In this document: piece by piece, positions 1 to 64,000 of the stretch
How the letters are laid out: every line of letters begins with the position of its first letter
How positions within the stretch are numbered: the first letter of the stretch is position 1
Source of the DNA: Pseudonocardia broussonetiae
GTDB taxonomy: Bacteria; Actinomycetota; Actinomycetes; Mycobacteriales; Pseudonocardiaceae
Assembly: GCF_013155125.1 (NCBI RefSeq)
Contig: NZ_CP053564.1
Span: 131,501-195,500, forward strand
Direction: 5' to 3'
DNA: 64,000 nt
The notes under the pieces: generated by a model
What the model was told of the DNA's origin: nothing
Database searches by the model: none
The model's input: only the letters and a program-made list of their open reading frames with translations
Translations under genes and position numbers: made by a program

Positions 1-691
1 GCAGGTTCCACGGGCTCGTCGACACGTAGAACACGGGCCGCTCGGGCTTGCCCGGCTTCGTCACCAGCGCGCGGTACAGGGCGGCGGCACCGGGGAGCGG
101 GGTGCGCTCCTCGACGTCGGTGAGCAGGGTGGCCTTGAGGAAGTCGAGGCCGCGGGTGAGGCCGGTGTTGAGGATCGTGTCGTCGACGTCGCTGATGACG
201 CCCACGTCGACGGCCGGGTCGACCAGCAGCACGCGCGCCGTGGCGTGCGCGCCGTCGGGGCCGCTCAGCCGGAGCTCCAGCCACCCGGGCGCGACGCCGG
301 AGAGCTCCAGCTCGTGGTCGATGTAGCCGTCGCGGTTGGTCTGCACGACGACGTCGCCGCCGGGCGCGTGGATCGTCACCGACGCCCGCGGCACCTCGAC
401 GGTGAGGAACCGCGCGAGGCTGACCCGCAGGGTCGCCCGGCGCGACCGCGGCGAGGACGGGGCGTCGCCGATGCGCACCGCGGGCGCCGACGGCTCGACG
501 GCCGCGCGCCGCCCCAGCACCAGCCGCGCACCGACCCGCGCGCGCTCGGTGGTGCCGTGCCCGATGAACGGGATGATGAGCGGGTACCGGTGCCCCCCGA
601 GGCGGGCGCCCGCGGCGATCCCGGTCTCCACGACGTCCTCCAACCGGAGGAGGGCGTACGTGAGCTGTCTGCGCCAACTGCGTGCCGTCAC
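1..691 (-). CDS. App1-type (DUF2183) phosphatase, 3' end outside the window
   Basis: About 230 residues from a GTG start at 691 are visible; the C-terminus lies beyond base 1. The protein has an N-terminal beta-rich region (residues about 30-165) and then the haloacid-dehalogenase-like phosphatase motif ISDVDDTILNTG (about 166-177), with the DxDxT aspartates, followed by a VFYVSTSPWNL segment typical of the App1/DUF2183 family. In yeast App1 this fold dephosphorylates phosphatidate; bacterial members are unassigned. The start overlaps the stop of the PIG-L gene as GTGA, so it is probably translationally coupled. It is the last visible gene of the operon and could remove a phosphate from the pathway intermediate; that role is inferred from position only. 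Confidence 0.8.
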   Translation of the reverse strand, partial: MTARSWRRQLTYALLRLEDVVETGIAAGARLGGHRYPLIIPFIGHGTTERARVGARLVLGRRAAVEPSAPAVRIGDAPSSPRSRRATLRVSLARFLTVEVPRASVTIHAPGGDVVVQTNRDGYIDHELELSGVAPGWLELRLSGPDGAHATARVLLVDPAVDVGVISDVDDTILNTGLTRGLDFLKATLLTDVEERTPLPGAAALYRALVTKPGKPERPVFYVSTSPWNL

Positions 692-1446
692 GGGAGTAGG
701 GCTACCGCACCGGGTACCGCGGCGCTACACCGGGGCACCGTGAACACCTCCGCGCACCCGCCGGATCCGGGGCCCGCCTCGGCCGCCGCCAGCTCGCGCA
801 GCACCGGCCCCACCTGCTCCGGACCGCCGAACTGGAACCCCAGCTGGGTCGTGTAGCAGCGGGCGGCGGCGATCTTGAGGTCCAGGTGCCGGGTGACGTC
901 GACGGCGCGCCGCTCCCCCGGCGGCGACCACGGCCGCGCGTCCGGGCGCCGCAGCACGTACGGCGCGTCGCGCCACCACGCCGCCCCGGGCGCGAGCCGG
1001 GCCACCACGTCGACGACGACCCGGTGGTCGGCGTGGTCGCCGATCCCCTGCGGCGCCAGCACCAGGTCGACGCCGGCGAGGTGCGCGTTGAGGGCGTCGG
1101 CGAGCGGGCCGCGCACCCCGTCGTCGTCGTGGACGCCCGCGAACAGGTCCGGGGCACTCACGTAGCCGCGGTGCGGCGCCTCGGGCAGCGGCAGGTGCAC
1201 CGGCGTCGCGCCGAGCACCGCGCAGGCGGCGGCGTCCTCGGCGCGGCGCAGGGCCAGGTAGTCGACGGACGCGTCGAGGCCCTTGTCCAGCTGCGTCGAC
1301 AGCGCGAACGGCGGCGGGTCCGGCACGCTCGCGGTGAAGCAGGTGACGACCACGACCTCCCATCCCGCCCCGGCGAGCGCGGCCAGGGTCGCGCCCGCGG
1401 AGAACACGGCGTCGTCCAGGTGCGGGGAGACCGCCACGGCCCTCAC
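688..1446 (-). CDS. PIG-L family deacetylase
   Basis: 252 residues. The metal-binding signature is SPHLDDAVFSAG at residues 7-18 (His9, Asp11, Asp12), a common variant of the PHPDDE motif, and the second site is GIGDHADHRV (Asp137, His138, Asp140, His141). PIG-L enzymes are zinc N-deacetylases acting on GlcNAc-linked substrates; MshB of mycothiol synthesis and its amidase relative Mca belong here. It starts with GTG 10 nt after the glycosyltransferase stop and overlaps the next gene by 4 nt. Directly after a GT4 enzyme, and with an inositol-phosphate synthase in the same operon, a GlcNAc-cyclitol deacetylase role is plausible, but the true substrate is unknown. Confidence 0.85.
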   Translation of the reverse strand: MRAVAVSPHLDDAVFSAGATLAALAGAGWEVVVVTCFTASVPDPPPFALSTQLDKGLDASVDYLALRRAEDAAACAVLGATPVHLPLPEAPHRGYVSAPDLFAGVHDDDGVRGPLADALNAHLAGVDLVLAPQGIGDHADHRVVVDVVARLAPGAAWWRDAPYVLRRPDARPWSPPGERRAVDVTRHLDLKIAAARCYTTQLGFQFGGPEQVGPVLRELAAAEAGPGSGGCAEVFTVPRCSAAVPGAVALLP

Positions 1447-1456
1447 AGCGCCGCCC

Positions 1457-2713
1457 TCACAGCAGGTGCGGCGCCGCGCGGAACCGGCAGTCCGGGTCGA
1501 CGGGCGGGTCGGGGATCTCCGGGATCTCCGCGCGGTCGGCGAGCACGGCGTCGTAGACGTCGGTGATCCGCCCCGCGACCACCGGCCACGACCAGAGCCG
1601 GTGCACGTCGGAGTGCGCCTGCGCGACGATCCGCCGGCGCAGCGCGTCGTCGTCGAGCACGCGGCGGATGCCGGCGGCCAGCGCGGGCGGGTCGGCGGGC
1701 GGCACGAGGACGCCGTTGTCGTCCGGCCGGACGCAGTCCCGCACGCCCACCACGTCGGTCGACACCACCGGCAGCCCCGACGCCATCGCCTCCAGGATCG
1801 TGTTCGAGAACCCCTCGGCGTAGGTCGGGCTGACGAACACCTCACCGCGCCGGTAGACCTCGTGCGCCCGCTCGTAGGGCACGGCGCCCAGCAGTTCGAC
1901 GTCGGCGCGCAGACCGAGCTCGTCGACGGTGCGGGCGACGAGGTCGGTGTCGGGCCCGATCCCGGAGACGAGCAGCCGCACGGGCACGTCGTCGTCGCGC
2001 AGCAGGCGGACGGCCTGCAGCAGGTCGAGCACGCCCTTCCGGGCGTCGACGCGACCGTGGTAGAGCAGCACGGCGGGGTCGCCGACCGGCGCGACCGACT
2101 CCCCGTCGACGGGTGTGAACCGCTCCGCGTCGGTGGCGCCGGGCACGAGCGTGAACCGCCCGACGTCGATGCCGTGGCGCTGCGCGACCTCCGCAGCGAA
2201 GGACGGCGAGCCGATCAGCAGCGCGGGCGCGTGCGCGAACACCGCGCGGACCAGGTCGCGGTGCGTGGCGCAGCAGGTGCCGACCCAGTGCCCGTCGCCA
2301 CCCTGCACCGACACCACCGCGGGCAGCCCGGCCTCCCGCGCGGCGCGCAGCACGGCGAGGCCGTTGGGGTAGGCGTACTGGGCGTGCAGGACGTCGAAGG
2401 GCTCCTTCTCGTGCAGGTCGAGGACGGTGCGGGTCATCGCGTCGACGTCGCCCTCGAAGTCGGCGCGCTCCCCGCGCCCGACGGCCTGCTCGCCCAGCGC
2501 CTCCAGCGCGACGACCTGCACGCCGTCGGGCACCCGGTCGGCGGGCGGCGGGCCGCCGCCGTAGACGGCGCGCCCGGCCTCGTCGCCGCGGTACTGCGAC
2601 ACCATCGTCACCTCGTGCCCGACGCGCACGAGGTGGCGCAGCAGGTTCTCCGCGTAGGCGCTCATGCCCGAGACGGCGGGCCAGTAGCGGCGGGAGACGA
2701 AGCAGACCCTCAT
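1457..2713 (-). CDS. GT4 family glycosyltransferase (MshA-like fold)
   Basis: 418 residues with the GT-B layout. The N-terminal domain begins MRVCFVSRRYWPAVSGMSAY (glycine-rich acceptor loop). The C-terminal donor domain has VLLYHGRVDARKGVLDLL and the E-x7-E nucleotide-sugar motif EGFSNTILEAMASGLPVV. The ATG overlaps the TIM-barrel stop as ATGA. Family members retain the alpha-anomeric configuration; MshA, which joins GlcNAc to inositol phosphate, is one. The operon supplies an inositol phosphate synthase and a PIG-L deacetylase, so an MshA-like step is a reasonable hypothesis, but the donor cannot be read from the sequence. Confidence 0.87.
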   Translation of the reverse strand: MRVCFVSRRYWPAVSGMSAYAENLLRHLVRVGHEVTMVSQYRGDEAGRAVYGGGPPPADRVPDGVQVVALEALGEQAVGRGERADFEGDVDAMTRTVLDLHEKEPFDVLHAQYAYPNGLAVLRAAREAGLPAVVSVQGGDGHWVGTCCATHRDLVRAVFAHAPALLIGSPSFAAEVAQRHGIDVGRFTLVPGATDAERFTPVDGESVAPVGDPAVLLYHGRVDARKGVLDLLQAVRLLRDDDVPVRLLVSGIGPDTDLVARTVDELGLRADVELLGAVPYERAHEVYRRGEVFVSPTYAEGFSNTILEAMASGLPVVSTDVVGVRDCVRPDDNGVLVPPADPPALAAGIRRVLDDDALRRRIVAQAHSDVHRLWSWPVVAGRITDVYDAVLADRAEIPEIPDPPVDPDCRFRAAPHLL

Positions 2714-3552
2714 GCCGCCACCCGGCTCTCCGCCTCGCGCAGCGCGGCGAGCGCGGCGGGCACGAGGACGTCGGCGCGGTGGGAGTCGCGCGAGAGCTCG
2801 AGCGACACCAGCCGCCGGTAGCCGACGTCGGCGAGCGCGCCCAGCACGGCGGGCAGGTCCATGTCGCCCTCGCCGGGGGCGCGGTGCTCGTGGCGCCCGC
2901 GGGGCATGTCCTCGACGGCGCACGCCCCGAGGTGCCCGGCGAAGGTGCGCACGGCGTCGGCGGGCTCGTAGGAGCCGGAGACGATGCAGTGGCCGGTGTC
3001 GAGCGCGAGCGTGAGGTCCGGGACGGCCTCGTGCAGGCGCGCCCAGTCGTCGCAGTCGTCGACGAGCATCCCCGGCTCGGGCTCGAACGCGCAGGTCACC
3101 CCCGCGTTGCGGGCGTGCTCCACGACCTCGCCGACGCCCTCCACCAGCCACTCCCACGCGTGCGCGCGATCCACCTCCGGCGCCGGGACGCCCGCCCAGA
3201 ACGACACGGCCTCGCTGCCCAGCTCGGCGGCGACGTCCACGCAGGTGCGCAGGAAGGCGACGCGGACGGCGCGCGCGTGCGGGTCCTCCGTGACGAGCGT
3301 GGGCCGGTGCTTGCGGCGCGGGTCGAGCAGGAACCGCGCGCCGGTCTCCACGACGCTGCCGAGCCCGAGGGTCTCCAGCTGCCGGCGCAGCGCGCGCGTG
3401 CGGGCGGGCAGCGCGGGGGCGAACGGGTCGTGGTGGTGCACGTCGAGGGTGAGCGCGACGCCGTCGTAGCCGGAGTCGGCGAGCAGCGTGAGCGCGTCGT
3501 CGAGGCGGTGGCTGGTCAGGCCGTTGGTGTTGTAGGCGTACCGGAGGGTCAT
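2710..3552 (-). CDS. Sugar phosphate isomerase/epimerase, TIM-barrel (xylose isomerase-like)
   Basis: 280 residues. It opens with MTLRYAYNTNGLTSHRLDDA and has the repeated strand-helix pattern of AP-endonuclease/xylose-isomerase barrels. Likely metal ligands are in CAFEPEPGML, LALDTGHCI, HLGACAVEDM and LVSLELS, near barrel strand ends. This superfamily includes inosose dehydratase (IolE), inosose isomerase (IolI) and hydroxypyruvate isomerase. ATG overlaps the YcaO stop (ATGA) and its own stop overlaps the GT4 start. Next to an inositol synthase and a Gfo/Idh gene, it would suit isomerisation or dehydration of an oxidised cyclitol; this is inferred. Confidence 0.82.
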   Translation of the reverse strand: MTLRYAYNTNGLTSHRLDDALTLLADSGYDGVALTLDVHHHDPFAPALPARTRALRRQLETLGLGSVVETGARFLLDPRRKHRPTLVTEDPHARAVRVAFLRTCVDVAAELGSEAVSFWAGVPAPEVDRAHAWEWLVEGVGEVVEHARNAGVTCAFEPEPGMLVDDCDDWARLHEAVPDLTLALDTGHCIVSGSYEPADAVRTFAGHLGACAVEDMPRGRHEHRAPGEGDMDLPAVLGALADVGYRRLVSLELSRDSHRADVLVPAALAALREAESRVAA

Positions 3553-5015
3553 GCGGTGCTCCTCGCCAGTGCGTGCCGGGTGGGTTCGCGGTAAAGGGGG
3601 TAGAGCGGGCCGACGGCCGCGGCGACGGCGTCGAGGTCGAGCCACGCGTCGTCGCCGAGGCGCTCGCGTCCCTGCGCGGTGAGCACGACGGGGGCCGCGC
3701 CGGGGTGCGGGGGCGACCCGAGGCCCGCGAGATCCCGCCCGGACCGGTTGCTTCGGGCCCGCAGCTTCTCCACCCCGCGCGCCCCGATCCGGCCGTAGGA
3801 CATGGTCTCGACCTCCAGCCCCGGGACGACGACCTTCGCGCTCACCGCGCCCCCGCCGCGGGCGAGCACCACGAGGACGTCCAGGTCGGCGAGGCGCTCC
3901 AGGAGGTCGGCGAGCAGCGCCGCCGGGTCGTCGAGGGAGCCCGGGGGCACCGTCGGGAGGTCGGTGAACGGGACGGTCCGGTGGACGCTGAGCACCGTCG
4001 GCGCGAGCAGGTCCTGCAGCTCGGCGGCGCTGCGGCGCGACCAGTCGCGCATCGCCGCCAGCGCCCGCGGCTCCTGGTCCGGCACCGGGGACGCCAGCTC
4101 GCGCTCCCAGTACGCGGGCGGGGCGAGCGGGCGGACGCGGTCCAGCGGGCCGTGCGCGAACACCTTGCGCGAGCGCGCGGCCGCGTACTCCAGCAGGGCC
4201 TTGCGCAGCGCGACCTCCCGGTCCGGGTGGCACGCCTCCCCGCACGCGGTGACGGCCAGCGGCTCGGCGTCCGGGTCGGCGTCGACGCCGACGACGTGCA
4301 CGTCGGCCAGCCCGAACTGCGTCGACGCGAGCTTGGCCAGCACCGTGATCCCGGCGCCGCGCAGCTGCCCGAGCACGCGGTGCGTGACGGGGTCGGTGAC
4401 GCCGTCCAGGTCGAGGACGGTGCCCTCGTCGAGCGCGCGGAACGCGGTGCCGTTGCCGTCGCGCTGCAGCAGCTCCAGGAGGCCGTGGGCGACGGCGCGC
4501 GCCGCGGTGTCGCCGGCGCCCGAGCCGTTGGTGATCACCGTGATCAGCCGCTCGGCCGGGTCCTGGTCGGCGACGTCGGGCGCCCAGGACGCGCAGAACT
4601 CCGCCGGCAGCCGGACGGCCTCCCCGGTGCGCCAGCGCGTCGCGGGGAGCCAGGTGCGGGGCCGGTCGTCGTCGACGACGGTGCCGGCGGGCAGCACCAG
4701 CTCCCGGGGGTCGACGACGCCGCGCTCCCCGAGCTCGCGGCGCAGCTCCGCGTAGGAGGCCCGGCGCGGGGTGAGCGCGCGCAGGTGGTGGTGCAGCAGC
4801 GCGGCCTCGACCAGCTCGCCGTAGGCGCCGGTGCGGGCCTGCTCGACGGTGTGGCCGTAGCCGAAGGAGCCGAACCGCGGGGGCCCGGTGACGTCCGCGG
4901 CCACCACCGGCACCCCGACGCGGTCGGCGCCGGAGATCGGGAAGTCGCCGGCGTCGGCGTCGCCCAGTGCGGCGCGCAGGAGGTCGGCGGTGCCCGTCCT
5001 GGCGGGTGCGCTCAC
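3549..5015 (-). CDS. YcaO-domain protein (ATP-dependent amide-activating family)
   Basis: 488 residues. YcaO features are YGELVEAALL (65-74, the acidic helix), TNGSGAGDTAARAVAHGLLE (162-181, the nucleotide-binding loop and helix) and KALLEYAAARSRK (272-284). Characterised YcaO enzymes use ATP to phosphorylate an amide oxygen, making azolines, thioamides or amidines in peptides or proteins. No ThiF/E1-like partner, TfuA-like protein, azoline dehydrogenase or precursor-peptide gene is visible between 1 and 10101. The C-terminus (YPLYREPTRHALARSTA) lacks the proline-rich PxPxP tail of azoline-forming enzymes. Starts with GTG overlapping the upstream stop. The substrate is unknown and may not be a peptide. 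Confidence 0.88.
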   Translation of the reverse strand: MSAPARTGTADLLRAALGDADAGDFPISGADRVGVPVVAADVTGPPRFGSFGYGHTVEQARTGAYGELVEAALLHHHLRALTPRRASYAELRRELGERGVVDPRELVLPAGTVVDDDRPRTWLPATRWRTGEAVRLPAEFCASWAPDVADQDPAERLITVITNGSGAGDTAARAVAHGLLELLQRDGNGTAFRALDEGTVLDLDGVTDPVTHRVLGQLRGAGITVLAKLASTQFGLADVHVVGVDADPDAEPLAVTACGEACHPDREVALRKALLEYAAARSRKVFAHGPLDRVRPLAPPAYWERELASPVPDQEPRALAAMRDWSRRSAAELQDLLAPTVLSVHRTVPFTDLPTVPPGSLDDPAALLADLLERLADLDVLVVLARGGGAVSAKVVVPGLEVETMSYGRIGARGVEKLRARSNRSGRDLAGLGSPPHPGAAPVVLTAQGRERLGDDAWLDLDAVAAAVGPLYPLYREPTRHALARSTA

Positions 5016-5836
5016 GTCAGCTCCTCCAGCGGCACCGGCCCCGCCAGCGGCTGCCGCCCGAGGTGGTGGTCGAACAGGGCGAGCACCTGCTTCTGCGTCA
5101 CCGGGGCGGCGAACTCGAACGGCGTGGCGACGGCCTCGAAGTCCAGGCGCTCCACCAGCGCGCGGGCCTCGCGGATCTCGTCGTGGGAGAGCGGGATCTG
5201 GGCGTGGTAGGCCTTGTGGCAGCTCAGCCCGACCGGCCGGTCGCCGTCGAGGTCGACCTTGAGCAGGTCGCCGACGAACAGGATCCCGCGGCGCTCGTCG
5301 TGCAGGACGGCGTGGCCCGGGAAGTGCCCGCCGGACCGGTGCATCACCAGGCCCGGCGCCAGCTCGTGGCGGGCGTCGGTGGGCCAGGTGACGACGAACG
5401 CCTTGGTCCAGGCGAGGTCGCGGACGTCGATCGCGAGGACGGGCGGCGCCAGCTCGTCCTGGAGCTGCCACAGCGCGCCGTAGCCGTGGACGTGGCTCGC
5501 CCCCAGCGCGACCAGCCCGCCCCGGCGGCGCAGCTCGGCCAGCGCGTCGGGCGGGTAGAAGCCGGCGCCCTCCCAGCCGACGAGCCCGGCGTCGGTCTCC
5601 AGGACCCAGCCGGTGGTGCCGAGCCCGATCTGCGGCTCGCACCAGAACCCGGTGACGCCCGGCGCGACCTCGGCCCAGCGCGCGGCGCGGCCGGCGAGGT
5701 CGTCGGGCGTCGTCCAGGCCCAGCCGTCCTCGGGCAGCGCGTTGCGGACGTCGGTGCACACGGGGCAGGACGGTGGTTCGGCGAACCAGCGCTGCCAGTG
5801 CCCGCAGTTGTCGCACGAGTAGGGGCGCAGGGGCAT
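5012..5836 (-). CDS. Metallo-beta-lactamase-fold hydrolase with N-terminal zinc ribbon
   Basis: 274 residues. A zinc-ribbon or rubredoxin-like knuckle with Cys8, Cys11, Cys24 and Cys27 precedes a beta-lactamase-like core: ASHVHGYGAL (His115, His117) in place of the usual HxHxDH, SGGHFPGHAVL (His171, His175) and VGDLLKVD (Asp190). The loss of the DH pair suggests altered metal binding or a different chemistry. ATG follows the oxidoreductase stop by one base, and the gene's own stop overlaps YcaO. Its position immediately before YcaO suggests it may serve the same reaction, but no substrate can be read from the sequence. Confidence 0.75.
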   Translation of the reverse strand: MPLRPYSCDNCGHWQRWFAEPPSCPVCTDVRNALPEDGWAWTTPDDLAGRAARWAEVAPGVTGFWCEPQIGLGTTGWVLETDAGLVGWEGAGFYPPDALAELRRRGGLVALGASHVHGYGALWQLQDELAPPVLAIDVRDLAWTKAFVVTWPTDARHELAPGLVMHRSGGHFPGHAVLHDERRGILFVGDLLKVDLDGDRPVGLSCHKAYHAQIPLSHDEIREARALVERLDFEAVATPFEFAAPVTQKQVLALFDHHLGRQPLAGPVPLEELT

Positions 5837-5837
5837 G

Positions 5838-6900
5838 TCAGGTCCTCTCGAGCGCGGTGAGCAGCAGGGTGTGCAGGGCGAGGTCGCGGTGCAGCGGGTA
5901 GGGCCAGTCCGCGGCGCCCGCGACGGCGGCGGAGAACGCGGCGAGCTGCGCGGTGAAGGGGCTGGTGGCGGTGTCGAACGGGACCTCGGTGGCCGTGCCC
6001 GTGGTGGCGTCGACGCGCGTCAGCGTGCCGCCGGGCGTCTGGCCGAGGGTGTCGACGGCGACGAGCTGCGCGCGCGTCCCGACGACCTCCAGGCGGCGCC
6101 GCGGGAGGGCGTCGGGCGTGGCGAAGGAGACGTGCGCGGAGTACAGGACGCCGCCCGCGGTGTGCCCGGCGAGGACGCCGCCGTCGTCGACGGGGTAGTC
6201 GTGGACCCGCGTGCGGGTGAGGACCGAGAGCGCGACGAGGTCGTCGCCGCCGAGCAGGGTGCCGACGAGGTCGACGCCGTGCGGGGCGAGGTCGATCACC
6301 GCGCCGCCGCCCGGGTCGACGCGCCAGTTGTGCTGCGGAGTCCCGTCGGGCGACCACTCCGGCGGCAGCCAGCAGCCGTAGACGATCCGCACCGCGGTGA
6401 CCGTGCCCAGCTCGCCGGCCGCCACGATGTCCGCGATCCGCCGGTGGGCGGGGTGGAAGCGCTGGTCGAAGGCGGTGCCGGCGAGGGCGGGGGCGGCGTC
6501 GACGAGTGCCTGCGCGCCCGCGACGTCCGGGGCGAGGGGCTTCTCGCACAGGAGCGGGAGGCCGGAGCCGGCGACGGCGGCCACCACGGCGGGGTGGGTG
6601 TGGGTGGGGGGTGGCGAGGTAGAGGGCGTGGAGGTCGGGGAGGTGCAGGAGGCCGTCGAGGGCGTCCGGAGTTGCAGGAAAGCCACGTTCCCGCAACGGG
6701 GTGGCGGGAACGTGGCTTTCCTGACCCCCGGCGCCGGCCCCGCGGTACGCCGCCACCGCCGCCCGCGCCGCCGCGGGATCCCGGTCGTGCACCCCCACCA
6801 CCCGCGCCCCCGCCACGGCCCGCATCCCGGGCAGGACGTGGTCGCGCGCCACCCAGCCGCAGCCGACGACGCCCCAGTTCACGACTCCGTGCACCCTCAC
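5838..6900 (-). pseudogene. Gfo/Idh/MocA oxidoreductase, frameshifted and carrying a palindrome insert
   Basis: The N-terminal Rossmann part reads VNWGVVGCGWVARDHVLPG and continues to LHALYLATP. The remainder, from THTHPAVVAAVAG and the active-site LLCEKPLAP to the C-terminus, is in another frame. Removing one G from the run at 6606-6611 restores one continuous frame with the family hallmark ATPTHTHP. Between the Rossmann helix and DALDGLLHLP about 20 extra residues (QESHVPATPLRERGFPAT) are encoded by a short palindromic repeat (6676-6722). GTG at 6900 overlaps the methyltransferase stop, matching the operon's habit. An intact version would be an NAD(P)-dependent cyclitol or sugar dehydrogenase. 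The frameshift may be a sequencing indel; the insert is a separate oddity. Confidence 0.8.
6676..6722. repeat. Palindromic repeat, class A copy 1 (intragenic)
   Basis: Perfect 19-bp inverted repeat: left arm AGGAAAGCCACGTTCCCGC (6676-6694), 9-nt loop, right arm 6704-6722. The outer 15 bp match the copies at 41651 and 43017. It lies inside the oxidoreductase coding region and is translated in frame. Confidence 0.9.
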
Positions 6901-8027
6901 CACCGGTCCGGCAGGTCGAGCAGCAGCCGCCGGCGCACGGCGTCGGCGACGGGCAGGGGCGTCCACCGCTCCGGGAGGTAGCGCTCGGCCCGCGGCCCGT
7001 ACTCCTCCGCCCACCGCACGTGCGGCCAGATCCGGCCGCGCGGGCCGCCGGGGTCGCCGTAGAGGGGGTTGGGGCGCAGGGCGGCACCCGGTGCGGGCCG
7101 CAGCAGCGTGCGGTCGGGCGGGGCCGCGGCGTCGTCGTCGGCCAGCCCGATCGCCTCGGTACCCATCAGCTCGGCGGGCGTCGCCGGGAGCGCGACGCGG
7201 TCCTCGACGGCCGCCGCCGTCAGCTCCTCCTCCGCGTAGGTCGCCGAGCCGGGCAGCAGCGCCGTCCAGCCGGGCGCGTCGAGCGGCAGGCCCGAGCGCC
7301 CGGCGGGGTGCGTGGCGTTGTGGCAGTGCCCGAGCAGCACCGCCCCGCCCTCGCCCGCCGCGGCCCGCGCCCGCTCGACGACCCGCTCCTTGTCGGGCAG
7401 GAAGTACAGCGCGTCGTGGCACGCGACGTGGCGCGGACGCCCGGGCGCGGGCAGCGGCCAGGGCGCGGTGAGGTCCGCGCACACCAGCGACGCCGCCCCG
7501 GGCGGCAGCACGAACCGGTGCGCCAGCCACAGCTTGGCGAACACCACGTCGACGCCGACCAGGTCGCGGTGCCCGTGCGAGGCGAGGTGGCGCAGCAGGT
7601 GACCGGCCCCGCAGGCGAGGTCGACGACCGGACGCCCGGCGGGCGGGTGCGCGGCGGTCAGCGCGAGGGCGGCCAGCCAGCTGGGGTCCGACCAGCGGTG
7701 CAGGAAGTAGACGCCGACGCGGCCGAGGCCGAGCAGCGTCACGGCGTCGCGCAGCGTCCGCGCGTGCAGCGCCGCCCGCAGCCGTTCCGGCGGCGGCGGG
7801 GGCTCGTCCCACCAGTCGTCGGCGTCGGCGAGCAGGGCCACGGCGGCGCCGTCGGGGTCACCGTCGTCGAGCGCGGCGACGGCCCGCTCCCGCACGTCGT
7901 CGCGCCCGGCCCGCAGCCACGCGATCCCCGAGACGACCGGCCAGCGCCGCTCCCCGTCGGTGAGCGTGGCGGGGGTGTCGGCGCGCAGCGGGGTGCCGTC
8001 GGCCGCGACCCAGGCGGGAGCGGTCAC
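6897..8027 (-). CDS. SAM-dependent methyltransferase (class I)
   Basis: 376 residues. After an N-terminal region of about 120 residues, PVVDLACGAGHLLRHLASHG (from about residue 133) is motif I of class I methyltransferases, followed by LVGVDVVFAKLWLAHRF with the acidic residue that binds the SAM ribose, then CADLTAPWPLP and VACHDALYFLPDKERVVERA. The long C-terminal part (PNPLYGDPGGPRGRIWPHVRWAEEY) is not a common module I can name. GTG at 8027 overlaps the upstream stop and the TGA overlaps the next gene. Probably methylates the operon's product or an intermediate; the acceptor is unknown. Confidence 0.8.
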   Translation of the reverse strand: MTAPAWVAADGTPLRADTPATLTDGERRWPVVSGIAWLRAGRDDVRERAVAALDDGDPDGAAVALLADADDWWDEPPPPPERLRAALHARTLRDAVTLLGLGRVGVYFLHRWSDPSWLAALALTAAHPPAGRPVVDLACGAGHLLRHLASHGHRDLVGVDVVFAKLWLAHRFVLPPGAASLVCADLTAPWPLPAPGRPRHVACHDALYFLPDKERVVERARAAAGEGGAVLLGHCHNATHPAGRSGLPLDAPGWTALLPGSATYAEEELTAAAVEDRVALPATPAELMGTEAIGLADDDAAAPPDRTLLRPAPGAALRPNPLYGDPGGPRGRIWPHVRWAEEYGPRAERYLPERWTPLPVADAVRRRLLLDLPDRW

Positions 8028-8920
8028 AGCCCGGCCGCCGCGAGGACCGCGTCGTGGTAGCCGGTGACGGGTCCGGCGTGCACGAGGTCGAGGTCGTCGA
8101 GCGCCTGCGCCGGGGTGAACGCGGCCGCGCGGGCGTGGTGGTGGACCTGCAGCACGCGGTCGAGGACGTCCGCGGCGTGGAACGCCCGCCCGACCGGGGT
8201 GTCCGCGTCGGCGCGAAGCGCGAGCAGGTCCCGCACGCGCCCGGCCAGCGGGTCGGGCAGCGCGGCGAGCTCGCGCTCGGTGAGCCGCTCCAGCAGCGGG
8301 TCGAGCTCCGCGCCCAGCAGCGTCTCCCCCGCGAACCCGGCGTCGGGCAGGGCCGCGTTGTGCAGGTGGTGGGCGAGCCCGAGCAGGAACACCGCGCCCG
8401 GGTCGGCGTCGAGGTCGTCGGCCAGCAGCGCCCCGAGGACGGCGACGGCCCAGCAGTGCTCGGCGTGGTCCTCCGGCGGCTCGACGACGAGGCGCGGGCG
8501 CCCCGGCGCCGTCGCCCCGGCCCGGGGCTGCCGGCGCAGGGCGTCGACGAACGCGGGCGGCGCGACGGGCTCCACCGCCACCGGCGGGGCGACCCGGACC
8601 CGGGCCACCGTCGCGGGGTGCAGCGGCCCGGCCACCTCGTCGATCGCCCGGCGCAGCACGGCGTCCGGGTCGGCGACCCCCGTGGCGGCCAGCACGTCGG
8701 CGTCGATCCCGGCCAGGCGCGCGCCGGCCAGCGCCGCCGCGCACTCCGCGGCGGCCACCGCGCCCTCGTCGGCGCCGCCCAGGACCGCGGCCCACGCCCG
8801 TGCGAAGGACCGGTTCGCGACGGAACCCTCCGCGTGCGCGACCCGCACCCGCTTGAGGTCGGTGACCTCCCGGAACAGCGGCACCACCGCCGCCAGCCGC
8901 GCGGTGGGGACCGTCGTCAC
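8024..8920 (-). CDS. HD-domain-like protein with altered HD dyad
   Basis: 298 residues. The C-terminal two thirds resemble an HD phosphohydrolase: DHAEHCWAVAVLGALLADD gives an early histidine, LLGLAHHLHNA stands where the His-Asp dyad is expected (here His-His), and AFHAADVLDRVLQVHHHA gives the late aspartate. The first 130 or so residues are unrecognised. The missing Asp suggests reduced or different metal chemistry. It is the second gene of the operon, overlapping its neighbours by 4 nt on both sides. It might be a phosphatase for inositol phosphate or a binding protein; I cannot choose. Confidence 0.6.
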   Translation of the reverse strand: MTTVPTARLAAVVPLFREVTDLKRVRVAHAEGSVANRSFARAWAAVLGGADEGAVAAAECAAALAGARLAGIDADVLAATGVADPDAVLRRAIDEVAGPLHPATVARVRVAPPVAVEPVAPPAFVDALRRQPRAGATAPGRPRLVVEPPEDHAEHCWAVAVLGALLADDLDADPGAVFLLGLAHHLHNAALPDAGFAGETLLGAELDPLLERLTERELAALPDPLAGRVRDLLALRADADTPVGRAFHAADVLDRVLQVHHHARAAAFTPAQALDDLDLVHAGPVTGYHDAVLAAAGL

Positions 8921-10101
8921 CCTCGGTCCAGCCAGTCCAGCAGCACCTGCTCCTGCAGGTGCAGCGCGTGCTCGGGCACGCCGCCGTCGGACGTCATCGG
9001 CTGCTTGAAGAAGTACCCCAGCTGCTCCTGCGCGCCGCCCTCGCCGCGCCGCGCGGCCTCGGCGACCAAGCGCACCAGCTCCAGCACCAGCGGCGCCGCG
9101 AGGATCGAGTCGCGGCACAGGAAGTCGATCTTCATCTGCATCCGCTGGCCCATGAAGCCGACGAGGTCGATGTTGTCCCAGGCCTCCTTGGCGTCGCCGC
9201 GGGGGCGGTAGTAGTCGATCCGCACCACGTGGTCGTCGACGTCGTAGCCGAGGATGGAGTCGAGCACCGACCCCTTCGTGTCCAGCTTGCTGGCCAGCGA
9301 CGACGGGTCGTCGAGGATCTGGCCGTCGCGGTTGCCGAGGATGTTGGTCGAGTACCAGCCCTCGACGGTGAGCGCGCGCGAGCGGAACGCGGGCGCCAGC
9401 ACCGTCTTGACCATCGTCTGCCCGGTCTTGCCGTCCTTGCCCGCCACCGGCACGTTCTCGCGCGCGGCCAGCTCCAGCAGGGCGGGCACGTCCGGGCCGA
9501 GGCTCGGCGTGAAGTTGACGAACGGGCAGCCCTCGGTGATCGCGGCGTAGGCGTAGACCATGCCCGGCGTGATCACCGGGTCGTCGAGGTCGAGGCCCTT
9601 CTCGAACGTGTCGAGGTCGCCGAGGATCGCCGACGTGCGGTCCGGCCACGCCTCGGTCGAGGCGAGGTTGACGACGACGACCGTGTCGAGCGACTGCTCC
9701 TCGCGGAAGCGACGCAGGTCGTCGCGCAGGTGGGCGACGCGCTCGCGCAGCGGCCCGACGGGCACGACGTTCGCGCCGACCGCGTTGCGGCAGTAGGCCG
9801 GGTCGACCACCGCGGGCCACGGCGAGATCGACGCGAGGGGTTCGGCGACGGCGTCGAGCTGCGCCGGCTCGATGACGCGGTGCACCGCGGCCGCCTTCGC
9901 CAGGTCGCTGCCGTCGAGGTCCCAGCCCGCGAACACCAGCGACTCGTAGGGCGCGAGCTCCGTGCGGTGCGCCAGCGGGAGGCCGTCGGTGCCGATGGTG
10001 CCGAGCCGGAGCTGCTCGATCCCGGCGATGGCGGTCGTCGCGACCGCCCCGCCCAGACCGATGATCGCGACCCCGGTCCGGGGGCCGGTTACCTCTGCCA
10101 T
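8917..10101 (-). CDS. Inositol-phosphate synthase (myo-inositol-1-phosphate synthase family)
   Basis: 394 residues, the usual bacterial length. The Rossmann loop is VAIIGLGGAVATTAIAGI (11-28). The catalytic core has VAGKDGKTGQTMVKTVLAP and WYSTNILGNRDG, the most conserved blocks of the family, and GYFFKQPM near the end. The enzyme converts glucose 6-phosphate to inositol 3-phosphate with bound NAD. ATG at 10101 follows a good ribosome-binding site (AGAGGGA). As first gene of a ten-gene operon it probably feeds a cyclitol phosphate to the glycosyltransferase and modifying enzymes, in addition to any housekeeping ino1 elsewhere. The leader holds a small hairpin. Confidence 0.88.
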   Translation of the reverse strand: MAEVTGPRTGVAIIGLGGAVATTAIAGIEQLRLGTIGTDGLPLAHRTELAPYESLVFAGWDLDGSDLAKAAAVHRVIEPAQLDAVAEPLASISPWPAVVDPAYCRNAVGANVVPVGPLRERVAHLRDDLRRFREEQSLDTVVVVNLASTEAWPDRTSAILGDLDTFEKGLDLDDPVITPGMVYAYAAITEGCPFVNFTPSLGPDVPALLELAARENVPVAGKDGKTGQTMVKTVLAPAFRSRALTVEGWYSTNILGNRDGQILDDPSSLASKLDTKGSVLDSILGYDVDDHVVRIDYYRPRGDAKEAWDNIDLVGFMGQRMQMKIDFLCRDSILAAPLVLELVRLVAEAARRGEGGAQEQLGYFFKQPMTSDGGVPEHALHLQEQVLLDWLDRG

Positions 10102-10370
10102 GGTGTCCCTCTCATCGACCTCTCGTGTCACTGCGAGAGGACTGGTACCCGTCCTCCACCTGGGGAATCGCGGTGTCGCCGTCCGGTCGACGCGCGAGTG
10201 GCGGGCGGAGTACCTACTGTTGTAGGCAGGTCGCGTGCGGTCCGACGGCCGGGCGCCGGGCCGGTATTCGGCGATCCCGCGGACGGGTCCGGAGCGGCTC
10301 TCCCGGCACTCCCGAGGGCCCACCCCGACGTGATTCATGTCACAGGAGTCCGGGCCGTAGGCTCGACGCA
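10102..10370. promoter_or_regulatory. Divergent control region of the inositol operon and the HAD gene
   Basis: On the minus side, a 7-bp stem-loop (CCTCTCG 10119-10125 with CGAGAGG 10134-10140) lies just before the synthase ribosome-binding site, and the dyad CCTACTGTTGTAGG (10213-10226) sits about 110 nt upstream of the ATG, beside TAGGTA on the minus strand, a weak -10 candidate. The dyad resembles a BlaI-type operator (CTACA-NN-TGTAG) with one change. On the plus side TAGGCT (10358-10363) is 7 nt before the HAD GTG, giving a leaderless mRNA. Confidence 0.45.
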
Positions 10371-11018
10371 GTGCGCACCGTCCTGCTCGACCTCGACGGC
10401 ACCCTCGTCGACTCCGCCGCCCTGATCACCACGCACCTGTCCGCCGCGCTGGCCACGATCGGCGTGGCCCGCACGCCGGCCGAGCTGCTCCCCCTCGTCG
10501 GCCCGCCGTTCGAGACCGCGCTGCCCGCCCTCGGCCTCACCGCCGAGCAGACCGCCGCCGTGATCACCGTGTACCGCTCCACCTACGACGCCGTCGCGGC
10601 CACCGAGACGCCGCTCTACCCCGGCACGGTCGGCCTGCTGGAGCGCCTCGGCGGGCTGCGGCTCGCCGTCGCCACCTCGAAGCCCGAGCACGTCGCCCGC
10701 CGGATCGTCGACGGCGTCGGCATCGCGGCGTTCTTCGCCCTCGTCGGCGGCGCCGACCAGCCGAACGGGCGCCTGGGCAAGGCCGCCGTCATCGCCTCGG
10801 TCCTCGACCGGCTCGACCTCGACCCGGCCCGCGAGCCCGTCGTCATGGTCGGCGACCGCCACCACGACGTCGACGGGGCCGCCGCCTTCGGCATCCCGAC
10901 GATCGGGGTGTCCTGGGGCTACGCCGAGCCGGGCGAGCTGGTGGGCGCGCAGAAGGTCGTGGCCGACGCCGACGAGCTCGCCGACACCCTCACCGGGGAC
11001 GCGACCTGGTCCCGGTAG
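10371..11018 (+). CDS. HAD-family phosphatase (phosphoglycolate phosphatase-like)
   Basis: 215 residues. Motif I is LLDLDGTLVDSA (catalytic DxD), motif II lies in LAVATSKPEHV, the motif III lysine is probably in NGRLGKAAVI, and motif IV is MVGDRHHDVDGA followed by GIPTIGVSWGYAEPGEL. The helical cap between residues 15 and 80 places it with Gph/PgmB-type phosphatases. The GTG start follows TAGGCT by 7 nt, so the transcript is probably leaderless. The substrate is not predictable; it lies between, but is not clearly part of, the inositol operon and the glycerol genes. Confidence 0.82.
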   Translation: MRTVLLDLDGTLVDSAALITTHLSAALATIGVARTPAELLPLVGPPFETALPALGLTAEQTAAVITVYRSTYDAVAATETPLYPGTVGLLERLGGLRLAVATSKPEHVARRIVDGVGIAAFFALVGGADQPNGRLGKAAVIASVLDRLDLDPAREPVVMVGDRHHDVDGAAAFGIPTIGVSWGYAEPGELVGAQKVVADADELADTLTGDATWSR

Positions 11019-11022
11019 GCGG

Positions 11023-12546
<1,524 letters not shown>

Positions 12547-12579
12547 CACGCCCACCCCCTCATCGCCGCCGCCCCGCCC

Positions 12580-12693
12580 CGACACGCGCGCAACCAGACC
12601 CCGACTCGCGGGCCTCCCCCCGCAAGCCGCGGGCCTGCCCCCGCGAGTCGCGAGCCTCCCCCCGCGAGTCGGGGTGTCGTTGCGCGCGTGTCG
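12580..12693. repeat. Long nested inverted repeat with short internal repeats
   Basis: Outer arms CGACACGCGCGCAAC (12580-12594) and GTTGCGCGCGTGTCG (12679-12693) enclose CCCGACTCGCGGG (12600-12612) and its complement (12661-12673). The centre repeats GCGGGCCT-CCCCCGC-like units. It lies between iclR and glpK, both on the minus strand, and could form a large hairpin in the transcript, either a terminator or an attenuating leader of glpK. Confidence 0.85.
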
Positions 12694-12700
12694 CGGTGGC

Positions 12701-13465
12701 TCACGGCGTCCCCACCACCAGCGAGGCCGAGATCTCCCGGGCCGCCGCGACGAGGTGCACCGCGACCGGAGCCCGCAGCTCCCCGCCGATCCCGAACAGC
12801 TCCTCCACCGGCCCGACCACGCCGATCGCGCCCGCCACCAGCCCCCCGCTGCCGCGCAGCGCCGCCGCCGCTCCCCCGGTGCCGGACTCGAACTCCCCGC
12901 TGTCGCCCGCCCAGCCCCGGCGCCGCGCGACGGCGAGGTGGGCCTCCAGCGCGGGGACCGTCGAGCAGGTGCGCCCGGTGTAGGGCGTCAGCGCCAGCTC
13001 GCGCGGGGGCGGCGTCGCGACGGGGGCGAAGGCGAGCAGGCACTTGCCCAGCGCCGTGGCGTGCAGCGGTTGTTCCTCGCCGGTGCGGATGGTCTGCGGC
13101 GTGCCGTCGGGGCGGAAGACGTGGTGCACCAGCCGCACCGCCCCGGCGTCGGGCACGCCGATCTGCACGGCGAGGCCGGTGCTCCCGGCCAGGGAATCGG
13201 CCCAGTTCATGGCCCGGGCGCGCAGGTCGTGGCGGTCCCAGCCGCCGCGGCCCAGCTCGCGCAGCGCGTCGCCCAGCACGTAGCGCGCCGACGGGTCCTG
13301 CTCGACGAACCCGACCTCCTTCAGCGTCCGCACGATGCCGTGCGCGGTGGGGCGGGGCAGGTCGAGCGCCGCGGCGATCTCGTTGATGCCCAGCGGACGG
13401 TCGGTGCTGCCGAGCAGTCGCAGCACCGCCGCGGCGCGCTCGATCGACTGGATGGAACCCGGCAC
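12701..13465 (-). CDS. IclR-family transcriptional regulator of the glycerol genes
   Basis: 254 residues from GTG at 13465. The winged helix-turn-helix covers [36 protein letters not shown] and [13 protein letters not shown] (residues about 4-60). The effector domain has [13 protein letters not shown] and [12 protein letters not shown], typical of IclR proteins. An upstream ATG at 13528 would put the operator inside the gene. Instead the minus-strand hexamer TACAGT (13473-13478) is 7 nt before GTG 13465, which supports that leaderless start. In Streptomyces the IclR-type GylR controls glycerol genes, and this one sits between two glpK genes and next to glpF. Confidence 0.87.
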
Positions 13466-13510
13466 CCGACCCACTGTAGGACCGCGGTGTGATCTGCGGC
13501 CGGACGGCGG

Positions 13511-13525
13511 TTCGACAATGTCGAA
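13511..13525. promoter_or_regulatory. Putative IclR operator
   Basis: Perfect dyad TTCGAC-AAT-GTCGAA. It ends 9 nt before the glpF -35 element and lies about 45 nt upstream of the iclR start, a good position for control of both divergent promoters. Confidence 0.65.
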
Positions 13526-13534
13526 CACCTCGCG

Positions 13535-13563
13535 TTGACCCCGATCGTGAGCGTTCCTAGTTT
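13535..13563 (+). promoter_or_regulatory. glpF promoter
   Basis: TTGACC (13535-13540), 17 nt, TAGTTT (13558-13563): a housekeeping-type promoter placed about 43 nt upstream of the glpF ATG if transcription begins near 13570. Confidence 0.6.
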
Positions 13564-13612
13564 TCGGTCACGGTCCGCTGTGGGGGTGGGCCGACGAGAG
13601 AGGACTTCACTG

Positions 13613-14458
13613 ATGAAGAACTCGTTAGTCGGGGAGCTGAGTGCCGAGTTCCTGGGCACGATGATCCTGATCCTGTTCGGCGTCGGGGTCGTGGCGCAGG
13701 TCGTCACCGCGCCCGACGGCAGCCTCGGCGACCACGACTCCATCACCTGGGCGTGGGGCATCGGCGTGACGCTGGGTGTCTACGTCGCGGCCCGGCTGTC
13801 GGGAGCGCACCTGAACCCGGCCGTCACCATCGCGCTCGCCGCCTTCAAGGGCTTCTCCTGGCGCAAGGTGCTGCCCTACTCGCTCGCGCAGACCGCGGGC
13901 GCGTTCGTGGCCGCCCTGATCGTGCGCTTCGTCTACTCCGACCTGATCGCCAAGGTCGACCCCGGCCACACCATCGCCACCCAGGGCATCTACTCGACGC
14001 TGCCGGGCAACGGCGTGGAGGGCGTCAGCATCGGCACGGCGTTCTTCGACCAGATCGTCGGCACCGCGATCCTCGTGTTCGTGATCTTCGCGCTCACCAC
14101 GGCGGCCAACAACCCGCCGATGGCCAACCTCGGCCCGGTGGTCGTGGGCCTGCTCGTCGTCGCCATCGGCATGGCGTGGGGCGCCAACGCCGGCTACGCG
14201 ATCAACCCGGCGCGCGACTTCGGCCCCCGGCTCGCCTCGTTCATCACCGGCTACGAGACGGCGTGGGTGGACCAGAACGGCACGCCCTACTGGTGGTTGC
14301 CGATCGTCGCGCCGATCATCGGCGGCCTGATCGGTGGCGCACTGTTCAAGTTCGCGATCGAGGGCTTCCTGCCCGCCGAGGCGGAGGAGATCACCGTCTC
14401 GGAGCCGACGGTGCCCGAGCCCCGTGGGACGACGACCGACACCACCCAGAACGCGTAG
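13613..14458 (+). CDS. glpF: Glycerol uptake facilitator, aquaglyceroporin
   Basis: 281 residues with six hydrophobic spans and both half-helix motifs: [15 protein letters not shown] (first NPA) and [13 protein letters not shown] (second NPA; the Asp after NPAR is characteristic of glycerol facilitators rather than pure water channels). The ATG at 13613 has AGAGAGG upstream. Passive inner-membrane glycerol channel. It leads an operon with glpK (11 nt downstream) and glpD, so uptake, phosphorylation and oxidation are transcribed together. The polar tail (residues about 258-281) is acidic and proline-rich. Confidence 0.94.
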
Positions 14459-14469
14459 AGGAGAGCCTG

Positions 14470-15987
14470 ATGGCCGAGTTCGTCGGAGCAGTCGACCAGG
14501 GAACCACCAGCAGCCGCTTCATGATCTTCGATCACAGCGGCAACGAGGTGGGCCGCCACCAGCTCGAGCACGAGCAGATCCTCCCGCAGGCGGGCTGGGT
14601 CGAGCACAACCCCGTGGAGATCTGGGAGCGCACCTCGGCGGTCATCCAGACCGGGCTGAACAAGACCGGCCTGTCGTCCTCGGACCTGGCGGCGCTGGGC
14701 ATCACCAACCAGCGCGAGACGGCCGTCGTGTGGAACCGGCGCACCGGGCGCCCGCTCTACAACGCGATCGTCTGGCAGGACACCCGCACCGACCGCATCG
14801 CCACCGCGCTGGACAAGGACGGGCGCGGCGACGTCATCCGGCAGAAGGCGGGCCTCCCGCCGGCCACCTACTTCTCCGGCGGCAAGATCCAGTGGATCCT
14901 GGAGAACGTCGACGGGGCCCGGGCGCTCGCCGAGAGCGGTGACGCCATCTTCGGCAACACCGACACGTGGCTGATCTGGCACCTCACCGGCGGCGTCAAC
15001 GGCGGGGTGCACGTCACCGACCCGACCAACGCCAGCCGCACGATGCTGATGAACCTCGAGACGCTCGACTGGGACGACGAGCTCCTCGGCTTCTTCGACA
15101 TCCCGCGCTCGATGCTGCCGAAGATCGAGCCGAGCTCGTGCCCCGGCGGGTACGGGTCGACGCTCGCGGGCGGCCCGCTCGGCGGCGAGGTGCTCATCAC
15201 CGGCGACCTCGGCGACCAGCAGGCCGCCACCGTCGGCCAGGTCTGCTTCGCCCCCGGCGAGGCCAAGAACACCTACGGCACCGGCAACTTCATGCTGCTC
15301 AACACGGGCACCGAGCTCGTGCGCAGCAAGGCGGGCCTGCTGACGACCGTCGGCTACAAGTTCGGCGACGACGCGCCGGTCTACTGCCTGGAGGGCTCGA
15401 TCGCCGTCACGGGGTCGGCGGTGCAGTGGCTGCGCGACCAGCTCGGCATCATCTCCGGCGCCTCCCAGAGCGAGACGCTGGCGCGCCAGGTGGAGGACAA
15501 CGGCGGCGTGTACTTCGTGCCGGCGTTCTCCGGGCTGTTCGCGCCGTACTGGCGCTCCGACGCGCGCGGCGCCATCGTCGGCCTCTCGCGCTACAACACC
15601 AACGCGCACCTGGCCCGGGCCACGCTCGAGGCGATCTGCTACCAGAGCCGCGACGTCGCGGAGGCCATGGAGAAGGACTCCGGGGTGCACCTGGAGACGC
15701 TCAAGGTCGACGGCGGCGTCACCGCCAACGAGCTGTGCATGCAGATCCAGGCCGACGTGCTCGGCGTGCCGGTCAGCCGGCCCGTCGTCGCGGAGACCAC
15801 GGCGCTGGGCGCGGCGTACGCGGCCGGCCTCGCGGTCGGGTTCTGGAAGGACACCGACGAGCTGCGGTCGAACTGGAACGAGTCCAAGCGCTGGGAGCCG
15901 CAGTGGTCGGCCGATCAGCGTGACTCGGGTTACGAGCAGTGGAAGAAGGCGGTCACCCGGACGTTGGACTGGGTAGACGTGGGCTGA
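14470..15987 (+). CDS. glpK: Glycerol kinase (second copy, glpFKD operon)
   Basis: 505 residues. [67 protein letters not shown] and [16 protein letters not shown] identify glycerol kinase. The ribosome-binding site is AGGAGAG just before ATG. It is clearly homologous to, but diverged from, the minus-strand copy at 11023-12546, so this is an old duplication rather than a recent one. Produces glycerol 3-phosphate for GlpD encoded immediately downstream. Confidence 0.95.
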
Positions 15988-16025
15988 CGGATCCGGCCGC
16001 GTACGAACGGACGAAAGGACACACC

Positions 16026-17735
16026 ATGAGATCGGTCGCGCTCTCCCCGCAGGCCCGCGAGGCCGCGCTGGAGGCGATGGCGTCGACCGAACTCGACGTG
16101 CTGGTCGTCGGGGGCGGTGTCGTGGGCGCGGGAGCCGCCCTCGACGCCGCCACCCGGGGGCTGACCGTCGGGCTCGTCGAGGCCCGCGACTTCGCGTCGG
16201 GGACGTCGAGCAGGTCGAGCAAGCTCATCCACGGTGGCCTGCGCTACCTGGAGATGCTGGACTTCCGGCTGGTCGCCGAGGCCCTCTCGGAACGCGGGCT
16301 GCTCATCGAGGAGCTGGCGCCGCACCTCATCCGGCCGGTGCCGTTCCTGTACCCGCTCAAGCACCGCGGGTGGGAGCGGTTCTACGCCGGTGCCGGCGTG
16401 GCGCTCTACGACGTGCTCGCGCGGGTGTCGGGCCACAGCGCCGGGCTGCCGCTGCACCGCCACCTCACCCGCAGCGGGGCGCGCAAGATCGTGCCGTCGC
16501 TGCGCAAGGACGCCCTCGTCGGCGCCCTGCAGTACTACGACGCGCAGGTCGACGACGCCCGCCACACGATGTTCATCGCCCGCACCGCCGCGGCCTACGG
16601 GGCGCACGTGGCCACCCGGTCGCGCGTGGTCGGGCTGCTGCGCGAGGGCGAGCGCGTCACCGGGGCCGAGGTCCACGACCTCGAGTCCGGGCGCACGTTC
16701 AAGGTCCACGCGAAGCAGGTCATCAACGCCACCGGCGTGTGGACCGACGACACGCAGTCGATGGTGGGCGAGCGCGGGCAGTTCAAGGTCCGCGCGAGCA
16801 AGGGCATCCACCTGGTCGTCCCGCGCGACCGGATCCAGGGCTCGTCCGGGCTGATCCTGCGCACCGAGAAGTCGGTGCTGTTCGTCATCCCGTGGGGCCG
16901 GCACTGGATCATCGGCACCACCGACACCGACTGGGACCTCGACAAGGCCCACCCGGCCGCCAGCGCCGCCGACATCGACTACCTGCTCGACCACGTCAAC
17001 GAGGTGCTGGAGCAGCCGCTCACGCACGCCGACGTGGAGGGCGTGTACGCGGGTCTGCGACCGCTGCTGTCGGGCGAGTCGGAGGCCACGTCGAAGCTGT
17101 CCCGGGAGCACGCGGTGGCGCACACCGCGCCGGGGCTCGTCGTCGTCGCCGGGGGGAAGTACACGACCTACCGGATCATGGCGAAGGACGCCGTCGACGC
17201 GGCCGTGCACGCCCTGGACGCGAAGGTGCCGCCGTCGGTCACGGAGAAGGTGCCGCTGCTGGGCGCCGAGGGGTTCACCGCGCTGAAGAACTCCCGGTAC
17301 GTCCTGGCCGCGCGCTACGGGCTGCACGAGGCCCGGATCGCGCACCTGCTCACCCGGTACGGATCGCTGATCCACGAGGTGCTCGACCTCGTGGCCGCCG
17401 ACCCGTCGCTGGGCGAGGAGCTCGCCGGGGCACCGGACTACCTGCGCGCCGAGGCCGTCTACGCGGCCTCGCACGAGGGGGCCCGGCACCTGGAGGACGT
17501 CCTCGCCCGCCGCACCCGCATCTCGATCGAGACCTTCGACCGGGGCATCGGGTGCGTCGACGAGGTGGCCGCGCTCATCGCCCCGGTGCTGGGGTGGAGC
17601 GACGACCAGGTGGCGCGGGAGGTCGAGCACTACCGCAAGCGGGTCGACGCCGAGCGGGAGAGCCAGAAGATGCCCGACGACGAGACCGCCGACTCCGCCC
17701 GCATGGGGGCGCCGGAGGTAGTACCGCTGCGCTGA
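16026..17735 (+). CDS. glpD: Glycerol-3-phosphate dehydrogenase, FAD-dependent
   Basis: 569 residues. The FAD-binding loop is DVLVVGGGVVGAGAALDAAT (about residues 24-43), with FASGTSSRSSKLIHGGLRYL, the GlpD/GlpA signature. IPWGRHWIIGTTDTDWD and VVVAGGKYTTYRIMAKDAVD follow, and the C-terminal region is the alpha-helical DAO_C domain. It oxidises glycerol 3-phosphate to dihydroxyacetone phosphate and passes electrons to quinone at the membrane. GAAAGGAC precedes the ATG; the gene is 38 nt after glpK. A perfect palindrome follows the stop. Confidence 0.95.
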   Translation: MRSVALSPQAREAALEAMASTELDVLVVGGGVVGAGAALDAATRGLTVGLVEARDFASGTSSRSSKLIHGGLRYLEMLDFRLVAEALSERGLLIEELAPHLIRPVPFLYPLKHRGWERFYAGAGVALYDVLARVSGHSAGLPLHRHLTRSGARKIVPSLRKDALVGALQYYDAQVDDARHTMFIARTAAAYGAHVATRSRVVGLLREGERVTGAEVHDLESGRTFKVHAKQVINATGVWTDDTQSMVGERGQFKVRASKGIHLVVPRDRIQGSSGLILRTEKSVLFVIPWGRHWIIGTTDTDWDLDKAHPAASAADIDYLLDHVNEVLEQPLTHADVEGVYAGLRPLLSGESEATSKLSREHAVAHTAPGLVVVAGGKYTTYRIMAKDAVDAAVHALDAKVPPSVTEKVPLLGAEGFTALKNSRYVLAARYGLHEARIAHLLTRYGSLIHEVLDLVAADPSLGEELAGAPDYLRAEAVYAASHEGARHLEDVLARRTRISIETFDRGIGCVDEVAALIAPVLGWSDDQVAREVEHYRKRVDAERESQKMPDDETADSARMGAPEVVPLR

Positions 17736-17742
17736 CGCGCCT

Positions 17743-17782
17743 GTGAGTGGCAACCGTGCCCAGGGGCACGGTTGCCACTCAC
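17743..17782. terminator. Perfect 19-bp inverted repeat after glpD
   Basis: Arm GTGAGTGGCAACCGTGCCC (17743-17761), 2-nt loop, complementary arm 17764-17782. It starts 7 nt after the glpD stop. There is no T run, as is common in GC-rich actinobacteria; probably a terminator, although so perfect a dyad could also bind a protein. Confidence 0.7.
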
Positions 17783-17853
17783 GACCCTGCGGCGTTCGTA
17801 GCGCGCCGGCGGTCACCGTGCCGGGCCGCCCGGGCGGGGCCTAGCGTGGCGGG

Positions 17854-18837
17854 GTGAGCGACCTGATCTCGATCGACGACATCGCCGTGGCGGCCGACCG
17901 CATCGACGGCCACGTCGTGCGCACCCCGACCGTCCCGTCCCCCGGGCTCTCCGGGCACCTCGGCGTCCCCGTCACGCTGAAGCTGGAACTGCTGCAGCGG
18001 ACGGGGTCGTTCAAGCCGCGCGGTGCGTTCCACAAGCTGCTGGGGCTGTCCGACGCCGAGCGCGCGGCCGGCGTCGTCGCGGTCAGCGGCGGCAACCACG
18101 GGCTCGCCGTCGCCGACACCGCGGGCGCGCTCGGCGTCGCCGCGACGATCGTCATGCCGGAGTCCGTGCCCGCGCGGGCGGTGCAGCTGTGCCGCGCCGC
18201 CGGCGCCGACGTCCGGCTCACCCCGGACATGTCCGGCGCGTTCGCCCTGCTCGACGAGCTGGTGGCGGGCGGGATGACGCTGCTGCACCCGTTCGACGAC
18301 CGCGAGGTCGTGGCCGCGCAGGGCACGGTGGGCCTGGAGTTCGCAGCCGCGGCACCGGGCGTCACCGACGTCCTGGTGAGCATCGGCGGCGGCGCCCTGA
18401 TCTCCGGGGTCGCCACCGCGTTCCCCGGGGTCCGGGTGTGGGGCGTGGAGACCGAGGGCGCCGACGCCATGACCCGCGCACTCGCCGCGGGGGCGCCGGT
18501 GCCGATCGCGCCGACGTCGATCGTCTCGACGCTCTCGGCCCCCCACGTCTCGCAGCTCACGCTCGACCACGTGCGCGAGCGGGTGGAGGAGGTGCTGGTG
18601 GTGTCCGACGCCGACGCCGTGCGCGGCACCCTCACCCTCGCCGAGCAGGCCAAGGTCTGGGCGGAGCCGGCCGCGGGGTGCCTGGTGGCGGCCGCCGGCG
18701 CGGTGCTCGACCGGGTGGGGTCCGATGCACACCTGGGGCTGGTGGTGTGCGGCGGGAACGTGACGGTGGAGTCGTTGGCGGGGTGGACGGAGCGGTACAC
18801 GGCCACCCCCTTCCCGGACCGGGCTGGGGTGCGCTGA
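17854..18837 (+). CDS. PLP-dependent threonine/serine dehydratase-like enzyme
   Basis: 327 residues, fold type II PLP enzyme. The Schiff-base lysine is in TGSFKPRGAF (about residue 54), the substrate loop is VSGGNHGLAV, and the phosphate cup is SIGGGALISG. C-terminal LVVCGGNVTVE closes the active site. There is no regulatory ACT domain, so it resembles catabolic threonine dehydratase, serine racemase or hydroxyaspartate dehydratase rather than biosynthetic IlvA. TAGCGT (17842-17847) lies 6 nt before the GTG, so the mRNA is likely leaderless and the gene independent of the glycerol operon. Confidence 0.85.
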   Translation: MSDLISIDDIAVAADRIDGHVVRTPTVPSPGLSGHLGVPVTLKLELLQRTGSFKPRGAFHKLLGLSDAERAAGVVAVSGGNHGLAVADTAGALGVAATIVMPESVPARAVQLCRAAGADVRLTPDMSGAFALLDELVAGGMTLLHPFDDREVVAAQGTVGLEFAAAAPGVTDVLVSIGGGALISGVATAFPGVRVWGVETEGADAMTRALAAGAPVPIAPTSIVSTLSAPHVSQLTLDHVRERVEEVLVVSDADAVRGTLTLAEQAKVWAEPAAGCLVAAAGAVLDRVGSDAHLGLVVCGGNVTVESLAGWTERYTATPFPDRAGVR

Positions 18838-19170
18838 CGGTTCGCGTCCCTCGCCGGGTCTGGCCGCGTCGGAGCGCTGTGGTGGTGACCGTGATCCCGC
18901 GGAACGGCAGCGGGCGGTTGGTCGGCCATCCGCGTACGCCTGGTCGTGCGCGGGAGGCCACGAGGTGCGCACGTCCACGTCCGGCCTTGGGCCGGCGGCC
19001 ACGAGGTGCGCGCCGGACACGGCCGCACCGGCCCGCGCACCGGGTTCGTATGCCGCACACAGGCTGCAGCCGGTGTGTCGACGATGCGCTCGGTGTGCGG
19101 GGACGGCGGGAGGAGCGGCTGCGAGGGGTCTGCCGCACCCCCGGGTGTGGGACTCGTTCCCGCGGGCCGT

Positions 19171-19297
19171 GACGGCTCCCGCGCGCTGAACCGGCTCCCG
19201 CCTGCACCGGCTCCCGCGCTGCACCGGCTCCCGCGCTGCACCGGCTCCCGCGCGCCGAGACGGCTCCCGCGCACCGAACCGGCTCCCGCGCGGCCCC
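19171..19297 (+). repeat. Tandem repeat, seven units of 16-19 bp
   Basis: Seven imperfect copies with the core CCGGCTCCCGCGCTGC (the core GGCTCCCGC is constant, the linker varies between GCTGAA, TGCA, GCTGCA, GCCGAGA and GCACCGAA). Direct, not inverted, and without spacers long enough for a CRISPR array. Confidence 0.85.
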
Positions 19298-19390
19298 GGG
19301 AGCGTGCGGGAACGTGAAACGTGCGCGGGAGTCGGGAACGCGCGCGTGAAGCCTGAGCCGCCGGCCCGCGTCCGCACGCACCGGTGCTGC

Positions 19391-19408
19391 CGCGTTCCGC
19401 GGAACGCG
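19391..19408. repeat. 18-nt perfect palindrome
   Basis: CGCGTTCCGCGGAACGCG reads the same on both strands. It is followed 12 nt later by an imperfect palindrome (19420-19474) whose ends are GATCAAGG and CCTTGATC. Possible operator or transcript hairpin about 250 nt upstream of the monooxygenase gene. Confidence 0.8.
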
Positions 19409-19656
19409 ATGCGCCCGCCGATCAAGGGCGGATGGTCGCTCGTGGATCACCGACCACGACCATCTGCCTTGATCACCGGCGCAAGGGGGTCGCAAGCGGC
19501 CCGGCGGCGCGGCGCGGCACCGGGCTGGGCAGCGTCGCTGCGGCAGGGGCCGGCCGGTCGATGCGGGCCGGGCGGAGCGCCCCACGCCCGACCCCCACCG
19601 ACGCACACCACAACCACCACGGGATGGGCGTGACGGGTGCGGGTGTTGGGGTGGGT

Positions 19657-20682
19657 GTGCGTACCGAGGTCGTCGTCATCGGGGCCGGGCAGGCCGGGTT
19701 GTCGGCCGCGTCCGGGCTCGCCCGGGCCGGGGCCGATTTCGTCGTGCTGGACGGCGAGGACGGGCCCGGTGGGGCGTGGCGGCACCGCTGGCCCACCCTC
19801 CGCGTCGACGACGCCCACCGCATCCACGACCTCCCCGGCCTGCACTTCGACCCCGCCGACCCCACGCGGCCCGCGGCGGAGGTCGTGCCGGAGTACTTCG
19901 GCGACTACGAGCGCGAGTTCGGGCTGGCCGTCGAGCGGCCGGTGCACGTCCTCGGGGTCCACGACGCCGATCCGGACCTGCGCGTCGAGACCGACCGCGG
20001 CACCTGGACCACCCGCGCGCTGATCAACGCCACCGGCACCTGGACCCGCCCGTTCGTGCCCCGCTACCCCGGCACCTTCGACGGCCGGCAGCTGCACACC
20101 GCCGACTACCGCGGGCCCGCCGGGATGGCCGGGAAGCGCGTGGTCGTCGTCGGCGGCGGCACCTCGGCGGTGCAGCTGCTGATCGAGATCGCGGCCGTCG
20201 CCGCCGACACGCTGTGGGTGACGCGTCGCCCGCCGGTCTTCTCCGACGACACCTTCGACGGCCGCGCCGCCGTCGCCCGCGTCGAGGAGCGGGTGCGGGC
20301 GGGGCTGGCGCCGGGCAGCGTCGTGTCGGTGACCGGGCTGCTGCGGACGTCCGCCGTCCGCGCCGCCGAGGAGGCGGGTGTGCTCGACCGGCGGCCGGTG
20401 TTCGACCGTCTCGTGCCCGGGGGCGTCGCCTGGGACGACGGCACGACCTACGACGCCGACGTCATCCTCTGGGCCACGGGCTGGCGGGCCGCGCTAGGTC
20501 ACCTCGCGCCGCTGCACCTGCGCGGGCCGGGTGGCGGGATCGTCATGGACGGCACGCGGGTGGTCGCCGACCCGCGCATCCACCTCGTCGGCTACGGCCC
20601 CAGCGCCAGCACGATCGGTGCCAACCGCGCCGGCCGCACCGCGGCGCGGGAGGTGCTGACCCGGCTGGCGGCGGTCGCGTGA
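19657..20682 (+). CDS. Flavin-containing monooxygenase-like oxidoreductase
   Basis: 341 residues from GTG 19657; an in-frame ATG at 19624 would add 11 residues and has no better ribosome-binding site. FAD loop TEVVVIGAGQAGLSAASGLA, then GGAWRHRWPTLRVDD (the GGxW block of the class), and the NADP loop GKRVVVVGGGTSAVQLLIE about 150 residues later. The C-terminal VILWATGWRAALGHL and HLVGYGPSAST match the ATG-containing motif of two-dinucleotide-binding flavoproteins. Oxygenates or oxidises an unknown small substrate with NADPH. The stop overlaps the following acetyltransferase start as GTGA, so the two are coupled. Confidence 0.82.
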   Translation: MRTEVVVIGAGQAGLSAASGLARAGADFVVLDGEDGPGGAWRHRWPTLRVDDAHRIHDLPGLHFDPADPTRPAAEVVPEYFGDYEREFGLAVERPVHVLGVHDADPDLRVETDRGTWTTRALINATGTWTRPFVPRYPGTFDGRQLHTADYRGPAGMAGKRVVVVGGGTSAVQLLIEIAAVAADTLWVTRRPPVFSDDTFDGRAAVARVEERVRAGLAPGSVVSVTGLLRTSAVRAAEEAGVLDRRPVFDRLVPGGVAWDDGTTYDADVILWATGWRAALGHLAPLHLRGPGGGIVMDGTRVVADPRIHLVGYGPSASTIGANRAGRTAAREVLTRLAAVA

Positions 20683-21299
20683 CGACGCTCGCCGGCCTCC
20701 TCTGCGACGCCGCCGACGGCCGCTTCCCGCCGTCGGACGGCGGCTGGGTACGGGTGCCGCCGTGGCGCGCGGGTGTCGGGGCGGTGCTGGCGTTCACCGG
20801 GTTCGCGGTGCTGGCGGTCGACGGCCCGCTGCCCCGTCAGGTCGACGGGTTCGGCGGCGCGCACGACCCGCGCCTGATCACCGCGCTGGCCGGGCCGGAC
20901 GGCTGGATCGACAGCCTCGACGCGCTGCTCGTCGCCCGCGGCACCGGCGGCCCGCCCGCCCTGCGCGCCCGGAACGACCTCGCCGACCACCCGCGCGCCG
21001 CCTTCGCCCGGGCCGTCCGCGACGACGTCCGCGTGCTGGGCCGGGCCGACGGCGACGACGTCGCCGTGCTCGGCCGCGGGATCGCCGGGCTGGCCGAGCT
21101 GAGCATGGAGGTGCCGGCCGGGCGTCGCGGCGGCGCCGGCCGGGCACTGGTGCGCGACGCCCTCACGTGCGTGCCGGACGGCGAGGTCGTGGTCGCGGCG
21201 GTGGCGCCGGGCAACGCGGCCAGCCTGCGGGCGCTGCTGGCGGCGGGGTTCGTGCCGATCGGGTCGTCGCAGCTGTTCCGCCGCGCACCGGCGCCCTGA
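20679..21299 (+). CDS. GNAT-family N-acetyltransferase
   Basis: 206 residues. The acetyl-CoA-binding pyrophosphate loop is PAGRRGGAGRALVRDAL (about residues 147-163), followed by VVVAAVAPGNAASLRALLAAGFVPIG, the usual strand and asparagine-containing helix of the fold. The first 90 residues form a poorly conserved N-terminal part. Coupled to the upstream flavoprotein by a 4-nt overlap, which suggests a shared pathway. The acceptor amine is unknown. Confidence 0.78.
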   Translation: MTTLAGLLCDAADGRFPPSDGGWVRVPPWRAGVGAVLAFTGFAVLAVDGPLPRQVDGFGGAHDPRLITALAGPDGWIDSLDALLVARGTGGPPALRARNDLADHPRAAFARAVRDDVRVLGRADGDDVAVLGRGIAGLAELSMEVPAGRRGGAGRALVRDALTCVPDGEVVVAAVAPGNAASLRALLAAGFVPIGSSQLFRRAPAP

Positions 21300-21322
21300 G
21301 ACGCCCGGCTGCGGCTCGCCCG

Positions 21323-21379
21323 GTTGCAGCAAGGCCACCTTCACGCCATGAACCGTCCACAAGGTGGCCTTGCTGCAAC
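21323..21379. repeat. Palindromic repeat, class B copy 1
   Basis: Left arm GTTGCAGCAAGGCCACCTT (21323-21341), 19-nt loop, right arm 21361-21379: a perfect 19-bp stem. It sits between convergent genes (acetyltransferase and gnd), so it can end both transcripts. A second copy is at 44937. Confidence 0.9.
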
Positions 21380-21406
21380 TCTTCGGGGGGCGGAGCGCCG
21401 GAAGGA

Positions 21407-22834
21407 CTAGCCGTCCGTCCGCACCTCACTGCCGTCCTGACCCCACCGGGTGTGGAACTTGCCCTCGGCGTCGGTGCGCAGGTAGGTGTGCGCGCCGAAG
21501 TAGTCGCGCAGGCCCTGGATGAGGTTGGCCGGGCCGCGCTCGCGGCGGTAGCCGTCGTAGTAGCTCAGCGAGCTCGCGAACGCCGGGATCGCCACGCCCT
21601 GCTGCGTCGCCGTCACCACCACCCGCCGCCACGCGTCCTGCGCGTTCGCGACGGCCTCGGTGAAGTAGGGCACCATCAGCAGGTTGTCGATGTCGGGGTG
21701 CTCGGCGTAGGCGTCGCGGATCCGGTTGAGGAACTGCGCGCGGATGATGCAGCCGCCGCGCCAGATCGTGGCCATGGCGCCGAGGTCGAGGTCCCAGCCG
21801 TTGGCCAGCGAGGCCGCCCGCATCTGCGCGAAGCCCTGCGCGTAGGCCACGACCTTCGAGGCGTAGAGCGCCTGGCGGATGTCGTCGACGAGGCCGTCGG
21901 GGCCCTCGCCGGGGACGGGGCCGGCCAGCGTGGCCGCCGCCGCCCTGCGCTCGTCGCGCAGCGCCGAGAGCCCGCGGGCGAACACCGCCTCGGTGATGCC
22001 GGTGAGCGGCACGCCCAGGCCCAGGGCGTCGACGGCGGTCCAGGTGCCGGTGCCCTTCTGCTCGGCCTGGTCGACGATCACGTCGACGAGCGGGCCGCCC
22101 GTCCGCTCGTCGGTCTTGCCGAGCACCTTCGCGGTGATCTCGATGAGGAACGACTCGAGGTCGCCGGTGTTCCACTCCTCGAAGATCTTCGCGATGGCCG
22201 GGGCGTCGAGCCCGCCGACGTGCGTGAGCAGGTCGTAGGCCTCGGCGATGAGCTGGATGTCGGCGTACTCGATGCCGTTGTGGACCATCTTGACGTAGTG
22301 CCCGGCGCCGTCGGGTCCGACGTGGACGCAGCACGGCGTGCCGTCGACGACCGCGGCGATCGACGTCAGGACCTCCTCGACCTCCGCGTAGGCCGAGGGG
22401 TCGCCGCCGGGCATGATGCTCGGCCCGAGCAGCGCGCCCTCCTCGCCGCCGGACACGCCGATGCCCATGAAGCGCAGCCCGTTGGCGGCGCACTCCTCGG
22501 TGCGGCGCTTGGTGTCCGGGAAGTGCGAGTTGCCGGCGTCGATGATGATGTCGCCCTCGTCGAGCAGCGGCGTGAGCTCGGAGATCACGGCGTCGACGGG
22601 CTTGCCCGCCTTCACCATGACGATGATCCGGCGCGGCTTCTCCAGCGCGGCGACGAACTCCTCCGTCGTCTCGGCGGCGGTGAACTCGCCCTCGCTGCCG
22701 TAGGCCTCCATGAACTCGCGGGTCTTCGCCGTCGTGCGGTTGTGCACGGCGATCGGCACCCCGCGCCGGGCGATGTTGCGGGCCAGGTTCGCCCCCATGA
22801 CGGCCAGGCCGGTGACCCCGATGCGACTGCTCAC
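21407..22834 (-). CDS. gnd: 6-phosphogluconate dehydrogenase, decarboxylating
   Basis: 475 residues, the long form. The NADP-binding start is IGVTGLAVMGANLARNIA. IIIDAGNSHFPDTKRR, FMGIGVSGGEEGALLGPSIM (substrate phosphate site), GHYVKMVHNGIEYADIQLI with the catalytic Lys, and KGTGTWTAVDALGLGVPLTG are all canonical. It converts 6-phosphogluconate to ribulose 5-phosphate, CO2 and NADPH. GTG at 22834 is preceded by AGGAGAG. In the canonical GLGVMGxNLA motif, Ala replaces Gly at the third position. No other pentose-phosphate gene is adjacent. Confidence 0.95.
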   Translation of the reverse strand: MSSRIGVTGLAVMGANLARNIARRGVPIAVHNRTTAKTREFMEAYGSEGEFTAAETTEEFVAALEKPRRIIVMVKAGKPVDAVISELTPLLDEGDIIIDAGNSHFPDTKRRTEECAANGLRFMGIGVSGGEEGALLGPSIMPGGDPSAYAEVEEVLTSIAAVVDGTPCCVHVGPDGAGHYVKMVHNGIEYADIQLIAEAYDLLTHVGGLDAPAIAKIFEEWNTGDLESFLIEITAKVLGKTDERTGGPLVDVIVDQAEQKGTGTWTAVDALGLGVPLTGITEAVFARGLSALRDERRAAAATLAGPVPGEGPDGLVDDIRQALYASKVVAYAQGFAQMRAASLANGWDLDLGAMATIWRGGCIIRAQFLNRIRDAYAEHPDIDNLLMVPYFTEAVANAQDAWRRVVVTATQQGVAIPAFASSLSYYDGYRRERGPANLIQGLRDYFGAHTYLRTDAEGKFHTRWGQDGSEVRTDG

Positions 22835-22857
22835 AACTCTCCTCACGACGACGGACG

Positions 22858-22926
22858 ATCGGCACTCCGGAGCCATACTGCTGTCTCGGGAGCCCGAAAA
22901 CAGCAGGCCGGCTCCGAAGTGCCGAT
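22858..22926. repeat. Nested stem-loop between the F420-type gene and gnd
   Basis: Outer 17-bp arms 22858-22874 (ATCGGCACTCCGGAGCC) and 22910-22926 with one mismatch. Inner arms CTGCTGT (22879-22885) and ACAGCAG (22900-22906). Both flanking genes run on the minus strand, so it probably ends the upstream transcript or folds in the gnd leader. Confidence 0.8.
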
Positions 22927-22933
22927 GAACACC

Positions 22934-23800
22934 CTAGAGCGACGCCACCGCGGGGATGATCTCCTTGCCGATCAGCTCCAGGCGCTCGGGCTTCCACACC
23001 TCGGGGACCCAACCGTGGGCCTCGTTGATGCCGAGCGCGGCCAGGCCCTGGAGCTGCGTGAGCAGGGCGTCGACCTTCTCGCCCTTCTCCCCCGCGTCCA
23101 GCGGGAACATCACCGTCTTCTCGATGGAGTCGTAGTCGCGCCCGACGTCGGCGCAGTGCCCGCGCAGGATCTCGAGCTTGCGCTCCAGGTCCGGTCCGGC
23201 GAACAGGTTGCAGGCGTCGGCGTACTGCGCGACCAGGCGCAGGGTCTTCTTCTCCCCGCCGCCGCCGATGAGGATCGGCGGGCGCCGCAGCGGCGCCGGC
23301 GTGTTCAGCGTCCGGCCGAGCCGGTAGTGCTTGCCCTCGTAGGGCGCGTCGCCCTCGGCCCACATCTGCAGGCAGATCTGCAGGGTCTCCTCGAGGCGCT
23401 CGAACCGCTCGGCCGTGCCGGGGAACGGCAGCCCCAGCCCGATGGCCTCCTCGTCGTTCCACGCGGCGCCGATGCCGAGCCACGCGCGGCCCTTCGACAG
23501 GACGTCGAGGGTCGTCACGAGCTTGGCCAGCATGCCCGGCTCGCGGTAGGTGACGGCGGTGACCCAGGCCAGCAGCTGGACGCGCTCGGTGCGCGCCGCG
23601 ATGTAGCCCAGCGTCGTGTAAGCCTCCAGCATGTCGTTCTCGATCGGGCCGACGGGCCGGATCTGCCAGACGTGGTCCATGACGCTCACGCGGGCGAAAC
23701 CGGCCTCCTCGGCCGCCACGACGACGCGCGTCAGGTCGTCGGCGAGCCCGGCGGGCCCGCTCGGGTAGGTGAAGTCCGCGACGTGCAGACCGATCTCCAC
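22934..23800 (-). CDS. LLM-class F420-dependent oxidoreductase
   Basis: 288 residues. The luciferase-like monooxygenase barrel is shown by VVAAEEAGFARVSVMDHVWQ, LLAWVTAVTYREPGMLAKLV, TTLDVLSKGRAWLGIGAAWN and PPILIGGGGEKKTLRLVAQY. This subgroup is normally annotated as F420-dependent in actinobacteria. GTG at 23800 lies behind AAGAGAGAG. A minus-strand TAGCGT (23846-23851) is a likely -10, giving a leader of about 40 nt. Transfers hydride from reduced F420 to an unknown substrate. Confidence 0.85.
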   Translation of the reverse strand: MEIGLHVADFTYPSGPAGLADDLTRVVVAAEEAGFARVSVMDHVWQIRPVGPIENDMLEAYTTLGYIAARTERVQLLAWVTAVTYREPGMLAKLVTTLDVLSKGRAWLGIGAAWNDEEAIGLGLPFPGTAERFERLEETLQICLQMWAEGDAPYEGKHYRLGRTLNTPAPLRRPPILIGGGGEKKTLRLVAQYADACNLFAGPDLERKLEILRGHCADVGRDYDSIEKTVMFPLDAGEKGEKVDALLTQLQGLAALGINEAHGWVPEVWKPERLELIGKEIIPAVASL

Positions 23801-23969
23801 GGTGCTCTCTCTTCCGCGGCCGCCACGCACGACCGCCCGTCACCGACGCTAGACCCGACCGCGAGGCGGTGCCTGGGAGCGTCGATCCCACCCTCGCGAC
23901 GGCGCAGCGTTCCGCCATCCGGTACGGCGCACTCCCCTCCTGCGGCGGGCGCGCCGTAGCGTGCGCGAC

Positions 23970-24710
23970 GTGGCGGACTACGAAGTGGTGCTCCTGCGGC
24001 ACGGTGAGACGCTCGGCTACGACGGCGACCTCGGGCTCACCCCGCTCGGCGAGCAGCAGGCCCGCCAGCGCGGCGCCGCGCTCGCCAAGGAGATCGATCC
24101 GGGCACGACCGTCCGCATGCCGCACGCGCGCACCGCGCGGGCCATCGCGACAGCCGTCGGGCTGCGGGAGGCGCTGGTCGAGGGCGGGGTCGAGCCCGAG
24201 CCGCTGCACCCCGACCCGTGGTTCGACAACCTGCGCCACTCGCTGCACGGCCGGGGCGTCGACGCGTCCACGGCCGTCGCCGAGCGGCTGGCGCTGACCG
24301 GCGACCTGCCCGACTGGGCGCGCGAGTACGACCGCTTCGACTCCGACTACCGCTCCGTCGCCGCGGCGGGCGGCCCGATCGAGTACTGGCTGCACAACCC
24401 GACGCTGTACTTCGAGCCGCCGCACGTCGCCGCGCACCGGTTCTGGCGCGGCATCGCCGAGGCCCGCGACGACACCGTCGACGACCTGCTCGTCGTCGTC
24501 GCCACGCACTCGGCGCCGATGCGCGCGTTCATGGCCACCACGCTGGGCCACGATCCGGGCGAGCCGCACAACCTCGAGGACATCCGCGTGCGCGTGCGCC
24601 CCGACGACACCACCGAGGTCGTCTTCCGCGGCACGACCACCGCGATGGTCGTGCCGCCGCACCTGCCCCCGTGGATCGACCGCGCCTGGTTCGAGTCGTT
24701 CGGGCGCTAG
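23970..24710 (+). CDS. Histidine phosphatase superfamily protein
   Basis: 246 residues. VVLLRHGETLGYDGDLGLTP carries the RHGE catalytic motif and LLVVVATHSAPMRAFM the second catalytic histidine. The insert of about 100 residues between them (HPDPWFDNLRHSLHGRG onward) is larger than in phosphoglycerate mutases. TAGCGT (23957-23962) is 7 nt before GTG 23970, so I prefer this start to the in-frame GTG at 23961. Dephosphorylates an unknown substrate. Its stop is 1 nt from the stop of the opposite gene. Confidence 0.78.
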   Translation: MADYEVVLLRHGETLGYDGDLGLTPLGEQQARQRGAALAKEIDPGTTVRMPHARTARAIATAVGLREALVEGGVEPEPLHPDPWFDNLRHSLHGRGVDASTAVAERLALTGDLPDWAREYDRFDSDYRSVAAAGGPIEYWLHNPTLYFEPPHVAAHRFWRGIAEARDDTVDDLLVVVATHSAPMRAFMATTLGHDPGEPHNLEDIRVRVRPDDTTEVVFRGTTTAMVVPPHLPPWIDRAWFESFGR

Positions 24711-24711
24711 C

Positions 24712-25566
24712 TCAGATGTTCATGGCCTCCGGCGGGCGCCCGGGCGGGACGCTGCCCGCGCCGGGGGCGTCGCTCGTCGCCACCGGGGCGTCGAGGCCGA
24801 GGGTGTAGGCCGTCATCGACAGCGACCCGTAGGCGTACCCGTCGACGAGCACGTCGGTGCCGCTCCCGGACGCCGCGCCGAGCCCGGCCAGGTAGAGCAG
24901 CGGGATGAAGTGGTCCGGGGTGGGCACGGCGAGGTCGAAGTCGCGCGAGCCGGTGATCCCGGGCAGGGCGTCGGGCGAGCCCGTCATCGTGGCGCGGGCG
25001 GCGTCGTCGAAGCGCTGCGCCCAGTCGAAGCCCTCGTCGCGGCGGCGCGGGTCCATGCCGCCGAGGTTGTGCACGACGTTGCCGCTGCCGACGACCAGCA
25101 CGCCGCTCTCGCGCAGCGGGGCGAGCCGCGCGCCGAGCTCGAGGTGCTGGTCGAAGGACTTGCCGGCGTCGATCGACAGCTGCACCACGGGCACGTCGGC
25201 CTCGGGGAACATGTGCGCCAGCACCGACCACGTGCCGTGGTCGATGCCCCAGCTGTCGACGTCCTGGCCGACCCACGTCGGCTTGGCGATCTCCTCGACC
25301 TCCGCCGCCACCTCGGGAGCGCCGGGCGCGGGGTAGTCGAAGGCGAACAGGTCGCCGGCGAAGCCGAAGAAGTCGTGGATCGTGCGCGGTCGCGGCATCG
25401 CCGTGACGGCGGTGGCACCGATGTACCAGTGCGCCGACACGACGAGCACCGCGCGCGGCCGGGGCAGGGCCGCCCCGAGCGCGCGCCAGGACTCGGTGTA
25501 GCGGTTGGACTCGAGAGCGTTCATCGGGCTGCCGTGCCCGACGAACGCCGCCGGCATGGTGGTCAT
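24712..25566 (-). CDS. 4,5-DOPA extradiol dioxygenase-like protein (LigB family)
   Basis: 284 residues. PAAFVGHGSPMNAL, VLVVSAHWYIG, WGIDHGTWSVLAHMFP and VVGSGNVVHNLG contain the histidines that bind the metal in the YgiD/DODA group of class III extradiol dioxygenases. Ring-opens catechols such as DOPA, although bacterial YgiD members often have unknown physiological substrates. The ATG lies 2 nt after the stop of the DoxX gene, so both are probably one transcript under the palindromic operator at 25960. The Ala/Gly/Pro-rich tail is poorly conserved. Confidence 0.85.
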   Translation of the reverse strand: MTTMPAAFVGHGSPMNALESNRYTESWRALGAALPRPRAVLVVSAHWYIGATAVTAMPRPRTIHDFFGFAGDLFAFDYPAPGAPEVAAEVEEIAKPTWVGQDVDSWGIDHGTWSVLAHMFPEADVPVVQLSIDAGKSFDQHLELGARLAPLRESGVLVVGSGNVVHNLGGMDPRRRDEGFDWAQRFDDAARATMTGSPDALPGITGSRDFDLAVPTPDHFIPLLYLAGLGAASGSGTDVLVDGYAYGSLSMTAYTLGLDAPVATSDAPGAGSVPPGRPPEAMNI

Positions 25567-25568
25567 GC

Positions 25569-25934
25569 TCAGGCAGGGTAGGCGAAGCGGAGCACCGCGA
25601 GGACCAGCGAGAGGACGCCCAGCACCAGCGGCGGCACGAACGGCTCCTTGCGCCGGACGTGCACGACGACCGCACCGGCCATGACCAGCGCCAGGCCGAT
25701 CGCGGCGACCGGCACCAGCCAGGTCGCGATGCCGGTGACCGCCGGCAGGATGAGCCCGATCGCCCCGAGCACCTCGAGGACGCCGATGCCCTTCACGGCG
25801 GAGTCGGAGAAGTCCTCGGCGAAGCCCATGCCCGACGCCACGAGGGCGGGCCGCGGGCGGGCGAGCTTCATGCCGCCGGCGCCGAGGAAGGCGAGGGCGA
25901 GGACGATCTGCAGGATCCAGGCGACGACGGTCAC
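25569..25934 (-). CDS. DoxX family membrane protein
   Basis: 121 residues with four predicted membrane spans. LALAFLGAGGMKLARP and GFAEDFSDSAVKGIGVLEVLGAIGLILP match the DoxX/DUF4870-like small membrane family. I chose GTG 25934 because GGGAG lies about 9 nt before it. A TTG further upstream would fall within the promoter -10 (TACGTT on the minus strand, 25975-25980). DoxX proteins are linked to redox or thiosulfate systems in other organisms, but their function is unclear. Pairs with the extradiol dioxygenase downstream. Confidence 0.78.
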   Translation of the reverse strand: MTVVAWILQIVLALAFLGAGGMKLARPRPALVASGMGFAEDFSDSAVKGIGVLEVLGAIGLILPAVTGIATWLVPVAAIGLALVMAGAVVVHVRRKEPFVPPLVLGVLSLVLAVLRFAYPA

Positions 25935-25959
25935 GGTGCGCTCCCAGCGCTCGGACGGA

Positions 25960-25973
25960 CTTGAGTTCTCAAG
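25960..25973. promoter_or_regulatory. Palindromic operator candidate at the DoxX promoter
   Basis: CTTGAG-TT-CTCAAG is a perfect 6-2-6 dyad lying directly downstream of the minus-strand -10 TACGTT, where a bound repressor would block initiation. A second ACTTGA half site lies 31 nt away (25989-25994), about three helical turns. The form resembles MarR- or HxlR-type boxes; no such regulator is encoded next to it. Confidence 0.6.
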
Positions 25974-26044
25974 CAACGTAGCGCAAACAACTTGAACATT
26001 GAAGCACTGAGGCCGTTCCGTGACCGGTGGCGCATGATGATCAC

Positions 26045-26875
26045 GTGGTCGCGATCCTGCTGGCGCTCGGCACCGCCCTCGCCTACGGCGTCGCGAACTA
26101 CCTCGCGCCGGTGCTGGGCCGCCGGATGCCGCTCGCGGCCGTCGCGCTGGGCAGCCAGGTCGCCGGGCTCGCCGTCTCGGTGCTGCTGACGCTCGGCGCC
26201 GATCTGACGATGACCGGCCCCGGCCTGGCCTACGCGGTGGTCGCCGGCGCGGCCAACTCCGGCGCGCTCGCCTGCTTCTACCGCGCGGGCCGCACCGGCA
26301 ACCTCAGCGTGCTGTCCCCCATCACGGCGAGCGGCGCCGTCGTGCCCGTCGTCGTGGGGCTGGTGGCGGGCGACCGGCCCGGCCCGTGGCAGCTCGTCGG
26401 CATCCCGGTGGTCCTGGTCGGGATCGTGCTGGCCGCCCGCCGCGGCGGGTCGAGCTCGGGCGGCCGCACCGAGGGCCTCGGCTGGGCCCTGGCCGCGGCC
26501 GTCCTGTTCGGCACGTTCCTCGCCACCTACGCCGGTGCGGCCGCCGACTCCTCGCCCGGAGCGCTGGTGTGGTCGCGCGTCGCGCTCGTCGTGACGACCG
26601 GGGTGGGGGTCGTGCTGCTGCGCGCCCCGGTCCGGGTGGGGGCGCGCGACGGCGCGCTCGTCCTCGTCCCCGGCCTGCTGCTGGCCCTGGGCACGTTCGC
26701 GTTCGGCGAGGCCACCCGCACCGGGCTGCTCAGCGTGGTCTCGGTGATCGCCACGCTCAACCCGGTCGTCACGGTCGTGCTCGCGTTCGTGCTGCTGCGC
26801 GAGCGGCCGTCCGGGCTGCAGCGGGCGGGTGCCGCGCTGGCGCTGGCCGGGATCGTGCTGCTCGCGTCGGGCTAG
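26045..26875 (+). CDS. EamA/DMT-type transporter
   Basis: 276 residues with ten predicted spans in two homologous EamA halves: LALGTALAYGVANYLAPVLG with SPITASGAVVPVVVGLVAGD (first half) and GWALAAAVLFGTFLATYAG with SVIATLNPVVTVVLAFVLLR (second half). Probably a drug/metabolite exporter of the inner membrane; substrate unknown. GTG 26045 is preferred because CATGAT (26033-26038) lies 6 nt upstream, consistent with a leaderless start; GTG 26027 would add six polar residues. The last codons form the first unit of an 18-bp tandem repeat. Confidence 0.8.
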   Translation: MVAILLALGTALAYGVANYLAPVLGRRMPLAAVALGSQVAGLAVSVLLTLGADLTMTGPGLAYAVVAGAANSGALACFYRAGRTGNLSVLSPITASGAVVPVVVGLVAGDRPGPWQLVGIPVVLVGIVLAARRGGSSSGGRTEGLGWALAAAVLFGTFLATYAGAAADSSPGALVWSRVALVVTTGVGVVLLRAPVRVGARDGALVLVPGLLLALGTFAFGEATRTGLLSVVSVIATLNPVVTVVLAFVLLRERPSGLQRAGAALALAGIVLLASG

Positions 26876-26925
26876 CTGCTCGCGTGGGGCCGGCTGCTCG
26901 CGTCGGGCCTGCTGCTCGCGTCGGG
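26860..26925 (+). repeat. 18-bp tandem repeat, four copies
   Basis: GCTCGCGTCGGG recurs at 26860, 26878 (one change), 26896 and 26914, exactly 18 bp apart. The first copy encodes the end of the EamA protein; the rest fill the gap to the convergent SCO1664-type gene. Probably replication slippage from the 3' end of the gene. Confidence 0.9.
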
Positions 26926-26930
26926 CGGGC

Positions 26931-27740
26931 TCAGAACGCCGGCCAGGGGATGGCCGGGCCGTACCCGGTGGGCTCCGGGAAGCGCGGCTCGGCGAGCAGG
27001 GCGTCGACGCGGGAGGACAGGGTGCGCACCTCGCGGCGCGTGACGTGCTCGCCCAGGACGTCGGCGAAGCTCCCGTCGAGCTCGGCGCGCAGCTTCTCCA
27101 GCGACTCGACGACGTCGCCGGGCAGCGGCTCGCCGACCCAGCCCCACAGGACCGTGCGCAGCTTGTCCTCGACGTGCAGCGTCAGGCCGTGGTCAACGCC
27201 GTAGAGGTACCCGTCGGTGCCGGCCAGCACATGCCCGCCCTTGCGGTCGGCGTTGTTGACGACGACGTCGAACGCCGCCATCCGCCGCAGCGCCGGGGTG
27301 TCGGCGTGCACGAGGACGGCGGGCTCGCCGCGGTCGCCGCGGGCGCGCAGCACGCCGATCCAGCCGTCGGGGACCTTCTTCGGCGAGCAGACGTCGACGA
27401 GCGCGCGCTCGTCGTCGGTGTCGACCCAGGCCTGCACCATCCCGGGGCCGAACGGGCCCTCGCGCAGCAGCGTCGGCGGCACGACGTCGAACCCGGCCGC
27501 CTCGGAGACCAGGTAGGAGCCGACCTCACGACCGGCGAGCGTGCCGTCGGGGAAGTCCCAGAGCGGGCGCTCGCCGCGGACCGGCTTGTAGACGCACTTC
27601 GCCTCGACCCCGTCGGCGCTGACCGTGCCGAACAGCGTGGCGTTGGAGGCGTCGACGAGGCGACCGGTGATCTCGATGCGGCCGTGGCGGAGCAGCTCCG
27701 GCACCGCCGGGTCGCGGGCCGAGGAGGAGGTTCCGGTCAC
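26931..27740 (-). CDS. SCO1664 family protein (kinase-like fold)
   Basis: 269 residues. KCVYKPVRGERPLWDFPDG resembles the ATP-binding lysine region of the PI3/4-kinase-like fold, and FDVVVNNADRKGGHVLAG with LYGVDHGLTLHVEDKLRTVL gives the DxxxxN and DHG-like catalytic segments. Family members are conserved across actinobacteria beside a DUF3090 protein and a histidine phosphatase, exactly as here; the function is unknown. GTG at 27740 lies 12 nt after the DUF3090 stop. Confidence 0.88.
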   Translation of the reverse strand: MTGTSSSARDPAVPELLRHGRIEITGRLVDASNATLFGTVSADGVEAKCVYKPVRGERPLWDFPDGTLAGREVGSYLVSEAAGFDVVPPTLLREGPFGPGMVQAWVDTDDERALVDVCSPKKVPDGWIGVLRARGDRGEPAVLVHADTPALRRMAAFDVVVNNADRKGGHVLAGTDGYLYGVDHGLTLHVEDKLRTVLWGWVGEPLPGDVVESLEKLRAELDGSFADVLGEHVTRREVRTLSSRVDALLAEPRFPEPTGYGPAIPWPAF

Positions 27741-27752
27741 CGAGGTGCGGCC

Positions 27753-28322
27753 TCAGTCGCCGGCGGGTGTGCGCTGGCGGTAGCCGTTGAGCCGCACGCA
27801 GACGTGACCTTCGGGGTCGAGGGCCTCGGCGCACAGCGGGCACGGCGGGCGCCCGGCGGAGACGACCTTCTCGGCGCGGTCGGCGAACGCCTGCGCCTGG
27901 GTCGGGGAGAGGAACACGCGCAGCGCGTCGGGGCCCTCGTCGGTGTCGTCGAGCACGACCGACTCGTCGACCTCCTCCTCGCTCACCGCGAGGAGCTCGA
28001 CGACGACCGACTTCGAGTCGGCGTCCCAGCCCAGGCCCATCGTGCCGACGCGGAACTCCTCCTCGAGCGGCACGGCGAGCGGGTCGAGGTCGGTGCCGTC
28101 GGCCGGGCCGGCGGGTCCGTCGTCGCCGAAGCGGCGGTTCACCTCCTCCAGGAGGGCGGCGATGCGCTCGGCGAGCACCGACACCTGCTGCTTCTCGAGG
28201 AGCACGCTGATCGTGCGCGAGTCCTCGATGGCCTGCAGGTAGAAGGAGCGGTCGCCGGGCTCGCCGACGGTCCCGGCGACGAAGCGCTCGGGCTGGCGGA
28301 AGACGTGGATGACGCGTGACAT
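27753..28322 (-). CDS. DUF3090 family protein
   Basis: 189 residues. VIHVFRQPERFVAGTVGEPG, FYLQAIEDSRTISVLLEKQQ and a C-terminal CPLCAEALDPEGHVCVRLNG (CxxC...C pattern, possible zinc site) characterise this actinobacterial family. Function unknown. It is the middle gene of the conserved trio; the ATG lies 46 nt after the phosphatase stop. The acidic centre (EEEVDESVVLDDTDEG) is soluble, with no membrane segment. Confidence 0.9.
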   Translation of the reverse strand: MSRVIHVFRQPERFVAGTVGEPGDRSFYLQAIEDSRTISVLLEKQQVSVLAERIAALLEEVNRRFGDDGPAGPADGTDLDPLAVPLEEEFRVGTMGLGWDADSKSVVVELLAVSEEEVDESVVLDDTDEGPDALRVFLSPTQAQAFADRAEKVVSAGRPPCPLCAEALDPEGHVCVRLNGYRQRTPAGD

Positions 28323-28368
28323 GGCCCCTCCAGAGTAGCCCCGCGCGTCACGGTCGGCACGCCGCGCG

Positions 28369-29067
28369 TCAGGTGGTCCCGCCCACCACGGCGTCGGAGC
28401 TGCGGGCGGCGGTGCGGCGGCGGCGCTTGGGGGCCGGCGGGACCAGCCCGGCGACGTCGCCACCGAGGTCGTTGACGCGCGCCACGAACGGCCGCGTCTC
28501 CGTGTAGTGCACGACGCTGATCGAGCAGGTGTCGACCATGATGCGCTGGAAGTTGTCGAGGTGCGTGGCCAGCGCGTCGGCCAGGACCGACTTGATGACG
28601 TCCCCGTGGCTGCACGCGAGCCAGACCGCCTGCGGCCCGTGCTCGGCCGCGATCCGCGCCCCGTGCCGGCGCACCGCGGCCACCGCCCGCGCCTGCATCG
28701 CCGCGAGGCCCTCGCCGTCGGGGAACACCGCGGCCGACGGGTGGCCCTGCACGACCTTCCAGAGCGGTTCCTTGCCGAGCTTCTTCAGCTCCGCGCCGGT
28801 CCAGGTGCCGTAGTCGACCTCGGCCAGGTCGGGCTCGGTGAGCGGGGTGAGCCCCCGGGCGGCCGCGAGCGGCGCCACGGTCTGCTCGCAGCGCAGCATG
28901 GGCGAGCAGACGATCTCGGCGATCGGCACGCCGTCGAGCCGGCCGACGACCTTCTCCGCCTGCCCGCGCCCGGTCTCGTCGAGCTCGACACCGGGGGTGC
29001 GGCCGGCCAGCACGCCGGCGGTGTTCGCCGAGGAGCGTCCGTGGCGCAGCAGGATCAGGGTGGTCAC
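28369..29067 (-). CDS. MSMEG_4193-type histidine phosphatase
   Basis: 232 residues. LILLRHGRSSANTAGVLAGR contains the catalytic RHG, LDETGRGQAEKVV and IVCSPMLRCEQTVAPLA are phosphoglycerate-mutase-like, and WLACSHGDVIKSVLADALA provides the second His. This subgroup accompanies DUF3090 and SCO1664 proteins in actinobacteria. GTG at 29067 is preceded 6 nt upstream by minus-strand TAGGGT (29074-29079): leaderless. The Lys/Arg-rich tail (PKRRRRTAAR) is unusual. Substrate unknown. Confidence 0.88.
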   Translation of the reverse strand: MTTLILLRHGRSSANTAGVLAGRTPGVELDETGRGQAEKVVGRLDGVPIAEIVCSPMLRCEQTVAPLAAARGLTPLTEPDLAEVDYGTWTGAELKKLGKEPLWKVVQGHPSAAVFPDGEGLAAMQARAVAAVRRHGARIAAEHGPQAVWLACSHGDVIKSVLADALATHLDNFQRIMVDTCSISVVHYTETRPFVARVNDLGGDVAGLVPPAPKRRRRTAARSSDAVVGGTT

Positions 29068-29124
29068 GGCTCGACCCTACGTGGCAGCGCGATCAGGGGG
29101 CCGGGCGCTCAGGTGCCCGGGCGC

Positions 29125-29946
29125 TCAGGTCGCCGCGAGGCGGCCGGTGCTCAGCGCCGCGAGCAGCAGCAGCCCCAGGCCCACGCGGTACCAGACGAAG
29201 ACGTAGACGCTGTGGCCCTCGACGTAGCGCAGCAGCCAGGCGATCGTCGCGTAGCCGACGCCGAACGCGATGACGGTCGCGACGATCATCTGCAGCACGC
29301 TCGGCCCGTCGCCGGCGAACACGTCGGGCAGCTGGAACAGGCCCGCCGCGAACACCGACGGGATGGCCAGCAGGAACGAGTAGCGGACGATCGCGGGACG
29401 TGTCATGCCCAGGAACAGGCCGGCGGTGATCGTGCCGCCGGAGCGCGAGACGCCCGGGATCAGCGCCATGGCCTGCGCGAACCCGAGCAGGATCCCGTCC
29501 TTCGGGGTGATCTTGCGCAGCTCGATCTGCTGGCGGCCGACGCGCTCGGCGAGCCCCAGCAGCAGGCCGAAGACGATCAGCGTCGTCGCCACCAGCCAGA
29601 GGTTGCGGCCCACGGTCTGGATCTGGTCCTCGAACAGCAGCCCCAGCACGGCGATCGGGATGGTGCCGATGATCACCAGCCAGGCGATCTTGTAGTCGTC
29701 GGTGATCCGCACCATCGGCGTCGAGAAGCCCCGCCACCACACCGCGACCAGGTGCCCGATGTCCTTGGCGAAGTAGACGACCACGGCGAGCTCCGTGCCG
29801 AGCTGCGTCACCGCGGTGAACGCGGCGCCCGCGTCGCGGCCGAAGAACACCTCGGACGTGATCCGCAGGTGGGCGGACGAGGAGATCGGGAGGAACTCCG
29901 TCAACCCCTGCACCAGTCCGAGTACGAGAACTTCGAGCCACGTCAC
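29125..29946 (-). CDS. uppP: Undecaprenyl-diphosphatase
   Basis: 273 residues, membrane protein with eight predicted spans. [20 protein letters not shown] and [20 protein letters not shown] are the two catalytic blocks of the BacA/UppP family, containing the conserved Glu, Ser and Arg residues. Recycles undecaprenyl diphosphate to the monophosphate carrier used in cell-wall synthesis; overproduction gives bacitracin resistance in other bacteria. GTG 29946 has minus-strand TACGGT 8 nt upstream. Divergent from the aldo/keto reductase. Confidence 0.94.
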
Positions 29947-29998
29947 GTCGAGCGACCGTACTGGGGCCGGTGATCGACCCCGCCGTAGGCTCCCCGCC

Positions 29999-30943
29999 GT
30001 GCAGAGGCGACGGGTGGGCAGCAGCGGGCTGGAGGTCTCGCGCATCGGCCTGGGCACCCTGACCTGGGGCGCCGACACCGACCTCGAGGCCGCGACCGCG
30101 CAGCTCACCGCGTTCGTCGACGCCGGCGGCTCGCTGGTCGAGACCGCCGACGGCTACGGCGACGGCCTCGCGCAGGAGACGCTCGGCGCCGTGCTCGCGG
30201 CGTCGGTGCCGCGCGAGTACCTCGTGATCGCCGGGCGCGCGACGCTGCCCGGCGGCCCGCTCGGCGACAGCGCCGCCCGCGGCGCCCTGCTCACCGGCCT
30301 GGACGCCACCCTCAAGCGCCTGGGCACCGACCACCTGGACCTCTGGCAGCTCCCGGCCTGGGACGCCACCGTGCCGCTCGACGAGACGCTCTCGGCGGTG
30401 CAGGTCGCCGTCCTGTCGGGCAAGGCCCGCTACGCCGGGCTCGTCGCGCCGCGCGGCTGGCAGCTCGCCACGGTCGCCGAGCGGGGGCGCGCGCTGGGCG
30501 CGATCACGGTGCCGGTGTCGGCGCAGGTCGAGTACTCGCTGCTGGCCCGCGACGTCGAGGCCGAGCTCGTGCCGGCCGCGGTGCACCACGGCGTCGGGCT
30601 GCTGGCCTGGGCGCCGCTCGGGCGCGGGGTGCTCACCGGCAAGTACGCCGACGGCACTCCCGCCGACTCGCGCGGCGCCTCGGCGACGCTCGCCCCCTAC
30701 GTCGAGGCGCGGCGCAACGAGCGCTCCGCGCGGATCGTGCAGGCCGTGCTCACCGCCGCCGACGGGCTGGGGACCTCGCCGCTCGCCGTCGCGCTGGCGT
30801 GGGTGCGCGACCTGCCGGGCGTCGCCTCGGCGGTGGTCGGGGCCCGCGACGCCGCGCAGCTCGCCGCGTCGATGGCCACGGAGTCGGTGACGCTGCCCGC
30901 GGAGATCCGCGCCGCCCTCGACGACGTGAGCACGCCCGGCTGA
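29999..30943 (+). CDS. Aldo/keto reductase
   Basis: 314 residues. [20 protein letters not shown] is the usual N-terminal block; [20 protein letters not shown] has the catalytic Asp and Tyr (the first Asp of DTAxxYG is Glu here). [18 protein letters not shown] has Gln where the catalytic His is often found, and [16 protein letters not shown] follows. It fits the AKR11/12-like group, but the changes suggest an atypical active site. TAGGCT (29986-29991) is 7 nt before GTG 29999, so the mRNA is leaderless. Confidence 0.85.
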
Positions 30944-31053
30944 ACTGGTCCGGCCGCAGGGGTCGCCGAGGGACCTGGCACCGCGTCCGCGCCGCGCCTA
31001 TCGTGTGGGGCCAGTCGCCGCTCGGTGCGGCGCGGCGAACTGCGGAGGTGCCG

Positions 31054-31293
31054 GTGGCCCGGAGCACGACCACCACCGACGTCGAGGGGGACGCGGTCGA
31101 CGGGGAGTGGGAGTACCGCCCGATCGACATCCCCGGGGACGTCTCCCGGGTGACGGCGGCGGTGCGGCTCGCTATCCAGGCGGAGTTCGGGGGCTGGGAG
31201 CTGTCCCGCGTCCGGCTCTACCCCGGCGGCGTGCGCAAGGTGACCCTGCGCCGCAAGCGCAGCAACCGGATGCTCCCCGAGATCTCCTTCTAG
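31054..31293 (+). CDS. DUF5703 family small protein
   Basis: 79 residues: a short Thr/Asp-rich N-terminus, then EWEYRPIDIPGDVSRVTAAV, FGGWELSRVRLYPGGVRKVT and LRRKRSNRMLPEISF. This small actinobacterial family usually sits beside aldo/keto reductase and M20 peptidase genes, as it does here; the function is unknown. GTG 31054 is chosen for the GGAGGTG site upstream; TATCGT near 31000 is a likely -10. The last 4 nt overlap the end of the opposite quinone reductase gene. Confidence 0.82.
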   Translation: MARSTTTTDVEGDAVDGEWEYRPIDIPGDVSRVTAAVRLAIQAEFGGWELSRVRLYPGGVRKVTLRRKRSNRMLPEISF

Positions 31294-32273
31294 GCCGGTA
31301 CTAGCACGACCTTCCCCGTGGTCCCCCGCGAGCCCAGCAGCCGCAGCGCCTCGGGCGCCTGGTCCAGCGGCAGCTCCGCGCTGACCAGCGGGTCGATCGC
31401 GCGGCGCGCCCAGAGGTCCTCGATGACGCCCTGCCACTCGTCGATCCGCTCCGGGGCCATCGTGCGGTAGAAGCCCCAGTGCACGCCCACGACCTCGTAG
31501 TTCTTGACCAGGACGTGGTTGGTGGGGGCGTCGGCGATGCGCCCGCCCGCGAACCCGATGACCAGGATCCGGCCCTCGAACGCGACGACCCGGCGCGAGA
31601 GGTCGAAGATGTCGCCGCCGACCGGGTCGAAGACCACGTCGGCCCCGCGGCCCCCCGTCAGCTCCTTGACGCGCGCGACGACGTCCTCGGACGCGTAGTC
31701 GACGACGTCGTCGGCCCCCAGACCGCGCACCACGTCGCACTTCGCCGGGCCGCCCGCGGTGCCGATGACGCGGGCGCCCAGCGCCTTCCCGATCTGCACC
31801 GCCGCACTGCCGACGCCGCCGGCCGCCGCGTGCACCAGCAGGGTCTCCCCCGCCCGCAGCCGCCCGCGCTGCACCAGCGCGCAGACGCCCGTCTGGTAGG
31901 TGACGAACAGCCCGGCGGCCTGCCCGGCCGTCATCCCCTCGGGCCACGCCATCGTCGACGCCGCGTCGAGGACGGCCAGCTCGGCGTACCCGCCGCGGCC
32001 GACCGGTGGGGTGCCGAGGACGCGGTCGCCGACCGCGGCACGCGCCCCCTCCCCCGCCGCGACGACCTCGCCCGCGATCTCCAGCCCGGGCGTGAACGGC
32101 AGCTCCGGGCGCTCCTGGTACTTCCCCTGGCACACGAGGATGTCGGGGAAGTTGCAGGCCACGGCGTGCACGCGCACGAGCACCTGCCCCGGCCCGGGCT
32201 CCGGGTCGGGCAGCTCGCCGAACTCCAGGACGTCCGACGGGTTGCCCAGGCGTGAGACCTGCCAGCCCTTCAC
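31290..32273 (-). CDS. NADPH:quinone oxidoreductase-like zinc-free MDR protein
   Basis: 327 residues. An N-terminal GroES-like domain (PDPEPGPGQVLVRVHAVACN, FTPGLEIAGEVVAAGEGARA) and a Rossmann domain (LLVHAAAGGVGSAAVQIGKA, ADVVFDPVGGDIFDLSRRVV) place it with QorA-type medium-chain reductases. No catalytic zinc ligands are apparent. Reduces quinones or enones with NADPH. GTG overlaps the upstream SDR stop (GTGA), so it is co-translated with the SDR and M20 genes. Confidence 0.88.
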   Translation of the reverse strand: MKGWQVSRLGNPSDVLEFGELPDPEPGPGQVLVRVHAVACNFPDILVCQGKYQERPELPFTPGLEIAGEVVAAGEGARAAVGDRVLGTPPVGRGGYAELAVLDAASTMAWPEGMTAGQAAGLFVTYQTGVCALVQRGRLRAGETLLVHAAAGGVGSAAVQIGKALGARVIGTAGGPAKCDVVRGLGADDVVDYASEDVVARVKELTGGRGADVVFDPVGGDIFDLSRRVVAFEGRILVIGFAGGRIADAPTNHVLVKNYEVVGVHWGFYRTMAPERIDEWQGVIEDLWARRAIDPLVSAELPLDQAPEALRLLGSRGTTGKVVLVPA

Positions 32274-33043
32274 CGGTGGTCCTCCCACGTGACGGCGGGC
32301 GGCGCGCCGGCGCCCTTCGGACCGGGCACCCCGCGGAAGCCGTAGGGCGCGGGCTCGCGGCCGGGCTGGACGAACCAGCACTCGCCGGCCTCCGCGCGGT
32401 CGAGGATCGCCTCCACGGCGTCGGCGACGTCGTCGGCCGTGAGCAGCGGGAAGTCGCCGAACTGGTCCTTCGCGTGCGCGATCAGCGGGGTGTCGGCGAA
32501 CCCGGGGCACAGCGCGGCGACGCGGATGCCCTCGCCGGCCAGCGTGGGCGCGACCGACCGGACGTAGCCGACGACGGCGTGCTTGGTGAGCGTGTAGATC
32601 GGGTCGCCGGGCATCGGCACCAGGCCGGCCAGCGACGACGTCGCGATGATCGTGCCGCCGCCGCTGCGGCGCAGTGCCGGCACCGCGGCGGCCAGGCCGA
32701 ACACCACGTGGTCGACGTTGACGCCCATGATCTTGCGGTAGGCCTCGACGTCGAGGTGCTCGATGCCGGACTGGCCCGCGGTGGTGCCCGCGTTGAGGAA
32801 GGCGATGTCGAGGCCGCCGAAGTGGTCCTCCACCTCCTCCACGACGCGGCCGATCACCTCGGGGTCGGTGACGTCGGCGGGCACGGCGAGCCCGCCGATC
32901 TCCGCGACGAGCTCGCGGGCGCGCGCCTCGTCGCGGTCGACCACCGCCACCCCGACGCCGGCCGCGGTGAGCCGCCGCGCCACCGCCGCCCCGATGCCCG
33001 ACGCCCCGCCGGTGACCAGCGCGCTCTTGCCGTTGAGATCCAT
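32270..33043 (-). CDS. SDR family oxidoreductase
   Basis: 257 residues. GKSALVTGGASGIGAAVARR is the dinucleotide-binding TGxxxGIG, IAFLNAGTTAG the NAG motif, TIIATSSLAG the catalytic Ser and YTLTKHAVVGYV the YxxxK pair. Classical short-chain dehydrogenase; the Asp after the second strand (VVDRDEA) favours NAD. The ATG shares one base with the stop of the M20 gene (TGATG) and its stop overlaps the quinone reductase, giving a tight three-gene operon. Substrate unknown. Confidence 0.88.
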   Translation of the reverse strand: MDLNGKSALVTGGASGIGAAVARRLTAAGVGVAVVDRDEARARELVAEIGGLAVPADVTDPEVIGRVVEEVEDHFGGLDIAFLNAGTTAGQSGIEHLDVEAYRKIMGVNVDHVVFGLAAAVPALRRSGGGTIIATSSLAGLVPMPGDPIYTLTKHAVVGYVRSVAPTLAGEGIRVAALCPGFADTPLIAHAKDQFGDFPLLTADDVADAVEAILDRAEAGECWFVQPGREPAPYGFRGVPGPKGAGAPPAVTWEDHR

Positions 33044-34353
33044 CACGAGTTCCTCAGGAAGGTGTCGAGTACGCGGGTGCCGAACTCGAGCGCGTCGACC
33101 GGGACGCGCTCGTCGATGCCGTGGAACAGCGACGCGAAGTCGAGGTCCGGGGGCAGCCGCAGCGGGGCGAAGCCGAAGCAGGCCATGCCCAGCTCGGCGA
33201 AGGCCTTGGCGTCGGTGCCGCCGGAGAGCATGTACGGCACGGTGGCCGCCGTCGGGTCCTCGGTGCGCAGCGCGGCGGCCATCGCGTCGGTGAGCGGGCC
33301 GCCGAACGGGGTCTCGACGGGCGGCAGGTCGGTGACCCAGCTGCGCGTGACGTCCGGGCCCAGCAGCTCGTCGACCTCGCGCAGGAACGCCTCCTGGCGC
33401 CCCGGCAGCACCCGGCAGTCGACGACCGCCTCGGCCGTGGAGGGGATGACGTTGGCCTTGTAGCCGGCCTTGAGCATCGTGGGGTTGGCCGTGTCGCGGA
33501 TGGTGGCGCCCACGATCCGCGAGAGCGGCCCGAGCTTGGCGAGCGAGCCCTCCAGGTCGTCCTCGGGGAACTCCAGCCCGGTGAGCTCGGACATCTGCTC
33601 GAGGAACGCCCGGACCGTGTCGGTGATCGTCAGCGGGAACGTGTGGTTGCCCAGCCGCGCGACCGCCTCGGCCACCTTCGTGACGGCGTTGTCGTCGTGC
33701 AGGAACGACCCGTGCCCCGGCTTCCCCTTCGCCTGCAGCCGCATCCAGGCGATGCCCTTCTCGGCCGCCTCGATGAGGTAGACGCGGCGGTCCTCGGCGA
33801 GGGTGAGGGAGAACCCGCCCACCTCGCCGACGGCCTCGGTGCAGCCCTCGAACAGGTCGGGCCGGTGCTCGGTGAGCCAGTGCGACCCGTACGCGCCGCC
33901 GGCCTCCTCGTCGGCGAGGAAGGCGAACACGATGTCGCGCGGGGGCACCACGCCCTCCCGCTTGAAGCGGCGGGCGACGGCGATCGTCATCGCCACCATG
34001 TCCTTCATGTCGACGGCGCCGCGCCCCCACACGTAGCCGTCCTGCACCGCCCCGGAGAACGGGTGCACCGACCACTCCGACGGCTCGGCGGGCACGACGT
34101 CGAGGTGGCCGTGGACCAGCAGCGCGCCGCGGGAGGGGTCGGCCCCGGGCAGGCGGCAGAACACGTTGTCGCGCCGCGGCGCCCCGGACTCGACCACCTC
34201 GGTCTCGAAGCCCACCTCGGCGAGCTTGGCGGCCACGTACTCGGCGGCCTCGCGCTCGCCGGTGACGGTGTCGGGGTCGCCGGTGTTGGTGGTGTCGATC
34301 CGGATGAGGTCGGAACAGAGCTCGACGACCTCGTCGACGGCGGAGTTGGTCAC
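33043..34353 (-). CDS. M20 family metallopeptidase
   Basis: 436 residues. Metal ligands are in LLVHGHLDVVPA (His, Asp), WGRGAVDMKDMV (bridging Asp), FLADEEAGG (catalytic Glu pair) and LSGGTDAKAFAELG. The inserted dimerisation domain spans roughly 190-310 (KPGHGSFLHDDNAVTKVAEA). Cytosolic di-zinc dipeptidase, deacetylase or acylaminoacid hydrolase; specificity cannot be read. First gene of the M20-SDR-quinone reductase operon and divergent from the response regulator. Confidence 0.9.
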   Translation of the reverse strand: MTNSAVDEVVELCSDLIRIDTTNTGDPDTVTGEREAAEYVAAKLAEVGFETEVVESGAPRRDNVFCRLPGADPSRGALLVHGHLDVVPAEPSEWSVHPFSGAVQDGYVWGRGAVDMKDMVAMTIAVARRFKREGVVPPRDIVFAFLADEEAGGAYGSHWLTEHRPDLFEGCTEAVGEVGGFSLTLAEDRRVYLIEAAEKGIAWMRLQAKGKPGHGSFLHDDNAVTKVAEAVARLGNHTFPLTITDTVRAFLEQMSELTGLEFPEDDLEGSLAKLGPLSRIVGATIRDTANPTMLKAGYKANVIPSTAEAVVDCRVLPGRQEAFLREVDELLGPDVTRSWVTDLPPVETPFGGPLTDAMAAALRTEDPTAATVPYMLSGGTDAKAFAELGMACFGFAPLRLPPDLDFASLFHGIDERVPVDALEFGTRVLDTFLRNS

Positions 34354-34418
34354 GCGGACTTCCTACCACCGCACCCCGACCGCCCACCGCACCCGCATCA
34401 CGGCCGTACGCTCGCGGC

Positions 34419-35108
34419 ATGGCCCGGCTGCTCGTGGTGGAGGACGACGAGACCATCGGCACGGTGCTGGACTCCAGCCTGCGGGCCCACGGCCACGAGG
34501 TGTCCTGGACGCGCACCGGCCGCGGCGCGCTGGCCGCGGCCGCCGGGCACGACCCCGACCTGGTGCTGCTCGACCTCGGCCTCCCCGACCTCGACGGCGT
34601 CGAGGTCTGCCGCCGCCTGCGCGTGCAGCTGCCCGGCGCCGTGCTCGTGGTGCTGACCGCGCGCACCGACGAGATGGACGTCGTCGTCGGGCTGGAGGCG
34701 GGCGCCGACGACTACCTCACCAAGCCCCTGCGCCTCGACGAGCTCCGCGCCCGCATCCGCGCGCACCTGCGCCGCGGCGGACCGGCGTCGTCGTCGCGGG
34801 GCACCGTCGAGCTCGGCGCGCTGTTCCTCGACCTCGCGGGCCGCCGCGTCACGGTGGCGGGCGCGGAGGTGTCGCTGCGCGCCAGGGAGTTCGACCTGCT
34901 CGCCCGGCTCGCCGCCGACGCCGGGCACGCCGTCAGCCGGGAGACCCTGATGAGCGACGTGTGGGACGTCAACTGGTTCGGCTCGACGAAGACGCTCGAC
35001 ATGCACATCGCGGCACTGCGCCGGCACCTGGGCGCGACGGGGGCGCGGGGCCTGCCGGAGATCGTCACGCTGCGCGGCCACGGCTACCGGTTGGACCCGC
35101 CGACCTAG
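34419..35108 (+). CDS. OmpR-family response regulator
   Basis: 229 residues. The receiver domain has LVVEDDE (acidic pair), LVLLDLGLPDLDG with the phosphoacceptor Asp, VVLTARTDE and DDYLTKPLRLDEL. The C-terminal winged helix contains SLRAREFDLLARLAADAGHA and LDMHIAALRRHLG...VTLRGHGYRL. TACGCT (34407-34412) lies 6 nt before ATG: leaderless. Its likely partner kinase is 3.7 kb downstream (38807), separated by the helicase and ATP-grasp genes on the same strand. Confidence 0.93.
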   Translation: MARLLVVEDDETIGTVLDSSLRAHGHEVSWTRTGRGALAAAAGHDPDLVLLDLGLPDLDGVEVCRRLRVQLPGAVLVVLTARTDEMDVVVGLEAGADDYLTKPLRLDELRARIRAHLRRGGPASSSRGTVELGALFLDLAGRRVTVAGAEVSLRAREFDLLARLAADAGHAVSRETLMSDVWDVNWFGSTKTLDMHIAALRRHLGATGARGLPEIVTLRGHGYRLDPPT

Positions 35109-35110
35109 CC

Positions 35111-35122
35111 GGAATGCATTCC
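35111..35122. promoter_or_regulatory. Palindrome in the HelD-like promoter
   Basis: GGAATGCATTCC is a perfect 12-nt palindrome just upstream of TATTCT (35129-35134), which is 5 nt before the ATG at 35140. A further GAATGCA follows at the start codon. It lies immediately after the response-regulator stop and could be that regulator's binding site. Confidence 0.5.
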
Positions 35123-35139
35123 CGGCGCTATTCTTGTGA

Positions 35140-37448
35140 ATGCAGGCAGAAAACGATTCCACCGTTCTACACCTCCAGGATAACACCGCCGCCGGGCCGT
35201 CCTACGAGCAGGAGCGCGACGCCGAGACGGCCGTGCTCCACCGGCTCCACGCGCTGCTCGCCGCGGAGACGGCGGCCGCCTCCGACCGCGCCCGCGGCGT
35301 CCTGGCCGAGCGCGCGGGCGGCGAGCTGAGCGCCCGCTGGGAGCGCGACGTGTCGGCGCACCGCTGGTCGGAGCGGGTGTCGGCGCTGCGCGCGGCCCGC
35401 TCGGGGCTGTGCTTCGGGCGGCTCGACCACACCGACGGGGCGACGAGCTACGTCGGGCGCACCGGGCTCACCGACCCGGACGGCACCGACGCGGACGGCG
35501 TCGACGGCACCGGCAGCGCGCAGGTCGACTGGCGCGCGCCCGCGGCCCGCCCGTTCTACTGCGCGACCCTGGCGACGCCGCTCGGGGTGGTCCGGCGCCG
35601 CCACTTCGAGATCGCCGGGACCGCACCCGCCGAACGGGTCGCCGACTTCCACGACGACGTCCTCGACAGCGGCGCCGACACCGGTTCCGCCTCCGACCCG
35701 GCACTGCTCGCCGCGCTCCGGGCGCCGCGCGGGTCGACCATGCGCGACATCGTCACCACGATCCAGGCCGAGCAGGACGAGATCATCCGGCTGCCGCTGC
35801 CGGGCGTCGTGGTGATCGAGGGCGGCCCGGGCACGGGCAAGACCGCGGTCGCGCTGCACCGCGTCGCCTACCTGCTCTACACCTACCGCGAGCGGCTCGC
35901 CCGCAGCGGCGTGCTCGTCGTCGGCCCGAGCGCGGGTTTCGTCTCCTACGTCGGGGGCGTGCTGCCCGCGCTGGGCGAGTCGGCGGTGGTGTTCACGACG
36001 CCCGGGCGGCTCGCGCACGGCGTCGTCGCCACCGCGCTCGACCCCGACGACGTGGCCCGCGCCAAGGGGTCGCTCGCGGTGCTGGAGGTCCTGCGCCGCG
36101 CCGTCGCCGACCGCCAGGAGCTGCCGGCGTCGCCGATCACGATCGATCTGGACGACGTCACCGTCGAGGTCGACCGCGCGACCGCGGCGCAGGCCCGCCG
36201 CCGGGCCCGCGACACCGGGGCGACCCACCACGCCGCCCGCGCGGCGTTCCGCGACGCGCTCGGCGCCCTGCTCGTCGCGCAGGGCGTCGAGCGGCTGGGG
36301 GCGGACCTGGAGGACCCGCCGGAGATCGCGGCGATCCTGCGGGAGCTGGGCGAGGAGGTCGGGCCGTCGGGGGCCGCGCAGGTGACCGAGGAGCTGCGCC
36401 GGGAGCTGCGCGACGACCTGCGCCGCGACCCCGGCTTCCACGACGCCGTCGAGCGGCTCTGGCCGGTGCTGACCCCGGAGCGGGTGCTCGACGACCTGCT
36501 CTCCTCGCCCGACCGGCTGGCCTCCGCGGGGGCCGGCCGCGGGCTGCTGCGGCCCGCGGGCGCGGCGTGGACGGTCGCCGACGCACCCCTGCTCGACGAG
36601 CTGGCCGAGCTGCTCGGCCCGCCACCGGCGCCGCCCGCGGCGAGCACCGAGGACGACGAGCGCGCCTACGCCGCCGAGGTGCTCGCCATCCTGGAGTCGG
36701 CCGACCGCAACCTCGCCGGCGAGGACCCCGACGAGCTGCGCCCCACCGACTTCGTCACGGCCGACGTCCTCGCGGCGCGGCAGGTGCCCGGGCGGCTCGC
36801 GGGCGTCGCCGAGCGCGCCGCGGGCGACCGCGAGTGGCGCTACGGGCACCTCGTCGTCGACGAGGCGCAGGAGCTCTCGGCGATGGACTGGCACGTCCTG
36901 CTGCGCCGCTGCCCGACGCGATCGGTCACCGCGGTGGGCGACCTCGCCCAGCGCAGCGCCCCCGCCGGGGCGCGCACCTGGGCCGACGTGCTCGCCCCGG
37001 TGCTCGGCGACCGCTGGGCCCGTCGGACGCTCACCGTCAACTACCGGACGCCCGCGGAGATCATGGCGCTGGCCGCCGGGGTGCTGGCGGAGTACGCGCC
37101 GGAGCACCGGCCGCCCGCGTCGGTGCGGGAGACCGGGGAGAATCCCTGGGAGCGGACGGTGCCCGTCGCCGACCTGGGTACGGCCGTCCGGACGGCCGTC
37201 GACGAGGAGGCTGCTCGGCTGGGGCGCGGGACGCTGGCCGTGATCGCCCCCGACCCGGCTGCGCTCCCCCCGCTGCCCGTGCCGGTGCACTCGCCCGTGT
37301 CGGCGAAGGGCCTCGAGTTCGACGTCGTCGTGCTCGTCGACCCGAGCGGATCCGGGCGCACCACCCGGCCGACCTCTACGTGTCGATCACCCGCGCCACC
37401 CGGCGGCTCGGGATCCTCCGGGTGGAGCAGCCCGGCAGCGGACGGTAG
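35140..37448 (+). pseudogene. HelD/UvrD-like superfamily 1 helicase, frameshifted near the C-terminus
   Basis: About 769 residues when repaired. Walker A is IEGGPGTGKTAVALHRVAYL, Walker B LVVDEAQELSAMDWHVLLRR, then VGDLAQRSAPAGARTW, LTVNYRTPAEIMALA and SAKGLEFDVVVLVDP. Motif VI (ADLYVSITRATRRLG) appears only after a frame change: one missing base after GTCGAC, at the CCC run 37341-37343, separates it. Adding a C gives LVDPERIRAHHPADLYVSIT and a stop at 37448; the unrepaired frame runs to 37533 with nonsense. HelD proteins release stalled RNA polymerase. Either an assembly indel or a recent loss of function. Confidence 0.85.
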
Positions 37449-37547
37449 CCGGAGCCGGGCACGGGGCTGCGCCGGGCGGGCGAGAGTTGGGGCCGCGGTG
37501 GGCGTCGGTTGCCCGTCCGTTGACCGTGCGTGAGCGAACCTGGACCC

Positions 37548-38792
37548 ATGACGGTCACCCGGCTCGCGCCCCGCCCGGCGACCCGTGGCGCCGCGCTGCC
37601 CCGCCTGATCGTGCTGCACCCCAACGACGGGTCGCTGACGATCGCGCGCGTCCTCGCCCGCCGCGGGGTCGCGGTGCACCTGCTGACGAGCCCGGCGTTC
37701 GCGCACGCGCTGCGGTCGCGGTGCGTCACGGGGACGGTGCTGCCCGACCCCGCCGTCGCGCCCGAGCGGTGGACGAGCGAGCTGCGCCGCCTCGCCGACG
37801 ACGGCGGCGGCGTCCTGCTCTCGGCCTCCGACGCGGCCACGACGTACCTGTCCGAGCACCGCGCCGCGATCCCCGCGGCGCTGCGCTCGTTCGAGTCCGC
37901 CGACGGCGCGCACCTCGGGTTGATGGACAAGCACCGCCTCTACGAGCTCGCCGCCGAGGCGGGCGTGCGGACACCGTGGATGCACCTCGTGTCCACCCGC
38001 GACGAGCTCGACGCCGTGCGCGGCGCGCTCACCTACCCCTGCATCCTCAAGGCCACGCTCGGCCACCTCGCGCGGGAGAAGGCCGGCTTCGGCACGACCC
38101 GGCTCGACTCGGAGGCGGAGCTGGAGGAGAAGGTGGGCATCCTGCTCGGCCTGGGGCTCGACGTCGTGCTGACCGAGCTCGTCCCCGGCCCGGAGACGGC
38201 GCTGGAGGGCTCGGTGCTGGTGCGGACGGCGTCCGGCGAGGTGGCGCTGCGCTACGGCCGCCGCAAGATCCGGCAGTGGCCCGTCGACTACGGGGTCGGC
38301 TCGATGCTGGAGTCGTTCGACGTCCCCGAGGCGCACGCCCACCACCTGCGCCTGCTGGAGCACACCGGGTTCGTCGGCATCGCCTCGTGCGAGATGAAGC
38401 GCCACGCCGTCACCGGCGAGCTGCACCTCATCGAGATCAACGTGCGGATCCCCGGCAACTTCGGGCTGTCGCAGGCCTGCGGCGCCGACGGGCCGTGGCG
38501 CCTCTACGCCTCGCTGGTCGGGCTGCCGCTGGACGCCCAGCCGCGCCCGGTGCCCGGCCGCAAGGTCTGGCTGCCCGAGGAGGACCTGCGGACCGTCCGC
38601 TTCCGCCTGCAGAACGGCCTGACCACCGTGCCCGAGGTGCTGGCGACGTTCCGCGGCGTCCGCGACGCCGGGGTGCTGTCGGTGCGCGACCCGCTCCCCG
38701 GCCTCACGTGGGCGGCCGAGCTCGCCACCCGCCGCCCCCGGCGCCTGGTCCGGGAGGCGCTGGCCCGCTCCTCGCGCCCGTGGCGGCGCTGA
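37548..38792 (+). CDS. ATP-grasp domain protein (carboxylate-amine ligase-like)
   Basis: 414 residues. The N-terminal lobe begins RLIVLHPNDGSLTIARVLAR. The ATP-grasp core has SADGAHLGLMDKHRLYELAA, TYPCILKATLGHLAREK with the ATP-contacting Lys, VLTELVPGPETALEGSVLV, and the magnesium motif HLIEINVRIPGNFGLSQAC. Typical of D-aspartate-ligase/carbamoyl-phosphate-like carboligases that join an acid to an amine through an acyl phosphate; substrates unknown. ATG 37548 is chosen over GTG 37530. It lies between the helicase and the histidine kinase. Confidence 0.8.
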   Translation: MTVTRLAPRPATRGAALPRLIVLHPNDGSLTIARVLARRGVAVHLLTSPAFAHALRSRCVTGTVLPDPAVAPERWTSELRRLADDGGGVLLSASDAATTYLSEHRAAIPAALRSFESADGAHLGLMDKHRLYELAAEAGVRTPWMHLVSTRDELDAVRGALTYPCILKATLGHLAREKAGFGTTRLDSEAELEEKVGILLGLGLDVVLTELVPGPETALEGSVLVRTASGEVALRYGRRKIRQWPVDYGVGSMLESFDVPEAHAHHLRLLEHTGFVGIASCEMKRHAVTGELHLIEINVRIPGNFGLSQACGADGPWRLYASLVGLPLDAQPRPVPGRKVWLPEEDLRTVRFRLQNGLTTVPEVLATFRGVRDAGVLSVRDPLPGLTWAAELATRRPRRLVREALARSSRPWRR

Positions 38793-38806
38793 CCCATCAT
38801 GGGTCG

Positions 38807-40108
38807 ATGCGACACCGGATCGTCGGGCTGGCGGTCGTCGCCGCGCTCCTGACCATCGCCCTGTTCGGCGGCCCCCTGGCCGCGGTGATGGCGATGTACA
38901 TGCTGAACGCCGAGCACTCCGAGCTCGACAAGGCCACCGACACCCTCGCCCTGTCCCTCACCGCGGAGTTCGCCCGCGGGGAGCCGCCCGCCGCGCTGCC
39001 CCCCGTCGACGGCGTCACCTTCACCCTCTACGACGCCGTCGGCGCGCGGCTCGTCGGCGACGGGCCGGCCGTCGCGGACGGGCCCGTCGGGGACGTGCTG
39101 GCGGGCGAGGGCATCGTCGACGGCGACGGCGCCGGGGTCTTCCTCGTCGTCGTGCCGCTCTACGACGGCGACCGCGTCGTCGGCGCGCTGCGCGGCGCGG
39201 CCCCCCAGGCGCCGACCTACCTGCGGATCGCGCTCGCGCTCGCGCTGATGGCGGCGGGCGGGCTCGTCGCCGTCGGCGCGGTCTGGCTGGTGTCGCGGCG
39301 CCTGGCCGCCCGCCTCGCGCGCCCGCTGGAGGACCTGGCCGCCGCCGCGCGCACCGTCGGCGCGGGCGACTTCACCGCCTCCGCGCCGACCTCGCGGATC
39401 CCGGAGATCGACGAGGTGGGCACCGCCCTCAACGGGGCCGCCGCCCGGATCGGCGGGCTCGTGGCCCGCGAGCGCGCGTTCTCCGCCGACGCCTCCCACC
39501 AGCTGCGCACCCCCCTGGCCGGGCTGCGGCTCGGGCTCGAGGCCGCGCTGGACACGCCGGGGCAGAACCTGCACACCGTCGTCGTCACCGCGATGGCCGG
39601 GGCCGACCGCCTCGAGCGCACCATCGACGACCTGCTCTCCCTCACCCGCGACACCGACCGCCCCGGCGAGGCCCTCGACCTCGGCGCCCTGCTCGACGGC
39701 GTGCGTCGCGAGTGGACCGGTCCGCTCGCCGCCGCCGGCCGCAGCCTGTTGGTCACCGTGCCCGCCGACCCGCCGGTCGCCGCCGCCTCCACCGCCGCGC
39801 TGCGCCAGGTGCTCGGCGTCCTGCTCGACAACGCGGTGCGCCACGGCGGCGGCGCGGTCACCGTGACCGTCCGCGACGCGGGTGACGCGCTGGCCGTCGA
39901 CGTCACCGACGGGGGCCCGGGCGTCACCGGGTCGGAGCAGGAGCTGTTCACCCGGCGCTCCGAGGCGGCCGACGGCCACGGCATCGGGCTGGCCCTGGCC
40001 CGCAGCCTCGCCGAGGCCGAGGGCGGGCGCCTGCTGCTCGCCGGACGCCGCCCCGCGCGGTTCAGCGTGCTGGTGCCGCTCGCACCGGTCCCCGCCCGCA
40101 CGCCGTGA
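38807..40108 (+). CDS. Two-component sensor histidine kinase
   Basis: 433 residues. Two membrane spans (about residues 5-30 and 135-162) border an extracytoplasmic segment of about 105 residues. A HAMP domain follows (RRLAARLARPLEDLAAAART), then the H-box FSADASHQLRTPLAGLRLGL, VLGVLLDNAVRHGG (N-box), DVTDGGPGVTG (G1) and GHGIGLALARSLAEAEGG (G2). Probably phosphorylates the OmpR-type regulator at 34419. ATG 38807; CATCAT 6 nt upstream could be a -10. Confidence 0.9.
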   Translation: MRHRIVGLAVVAALLTIALFGGPLAAVMAMYMLNAEHSELDKATDTLALSLTAEFARGEPPAALPPVDGVTFTLYDAVGARLVGDGPAVADGPVGDVLAGEGIVDGDGAGVFLVVVPLYDGDRVVGALRGAAPQAPTYLRIALALALMAAGGLVAVGAVWLVSRRLAARLARPLEDLAAAARTVGAGDFTASAPTSRIPEIDEVGTALNGAAARIGGLVARERAFSADASHQLRTPLAGLRLGLEAALDTPGQNLHTVVVTAMAGADRLERTIDDLLSLTRDTDRPGEALDLGALLDGVRREWTGPLAAAGRSLLVTVPADPPVAAASTAALRQVLGVLLDNAVRHGGGAVTVTVRDAGDALAVDVTDGGPGVTGSEQELFTRRSEAADGHGIGLALARSLAEAEGGRLLLAGRRPARFSVLVPLAPVPARTP

Positions 40109-40119
40109 GGGGCGTCGGT

Positions 40120-40125
40120 TATTGT
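40120..40125 (+). promoter_or_regulatory. -10 element of tRNA-Leu
   Basis: TATTGT, 31 nt before the mature tRNA 5' end, in an otherwise GC-rich spacer after the kinase gene. Confidence 0.5.
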
Positions 40126-40156
40126 CTTCCCCAGTGCGCGGCCCCGGCCGCGAACG

Positions 40157-40241
40157 GTCCGAGTGGCGGAATGGCAGACGCGCTAGCTTGAGGTGCTAGT
40201 GCCCTTCAACGGGCGTGGGGGTTCAAGTCCCCCCTCGGACA
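40157..40241 (+). tRNA. tRNA-Leu (GAG)
   Basis: 85 nt. The acceptor stem GTCCGAG pairs with CTCGGAC, followed by discriminator A as required for leucine. The anticodon stem CTAGC/GCTAG encloses TTGAGGT, giving anticodon GAG for CUC/CUU codons. The long variable arm (TGCCCTTCAACGGGCG) marks a class II tRNA, and GTTCAAGTC is the T loop. CCA is not encoded. Confidence 0.97.
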
Positions 40242-40300
40242 CCCACACAGATGTGCCCCACCGGGATCCCCGGGCGCGACGGTCCCCCTAGGATCCGCCC

Positions 40301-41119
40301 GTGCCCGCTGCGCAGTCGCCGACCACCCGTGCCCGCGACCTCGACCGCAGCGCCGTCTGCGCGGTGCTCGACACCGCGTACGCCGACGGTCAGCTCGACA
40401 AGATCGAGCACGGGGCCCGCACGACCGCGGCGATGGCCGCGAAGACGCTCGGGGAGCTGCGGGCGCTGGCCGACGACCTGCAGGTCGAGCAGGCGCTGCC
40501 GCCGCTGCGCACCCCGCGTCCGCCCGGGTCGCCCTCACGCCGGCGGCGGATCACGACCGGGCTGGTGGCGAGCCTGCTGTTCCTCGGCGCCGGCTTCGGG
40601 ATCGGGTACGCGAGCGGGACCTCGGGCTCCCCGACCGCGGGGGCCGGCGACGACGTGGCGCCGGTGGTGGTCGGGCTGCAGGGCCTGCACAGCCGCGACG
40701 GGTTCGCCGCGCTGGTCGCCGCCGTCGGGAGCCGGTTCGGGTCCGCGATGGTCGCCGAGGCCGTGGTCTACCCCGAGTACGCCGTCATCACGATGCCCGC
40801 CCCCGGCGCGCCGGGACGCGCGCAGTCCTTCCTGTACCGGGGCGGCTTCGACGAGCCGTCCAACGCCGGCACCCGCACCGCGTCCGACCCGCTCGTCGAC
40901 CTGGCTGCGGTGCGGGTCGACGCGATCCTCGGGCTGGTGGCGGGCGCCGGCGAGAGCCTCGCCGTGGCCGACCCCACCAGCCGCTACCTGATCATCGGCC
41001 AGAACGGCGGCAGCCCGTACGTCAGCGTCTACGCGTCGAACGAGTTCAACGAGTCCGGCTACGTGCGGGCCGGGCTCGACGGCACCGTCACGGCGGTCCA
41101 CCCCTACGAGGCGGGCTGA
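40301..41119 (+). CDS. DUF1707 domain membrane protein
   Basis: 272 residues. The N-terminal DUF1707 domain (residues about 10-62: ARDLDRSAVCAVLDTAYADG, then LDKIEHGARTTAAMAAKTLG) is found in many actinobacterial proteins. A single membrane span (about 84-102, TTGLVASLLFLGAGFGIGYA) leads to an extracytoplasmic C-terminal domain of about 165 residues with no motif I recognise. TAGGAT (40289-40294) is 6 nt before GTG: leaderless. Function unknown. Confidence 0.8.
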   Translation: MPAAQSPTTRARDLDRSAVCAVLDTAYADGQLDKIEHGARTTAAMAAKTLGELRALADDLQVEQALPPLRTPRPPGSPSRRRRITTGLVASLLFLGAGFGIGYASGTSGSPTAGAGDDVAPVVVGLQGLHSRDGFAALVAAVGSRFGSAMVAEAVVYPEYAVITMPAPGAPGRAQSFLYRGGFDEPSNAGTRTASDPLVDLAAVRVDAILGLVAGAGESLAVADPTSRYLIIGQNGGSPYVSVYASNEFNESGYVRAGLDGTVTAVHPYEAG

Positions 41120-41123
41120 CCGC

Positions 41124-41588
41124 TCACAGCGGCACCACCAGGCGCGCCTTCCCCTGCTCGGCCGCGTAGCCCAGCGTGTACCAGGTGCCGCCGCCGCTCG
41201 ACTCGTCGCCGCGCGGGAAGCCGATGACCAGCCCCGCGTGGTCGACCATCCACCGGTTGCGGGCGTGGTAGGCCGCCTTGCCGAGCAGGGTGGCCCCCAT
41301 CTCGACGACGTCGGCGAGGCGGTCCTCGCCGCGCAGGCGGTCGATGACCTCGATCGAGCCCGCCGGCTGGTCGACGATCCGGCACGGCACCACGACGGTC
41401 AGCGCGGCCGTCGTGCCCGCCGCCAGCCACTGCAGGGCCGCGGTGTCCACACCGGATGCGCCGCCGACGTAGAAGTGGGCCGAGGCGTCGGCGAAGGGGC
41501 GGAGGTAGGCCTCGAAGGCGTCCGCCAGGCCGTCGACGGGGGCGTCGCCGATGCTGCGGGTGCCGGTGATCGCCACGCTGCGTTCCAC
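41124..41588 (-). CDS. SLOG/DprA-like nucleotide-binding fold protein
   Basis: 154 residues. SVAITGTRSIGDAPVDGLAD, FYVGGASGVDTAALQWLAAG and HARNRWMVDHAGLVIGFPRG with a Gly-rich SSGGGTWYTLGYAAEQGKA match the Rossmann-like SLOG fold of DprA and related proteins that bind nucleotides or nucleic acids. It is too short for DprA and lacks its winged helix. GTG at 41588 has GAGGAG upstream. Its stop is 4 nt from the stop of the convergent DUF1707 gene. Specific function unknown. Confidence 0.72.
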   Translation of the reverse strand: MERSVAITGTRSIGDAPVDGLADAFEAYLRPFADASAHFYVGGASGVDTAALQWLAAGTTAALTVVVPCRIVDQPAGSIEVIDRLRGEDRLADVVEMGATLLGKAAYHARNRWMVDHAGLVIGFPRGDESSGGGTWYTLGYAAEQGKARLVVPL

Positions 41589-41650
41589 TCGGGCTAGCTC
41601 CTCGGGTCGGGGGGTATCTCGCCGCCCGAACGTACCGCCCCCCGGACGTC

Positions 41651-41697
41651 AGGAAAGCCACGTTCCTGCAACCCGGTTGCGTGAACGTGGCTTTCCT
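41651..41697. repeat. Palindromic repeat, class A copy 2
   Basis: 15-bp perfect arms AGGAAAGCCACGTTC (41651-41665) and 41683-41697, with a 17-nt centre containing its own 5-bp stem CAACC-C-GGTTG. Lies after the MFS stop (minus strand). Identical to the copy at 43017, and the similarity continues to the neighbouring stop codon. Confidence 0.92.
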
Positions 41698-41716
41698 GCA
41701 ACTCCGCGGAGGGCCG

Positions 41717-42967
41717 TCAGGCCGGCACCGTCCGCCGCAGCAGGCGGCACGCCGCCACCCCCGCCGCGAGCAGGGCCGTGCCCCCCGCCACCACGAACGC
41801 CCACGGCACGCCCGCCACGTCGCAGACCCAGCCCAGCAGCGGGGCGCCGATCGGGGTCGTGCCGAGGAACAGCAGGCCGTGCAGGGCCATGACCCGGCCC
41901 TGCACCTCGGGCGCGCTGTGCAGCCGGAGCAGGCTGCGGGCCAGGGTGTTGAACAGGATGTTGGCGACGCCGACCAGGAACAGCGCCGCCAGCGCGACGG
42001 TCAGCTGCCCGGCCAGGGCCGCCACCAGGTTCACCGCGGCGAACACCACCGTCCACGCGAGCAGGCCGCGGCCCGTCACCCGCTCGCTCGACGCGGCCCC
42101 GAACGCACCGAGCACGGCACCCAGCCCCATGGCGGCCGTCAGCCAGCCGTAGGTGGACGCGTCGCCGCCGAGCACGTCGGTCGCCATCACCGGCAGGACC
42201 ACCCGGAAGTTCTGGCCGAAGACCCCGACCACGGCCACCAGGAACAGGGCGGCGCGCAGCTCGCGGTGCCGCCACGCGTAGCGCAGTCCCTCACGCGCCT
42301 GGCCGGGGCCGCGGGCGACGCGGGTGGTGCGGTGCAACGCCGTGCGGTCGATCCGGAGCAGCCCGACGAGCACGGCGACGAACGAGACGGCGTTGACGGC
42401 GAAGGCCGGCCCGGCGCCCGCCGCCGCGATGAGGAGGCCGGCGACCGCGGGGCCGATGAGGCGCCCGGAGTTGTGGACCGTGGAGTTGAGGGCCTGCGCG
42501 TTGACGTAGTCCGCGGGCGGCACGAGGTCGGTGATGAACGCCTGGCGCGCCGGGCCGTCGACGACGGTGACCAGCCCCAGCAGCGCGGCCATGACGAACA
42601 CGAGCGTGATCGAGGTGGCGCCGAGCAGCGTCGTGACCGCCAGGACCGCGGCCAGCACCCCGCTCGCGACCTGGGTGCCGACGATGAGCTTCCACCGGTC
42701 GAACCGGTCGGCCAGCACGCCGCCCCACATGCCGAGCAGCAGCACCGGCAGGAACTGCAGCGCGGTGGCCGTGCCGATGGCGACGGGGCTGCCGGTGAGC
42801 TCCAGGACCAGCCAGTCCTGCGCGATGCGCTGCATCCAGGTGCCGATGATGCTCACGGCGTGCCCGGCCATGAAGCGGCGGTAGTTGGGGTGCTCGAGCG
42901 ACCGGAGGGTCCGGGCGAGGAACCGCGGGCGCGGCGGGGCGGGCTCCGGCACCTCGCCATCGCTCAT
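41717..42967 (-). CDS. MFS transporter (DHA3/EntS-like)
   Basis: 416 residues with twelve predicted spans. NYRRFMAGHAVSIIGTWMQR, IAQDWLVLELTGSP, GMWGGVLADRFDRWKLIVGT (loop 2-3 motif) and VDGPARQAFITDLVPP are characteristic of the DHA3 group of major-facilitator exporters. Probable drug, siderophore or metabolite efflux; substrate unknown. Minus-strand TATCGT (42975-42980) is 7 nt before the ATG: leaderless. The gene is bracketed by two identical palindromic repeats about 1.37 kb apart, so it may have moved as a unit or the repeats serve as terminators. Confidence 0.87.
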   Translation of the reverse strand: MSDGEVPEPAPPRPRFLARTLRSLEHPNYRRFMAGHAVSIIGTWMQRIAQDWLVLELTGSPVAIGTATALQFLPVLLLGMWGGVLADRFDRWKLIVGTQVASGVLAAVLAVTTLLGATSITLVFVMAALLGLVTVVDGPARQAFITDLVPPADYVNAQALNSTVHNSGRLIGPAVAGLLIAAAGAGPAFAVNAVSFVAVLVGLLRIDRTALHRTTRVARGPGQAREGLRYAWRHRELRAALFLVAVVGVFGQNFRVVLPVMATDVLGGDASTYGWLTAAMGLGAVLGAFGAASSERVTGRGLLAWTVVFAAVNLVAALAGQLTVALAALFLVGVANILFNTLARSLLRLHSAPEVQGRVMALHGLLFLGTTPIGAPLLGWVCDVAGVPWAFVVAGGTALLAAGVAACRLLRRTVPA

Positions 42968-43016
42968 CGGTCCGACGATAATCCGACGGCAGCGAGCTCC
43001 CCCGTCGTCGCATCGC

Positions 43017-43063
43017 AGGAAAGCCACGTTCCTGCAACCCGGTTGCGTGAACGTGGCTTTCCT
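43017..43063. repeat. Palindromic repeat, class A copy 3
   Basis: Arms 43017-43031 and 43049-43063, identical in sequence and orientation to 41651-41697 including the centre. Located between the thiolase stop and the MFS promoter. Confidence 0.92.
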
Positions 43064-43082
43064 GCAAGTCCGAGGAGGGCCG

Positions 43083-44291
43083 TCAGATCCGCTCGATGAT
43101 CGTGGCGTTCGCGGTGCCACCGGCCTCGCACATGGTCTGCAGGCCGTAGCGCCCGCCCGTGCGCTCCAGCACCCCGAGCAGGGTGGTGGTCAGGCGCGCC
43201 CCGCTGGCCCCGAGCGGGTGCCCGATGGCGATCGCGCCGCCGTCGACGTTGACCTTCGCCGGGTCGGCGCCGGTCTCGGCCAGCCAGCTCAGCACGACCG
43301 AGGAGAAGGCCTCGTTGACCTCGAACGCGTCGATGTCGTCGATCGTCAGGCCCGCGCGGGCCAGGGCCTTCGCGGTGGCCGGGATGATGCCGGTCAGCAT
43401 GAACACCGGGTCGTCGCCGACGACCGTGGTGGTGTGGATGCGGGCGCGCGGGCGCCAGCCCCGCCGCTCCGCGATCTCCGAGGTCGTGACGACGAGCGCC
43501 GCGGAGCCGTCGTTGATCGGGCTGGAGTTGCCCGCGGTGACCTTCCAGTCGAGGTCGCCGAACCGCTCGGTCCAGCGCTCGTCGGCGAAGGCCGGCTTGA
43601 GCCCGGCGAGGATCTCGGGGGTCGTGGACGGGCGGACGGTCTCATCGCGCTCGAGCCGGGTGACCGAGCCGTCGGCGTGCGTCACGTCGAGCGGCGCGAC
43701 CTGGCCGGCGAAGTGGCCCTGCTCCCACGCCCGCGCCGCGCGGCGGTGGCTCTGCGCGGCGAACTCGTCGAGCTGCTCCCGGGAGAGGTCCCACTTCCGC
43801 GCGATCAGCTCGGCGCTGACGCCCTGCGGGATCAGCCCGCCCTCGTAGAGCCGCGCGATCGACGGGCCGTGGACGTCGGCGCGGACGCCGTCGACGACCG
43901 CGGAGCTGCCGATCGGCACGTGGCTCATCGACTCGACGCCCGAGGCGACGACGATGTCGTAGGCGCCCGCGAGCACGCCCTGCGCCGCGAAGGACAGCGC
44001 CTGCTGGCTGCTGCCGCACTGCCGGTCGACGGTCGTGGCCGGCACCGACTCCGGGAAGCCTGCGGCGAGCGCCGCGAAGCGGGTGGTGTTGCCGCTCTGC
44101 TCGCCGACCTGGCCGACCGCGCCGCCGATGACGTCGTCGATCTCGGCCGGGTCGAGGCCGGGCAGCCGGCCGACCGCGCTGCGCAGCGCGTGGGCGTGCA
44201 GCTCGACGGGGTGGACGTCGGCGTAGGCCCCGCCGGCCCGTCCCTTGCCGACCGGGGTCCGGACGGCCTCCACGATCACCGCGTCCCGCAT
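43083..44291 (-). CDS. Acetyl-CoA C-acetyltransferase (thiolase)
   Basis: 402 residues. VIVEAVRTPVGKGRAGGAYA start; the nucleophilic Cys is in TVDRQCGSSQQALSFAAQGV. VNEAFSSVVLSW, GGAIAIGHPLGASGARLTTT (catalytic His) and QTMCEAGGTANATIIE (proton-shuttling Cys) complete the active site. Degradative or steroid/lipid thiolase family. ATG 44291 has a strong GAGGAGG site; an upstream in-frame start adds only six residues. No other beta-oxidation gene is adjacent. A weak dyad GCAAC (44321)/GTTGC (44335) lies in the promoter region. Confidence 0.92.
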   Translation of the reverse strand: MRDAVIVEAVRTPVGKGRAGGAYADVHPVELHAHALRSAVGRLPGLDPAEIDDVIGGAVGQVGEQSGNTTRFAALAAGFPESVPATTVDRQCGSSQQALSFAAQGVLAGAYDIVVASGVESMSHVPIGSSAVVDGVRADVHGPSIARLYEGGLIPQGVSAELIARKWDLSREQLDEFAAQSHRRAARAWEQGHFAGQVAPLDVTHADGSVTRLERDETVRPSTTPEILAGLKPAFADERWTERFGDLDWKVTAGNSSPINDGSAALVVTTSEIAERRGWRPRARIHTTTVVGDDPVFMLTGIIPATAKALARAGLTIDDIDAFEVNEAFSSVVLSWLAETGADPAKVNVDGGAIAIGHPLGASGARLTTTLLGVLERTGGRYGLQTMCEAGGTANATIIERI

Positions 44292-44396
44292 GGTGCCTCC
44301 TCGCATCACAGTTGTTCAGTGCAACCCAGTCTGCGTTGCGTTCGGAAACTGAGCAAGGGGCGATGGCGCGCGTCACGTCCGCGCGCCGGGGGGCGC

Positions 44397-44421
44397 GTGT
44401 GGGCCAGGGGCAGAGGGGTAC
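44397..44421 (+). promoter_or_regulatory. Stress-sigma-type promoter of the DUF4383 gene
   Basis: GTGT (44397-44400), 15 nt, GGGTAC (44416-44421): close to the GTTT-N15-GGGTA consensus of the SigF/SigB class of actinobacteria. The ATG is 43 nt downstream. Confidence 0.5.
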
Positions 44422-44463
44422 CTCGCGTCCACTGTGCAGTTCCCGTCGTCGAAAGGCGGACCG

Positions 44464-44919
44464 ATGTCCTCCTACGAACAGACCCGTCACACCACCACCC
44501 GTCATCCCGTGCAGACCGCCGCGCTCGCCGTCGGCGTCGTGTTCCTGCTGGTCGGCATCCTGGGGTTCATCCCCGGCATCACGAGCAACTACGACCAGCT
44601 GTCGTTCGCGGGCCACAACTCGGGCGCGCTGCTGCTCGGCGTGTTCGCCGTGTCGGTCCTGCACAACCTCGTGCACCTGGCCTTCGGCATCGCCGGCATC
44701 GCACTGGCCCGCACCGCGTCGGGCGCCCGCAGCTTCCTGATCGGCGGCGGCATCGTCTACGCGGTGCTGTGGATCTACGGCCTGCTGATCGACCACGGCA
44801 GCGACGCCAACTTCGTCCCGGTCAACGACGCGGACAACTGGCTGCACCTGGCCCTCGCCGTCGGCATGATCGCGCTCGGCGTGCTGCTGGGCCGCACCGT
44901 GGCGCACCGGCGTCCCTGA
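44464..44919 (+). CDS. DUF4383 domain membrane protein
   Basis: 151 residues with four predicted membrane spans: AALAVGVVFLLVGILGFIPG, LLLGVFAVSVLHNLVHLAFG, FLIGGGIVYAVLWIYGLLID and LHLALAVGMIALGVLLG. HNLVHLAFGIAG is the family signature. Function unknown; such proteins are common in actinobacteria and often stress-induced, and the GGGTAC-type promoter upstream agrees. AAAGGCGG precedes the ATG. Confidence 0.85.
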   Translation: MSSYEQTRHTTTRHPVQTAALAVGVVFLLVGILGFIPGITSNYDQLSFAGHNSGALLLGVFAVSVLHNLVHLAFGIAGIALARTASGARSFLIGGGIVYAVLWIYGLLIDHGSDANFVPVNDADNWLHLALAVGMIALGVLLGRTVAHRRP

Positions 44920-44936
44920 TCGCCCGCCCTGCCCGG

Positions 44937-44991
44937 TTGCAGCAAGGCCACCTTCACGCAACGGATCGTCCACAAGGTGGCCTTGCTGCAA
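44937..44991. repeat. Palindromic repeat, class B copy 2
   Basis: 18-bp perfect arms TTGCAGCAAGGCCACCTT (44937-44954) and 44974-44991, with loop CACGCAACGGATCGTCCAC, similar to that of copy 1 (21342-21360). Sits 17 nt after the DUF4383 stop, in terminator position. Confidence 0.92.
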
Positions 44992-45125
44992 TTCGGGCGA
45001 CGGCTGCGCGGCCGCGAAGATGAGTGTTGCGCTCCAGGAAAGCTGTAGTTACCATTGCAGGTATCGGAGCGGAGGTCCGCTCCGGGTGCATCGCTCACAG
45101 AGTCGACACGGAAGGAGTGGCCGCG

Positions 45126-45566
45126 ATGCTCATGCGTACCGACCCGTTCCGGGAGATGGACCGCCTCGCCCAGCAGGTCCTCGGGGGCGCCACGGGGACC
45201 TGGTCCCGACCCACCGCCATGCCGATGGACGCCTACCGGTCGGGTGACGAGTTCGTCGTCGCGTTCGACCTGCCGGGCGTCGACCCCTCCGCGGTCGAGC
45301 TCGACGTCGAGCGCAACGTGCTCACGGTGAAGGCGGAGCGCCGCCCCGCCGCCACGGGCGACCACGTCGAGATGCAGGTGGCCGAGCGGCCGCTGGGTGC
45401 GTTCTCCCGCCAGCTGTTCCTGGGCGACGCCCTCGACGCCGACCACATCCGCGCCTCCTACGAGGCCGGCGTCCTGACGCTGCGGATCCCGGTCGCGGAG
45501 CGGGCGAAGCCGCGCCGGATCACCATCGAGCAGGCCGACGGCGACCGCAAGGAGATCAGCGCCTGA
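45126..45566 (+). CDS. Hsp20/alpha-crystallin small heat-shock protein
   Basis: 146 residues. The alpha-crystallin domain spans about 35-130: MDAYRSGDEFVVAFDLPGVD, VELDVERNVLTVKAER, ERPLGAFSRQLFLGDALD and ASYEAGVLTLRIPVAE with the A-x-x-x-GVLTL motif, then a basic tail. ATP-independent holdase chaperone forming oligomers. AAGGAG lies 9 nt before ATG 45126. The leader is about 80 nt or more, with TAGTTA/TACCAT as -10 candidates near 45046. No HspR-type (HAIR) inverted repeat is apparent upstream. A convergent MerR gene follows. Confidence 0.92.
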   Translation: MLMRTDPFREMDRLAQQVLGGATGTWSRPTAMPMDAYRSGDEFVVAFDLPGVDPSAVELDVERNVLTVKAERRPAATGDHVEMQVAERPLGAFSRQLFLGDALDADHIRASYEAGVLTLRIPVAERAKPRRITIEQADGDRKEISA

Positions 45567-45603
45567 CCCCCCTGACGAGGACGAGCTGACGACGAGCTGA
45601 CGA

Positions 45604-45638
45604 CGACGAGCCCCGCCGGACTCCGGCGGGGCTCGTCG
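45604..45638 (+). terminator. Intrinsic terminator between hsp20 and merR
   Basis: Perfect 16-bp stem CGACGAGCCCCGCCGG (45604-45619), ACT loop, complement 45623-45638, followed by CGTTGCG. Works for both convergent genes. Confidence 0.85.
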
Positions 45639-45654
45639 CGTTGCGGGCGCACTA

Positions 45655-45984
45655 CTACCGGGCGGCCTCGTCGGCCCCGTCGTCGTCGGCCCCGACCTCG
45701 GCCTCCAGCTCCGCGATGCGCGTGCGCGCCCGGCCGAGCTCGTCCTCCAGCCCCGTCACGCGGACGGCGGCGTCCAGGGTCAGCCCCTCGTCGAGCAGGG
45801 CCCGCATCCGCGCCACCAGCTCCAGCTGGTTGCGCGAGTACCGGCGGTGGCCCCCGCCGGAGCGGCCCGGGGTGAGCACCCCGGCGGCGTCGAGGCTGCG
45901 CAGGAACGCGGGCTGCACGCCCAGCAGCTCCGCGGCCTGCCCCATCGTCAGCGCCGGGAAGTCCTGGTCGTCGAGCCGCGACAA
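45655..45984 (-). CDS. MerR-family transcriptional regulator
   Basis: 109 residues from TTG 45984, which has a GGAG site 9 nt upstream; ATG 45945 is another possible start, and the frame is open up to 46095. ALTMGQAAELLGVQPAFLRS is the helix-turn-helix and GVLTPGRSGGGHRRYSRNQL the wing. A coiled-coil-like helix (LEDELGRARTRIAELEAEVG) follows; there are no metal-binding cysteines. It faces the Hsp20 gene across a shared terminator, so it may be the heat-shock regulator; HspR is also MerR-type. Confidence 0.75.
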   Translation of the reverse strand: MSRLDDQDFPALTMGQAAELLGVQPAFLRSLDAAGVLTPGRSGGGHRRYSRNQLELVARMRALLDEGLTLDAAVRVTGLEDELGRARTRIAELEAEVGADDDGADEAAR

Positions 45985-46053
45985 GCCGCGGGGCTCCGTC
46001 TGCCCGTCCGTCGTGCACCCCCTCCGTCGTGCCCTGCCCGCCCCCGCACGTCG

Positions 46054-46085
46054 AGCGGGGCCCGGCCTGACGGCCGGGCCCCGCT
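46054..46085. terminator. Strong GC hairpin between the PRC/DUF2382 and merR genes
   Basis: Perfect 14-bp arms AGCGGGGCCCGGCC (46054-46067) and 46072-46085 with a TGAC loop. On the minus strand it follows the PRC/DUF2382 gene and precedes merR, so it can terminate the former or lie in the merR leader. A TTGACA on the minus strand (46228-46233) may be the merR -35. Confidence 0.7.
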
Positions 46086-46255
46086 GTCGTTTCACCGTGC
46101 TGATCGATGATCGCGTATCTGTCCGGCTACCAGACGATCACCTCCGGGTCGTCGACGCCTCTGCCGTCCCTGCGGCACCGATGCCTCTCGTACGGATACA
46201 CCTAGATTGGACCGCGCACTGGAGGTTCTGTCAACCCCCTGCGGTAGGTCCGGGG

Positions 46256-47071
46256 TCAGCTGCGACGGCGGCCGGTCGTGCCCGCGTCGTCGACCTCGAT
46301 CTCCTCCTTGCGGACCTCGCCGCCGACGGTCTCGGTGTCGCGCACGGTCTCGGTGTCCACCCGGACGCGCTCGACCGGCACGGCCTCCTTGTCCACCACG
46401 GGGCGCTCGGCGTGCAGGGTGACCTCGTGCTCCTCCTCGGAGATCGCCGGCCCGTCCATCGCCGCACCCGCGTTGGCCTCGGTGATGGGCTCGCGCTCCA
46501 CCCGCAGCTCCTCGTGCGAGACCGGCACCTGCACCTGCTGGTGCTCGGTCACGACGTGCTTGCGCAGCCGGGCCCGGCCCGCCTCCTGGCTCTCTGTGCC
46601 GACCCGCAGCTGCTCCTCGGAGCGGGTCATCGCGTTGTCCGTGGTGGGCCCGGAGGTGTCGTGGCCGACGGTGTCGGTCCGGTCGGTCCGGTCCCGGTCG
46701 GTCCGGTCGGTCCGGTCGGTGCCGGTCCGCTCGGTGCCCGTCCGGTGGCCGGTGCCGCCGTAGTCCAGGCCGTAGTGCCGGTAGAGGCGCTCCTCCTCCT
46801 CCACCGACAGGTGGCCGTCCTCGTCGATGTTCGGGGCGTCCTTGATGGTCGCCTTGTCGTAGGCGACGGTGACGCGGTCACTACCCGCCTCCGCACCCTG
46901 CACCGGCACGAAGTTCTCCTTCGTCCCGAACAGGCCGGTGTGCACGGTGATCCACTTCGGCTCGGTCGTCTCGTCGTCGTAGTAGACCTGGCCGATGCGG
47001 CCGAGCTTGTCGCCGTCGCGGTCGTACGCGGTGGTTCCGACGAGGTTGCGGAGCTGATCCTGGGTGATCAC
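46256..47071 (-). CDS. PRC-barrel and DUF2382 domain protein
   Basis: 271 residues. The N-terminal PRC barrel (residues about 5-80: LVGTTAYDRDGDKLGRIGQV, PKWITVHTGLFGTKENFVPV) is joined by a Thr/Asp/Arg-rich repetitive linker (RTDRTDRDRTDRTD) to a DUF2382 domain (RKHVVTEHQQVQVPVSHEEL through VRKEEIEVDDAG). Family members are stress proteins in actinobacteria and deinococci; function unknown. GTG 47071 has GAAGGAG upstream. The leader seems long (about 260 nt) if the GGGTAA promoter at 47337 is used. Confidence 0.88.
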   Translation of the reverse strand: MITQDQLRNLVGTTAYDRDGDKLGRIGQVYYDDETTEPKWITVHTGLFGTKENFVPVQGAEAGSDRVTVAYDKATIKDAPNIDEDGHLSVEEEERLYRHYGLDYGGTGHRTGTERTGTDRTDRTDRDRTDRTDTVGHDTSGPTTDNAMTRSEEQLRVGTESQEAGRARLRKHVVTEHQQVQVPVSHEELRVEREPITEANAGAAMDGPAISEEEHEVTLHAERPVVDKEAVPVERVRVDTETVRDTETVGGEVRKEEIEVDDAGTTGRRRS

Positions 47072-47417
47072 AGCGGTGTGTCTCCTTCCGCTCGCTTCGC
47101 GAGCCGGTGTCGTCGTCCCGGCAGGGGTGCCCGGACGAGGGCGTGCTCGTCACGGGGGCGGTCGACCGCGTCGCGGTCGGGCCGTCCTCGGGACCGTTAG
47201 ATGTGGGTGGGGAGCCCAGTGGGTCCGGTGCAGGCTGTGCAGCCGCCGTCGCCACGCGTGCGGTGCCGGCAGCAGCCGGGCGCCGTGTCTCCCCGTCGAC
47301 CCGGTCGGGCGTCCCCGTCCGGTGTCGGAATGAGCGTTACCCCCCGTGTGCGGACCACACACACGATGCGGACGAATCCGTGCGGCGGATCCGGCGGACC
47401 CCTGCGACGCTGGCGCC
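47072..47417. other. Divergent intergenic region
   Basis: About 346 bases without a convincing gene. Near its right end the minus strand carries GTGT-N14-GGGTAA (47360-47337), a stress-sigma-type promoter for the PRC/DUF2382 gene. The palindromic GTGTGCGGACCACACAC core overlaps it. I see nothing else. Confidence 0.55.
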
Positions 47418-48170
47418 GTGGACGGACGCGAGGCGTGGGCGACCCAGCACGGCGGGGTCCGGCTGTCGCCGCCCGTGCGGGTGTGGCTCGGGGTCGTGCA
47501 GGGGATCGCCCGGACCCGGCCGGTCGCGCGCATCCCGCCCGACGCCCTGTCGGTGGCCGGGGTGCTGTGCGCGGCGGGGGCGGTCGGGGCGGCTGCGGCC
47601 GGCGGGGCGTGGCCGCTGCTCGCCGCCCTCCTGGTCGTCCTGACCGGCCTGCTCGACGGCCTCGACGGCGCCGTCGCGCTGCACACGGGGAAGGCGCGCC
47701 CGCTCGGGGAGGTCGTGGACGCGACGGCCGACCGCCTGGGCGACCTCGCGTTCGCCGCCGTGCTGCTGGTGCTCGGCGCCCCGCCCGCGCTGTGCGCCGC
47801 CGCGGCCGCGCTGGTGCTCCTCCACGAGTACGTGCGCGCCCGCGCCCAGGCCGCCGGGATGCGCGGGCCCGGCGCGGTGACGGTGCAGGAGCGGCCCACG
47901 CGCGTGATCGTGGTGGCCGTCGCCGCGCTGGGGACGGGCCTGTTCCCGGCCGGGACGCCGTGGACCGGGTGGGCGTGGGCGACGGTGTGCGCCGGCGGCT
48001 GGGTGGTCGTGGGCGTCGCCGGGCTGGTGCACGTCGGCGTCGGGGTGCGGAGAGGACTGGGTCGCCGGGCCCCGGGTCAGGCGGGCCCGACCAGCCCGGC
48101 CACGATCGACGCCGACAGCGCGACGAGCGGGAGCCCGCCGCCGGGGTGCGCGGAGCCGCCGACGAGGTAG
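47418..48170 (+). CDS. CDP-alcohol phosphatidyltransferase family protein
   Basis: 250 residues, six predicted spans. GLLDGLDGAVALHTGKARPLGEVVDATADRLGD corresponds to the D-x2-DG-x2-AR-x8-G-x3-D-x3-D active-site motif, although Leu replaces the Arg of AR. Family enzymes transfer a phospho-alcohol (glycerol phosphate or inositol phosphate) from CDP-diacylglycerol. The conserved part ends near 48065; the last 30 residues are antisense to the CrtI-like gene, so the natural stop seems to have been lost. GTG 47418; GACGCT 6 nt upstream suggests a leaderless start. Confidence 0.78.
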   Translation: MDGREAWATQHGGVRLSPPVRVWLGVVQGIARTRPVARIPPDALSVAGVLCAAGAVGAAAAGGAWPLLAALLVVLTGLLDGLDGAVALHTGKARPLGEVVDATADRLGDLAFAAVLLVLGAPPALCAAAAALVLLHEYVRARAQAAGMRGPGAVTVQERPTRVIVVAVAALGTGLFPAGTPWTGWAWATVCAGGWVVVGVAGLVHVGVGVRRGLGRRAPGQAGPTSPATIDADSATSGSPPPGCAEPPTR

Positions 48171-49546
48171 AGGCCCGGCACCGGGGAGCGGTTGGCCGGG
48201 CGCAGCAGCGCCGCGCGCGGCCCGTGCGACGCCGTCCCGTAGATGGCGCCGCCGGGGGTGCCCGTCTCGCGCTCGAGGTCGGCCGGGGTGCGCACCTCGC
48301 GCCACCGGACGCGGCCGCGCACGTCGGTGCCGCGGGCGGCGAGGACGCCCAGGACGTGGTCGGCGTAGCGCTCCGCCAGGCCCGCCTCGTCCCAGTCGAC
48401 GCCGCGACCCGGGGCGTGCGGCGGCGCGTTGACCAGGACGAACCAGCCCTCGGCGCCGCCCGGGCGAAGGGCGGGGTCGTCGGGGGCGTGGACGTAGACG
48501 GTCGGGTCGGCCACCGGCGCCGGGCGGCGGCCGAGGACGGAGTCGAACTCGGCGTCGTAGTCGCGGGGGAACCACACGCGGTGCGCGGGCCCGGGCTCGT
48601 GACCCTCCAGCGCCAGCAGCAGCACGAACCCCGACAGCGACCGCGGCGCCCGGCGCAGCCCGCGGCGCACGCCCGCGCCGAGCCGGCGCGGCAGCAGGTG
48701 GTCGTAGAGCACGGACGCGTCGGCGTCGCACACGACGACGTCGGCCGGCACGCTCCCGCCCACGGTCGTCACCCCGCTCACGCGCCCGTCCGCGACCGTC
48801 ACACCCGTCACCTCGGAGCCCAGGTGCACCTCGACGCCGAGCGCGCGGCAGCGCTCCAGCAGCGCGTCGGCGAGGCCGCGCAGCCCGCCGCGGACGTACC
48901 ACGCGCCGAACCGCTGCTCGACGTACGGCGTCACGGAGAGCACCGACGGGGTCCGGCGCGGGTCGGAGCCGGAGTAGGTGGCGTAGCGGTCGAACCAGGC
49001 GCGCAGCCGCGGGTCGGGGAGCATCGAACGGCCGAGGCCGCGCAGCGTCCGCCACGGCGCGATGACGCGCAGGTCGCGCACGCGGCGGGAGAACCGGAGC
49101 AGGTCGCCGACGCCGTCGAGCGGGCGGCTCAGCACGTCCTCGCCGACGAGGTCCCACAGGCGGGCGCCGCGCCGGTGCAGCGCCGACCACTGCGCCCCGG
49201 CGCCGGGGCCCAGCGCCGCGTCCAGCGCCGCGGGGACGGCGGCCGGGTCGTGCGGCATGTCCAGCGCGGTGCCGTCGGCGAAGCGGTAGGAGCAGACCGG
49301 GTCGACCGGCACGACGTCGAGCCCGGACGGGCCGCCGGTCTCGGCGAACAGGTCGTCGAACACGCCGGGCAGCGTGAGCAGGGACGGGCCGGTGTCGAAC
49401 CGGAAGCCGTCGCGCTCGAACGACCCGAGCTTGCCGCCGTGGGTGGACGACCGCTCGTGCAGCGCCACCCGGTGCCCCTGCGCGGCGAGCCGCGCGGCCG
49501 CGGCGAGCCCGCCCACCCCGGCCCCGATGACGACGACCCGGCTCAC
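48077..49546 (-). CDS. Phytoene desaturase-family (CrtI/CrtD-like) oxidoreductase
   Basis: 489 residues. SRVVVIGAGVGGLAAAARLA with HERSSTHGGKLGSFERDGFR and FDTGPSLLTLPGVFDDLF are the FAD-binding and substrate blocks of CrtI-type carotenoid desaturases. The C-terminal PVPGLYLVGGSAHPGGGLPL is the family signature. Beside CruG- and CruF-like genes it is more likely a 3,4-desaturase (CrtD type) than the primary phytoene desaturase. GTG overlaps the glycosyltransferase stop (GTGA). Its 3' end overlaps the CDP-alcohol gene by 94 nt. Confidence 0.87.
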   Translation of the reverse strand: MSRVVVIGAGVGGLAAAARLAAQGHRVALHERSSTHGGKLGSFERDGFRFDTGPSLLTLPGVFDDLFAETGGPSGLDVVPVDPVCSYRFADGTALDMPHDPAAVPAALDAALGPGAGAQWSALHRRGARLWDLVGEDVLSRPLDGVGDLLRFSRRVRDLRVIAPWRTLRGLGRSMLPDPRLRAWFDRYATYSGSDPRRTPSVLSVTPYVEQRFGAWYVRGGLRGLADALLERCRALGVEVHLGSEVTGVTVADGRVSGVTTVGGSVPADVVVCDADASVLYDHLLPRRLGAGVRRGLRRAPRSLSGFVLLLALEGHEPGPAHRVWFPRDYDAEFDSVLGRRPAPVADPTVYVHAPDDPALRPGGAEGWFVLVNAPPHAPGRGVDWDEAGLAERYADHVLGVLAARGTDVRGRVRWREVRTPADLERETGTPGGAIYGTASHGPRAALLRPANRSPVPGLYLVGGSAHPGGGLPLVALSASIVAGLVGPA

Positions 49547-50676
49547 AGGGCGCGTCCCTTCCAGCGGAGCGACCCGCGCCGGTGCCCGGCCCACGACCGC
49601 GCCCACAGGACGAGCAGGGCCGCCACCGACAGCGGGTGCGCGAGCGGGTCGGGCCAGGCCCGGACGCGGGAGCGGCGCGCCGCGACGACCCGCCCCAGCA
49701 CCGCCGCCGCGTAGCCGACGCGCCCCGCTCGAGACCCGGCCAGCGCCGCCACCGGCGGCACGACGTAGGCCAGCGCGAGCAGCGCGGCGATCGCCGCCGA
49801 CGCCGCCGGCGGTCCGAACGCAGCCCACAGCGACTTGCGGTAGCCCGCGCTGAGGTCGGCCCAGCCGTCGTACATCCGGCAGGAGGCGAGCGCGCTGCCG
49901 TCGGCGACCCCGACCCGCCCGCCGGAGCGCTTGACCGCACGGGCGAGGCCGATGTCATCGAGCACCTGGGTGCCGACGGCGGCGAACCCGCCCGCGGCGG
50001 CGAGCGCGGCGGCGTCGACGACGAGGAACTGGCCGTTGGCCGCCACCATCGACGGGCGGGGCGAGCGCTCGGCCACGCGCAGGGGCAGCGTCACCATCCA
50101 CGACCAGGCCAGCAGCGGCTGCAGCAGCCGCGGACCCGGCCCGTCGGCCACCTGCCGCGGCCACGGGCACAGCAGGTCGAGCCGCCCGCCCCGCAGCATC
50201 CCGACGGCTGCGGCCACCGCGTGCGGGGCCAGCACCACGTCGGCGTCGACGAACACGAGCACGCTCCCGCCCGCGGCCGCGGCGAGCTGCGCGCACGCGT
50301 GCGGCTTGCCGAGCACGCCGGCGGGGGGTGGTTCGCCGGTGCGCACGGTGAGGCGCGGGTCGCCCGCGCCCGCCGCCCGCACGACGTCGGCCGTGCCGTC
50401 GGTGGAGCCGTCGTCGAGGACCAGGAGCTCCATCCGCGCGACGCCCTCCTGCGCCAGCACCGACGCCACCGTCGGCCCGACCCGGGCGGCCTCGTCACGG
50501 GCGGGCAGCAGCACCGAGACGGGCTCGACGACCGGCACCGGGTGCCGCGGCGGCACGCGCAGGGCGCGGACGTTGACGAGCAGGTGCGCGGTCCCGGCCA
50601 CGGCGAGCGCGGCGCCGGTGCGCACGAGGGCCCGCGCGACGGCCCGGAGCGGGTCGGAGGGGTTCGTGGACGGCAT
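49543..50676 (-). CDS. GT2 glycosyltransferase (CruG-like)
   Basis: 377 residues. The GT-A core has VSVLLPARDEAARVGPTVAS, LLVLDDGSTDGTADVV, VLVFVDADVVLAPHAVA (DxD-like), GTQVLDDIGLARAVKR (ED-like) and a QxxRW-like position occupied by YRKSLW, with membrane spans at both ends. Gene order with a CrtI-like desaturase and CruF suggests transfer of a sugar to a 1'- or 2'-hydroxy carotenoid. Minus-strand TACGCT (50685-50690) is 8 nt before the ATG. Divergent from cruF. Confidence 0.82.
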   Translation of the reverse strand: MPSTNPSDPLRAVARALVRTGAALAVAGTAHLLVNVRALRVPPRHPVPVVEPVSVLLPARDEAARVGPTVASVLAQEGVARMELLVLDDGSTDGTADVVRAAGAGDPRLTVRTGEPPPAGVLGKPHACAQLAAAAGGSVLVFVDADVVLAPHAVAAAVGMLRGGRLDLLCPWPRQVADGPGPRLLQPLLAWSWMVTLPLRVAERSPRPSMVAANGQFLVVDAAALAAAGGFAAVGTQVLDDIGLARAVKRSGGRVGVADGSALASCRMYDGWADLSAGYRKSLWAAFGPPAASAAIAALLALAYVVPPVAALAGSRAGRVGYAAAVLGRVVAARRSRVRAWPDPLAHPLSVAALLVLWARSWAGHRRGSLRWKGRAL

Positions 50677-50739
50677 CGATCGCGAGCGTAGGACCGGTGC
50701 GCGACCGCGGCGCGCGGGGACGCCATGGTGATCACCGCC

Positions 50740-50764
50740 GTTTGAGATCGATGATCCGGGGTAC
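50740..50764 (+). promoter_or_regulatory. Stress-sigma-type promoter of cruF
   Basis: GTTT (50740-50743), exactly 15 nt, GGGTAC (50759-50764), 9 nt before the GTG. This is one of the best matches in the window to the SigF/SigB class consensus. Confidence 0.6.
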
Positions 50765-50773
50765 CGCCCCGGG

Positions 50774-51631
50774 GTGTCGTCCCTCGCCGCGGGCTCCCCC
50801 GCCGCCCGCCCGTTCGGCCTGCCCGTGGTGGGGGCCGCCGCCGTGTGGTCCCTCGTCGGGGCCGCGGTGCTCGTGCAGATCGTCTACCCGCTGGTGCCGG
50901 ACGGGGCGCTCACGCCGGTGACGGTGACGTCGGTGCTGCTGTTCTCGGCCGCGTCGGTCGCCGACGCGGCCCGCCGCCACGGCGCGCGGGGCGCCGCGGT
51001 GCTGCTCGCCGTGGCCGGGGGCGGGGGGCTGCTGGCCGAGTCGGTCGGGCTGGCCACCGGGCTGCCGTTCGGGGAGTACGCCTACAGCGGCACGCTCGGC
51101 GCGGAGGTGGCCGGCGTGCCGGTCGTCGTGCCGCTGGCCTGGGTGATGATGGCCTGGCCCGCGCTCGTCGTCGGCCGGACCCTCGCCCGCGGCGGCGCGG
51201 GCGTGGCGCTGGTCGGCGGCGCGGCGCTGGCGGTGTGGGACGTGTTCCTCGACCCCCAGATGGTCGACGCCGGGCACTGGACCTGGGCCGACCCCTCCCC
51301 CGCGCTGCCGCTCGTGCCGGGCGTCCCGCTGACGAACTACGCCGGCTGGGTGCTCGTCTCCGTGCTCATGGTCGGGCTGCTGCACCGCCTGGTCGGGCCG
51401 TCCGACGGGCCGTCCGGACCCGCCGCGGCGCTGTACCTGTGGACCTACGGCTCCTCGGTGCTCGCGCACGGCGCGTTCTTCGGGCTCCCCGGCTCCGCGC
51501 TCGTCGGCGGGCTGGTGATGGGGCTCGTCGCCGTCCCGTTCGCGGTGGCGCTGCTGCGGCGGGCCTCGTGGATCTCCCCGAGCACGCGCGTGAGCCGGAA
51601 CCCGACGAGCACCAGCAGGTGGAGCAGGTAG
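50774..51631 (+). CDS. cruF: Carotenoid hydratase CruF family protein
   Basis: 285 residues with seven or eight predicted membrane spans. LLAESVGLATGLPFGEYAYS, VPLAWVMMAWPALVVGR, WDVFLDPQMVDAGHWTWADP and VPLTNYAGWVLVSVLMVGLL are the conserved blocks of CruF-type carotenoid 1',2'-hydratases. Adds water across the psi-end of an acyclic or monocyclic carotenoid so that CruG can glycosylate it. The recognisable part ends near 51563; the remaining 22 or so residues are antisense to the YihY gene. GTG start follows a GTTT-N15-GGGTAC promoter. Confidence 0.87.
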   Translation: MSSLAAGSPAARPFGLPVVGAAAVWSLVGAAVLVQIVYPLVPDGALTPVTVTSVLLFSAASVADAARRHGARGAAVLLAVAGGGGLLAESVGLATGLPFGEYAYSGTLGAEVAGVPVVVPLAWVMMAWPALVVGRTLARGGAGVALVGGAALAVWDVFLDPQMVDAGHWTWADPSPALPLVPGVPLTNYAGWVLVSVLMVGLLHRLVGPSDGPSGPAAALYLWTYGSSVLAHGAFFGLPGSALVGGLVMGLVAVPFAVALLRRASWISPSTRVSRNPTSTSRWSR

Positions 51632-52359
51632 AGCCAGAGCGCCAGCGCGGCGACGGCCCCGAACACCGGCAGCCCGCCGAACGGCGCCGACCACTCGACC
51701 GGGATGGCCAGGAACAGCAGGAAGCCCTGGAGGAACCCCGCCAGCACCGCGCCGGTGGAGAACGCCCCGACCAGCAGCGGGAGCGCAGCGGGCCGGCCCT
51801 CGCCGACCAGCCCGTAGACCAGCGTGAGCCCGACCGACACGACGATCCACACGACGTGGAACGCCACGACGACGCCGAGCGCCAGCCGCTCCCCGCCCGC
51901 GGCGTAGAGCGGGGCGACGACGGGCGCCGCGGCCAGCAGGAGCAGCACCAGCAGCGGCCCGACGGCCAGCGCGGGAAGCAGGCCCAGCCGGCCGCGCCAG
52001 CCCGTGAAGCGCCCGCCGTCGCCCGGGGCGAGCTGTCCGAACCCGCGGCGCAGGCCCTCGCCGTAGAGGCTCGCCGGGAACAGCGCGACGAGCACCTCGA
52101 GCCAGGACAGCCCGACGGCCGTGGCGGTCAGCGTGGCGAGCGCCTGCGGCGTGCCGTGCCCGCCCGGTAGGCCCGTGACGGCCGTCGCGACGCCGGTGGT
52201 GACCGCGTCGGCGCCCACGAGCGCCGCGGCCAGCCGCAGCGCGACCAGCACCGCGGGGACGATCCCGAGGATCCCGAAGAACGTGACGCCCGCCGCCCAC
52301 AGGGCGAGGTCGCTGCCCGGGAAGGACCGGCCCAGCCGGCGCAGGAACGGCACCCTCAC
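51445..52359 (-). CDS. YihY/virulence factor BrkB family membrane protein
   Basis: 304 residues, six predicted spans. LALWAAGVTFFGILGIVPAV, VGLSWLEVLVALFPASLYGE, PALAVGPLLVLLLLAAAPVV and LPVFGAVAALALWLYLLHLL match the YihY/RNase BN-like membrane family; function unknown. Conserved sequence ends at about LGEIHEARR; the next 35 residues are antisense to cruF, giving a 187-nt tail-to-tail overlap. GTG 52359; GTTT about 17 nt before GGGAAG is a weak stress-promoter match. Confidence 0.82.
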   Translation of the reverse strand: MRVPFLRRLGRSFPGSDLALWAAGVTFFGILGIVPAVLVALRLAAALVGADAVTTGVATAVTGLPGGHGTPQALATLTATAVGLSWLEVLVALFPASLYGEGLRRGFGQLAPGDGGRFTGWRGRLGLLPALAVGPLLVLLLLAAAPVVAPLYAAGGERLALGVVVAFHVVWIVVSVGLTLVYGLVGEGRPAALPLLVGAFSTGAVLAGFLQGFLLFLAIPVEWSAPFGGLPVFGAVAALALWLYLLHLLVLVGFRLTRVLGEIHEARRSSATANGTATSPITSPPTSAEPGSPKNAPCASTEEP

Positions 52360-52433
52360 CGCTGGGGCTTCCCCGTGGGCGCGGGGTGCGAAACAGCGCG
52401 GGTGAGCGGCTCCCCGGCGGGTACGTGGGGCCG

Positions 52434-54074
52434 GTGAGCATGCGATCGGACCTGCAGCGGGTGGCGGCGGACGCGTTCGGGCTGCCCGAGCTGCGCCCCG
52501 AGCAGCTGGAGGCGATGGAGGCGGCGGCGGCCGGGCGCGACGTGCTGGCGGTGCTGCCGACCGGTTCGGGGAAGTCGGCGATCTACCAGGTGCCCGCGCT
52601 GCTGCGCGACGGCCCGGCGGTCGTCGTCTCCCCGCTGGTGGCGCTGCAGCGCGACCAGCGCGAGGGCCTCGACGACGCCCTCGCCGACGGGGCGGGCCCG
52701 CCGCCCGCGGTGGCGGTCAACGCCACGCAGAAGGCGTCGGACAACAAGCGGGCGTGGGAGGCGGTGGAGTCGGGCGGGGCCCGGTACCTGTTCCTGTCCC
52801 CCGAGCAGCTCGCGCGCGACGACGTCGTGGAGCGGGTGGCGGCGGTGGCGCCCGCGCTGTTCGTCGTCGACGAGGCGCACTGCGTCTCGGAGTGGGGCCA
52901 CGACTTCCGGCCCGACTACCTGCGCCTGGCCGACGTCGTGGAGCGGCTCGGGCACCCGCCGGTCGTCGCGCTGACGGCGACGGCGGCCCCGCCCGTGCGC
53001 GCCGACATCGTCGAGCGCCTGGGCCTGCGCGACCCCCGCGAGGTGACGGCGGGCTTCGACCGCCCCAACCTGCACCTGGCCGCCGCCGTGCACGCCGACG
53101 AGGACCTCCGCGACCGCGAGGTCGTGGAGCGGGTCGCCGAGCTCGTGGGCGACGGCGGGACGGGGCTGCTGTACTGCGCGACGCGCACCGCCACCACCCG
53201 GCACACCGAGGCGCTGACCGCCCGCGGGATCCGCGCCGCGACCTACCACGCGGGGATGCGCCGGGCCGACCGCGACCGCGTGCACGAGGAGTTCCGGTCC
53301 GGGGCCGCCGACGTCGTCGTCGCCACGTCGGCGTTCGGCATGGGGATCGACCGCCCGGACGTGCGGTTCGTCGTGCACGCCGCCTCGCCGGCGTCGATCG
53401 ACTCCTACTACCAGGAGATCGGCCGCGCCGGCCGCGACGACGACCCGGCAACCATCGAGCTCCACCACCACGCGGGCGACCTGCACCTGCAGCGCTTCCT
53501 CACCGCGCGCCGGCTCAAGCCCGACGCGCTGCACGCCGTCCTCACCGCCCTGGAGGAGGGGCCGGCGCGGCCGGCGGAGCTGGGCAGGCGCTCCGGGCTC
53601 TCGGCCCGGCGCCGGACCACCGCGGTGAACCTGCTGGAGCAGGCGGGCGCGCTCACCGTCGACGGGGACGGCCGCGTGGCGGCGACCGGGACGGACCGCG
53701 CGGAGGCCGTCGCGCGGGCCGGGGAGGTGGCGCAGCGGCGGCGCGAGACGGTGCGGTCGCGGATCGACATGATGCGCGCCTACGCCGAGACCACCGACTG
53801 CCGGCGCCGGCTGCTGCTGGGCTACTTCGGCGAGCAGCACCCCGAACCGTGCGGGCGCTGCGACAACTGCGACGCCGGGCGCTCCACCCGCGCCGACCCC
53901 GACGGCGCCGCGCCGGACGCGCAGGAGCGCGTGGAGCACCCGCAGTTCGGGTCGGGGGTGGTGATGTCGGCCGAGGACGACCGGGTGACCGTGCTGTTCG
54001 CCGAGCACGGCTACAAGACGCTCGCCCTGGACGCCGTGCGGGAGGGCGACCTGCTGACGCCGGAGGGGGCCTGA
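52434..54074 (+). CDS. recQ: ATP-dependent DNA helicase RecQ
   Basis: 546 residues. Motif I VLPTGSGKSAIYQVPALL, motif II FVVDEAHCVSEWGHDFRPDY (DEAH plus the RecQ aromatic-rich loop), motif III LTATAAPP, motif V VATSAFGMGIDRPDVRFV and motif VI YYQEIGRAGRDDD. The zinc site is CRRRLLLGYFGEQ with CGRCDNCD. An extra C-terminal segment (VEHPQFGSGVVMSAEDDRVT) replaces HRDC. 3'-5' helicase for recombination and fork repair. TACGTG lies 6 nt before GTG 52434. Confidence 0.93.
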   Translation: MSMRSDLQRVAADAFGLPELRPEQLEAMEAAAAGRDVLAVLPTGSGKSAIYQVPALLRDGPAVVVSPLVALQRDQREGLDDALADGAGPPPAVAVNATQKASDNKRAWEAVESGGARYLFLSPEQLARDDVVERVAAVAPALFVVDEAHCVSEWGHDFRPDYLRLADVVERLGHPPVVALTATAAPPVRADIVERLGLRDPREVTAGFDRPNLHLAAAVHADEDLRDREVVERVAELVGDGGTGLLYCATRTATTRHTEALTARGIRAATYHAGMRRADRDRVHEEFRSGAADVVVATSAFGMGIDRPDVRFVVHAASPASIDSYYQEIGRAGRDDDPATIELHHHAGDLHLQRFLTARRLKPDALHAVLTALEEGPARPAELGRRSGLSARRRTTAVNLLEQAGALTVDGDGRVAATGTDRAEAVARAGEVAQRRRETVRSRIDMMRAYAETTDCRRRLLLGYFGEQHPEPCGRCDNCDAGRSTRADPDGAAPDAQERVEHPQFGSGVVMSAEDDRVTVLFAEHGYKTLALDAVREGDLLTPEGA

Positions 54075-54092
54075 GGGGGCCGACGCGCTCCG

Positions 54093-54162
54093 ACCTCGCA
54101 CACCCGGTGCGCACCTCGCACGACGCCGACCCTGTGCGAGGTCACCACCCGGTGTGCGAGGT
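54093..54162. terminator. Nested palindromes after recQ
   Basis: Outer arms ACCTCGCACACC (54093-54104) and GGTGTGCGAGGT (54151-54162); inner arms ACCTCGCAC (54113-54121) and GTGCGAGGT (54134-54142). The same 9-mer is used four times, so alternative foldings are possible. Between convergent genes. Confidence 0.75.
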
Positions 54163-54179
54163 GTCAGCGCCCGGTGCAA

Positions 54180-54545
54180 CTACGACACCGGCTCCCCCGC
54201 CCGCCCCCCGTAGTGGCGCACCAACCGCTGCTCGCCGTCGCCGAAGGAGGGCAGGTCCAGGGACTCCGGGTCCGTCACCGGCGCGGCCTGGACCTGCTGC
54301 GCGTCGACCGCGACCTGCACCCCGCGGCCGTGGCGCTGCAGCCCCGCGAGCGGCACGGCGCGGCGGCCGAACACCGCCACGACCACACCCCACCGGGGCC
54401 GCCCGGTGGCGGGGTGCAGCCCGTCGAGGCGGCCCAGGATCGTGCCGTGGCGGTCGACGACGGCGCGCCCGACGAGGTCGCCCGCGCGGTCGGCGCTGCC
54501 GTCCGGCCAGGTGATCAGGTCGTCGGGCGCGTCGTCGTCGTCCAT
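54180..54545 (-). CDS. PRC-barrel domain protein
   Basis: 121 residues. An acidic N-terminus (MDDDDAPDDLITW) precedes a PRC-barrel segment: LVGRAVVDRHGTILGRLDGL, RWGVVVAVFGRRAVPLAGL. The C-terminus has SFGDGEQRLVRHYGG, reminiscent of the YRHY segment of the larger PRC/DUF2382 protein at 46256. Function unknown. ATG 54545 has GAGGAG upstream; it follows the membrane-protein gene by 13 nt and is likely cotranscribed. Confidence 0.75.
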   Translation of the reverse strand: MDDDDAPDDLITWPDGSADRAGDLVGRAVVDRHGTILGRLDGLHPATGRPRWGVVVAVFGRRAVPLAGLQRHGRGVQVAVDAQQVQAAPVTDPESLDLPSFGDGEQRLVRHYGGRAGEPVS

Positions 54546-54558
54546 CACGCGCTCCTCG

Positions 54559-55128
54559 TCAGCTCGCCACGCCGACGAGCTGCGCGGAGCGGCGCAGGAA
54601 CCCGGACGCCTGCTCCTCGGGGCGCTGCTGCTCGCCCGCGGTGGCGTTGAGCACGGCGATCCCGCCGGTCAGGGCCGGGATGACCCACTGGGTGACGGCC
54701 AGCTGCTGCTGGGCCTTGGCGACGTCGGGCGGGGTGTCGGCCGCGGGCGTGGTGCCGCCCTCGGCGGGCGCTCCGCCGCCCTGCTCCACCTTCTTGCCCA
54801 GCGCCCGGCTGTAGGCCGTGACGCCGAGGGCGGCCGCGGTGAGGGCGAGCTTGGCCAGCGCCACCGCGCCGACGCCGGACTGCCCGGCGACGCGCCTGCG
54901 GTTGGCGAGCAGCAGCCCGGCCCCGCCGACGAGGTGGGCCCCGATGGCGGCGGCGTTGACCGGCGTCCACCGCGCCCAGCCGGCGTTGGCGACCCGCAGG
55001 CGCTGTGTGCGGTCGGGCACGTCGGCCGCCGCACCGTTGATCCCGACCGCCCCGGCGAGGGTGCCGCCGAACCAGGCGGCGAGCCCGACGTCGTGCAGGC
55101 TGCGGACGAGGGTGTTGCGCTCGGACAT
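54559..55128 (-). CDS. Small membrane protein, function unknown
   Basis: 189 residues. LHDVGLAAWFGGTLAGAVGI, WTPVNAAAIGAHLVGGAGLL, LAKLALTAAALGVTAYSRAL and VTQWVIPALTGGIAVLNATA suggest four membrane-associated helices, with a proline/glycine/threonine-rich loop (GGGAPAEGGTTPAADTPP) before the last. I recognise it as a recurrent actinobacterial hypothetical but cannot name a family. The ribosome-binding site AGGAGGT is very strong. GGGTAC on the minus strand near 55180 may be a stress-type -10. Confidence 0.7.
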   Translation of the reverse strand: MSERNTLVRSLHDVGLAAWFGGTLAGAVGINGAAADVPDRTQRLRVANAGWARWTPVNAAAIGAHLVGGAGLLLANRRRVAGQSGVGAVALAKLALTAAALGVTAYSRALGKKVEQGGGAPAEGGTTPAADTPPDVAKAQQQLAVTQWVIPALTGGIAVLNATAGEQQRPEEQASGFLRRSAQLVGVAS

Positions 55129-55216
55129 GGAGACCTCCTGGATTCGCGCCGACTCTCGGCGCGCTCCGAGGTCGTACCCGGCCTCGGACGGGCCACGCCC
55201 CGGTGCGGCCCGGGTG

Positions 55217-56320
55217 TCAGGTCCAGTAGAGCGGACGCGCGGCCGGGATGCGCGCCTCCAGCGCGTCGGCGAACCAGGACCGCAGCTCCGCCATCGTCGC
55301 GGCGGGGTAGACGTACTTCACCGAGCCGAACTTCCCGCGCTTGCGGCTGCGGGCGTCGGGGTCCATCTCCAGCTGCGTGCGCGGGTACCAGTCCTCGAGC
55401 ACGTCCTTGCTCGACGGCGTGAAGCGGTGGGTGATGCACTCGACGGTGAGGTCGAGCCCGGGCACGCCGGCCAGCTCGTCGGCGGCGGCGTCGAGCAGGG
55501 CGCCGTACTCGGCGCGCCAGTCGCCGCGCGGCATGATCGGCGCGATCGTCAGACCGACGGGGTAGCCGGCGCGGGCGAGCGCGCCCAGTCCGGCCAGGCG
55601 GACCGGAACGGGGTCGGTGCCGCCCTCGAAGCGGCCGGCGACGCCCGCCGCGTTCACCGACGCGCGGATCCGGGTCCTGCCGTGGTGGGGCAGGTCGAGC
55701 AGCGGCTCGACGGCGCCGAACTTGGTGGTGGCCCGCAGCTGCACCGGCCCCGCGAACGCGTGCGTCCCGACGTGGGCGATGGCCGCGGACAGGCTGCCGG
55801 TGACGTGCTCGATCCCGAGCGGGTCGGTGTAGCAGGAGGCCTCGAACGTGGTGCCCTCGTGGCCGCGGGCCGCCGACGTGGAGGTCACCCCGCCGCGGCC
55901 GACGTGCCCGTCCATCGCGCCCAGGACCGCGTCGAGGTCGGCGTAGACCCGGGTGACCGGCGGCCCGCCCAGCGAGCCCGCGAGGTAGCAGTACTGGCAG
56001 TGGGCCGGGCAGCCCTGCGCGAGGTCCAGGCGCCAGTCGGCGCTGGGCGGGATGGGCTGCAGGCGCCGCTGCGACGGCGGACTGACGACGACGACGAGCG
56101 TCGACTTGGCGCGGGCGTAGGTGGCGCGCTCGTCGGTCTCCCCGTCGGGCCCCGTCACGCGCAGGCCGGTGATCCGGTCGGCGGGCAGGAACTCGACGTC
56201 GGTGACGCCGGCGGCGGCGCAGCGCTCGAGGATGGTCGCGGTGTGCGGCCGCTCGGCGGCGGAACGGGTGACGAGGACGCGGCGGGGGACCCAGAGGCGG
56301 GTCGAGGTGGAGGTCGGCAT
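55217..56320 (-). CDS. Spore photoproduct lyase-family radical SAM protein
   Basis: 367 residues. LDLAQGCPAHCQYCYLAGSL carries the CxxxCxxC cluster motif of radical SAM enzymes. LWVPRRVLVT at the start, FEASCYTDPLGIEHVTGSL, ATTKFGAVEPLLDLPHHGRT and VECITHRFTPSSKDVLEDWY, ending in YWT, match the SplB-like family found also in non-endospore-forming actinobacteria. SplB repairs UV-induced spore photoproduct; here a UV-repair role is plausible but unproven. ATG 56320 has GAGGGG upstream. Follows the DUF6766-like gene by 41 nt. Confidence 0.85.
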   Translation of the reverse strand: MPTSTSTRLWVPRRVLVTRSAAERPHTATILERCAAAGVTDVEFLPADRITGLRVTGPDGETDERATYARAKSTLVVVVSPPSQRRLQPIPPSADWRLDLAQGCPAHCQYCYLAGSLGGPPVTRVYADLDAVLGAMDGHVGRGGVTSTSAARGHEGTTFEASCYTDPLGIEHVTGSLSAAIAHVGTHAFAGPVQLRATTKFGAVEPLLDLPHHGRTRIRASVNAAGVAGRFEGGTDPVPVRLAGLGALARAGYPVGLTIAPIMPRGDWRAEYGALLDAAADELAGVPGLDLTVECITHRFTPSSKDVLEDWYPRTQLEMDPDARSRKRGKFGSVKYVYPAATMAELRSWFADALEARIPAARPLYWT

Positions 56321-56361
56321 CGCCCCTCGTCCAACGCCCTGCGACGTGCGGATAGTCCGCC

Positions 56362-57045
56362 TCAGCCGGTCATCGCGGTGTCGCCGTGCGCGGCGCCGAC
56401 GGGCTTGGACTCGGGCGACCCGCGCTGGCGCAGGAACACCGCCAGCACCGCCATCGACCCCACCGCCAGCAGCTCGGACTGCCAGTTCTGCAGCGTGCGG
56501 TTCCAGAAGTCGGGCTCGGCGAGGTAGCCCGCCCACGTCACCGGGTCCTGCCGCGAGCCGAGCTGCTCGGCGTTGTAGGCGGCCCAGCCGGCCACCGACT
56601 GCGCGGCCCAGGAGAGCAGGAAGACCGCGCCCATCACCAGCCCGAGCGAGCGCGAGAACACGGTGGTGCGCCAGTCGCCGGGGTGGGCCCAGCGCGGGGA
56701 GTCGGGGCGGGCGTGCGGGCCGACGAGCTGGTCGGCGTCGGACTCGGTGCCGGTCTCGTCGAGCTCCTTGGACTCCGGCGAGCCGCGCTGCACCAGCCAC
56801 ACCGTCGCGAGGATGTAGAGGAAGAACTGCAGGTACTCCGACTGCCAGTTCTCCACGACGTCGACGGCGAACGACGACGACGTCAGGTAGTCGCCCAGGC
56901 CGACGGGGTCGGAGCCCTCGGCGACCTGCTGGTCGTTGTACTGCGCGTGCCCGGCCACGCCCTGCCCGGCCAGTGCCAGCAGGAACAGCCCCCCGAACGC
57001 CAGGCCCAGCCCGTTGTCGCGCAGCACGCGCGCGGCGCGGTTCAT
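56362..57045 (-). CDS. DUF6766-like membrane protein
   Basis: 227 residues built as two similar halves. LGLAFGGLFLLALAGQGVAG with VVENWQSEYLQFFLYILATV and VWLVQRGSPESKE (first half) are echoed by LVMGAVFLLSWAAQSVAGWA, RTLQNWQSELLAVGSMAVLA and VFLRQRGSPESKP (second half). Four spans. The NWQSE and RGSPESK motifs are the family hallmark; function unknown. ATG overlaps the stop of the 36-residue peptide gene (ATGA), completing a coupled three-gene operon with the lipoprotein. Confidence 0.78.
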   Translation of the reverse strand: MNRAARVLRDNGLGLAFGGLFLLALAGQGVAGHAQYNDQQVAEGSDPVGLGDYLTSSSFAVDVVENWQSEYLQFFLYILATVWLVQRGSPESKELDETGTESDADQLVGPHARPDSPRWAHPGDWRTTVFSRSLGLVMGAVFLLSWAAQSVAGWAAYNAEQLGSRQDPVTWAGYLAEPDFWNRTLQNWQSELLAVGSMAVLAVFLRQRGSPESKPVGAAHGDTAMTG

Positions 57046-57152
57046 CGGCCCAGCAGTCCGAGCGCGGTGAAGTAGGTCAGGCCGACGAGGATCACGGCCA
57101 GGTAGGTCGCGAACAGCAGGCGCACGCTGCGCATGGGGTCCTCCCGGTTCAT
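57042..57152 (-). CDS. 36-residue membrane peptide
   Basis: Encodes MNREDP then MRSVRLLFATYLAVILVGLT and YFTALGLLGR: one hydrophobic helix after a short polar start. Its ATG overlaps the lipoprotein stop (ATGA, 57149-57152) with GGAGG just upstream, and its stop overlaps the DUF6766-like ATG (57042-57045). An internal ATG at 57134 also has GGGAGG. The double overlap is good evidence for a real gene. Function unknown; possibly a small partner of the downstream membrane protein. Confidence 0.7.
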   Translation of the reverse strand: MNREDPMRSVRLLFATYLAVILVGLTYFTALGLLGR

Positions 57153-57535
57153 CCCGCCTCCACCGCGCACACGTAGGGGCCCTCGGCGGCCGGGCGGCAG
57201 CCCGCGGCGACCACCTTCCAGCCGGTCGCGGTGCGGGTCAGGAACAGCGTGTCGCCAGGCAGCCGGACCTGCGCGTCGTCGCCCCACACCTCGGTCCCGA
57301 CGACGTCCGACGACCCGGCCGGGACCTGCGCGACGCCCGTCTCGCAGCCGTCCTGCGCGTCGAGGACCGCCACGACGGCGGGCGCGAGCAGGGCGCAGCG
57401 CGCCTCGGGGCCGGCCGCGGCGAACTCCCCCGCGACCCGCTCGACCTCCGGCCGCTGCGCGCTCGCGCAGCCGCCCGCCGCCACCGCCACGAGCATGGCG
57501 GCGGCGACCAGGGCGCTGCGCGTCCGACCGTCCAC
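57149..57535 (-). CDS. Putative lipoprotein
   Basis: 128 residues. A signal peptide (RSALVAAAMLVAVAAGGCAS) ends in a lipobox with Cys at about residue 24. The mature part has two further Cys pairs (ARCALL/DGCETG and AAGCRP/YVCAVE), probably disulfides outside the membrane. No named domain. GTG 57535 is 8 nt after GGGTAG of a GTTT-N15-GGGTAG promoter, so it is likely stress-induced and leaderless. First gene of the operon with the 36-residue peptide and the DUF6766-like protein. Confidence 0.75.
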   Translation of the reverse strand: MDGRTRSALVAAAMLVAVAAGGCASAQRPEVERVAGEFAAAGPEARCALLAPAVVAVLDAQDGCETGVAQVPAGSSDVVGTEVWGDDAQVRLPGDTLFLTRTATGWKVVAAGCRPAAEGPYVCAVEAG

Positions 57536-57543
57536 GGTCGCGG

Positions 57544-57568
57544 CTACCCCTGCTCCGCCCCTCCAAAC
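57544..57568 (-). promoter_or_regulatory. Stress-sigma-type promoter of the lipoprotein operon
   Basis: On the minus strand GTTT (57568-57565), 15 nt, GGGTAG (57549-57544), 8 nt before the GTG. Same geometry as the cruF promoter. Confidence 0.6.
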
Positions 57569-57616
57569 GCGCGGTCCTGACGCATCCCGGCCGCGGCGAC
57601 GGGTATCCGGGCGGGC

Positions 57617-57787
57617 ATGACTCCTCCCCCGGTCCCGCCCGCGTCGGTCACCGTCTCCGGCATCGCGTGCGGCTGGGCGACCGTCGCCACCTGGCAGCGC
57701 GCGGGGTTCCCCGTCGTCGACTCCGACGACCCGAGCGCGCACGACGACCTGGTGCGCCGCGCGGCGGCGGCCGCCGGGGTCGGCTGA
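57617..57787 (+). CDS. 56-residue hypothetical protein
   Basis: Encodes MTPPPVPPASVTVSGIACGW, ATVATWQRAGFPVVDSDDPS, AHDDLVRRAAAAAGVG. TATCCG (57604-57609) lies 7 nt before ATG, fitting the leaderless pattern, and the stop is 14 nt before the start of the hydrolase gene, which has its own GGGAGGA site. Codon positions are strongly GC-biased at the third base, as in real genes here. No known family recognised; a soluble peptide with one Cys. Confidence 0.55.
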   Translation: MTPPPVPPASVTVSGIACGWATVATWQRAGFPVVDSDDPSAHDDLVRRAAAAAGVG

Positions 57788-57801
57788 GCGGGAGGACCCG
57801 C

Positions 57802-58479
57802 GTGCCCGACCGCCCCACCCTGCTCGCCGTGCCGGGCCTGGGCCTCACCCCGCGGACCACCGCGCCGACCCTGAGCGCGCTGGGGCCCGGCTGGCGGACG
57901 GGGGTCGTCCGGCTGCCCGGCTACGGGGAGCCCTGCCGGTCCGGCGTCCTGCTCGACCCCGCCGTGCTGGCCGGCCGCCTGCTCGACCGGCTCGACCGGC
58001 CCGCCGTCCTGCTCGGGCACTCCGCGAGCTGCCACGTGGTGGCCGAGGCGGCCCGGCGCGCCCCCGGCCGGGTCGCGGGGCTGGTCCTCGTGGGCCCGAC
58101 CGGCGACCCGCGGCTCGTGCCACCCGTGCTGGTGCACCGCTGGCTGAGGACCGCGGTGCACGAGCACCTGTGGGAGCTGCCGGTGCTGGTGCCCGACTGG
58201 CTGCGCAACGGGCCGGTGACGATGGCCCGGGGGTTCGCGGCGACCCGCCGCCAGCGGCTCAGCGACGTGCTGGCGGGCGTCGAGGCGCCGGTGCTGGTCG
58301 TCCGCGGGCGCCACGACCGCATCGCCCCCGCCGACTGGGTCGCCGCGCTGGCCGCCGCGGCGCCGCGCGGAACGGCCGCGTCCCTGGCCGGCGGGGCCCA
58401 CATGGTGCCGCTCACCCGGCCCGCCTCCCTGGCCGCCCGCATCGAGGCGGTCCTCGGCGGTGCCCGGACGCGCCGGTAG
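57802..58479 (+). CDS. Alpha/beta hydrolase
   Basis: 225 residues. LLAVPGLGLTPRTTAP is the oxyanion-hole strand, AVLLGHSASCHVVAEAARR the nucleophile elbow (GHSAS), VLVVRGRHDRIAPADWVAAL the acid and LAGGAHMVPLTRP the catalytic His. Compact form with a small cap. Esterase or lactonase of unknown substrate. GTG 57802 follows GGGAGGA, 14 nt after the small hypothetical gene. The downstream phosphatase has its own leaderless promoter. Confidence 0.83.
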   Translation: MPDRPTLLAVPGLGLTPRTTAPTLSALGPGWRTGVVRLPGYGEPCRSGVLLDPAVLAGRLLDRLDRPAVLLGHSASCHVVAEAARRAPGRVAGLVLVGPTGDPRLVPPVLVHRWLRTAVHEHLWELPVLVPDWLRNGPVTMARGFAATRRQRLSDVLAGVEAPVLVVRGRHDRIAPADWVAALAAAAPRGTAASLAGGAHMVPLTRPASLAARIEAVLGGARTRR

Positions 58480-58489
58480 GGTCGGCCCG

Positions 58490-59716
58490 GTGGCGGCACC
58501 GGGCGGGGACGAGGCGTGGGCGCACGTCCTCGCGCAGGTCGTCGACGGCGGCCACCTCGCCCGCGGTGAGGACCTGACGACGCTGGTCGACGACGCCGTG
58601 CGCCCGCTCGGGCTCACCGCCGAGGTGCTGGTCGTCGACCTGGCGCAGCGGTGGTTCGTGCCGGTGGGGGCGGCGGCGGAGCAGCAGGTCCGGGTCGTCG
58701 GCACGATGGCCGGCCGGGCCTACCAGCTCGGCGAGATCTTCCCCGGCCTCGACGACGCGGGCGGCCGCGTGCTGTGGGTGCCGATCCTCGACGGCACCGA
58801 CCGCGCCGGTGTGATGCGCGTCGGCCTGGGTGACCTCGACGACGACCCGGCTATGCGCCGCTGGGTGTGGATCCTCGCCGGCCTCACCGGGCACCTGCTG
58901 ATGACGAAGATCGTCTACAGCGACCGGCTGCGGCGCTGGCGCAGCAACGGGCCGCTCTCCCTGGCGTCGGAGATGCTGTGGCAGATGCTGCCGCCCCGGA
59001 CGTTCGCGACCGACCGGGTCGTCGTCGCCGCGCTGCTCGAACCGCACGACCAGGTCGCGGGCGACGCCTACGACTACAACGTTGACGGCGACGTCGTCGA
59101 CCTCGCCGTCTTCGACGCCCTGGGCCACGACATCCGCGCCGGGCTCACCACCGCGCTCGCCATCACCGCCGTGCGCAACGCGCGCCGCGACGGCGAGACC
59201 GACCTCGGGGCCATCGCCGCCCGGGCGGACGACGCCGTCCTCTCCCAGTCCGGGCCCCACCAGTTCGCCACCGCCGTGCTGGCCCGGCTGGACACGGCCA
59301 CCGGCGTGCTGGAGTTCCTGCTCGCCGGGCACCCGGCGCCGCTGCTGGTGCGCGACGGGCGGGTCGTCAAGCAGCTCGCGGTGGCGCCGCGGCTGCCGCT
59401 GGGCCTGACCTTCCCCGGGCCGCCCCCGGCGGTGGGCCGCGAGCAGCTCGAACCCGGCGACCGCCTGCTGCTCTACTCCGACGGCATCGTGGAGGCCCGC
59501 GACGTCGACGGCGAGTTCTTCGGCGAGGACCGCCTCGTCGAGTTCACCGAGCACGCCTCCGCCGACCACCTGTCCGCGCCCGAGACGCTGCGCCGCCTGG
59601 GCGCGGCCGTGCTCGCCCACCAGGACGGCCACCTGCAGGACGACGCCACGCTGGTGCTCGTCGACTGGGCCACCGGGGCGCACCTCAGCATGTTCCCGAC
59701 CGACGTCCACGGCTGA
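58490..59716 (+). CDS. SpoIIE/PP2C-type serine phosphatase (RsbU-like)
   Basis: 408 residues. An N-terminal GAF-like region (about 20-150) is followed by an effector linker and the SpoIIE catalytic domain from about 170: MLPPRTFATDRVVVAALLEP, QVAGDAYDYNVDGDVVDLAV (metal Asp), DALGHDIRAGLTTALAITAV, LLAGHPAPLLVRDG, LLLYSDGIVEARDVDGEFFG (metal Asp) and DDATLVLVDW. Such phosphatases act on anti-anti-sigma factors and switch on stress sigma factors. TAGGGT (58477-58482) lies 7 nt before GTG. Fits the stress-type promoters nearby; the target protein is not in the window. Confidence 0.87.
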   Translation: MAAPGGDEAWAHVLAQVVDGGHLARGEDLTTLVDDAVRPLGLTAEVLVVDLAQRWFVPVGAAAEQQVRVVGTMAGRAYQLGEIFPGLDDAGGRVLWVPILDGTDRAGVMRVGLGDLDDDPAMRRWVWILAGLTGHLLMTKIVYSDRLRRWRSNGPLSLASEMLWQMLPPRTFATDRVVVAALLEPHDQVAGDAYDYNVDGDVVDLAVFDALGHDIRAGLTTALAITAVRNARRDGETDLGAIAARADDAVLSQSGPHQFATAVLARLDTATGVLEFLLAGHPAPLLVRDGRVVKQLAVAPRLPLGLTFPGPPPAVGREQLEPGDRLLLYSDGIVEARDVDGEFFGEDRLVEFTEHASADHLSAPETLRRLGAAVLAHQDGHLQDDATLVLVDWATGAHLSMFPTDVHG

Positions 59717-59755
59717 CCGCGCGTGACCCGCGGCCCCACCGGGTACCGCCGCGGG

Positions 59756-60733
59756 ATGCGGATCAGGAACAGCGTCGTGGTCGTCACCGGCGCGTCGAGC
59801 GGGATCGGGCGGGCGACCGCGGCGGCGCTGGCCGCGCGGGGCGCCCACCTCGTCCTGGTGGCGCGCGACGCCGACGCCCTGCGGGACGTGGCCGCCGCGT
59901 GCACGGCCGCGGGCGCGCAGGCCGTGGTCGCCCCGGCCGACGTCGGCGACGCCGAGGCGGTGGAGTCGGCCGCGGCGCAGGCGGTGGAGCGGTTCGGCCG
60001 GATCGACGCCTGGGTCAACGCGGCGTCGGTGACCCAGTTCGGGTCCCTGCTCGACACCCCGCTCGCCGACGTCCGGCGCGTGCTGGAGGTCAACACCATG
60101 GGCTGCGTCCACGGCTGCCGCGCCGCGCTGCCGCGGATGATCGCGCAGCGCCGCGGCGTCGTCGTCAACGTCTCGTCCATCCTCGGGGTGATCGCGCAGC
60201 CGCGCGGCGCGGCGTACACGATGTCGAAGTTCGCCATCCGCGGCCTGGGGCTGAGCCTGCGCCAGGAGCTGCGGCTCGACGGGGTGCGCGGCGTGCACGT
60301 CACCACGGTCCTGCCCGCCGCGATCGACACCCCGATCTTCGCCGACGCGGCCAACCGCTCCGGGCGCCGGGCGCGGGCGATCCCGCCGGTGTACACGCCC
60401 GAGCGGGTGGCGAAGGTCGTGCTGGGGCAGATCCGGTTCCCGCGCCGCGAGGTCGTGGCGGGCGGGCTGCTCGGCCGCGTCTTCGTGGCCCAGCACTCCG
60501 TCGCGCCCGGGCTGACCTAGCGGATCCTGGCCGACGAGTTCGCCCAGGTCGGGCTCGCGGCGCCGGGTACCGCCGCGGACACCAGCGGCAACCTCTACGA
60601 GCCCGCGCCGGCCCCGCGCGCGGTCCACGGCGGCTGGGACGGCGCCGGCCGGGAGCGCCGCCGCCGGGCCGCCGGGCTGGCCGCGGCCGGTGCTCTCGCC
60701 GTCGCGGCGGGGGTGGGTCTGCGCCGCCGCTGA
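59756..60733 (+). pseudogene. SDR oxidoreductase interrupted by an in-frame TAG
   Basis: The first part reads VVVVTGASSGIGRATAAALA, WVNAASVTQFGSLLDT, VVVNVSSILGVIAQPRGAAY and YTMSKFAIRGLG, a complete SDR catalytic core, up to HSVAPGLT and a TAG at 60518-60520. The same frame then continues for 71 codons (RILADEFAQVGLAAP, DTSGNLYEPAPAPRAVHGGW and a C-terminal hydrophobic helix), the tail usual for this SDR subgroup. One substitution (GAG to TAG) would explain it. The 255-residue truncated protein may keep activity. ATG 59756; TACCGC 6 nt upstream. Confidence 0.82.
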
Positions 60734-60737
60734 TCAT

Positions 60738-60762
60738 GTTTCGGTGGCGGCGGATCGGGCAC
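60738..60762 (+). promoter_or_regulatory. Stress-sigma-type promoter of the SRPBCC gene
   Basis: GTTT (60738-60741), 15 nt, GGGCAC (60757-60762; one mismatch to GGGTAC), 9 nt before the ATG. Confidence 0.45.
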
Positions 60763-60771
60763 CCCGACAGC

Positions 60772-61245
60772 ATGGCCACCAACGTTCAGCACTCTGTCGA
60801 CGTCCACGTCCCGGTCCGTACGGCCTACAACCAGTGGACGCAGTTCGAGACGTTCCCGCAGTTCATGGACGGGGTCGAGCGCATCGACCAGCTCACCCCG
60901 ACGAAGACCCACTGGGTGACCAAGATCGCCGGCGTGTCCCGCGAGTTCGACGCGGAGATCACCGAGCAGCACCCCGACGAGCGCGTCGCCTGGACCACCC
61001 AGAACGGCACCCACCAGGCCGGCGTCGTGACGTTCCACCGCATCGACGACGCCACCACGCGCGTCACCCTGCAGCTCGACCACGACCCGGAGGGCCTGGT
61101 CGAGAAGGCCGGCGACGCGCTGGGCATCGTGCAGCGCCGCCTCAAGGGCGACATGGAGAACTTCAAGACCTTCATCGAGGCCCGCGGCAAGGAGGAGGGC
61201 GGCTGGCGCGGCGACGTCGACGCCGCTCCGCAGAACGCCGTCTGA
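60772..61245 (+). CDS. SRPBCC family (cyclase/dehydrase-like) protein
   Basis: 157 residues. SVDVHVPVRTAYNQWTQFET, FPQFMDGVERIDQLTP, DAEITEQHPDERVAWTTQNG and VTFHRIDDATTRVTLQLDHD follow the START/Coq10-like polyketide-cyclase fold with a hydrophobic pocket. LKGDMENFKTFIEARG is the closing helix. Bacterial members of this subgroup are often stress-related and of unknown ligand. ATG 60772 lies 9 nt after a GTTT-N15-GGGCAC promoter, with no clear ribosome-binding site, suggesting a leaderless or near-leaderless mRNA. Confidence 0.82.
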   Translation: MATNVQHSVDVHVPVRTAYNQWTQFETFPQFMDGVERIDQLTPTKTHWVTKIAGVSREFDAEITEQHPDERVAWTTQNGTHQAGVVTFHRIDDATTRVTLQLDHDPEGLVEKAGDALGIVQRRLKGDMENFKTFIEARGKEEGGWRGDVDAAPQNAV

Positions 61246-61268
61246 CGGCACCTGCAGCACGGCTGCTC

Positions 61269-61299
61269 CGGCCCGTCCCGCTCACCGCGGGGCGGGCCG
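61269..61299 (+). terminator. GC-rich terminator hairpin
   Basis: CGGCCCGTCCCGC (61269-61281) pairs with 61287-61299 (one T-G wobble) around a 5-nt loop, 23 nt after the SRPBCC stop and before the convergent glycosyltransferase end. Confidence 0.75.
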
Positions 61300-61317
61300 C
61301 CGTCGTGCCAGGAAGGG

Positions 61318-62514
61318 TCAGGCGCTCCCGACGTCGAGGTCCAGCGTCCCGGACGCGACCTCGCGCCCGCCCCACCGCCGCGCCCGGCCGAGCGCACGGG
61401 TGCTGCACGCGGTGGCGGCCACCACGCCCCCGGTGCGCAGGACGACCGTCGCGAGGTCGCCGTCGACCAGCGCCCGCACCGCCGCACCCACCGCCCACGG
61501 CGGCAGCGGCCGCTCGACCCGCATCCGCACGCGCGCGCGCCGGAGCTGGTCGGTCGTCCAGCCCCCGCCCCCGGCCAGGTCGAACCCGCCCCCGGCCAGG
61601 TCGATCCCGCCCACGGCCAGGTCGGTGTGGTGCTGGGCCTCCAGCGACGGCACGGCCCCCGAGGCGGCCTCGACGAGCACGTCGGGCACGTCGCCGGGCG
61701 GTGCGCCCCTCCGCGTCCCGGGCTCCGGGATGAGCGCAGCGAGCCGGGCCGCCTCCCGCTCCTTCACCCCGGGGGCATCGCCGCGCAGCGCCCAGTCCGG
61801 GCCGTCGTGCCAGGCCACTGCGGTGGGCTCGTGCACGAGCACCGCCCCGTTGTTCCACGCCCGGTAGGCCAGGTCCCAGTCCTCGCCGCCGTAGCCGACG
61901 TACCGCTCGTCGAAGCCGCCGAGGTCGTCGAACAGGCTGCGCCGGCACGCGAGCACGGCGCTGATGACGTGGCGGAAGCTGGTGCCGTCGGCGTCGAGCA
62001 GGTCGCGGCTGCCGGCGTAGGCCTCCCGCAGCCAGGCGGGCTCGGGCAGCTCGGGGAGCGTGCGCGGGTCGACGTCGACGGGGTGGCCGTCGAGGTCGGC
62101 GTGGCGGCGGCGACCCACGGCGAGCACGTCGGGGTTGCGGGCGACGCGCGCGGTCAGGTGCTCGAGGAACCCCGGCTCGGGCACGGTGTCGGCGTCGAGG
62201 AAGACCAGCACCTCGGCGCTCGTGTGCGCGACGCCGAGGTTGCGCGCGGCCGCCGCCCGGAAGCCGAGGTCGGGCTGGGTCACCACGCGCACCGGCGGGC
62301 CGCCCGCGGGCGGTGCGGGCGGCGGGTCCGAGCCGTCGTCGGCGATCACCACCTCCACCGGCGGCAGGGTCTGGTGGCACAGCGCGTGCCAGGTGCGGGC
62401 GAGCTGCCCGGGCTGGCGGTAGTGCGCGACGACGACCGCGACGCGCGGGCGCGGGGCCGGGTGCGCGTCGAGCAGGTTGTAGCGGTTGCCGGGGACGGGG
62501 ACGTCGATCAGCAC
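61318..62514 (-). CDS. GT2 glycosyltransferase with C-terminal GT7C-like domain
   Basis: 398 residues. VAVVVAHYRQPGQLARTWHA, VVIADDGSDPPP, LGFRAAAARNLGVA and VLVFLDADTVPEPGFLEHLT form the GT-A core. GFDERYVGYGGEDWDLAYRA is the GGEDWDL motif of galactosyltransferase-like C-terminal domains. A tandem repeat (VGGIDLAGGGFDLAGGGG) lies at about 285-303, coded by three units of 21 nt, before an unrecognised tail of about 95 residues. GTG 62514 overlaps the next glycosyltransferase stop by 7 nt. Donor and acceptor unknown. Confidence 0.83.
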   Translation of the reverse strand: MLIDVPVPGNRYNLLDAHPAPRPRVAVVVAHYRQPGQLARTWHALCHQTLPPVEVVIADDGSDPPPAPPAGGPPVRVVTQPDLGFRAAAARNLGVAHTSAEVLVFLDADTVPEPGFLEHLTARVARNPDVLAVGRRRHADLDGHPVDVDPRTLPELPEPAWLREAYAGSRDLLDADGTSFRHVISAVLACRRSLFDDLGGFDERYVGYGGEDWDLAYRAWNNGAVLVHEPTAVAWHDGPDWALRGDAPGVKEREAARLAALIPEPGTRRGAPPGDVPDVLVEAASGAVPSLEAQHHTDLAVGGIDLAGGGFDLAGGGGWTTDQLRRARVRMRVERPLPPWAVGAAVRALVDGDLATVVLRTGGVVAATACSTRALGRARRWGGREVASGTLDLDVGSA

Positions 62515-63446
62515 GCGCGCAGCCCCCGGTAGAGCGCGGCGTGCGCGACGCCGGCGCCGCACGGCGGTGGGGCGGGCAGCCAGGTGCCGTCCGGGTCGGC
62601 CAGGGCGGCGGTGACGTCGAGGTCGTCGTAGGGCGTCAGCGCGCCCGGGCGGCGGGCGGCCTGCTCGCGCACGTAGGCGCCGCGCGCGGCCAGCGGGCGC
62701 CGGCCGCACCCCCACCAGGTGGCCAGGGTGCCGCTCGCGCTGACCGAGCGCCCCGGCACGACCGGCACGGTCACCGCGCGGGCCGCGGCGGTGAGGTCGG
62801 CGTCGCTCAGGGCACCGGTGACGACGAGGTCGACGCCCGCCGCCGCCGCGCGCCTGGCCAGCGCCGCCACCAGTGCCCCGTGCCCCGGCGAGGGCCCGCC
62901 CGCGGCGACCACCCGGGGCCGCGACGGGTGCCGCGCGGCGGCGTCGAGCACCTCGGCGTGCCCCTTGCCGGGGTAGAGGAAGCCGAGCACGCCGAGCGTC
63001 GGGCGGTCGGCCCAGCCGGGCGCGGCGCCGCCGGGCACGGGTGCCGGCACCGGCAGGTCGACGACGGTCGCGACCCGCCCGGAGAACGCCGCCACCTTCG
63101 CCGCCTCGTGCTCGGCGGACACGACGACGGCGTCGGCCGCGGCCACGACCCGCGCGTAGCCCGCGGTGCGGCGGGCGTCGCGGGCCGGGTCGGGATCGGC
63201 GCCGGGCACGTCGTGCAGGGTGACGACCAGCGGGCGCGGGACGCCGGCCGCCCAGGCGGTGAACGCGGCGGCGGCCGCAGCGATGTCGGCGCCCCAGAGG
63301 GCGTCGGTGAACTGGGCGTGCGTGACGTCCGCCGCTCCCCCGTCGACGCGCTCGATCCCGTGGGCGGCCGCGCGCTCGGCCACCAGCGCGGCGTGGCGCA
63401 CCACCCCGTGCCCGGCCGGGCCGGGGGCGGCGACGCGCACCTTCAC
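62508..63446 (-). CDS. GT-B glycosyltransferase (GT4-like)
   Basis: 312 residues, shorter than usual. VRVAAPGPAGHGVVRHAALV, PLVVTLHDVPGADPD, VVVSAEHEAAKVAAFSGRVA and LGVLGFLYPGKGHAEVLDAA are GT4-like N- and mid-domain blocks. The donor-binding end (SVSASGTLATWWGCGRRPLA) has Ser-Ala-Ser in place of the Glu-x7-Glu motif, so activity may be altered. GTG overlaps the upstream stop (GTGA). Likely works with its neighbours on one cell-surface glycan. Confidence 0.72.
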   Translation of the reverse strand: MKVRVAAPGPAGHGVVRHAALVAERAAAHGIERVDGGAADVTHAQFTDALWGADIAAAAAAFTAWAAGVPRPLVVTLHDVPGADPDPARDARRTAGYARVVAAADAVVVSAEHEAAKVAAFSGRVATVVDLPVPAPVPGGAAPGWADRPTLGVLGFLYPGKGHAEVLDAAARHPSRPRVVAAGGPSPGHGALVAALARRAAAAGVDLVVTGALSDADLTAAARAVTVPVVPGRSVSASGTLATWWGCGRRPLAARGAYVREQAARRPGALTPYDDLDVTAALADPDGTWLPAPPPCGAGVAHAALYRGLRAC

Positions 63447-64000
63447 GCGGCCGCCCGCGCCGTCACCGACCGGTAGACCTCCGCGTGCACCGCCGCGATC
63501 CGCTCCCGCTGCACCCGCCGCGCCGCCGGGTCGGCCCGCCACGCCGGGCGCTCGGCGTGGGCCCGGCGCACGGCCGCGTGCAGCGAGGCGGCGTCAAGGC
63601 GGTGCTCGTCGTGGCCGTAGAGCAGGCACGGCGCCTGCTCGGCGTAGAAGCCGCAGTCGGGCGCCAGCACCGCCGTGCCGAGGTCGTGGCAGGCCTCCAG
63701 CCAGCCCGAGTGGGTGCCGAAGCGGTACGGGAGCACCGAGAGGTCGAGCGCGGACAGGTACTCCCACAGCTCGTCGTCGGTGAAGGGGGCGTGCACGCGC
63801 ACGTCCAGGTCGGGCAGAGCCGAGGCGACGGCGCGCCCGCGCGGGTCGTCGTGCGCGTCGATCCGCAGCCGCGCTCCGGGCAGCCCGTCGACGGCCGCGG
63901 CCAGCGCGCGGGCCACCGGCACCGGGTCGGCGTTGGCCCGCACGCTCTTGGCGTGCATCCCGACGAGGAACCCCGCGCGCGGCGGGCGGGGCGCGGCGAT
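63443..64000 (-). CDS. Glycosyltransferase, 5' end outside the window
   Basis: At least 185 residues; the frame is open to base 64000, so the start lies beyond it. RAGFLVGMHAKSVRANADPV, APFTDDELWEYLSALDLSVL, PYRFGTHSGWLEACHDLGTA and VLAPDCGFYAEQAPCLLYGH match the C-terminal half of GT4-like enzymes, with HSGWLEACHDLG in place of the usual EGF...E motif. Its stop overlaps the next start as GTGA. Belongs to the same glycan cluster as the two genes that follow it. Confidence 0.75.
   Translation of the reverse strand: MAAPRPPRAGFLVGMHAKSVRANADPVPVARALAAAVDGLPGARLRIDAHDDPRGRAVASALPDLDVRVHAPFTDDELWEYLSALDLSVLPYRFGTHSGWLEACHDLGTAVLAPDCGFYAEQAPCLLYGHDEHRLDAASLHAAVRRAHAERPAWRADPAARRVQRERIAAVHAEVYRSVTARAAA

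Follow-up and report, generated by a model that had tools for sequence, protein, structure and literature searches.

We analyzed 64,000 nt of the Pseudonocardia broussonetiae genome (assembly GCF_013155125.1, contig NZ_CP053564.1, positions 131,501-195,500 of the forward strand; hereafter the window). Ten genes lie on the minus strand at the start of the window (Table 1), and the families to which they belong were confirmed by a Pfam profile search of the ten proteins. The ORF coordinates agreed with an earlier note on this DNA, which had described ten same-strand genes with overlaps at seven of nine junctions: seven junctions are 4-nt overlaps (GTGA or ATGA), and the other two are gaps of 1 nt (Gfo/Idh to MBL) and 10 nt (GT4 to PIG-L). 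The APP1 gene runs past the start of the window, with its end at L002:13064. In this assembly, the Gfo/Idh frame is broken near position 6605, where a run of C differs in length by one base. The copy of P. oceani (L025) is intact, and the break therefore reflects either faulty sequencing or a lesion of recent origin. A palindromic repeat also lies within the Gfo/Idh gene (6677-6721). An Rfam search of window positions 1-12600 detected no RNA element at the gathering score.

Table 1. Genes of the P. broussonetiae locus (positions in the window).
Feature	Position	Strand	Pfam match and remarks
INO1, myo-inositol-phosphate synthase family, first core gene	8917..10101	-	PF07994 204.7 bits, PF01658 115.9 bits
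HD-superfamily protein	8024..8920	-	PF13023 30.6 bits
MT, SAM methyltransferase	6897..8027	-	PF13649 32.3 bits
Gfo/Idh/MocA oxidoreductase, interrupted frame	5838..6900	-	PF22725 78.8 bits, C-terminal half
MBL, zinc-ribbon metallo-beta-lactamase-fold protein	5012..5836	-	PF00753 26.1 bits
YcaO-domain protein	3549..5015	-	PF02624 163.5 bits
TIM, xylose-isomerase-like TIM barrel (epimerase/isomerase)	2710..3552	-	PF01261 124.7 bits
GT4 glycosyltransferase	1457..2713	-	PF00534 124.5 bits
PIG-L deacetylase, last core gene	688..1446	-	PF02585 56.4 bits
APP1-type phosphatase, partial in window, non-core	1..691	-	PF09949 162.8 bits, full gene L002:13067-14191

A conserved nine-gene unit

When 80 related loci were fetched with YcaO as the sole bait, all nine genes INO1-HD-MT-Gfo/Idh-MBL-YcaO-TIM-GT4-PIG-L were found in the same order and on the same strand at 46 loci. 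This co-occurrence is far above chance. The neighborhood is thus conserved elsewhere, an outcome that the earlier note had named as a test of its proposal, whereas the ten-gene unit that it described shrinks to nine because APP1 was present at only 1 of the 80 loci and is a local addition. Across loci, the median junction was a 4-nt overlap at seven of the eight junctions; the eighth, between MT and Gfo/Idh, was not measurable, as Gfo/Idh starts were called from a partial query. Pairwise distances of the nine proteins were correlated over the 46 loci (Spearman 0.67-0.90, uncorrected for shared ancestry). Further, the HD protein was found in seven genomes of a 396-genome sample, that of P. broussonetiae included, and YcaO lay 1.9-3.3 kb away in all seven.

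The unit occurs in Actinomycetota, Pseudomonadota and Myxococcota, and smaller versions of it were seen in Planctomycetota, Chloroflexota, Verrucomicrobiota and Bacteroidota. Hosts include Geodermatophilus, Modestobacter, Rubrobacter, Hymenobacter, Methylobacterium, Lichenicoccus, Streptomyces and Micromonospora. The Bacteroidota copy is plasmid-borne, and a plasmid copy adjoins two genes that carry a spore photoproduct lyase family annotation. At 19 of the 80 loci, a GalE-like epimerase adjoins the operon; the single one tested scored above the threshold of the GalE model (294.5 vs. 262.3), and such a neighbor fits a UDP-hexose donor. The evidence that TIM goes together with INO1 was mixed: L050, L082, L098 and L101 have neither gene, although L098 has a 36% match on the opposite strand, and L088, L091 and L099 lack INO1 and retain TIM. 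Among the papers listed in searches of the open-licence PMC literature, there was no description of the gene set, and passages of papers mentioning both YcaO and Geodermatophilus were unrelated to it.

Conserved residues and the YcaO-MBL pair

INO1 matched the solved structure 7nwr with 286.6 bits, and K225, K232, K276, K305 and K366 were kept in 55/55 aligned sequences. At two loci, L050 and L101, the INO1 slot is filled by a DHQ-synthase-fold protein that heads the operon. Since such an enzyme can hold this slot, the swap favors a cyclitol as the putative first product; of the cyclitol-type product from inositol phosphate suggested earlier, it is the cyclitol start that gains support. Note that both replacement cyclases match NF004852, a model named 3-dehydroquinate synthase, and that the L101 cyclase scored best against solved dehydroquinate synthases, so that they could be ordinary shikimate enzymes. 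When five genomes with INO1-less loci were searched, four had no operon-type INO1 and one had a distant match; one of the loci ends just upstream of HD. This result counts against the explanation that we prefer below.

The HD protein carries a His-His rather than a His-Asp dyad, and its H152, H155, H184, H185, D193, D251, D254 and H281 were present in 65/65 sequences. The four ribbon cysteines of MBL, together with H115, H117, H171 and D190, were kept in 67 of 68 (one gap), and MBL has no second half of the HxHxDH motif. Because of these departures, any roles for the HD and MBL proteins are guesses. Conservation was similarly recorded for TIM (E157, D185, H188, H221 and E252 in 56/57, one gap) and PIG-L (H9 and D12 in 59/59; H138 and H141 in 58/59, one gap). 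In GT4, the loop QGGDGHWVG was found in 59/60 sequences and EGFSNTxLEAM in all 60. The GT4 loop differs from that of the host MshA, and a mycothiol-like acceptor site, as the earlier reading implied, was not supported.

The YcaO protein belongs to the superfamily by its domain match (cut-off 25.7 bits) and was the only YcaO match in a search of the host genome. E67, E70, E181, Q184 and R281 were kept in 80/80 sequences; E67, E70, E181 and R281 presumably form the ATP site. The invariant Gln184 stands where both solved YcaOs that were aligned have Glu, and ATP use is therefore not certain. MBL and YcaO are fused in a single protein in L101, as they are in 34 of 120 listed relatives, and the two therefore probably act together. 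An apparent YcaO-GT4 fusion (P0337) was disregarded because it probably reflects read-through after a frame shift. Characterized YcaO proteins include the RiPP cyclodehydratases and the YcaO of McrA thioamidation. The operon YcaO shares with them the domain and most conserved acidic residues, and differs in having no visible peptide or protein partner, in Gln184 and in its natural fusion to a zinc-ribbon MBL.

A putative cyclitol pathway and its alternatives

The gene content, order and residues suggest that the nine genes form a biosynthetic cassette whose product is an intracellular cyclitol linked to a sugar, a reading to which we assign a probability of about 0.5. In this scheme, INO1 (or the DHQ-synthase-fold cyclase at two loci) would form the ring, and the phosphatase would most likely be the HD protein. 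Gfo/Idh and the TIM barrel may oxidize and epimerize the ring or the sugar. GT4 would transfer an N-acylated hexose from a UDP-sugar to the ring, possibly GlcNAc, or GalNAc where the GalE-like gene lies alongside, and PIG-L would take off the acetyl group. The methyltransferase may cap a hydroxyl or an amine. YcaO with the zinc-ribbon MBL would drive the ATP-dependent activation of an amide, for example the N-acyl group of the amino sugar; attack by a neighboring hydroxyl, amine or sulfide would then give an oxazoline, an amidine or a thioamide. More tentatively, we propose a joint reading in which YcaO and MBL act in this way on a non-peptide substrate, an amino-sugar-cyclitol amide, constituting a new branch of YcaO chemistry, and in which the nine-gene pathway is widespread and horizontally moving and its product is a new metabolite.

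YcaOs outside the operon bear on both synthesis and its reverse. A deacetylase-like gene lies beside operon-less YcaOs at 8 of 10 loci, which supports the cassette; the deacetylase Pfam model matched in L105 and L107, fell below its cut-off in L092 and gave no match in L063, L053 and L084, and the L063 deacetylase is 36% identical to that of L105 over 247 residues. The same neighbor, together with a sugar-binding protein at 7/10 of these loci and the apparent glycoside hydrolases beside the L105 YcaO, would also suit the breakdown or remodeling of an inositol or amino-sugar compound, with Gfo/Idh, TIM and MBL working as in inositol catabolism and YcaO opening an amide. Gfo/Idh and TIM families are indeed typical of inositol catabolism too, which counts against the biosynthetic cassette. 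However, INO1 and GT4 belong to synthetic families, none of the other 70 loci showed the sugar-binding protein of the importer loci, and 9 of 13 operon-less or importer-type YcaOs form a separate clade. We thus regard breakdown as unlikely.

The operon resembles the mycothiol pathway (Ino1, MshA, a phosphatase, MshB, MshC and MshD) in its inositol-phosphate synthase, GT4 and PIG-L families; it differs in adding YcaO, MBL, Gfo/Idh, TIM and MT, and Pfam matched neither a ligase nor an acetyltransferase domain in any of the ten proteins. All three shared families fell short of the curated equivalog models: GT4 scored 83.6 bits against MshA (TIGR03449, cut-off 462.5), PIG-L 15.8 against MshB (TIGR03445, cut-off 224.35) and INO1 32.5 against mycothiol-type Ino1 (TIGR03450, cut-off 638). 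In contrast, the host MshA (C1:2223741), MshB (L019) and Ino1 (L023) scored 644.5, 285.6 and 686.3 bits, respectively. MshC had no match among the ten proteins and was found elsewhere in the host (667.6 bits at C1:5114598). True MshA, MshB, MshC, Mca and Ino1 are therefore all encoded outside the operon, and the operon genes are not the only mycothiol genes of the strain, the other outcome on which the earlier note had staked its proposal. The bacillithiol pathway (BshA, BshB, BshC) likewise shares GT4 and PIG-L, and the operon versions failed its models (GT4 78.4 vs. a cut-off of 273.7 for BshA; PIG-L 19.5 vs. 182.5 for BshB1). Thus, we rejected identity with either pathway. A mycothiol-like low-molecular-weight thiol, made with YcaO in place of an MshC-type ligase, would begin with identical enzyme types, and to our knowledge several hosts (Acetobacteraceae, Myxococcota) are not known as mycothiol producers. 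It is slightly less probable than breakdown: P. broussonetiae has mycothiol genes of its own as far as MshC, the Pfam search showed no domain of a cysteine ligase or an acetyltransferase in the ten proteins, and GT4 has no MshA-type loop. Less likely again is an analog of the mycosporine-like amino acids that would protect as a sunscreen or against desiccation; the logic of cyclitol, methyl group, ATP-dependent carbonyl activation and glycosylation is similar. The lyase genes beside the plasmid copy and the exposed surfaces inhabited by Geodermatophilus, Modestobacter, Rubrobacter, Hymenobacter, Methylobacterium and Lichenicoccus would favor it; however, the ten proteins contain no ATP-grasp or NRPS-like domain, and Streptomyces and Micromonospora are also carriers.

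YcaOs are best known from ribosomal-peptide clusters, and the operon YcaO weakly matched the SagD-family cyclodehydratase model TIGR03604 (72.5 bits). This score is below the cut-off of 219.25, and the C-terminal PxPxP that is a feature of azoline-forming RiPP (TOMM) YcaOs was found in the last 40 residues of 0/80 sequences. By Pfam, the ten annotated proteins included no RiPP partner protein or precursor peptide. With the gene junctions also tight, an azoline or thioamide cluster sitting by chance among sugar genes is very improbable, and a RiPP identity was rejected on the SagD score and the missing tail. Anti-phage defense was also rejected: of seven proteins compared with PADLOC, MT alone matched (mad2, 44.8 bits, in the methyltransferase stretch). 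The passages available on the ebo cluster (PMC5133447) describe a conserved operon of unknown product that encodes a xylose-isomerase-like TIM barrel together with an enzyme presumed to form a cyclitol, a pairing that the present operon shares. They list a UbiA-type prenyltransferase (EboC), a domain absent from the ten proteins here, and name no YcaO, GT4 or PIG-L, all of which the operon has.

On the sequence evidence, the operon looks like an undescribed pathway, and the small molecule that it makes may be of a new kind. If the cassette reading is true, this small-molecule pathway would be widely distributed, and YcaO amide activation would extend beyond peptide chemistry. Its compactness and its cultivable hosts (Micromonospora, Streptomyces, Geodermatophilus and Roseomonas) would make it directly testable. 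Further, these results suggest that genome mining by YcaO only may miscount such clusters as RiPPs.

Conservation of the nine-gene unit

Ten minus-strand ORFs, with 4-nt overlaps at seven of their nine junctions, form an operon whose left end falls in the window, and the families assigned to them from the sequence alone in an earlier note were confirmed using Pfam. A profile of 22 YcaO sequences detected 279 relatives in a one-genome-per-species collection, and the best 80 were kept. At 46 of these 80 loci, all nine genes INO1-HD-MT-Gfo/Idh-MBL-YcaO-TIM-GT4-PIG-L were located on one strand in the same order, so the neighborhood is conserved elsewhere, as the earlier note had asked. That note counted APP1 as part of a ten-gene pathway; APP1 was present at 1 of the 80 loci and does not belong to the conserved unit. 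The remaining 34 loci carried YcaO alone (10), the first six genes only (5) or other subsets or orders (19, several of which were interrupted by contig ends). The five six-gene loci were all from Actinomycetospora; the TIM-GT4-PIG-L module was found elsewhere in four of these genomes and was not found elsewhere in the fifth, a MAG.

The YcaO tree contained Actinomycetota, Pseudomonadota and Myxococcota, which possess the complete order, and Planctomycetota, Chloroflexota and Verrucomicrobiota, which possess reduced or rearranged gene sets. Searches of the open-licence PMC literature turned up no description of the nine-gene set. The Gfo/Idh frame is broken in a C-run near 6605 in this assembly and is uninterrupted in P. 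oceani. One palindromic-repeat copy lies inside Gfo/Idh, both in the window and, in frame, in P. oceani.

At 19 of the 80 loci (Micromonospora, Geodermatophilaceae, Acetobacteraceae and one verrucomicrobial MAG), a GalE-like epimerase gene, absent from the ten genes of the window operon, lay no more than 1.5 kb from the operon; its side and strand varied. The L026 copy, the sole one scored, exceeded the GalE model cut-off of 262.3 with 294.5 bits, and the other 18 were 31-78% identical to it. Further, an IclR-like gene followed YcaO at six Actinomycetospora loci (family read by eye; regulator matches were weak). The next commonest neighbors occurred at six loci or fewer each.

Positions of features in the window and at fetched loci (L-numbers)
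Feature	Position	Strand	Remark
APP1	runs past window start; end at L002:13064	minus	tenth operon gene
Palindromic repeat	window 6677-6721; from 41652; from 43018		interspersed, 45 bp core, three copies
Two glycerol-kinase-like ORFs, IclR-type regulator, GlpF-type channel	window 11023-15987		just past operon; families read by eye
GalE-like epimerase	L026:3675-4751		
Tandem YcaO genes	L066:5256-8157 (two); L059:323-4812 (three)		Myxococcaceae operons
Operon-less same-family YcaOs	L105:1-20000; L063:11401-15550		adjoin sugar ABC importers and deacetylase-like genes; L105 also glycoside hydrolases
Two genes annotated spore photoproduct lyase family	L118:14738-16859		adjoin plasmid copy, Roseomonas haemaphysalidis
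YcaO of Pseudonocardia MAG	L089:4426-5811		

Relation to mycothiol and the first product

The operon might simply be the mycothiol pathway of the host, and the earlier note had asked whether its GT4, PIG-L and synthase were the only mycothiol genes of the strain. They were not: MshA (644.7), MshB (285.6), Mca (492.8), Ino1 (686.3) and MshC (667.6), all above model cut-offs, are encoded outside the operon, and the operon GT4, PIG-L and INO1 scored 83.6, 15.8 and 32.5 on the MshA, MshB and Ino1 models. We therefore rejected this identity. Further, the GT4 family has the loop QGGDGHWVG (59 of 60 sequences), whereas the host MshA has SAHTLARVKN; because of this difference, the acceptor pocket of GT4 probably differs from that of MshA.

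INO1 retains lysines that align with solved inositol-phosphate synthases. In L050 (Isosphaeraceae) and L101 (Verrucomicrobia), the INO1 slot is occupied by a DHQ-synthase-fold protein (PF01761). These proteins scored 463.6 and 545 on NF004852, a model named 3-dehydroquinate synthase (cut-off 333), and 200.3 and 205.3 on the AroB model, below its cut-off of 305. Among solved structures, the L101 protein matched dehydroquinate synthases best (157.1 bits), above a cyclase (115.2) and 2-deoxy-scyllo-inosose synthase (86). That a ring-forming enzyme can occupy the INO1 slot favors, rather than proves, a cyclitol as the first product. Among five searched genomes whose loci show no INO1 (one locus, L082, stops just upstream of HD), the operon-type INO1 was not found in four and the fifth gave a distant match; this search was probably blind to mycothiol-type Ino1.

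Distribution and possible transfer

YcaO was found in at least 3 of 60 near relatives (own genome counted) and at least 1 of 35 congeners, in a survey whose first pass scored at most 26 candidates per genome. In a 396-genome phylum sample, YcaO was found in 10 genomes and HD in seven, in all of which YcaO was located 1.9-3.3 kb from HD. Plasmid copies were detected in Roseomonas (nine genes), Hymenobacter of the Bacteroidota (MT not found) and Methylobacterium (MBL not found). The patchy distribution and these plasmid copies suggest horizontal transfer of the operon. Further, the YcaO of the Pseudonocardia MAG L089 is 47% like that of the window, compared with 71-84% for the neighboring genes, and groups with Geodermatophilaceae; thus, it was apparently swapped in place within an otherwise window-like operon.

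YcaO and its partners

A single YcaO was found in the host genome; it did not qualify under the SagD model, and no PxPxP tail was found. E67, E70, E181 and R281 were invariant in the 80 sequences. Position 184 was Gln in all 80, in contrast to Glu in both solved YcaOs aligned. The MBL and YcaO of L101 are fused into a single protein of 790 residues. A search with this fusion detected 1091 relatives, and 34 of the 120 listed were near-complete MBL-YcaO fusions (43-100% identity to the query), the query placing fusions preferentially at the top. MBL retains four ribbon cysteines and mostly has HxHGYG in place of the canonical HxHxDH; its profile weakly matched PqsE thioesterases (E 3e-4). In HD, metal-type residues are retained and the dyad is His-His; the HD profile weakly matched an oxetanocin-like HD protein (E 0.004).

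Of the 10 operon-less loci, which include L063, the source of a query, 8 had a polysaccharide-deacetylase-like gene and 7 a sugar-binding protein nearby; neither was found at the other 70 loci. Both were also present in L105 and L107, which come from two of the three phylum-sample genomes with an operon-less YcaO. Of six deacetylases scored, those of L105 and L107 were the only ones that matched the Pfam model. Operon-less loci are possibly a counterpart for uptake or breakdown. Because deacetylases accompany YcaO in both contexts, these sequences suggest, rather than prove, an N-acyl sugar as the YcaO substrate.

Gene content, order and residues were observed directly, and the reactions are those predicted from protein families. 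We propose that the operon would encode an amino-sugar-cyclitol pathway, in which the YcaO/MBL step may act on an amide.
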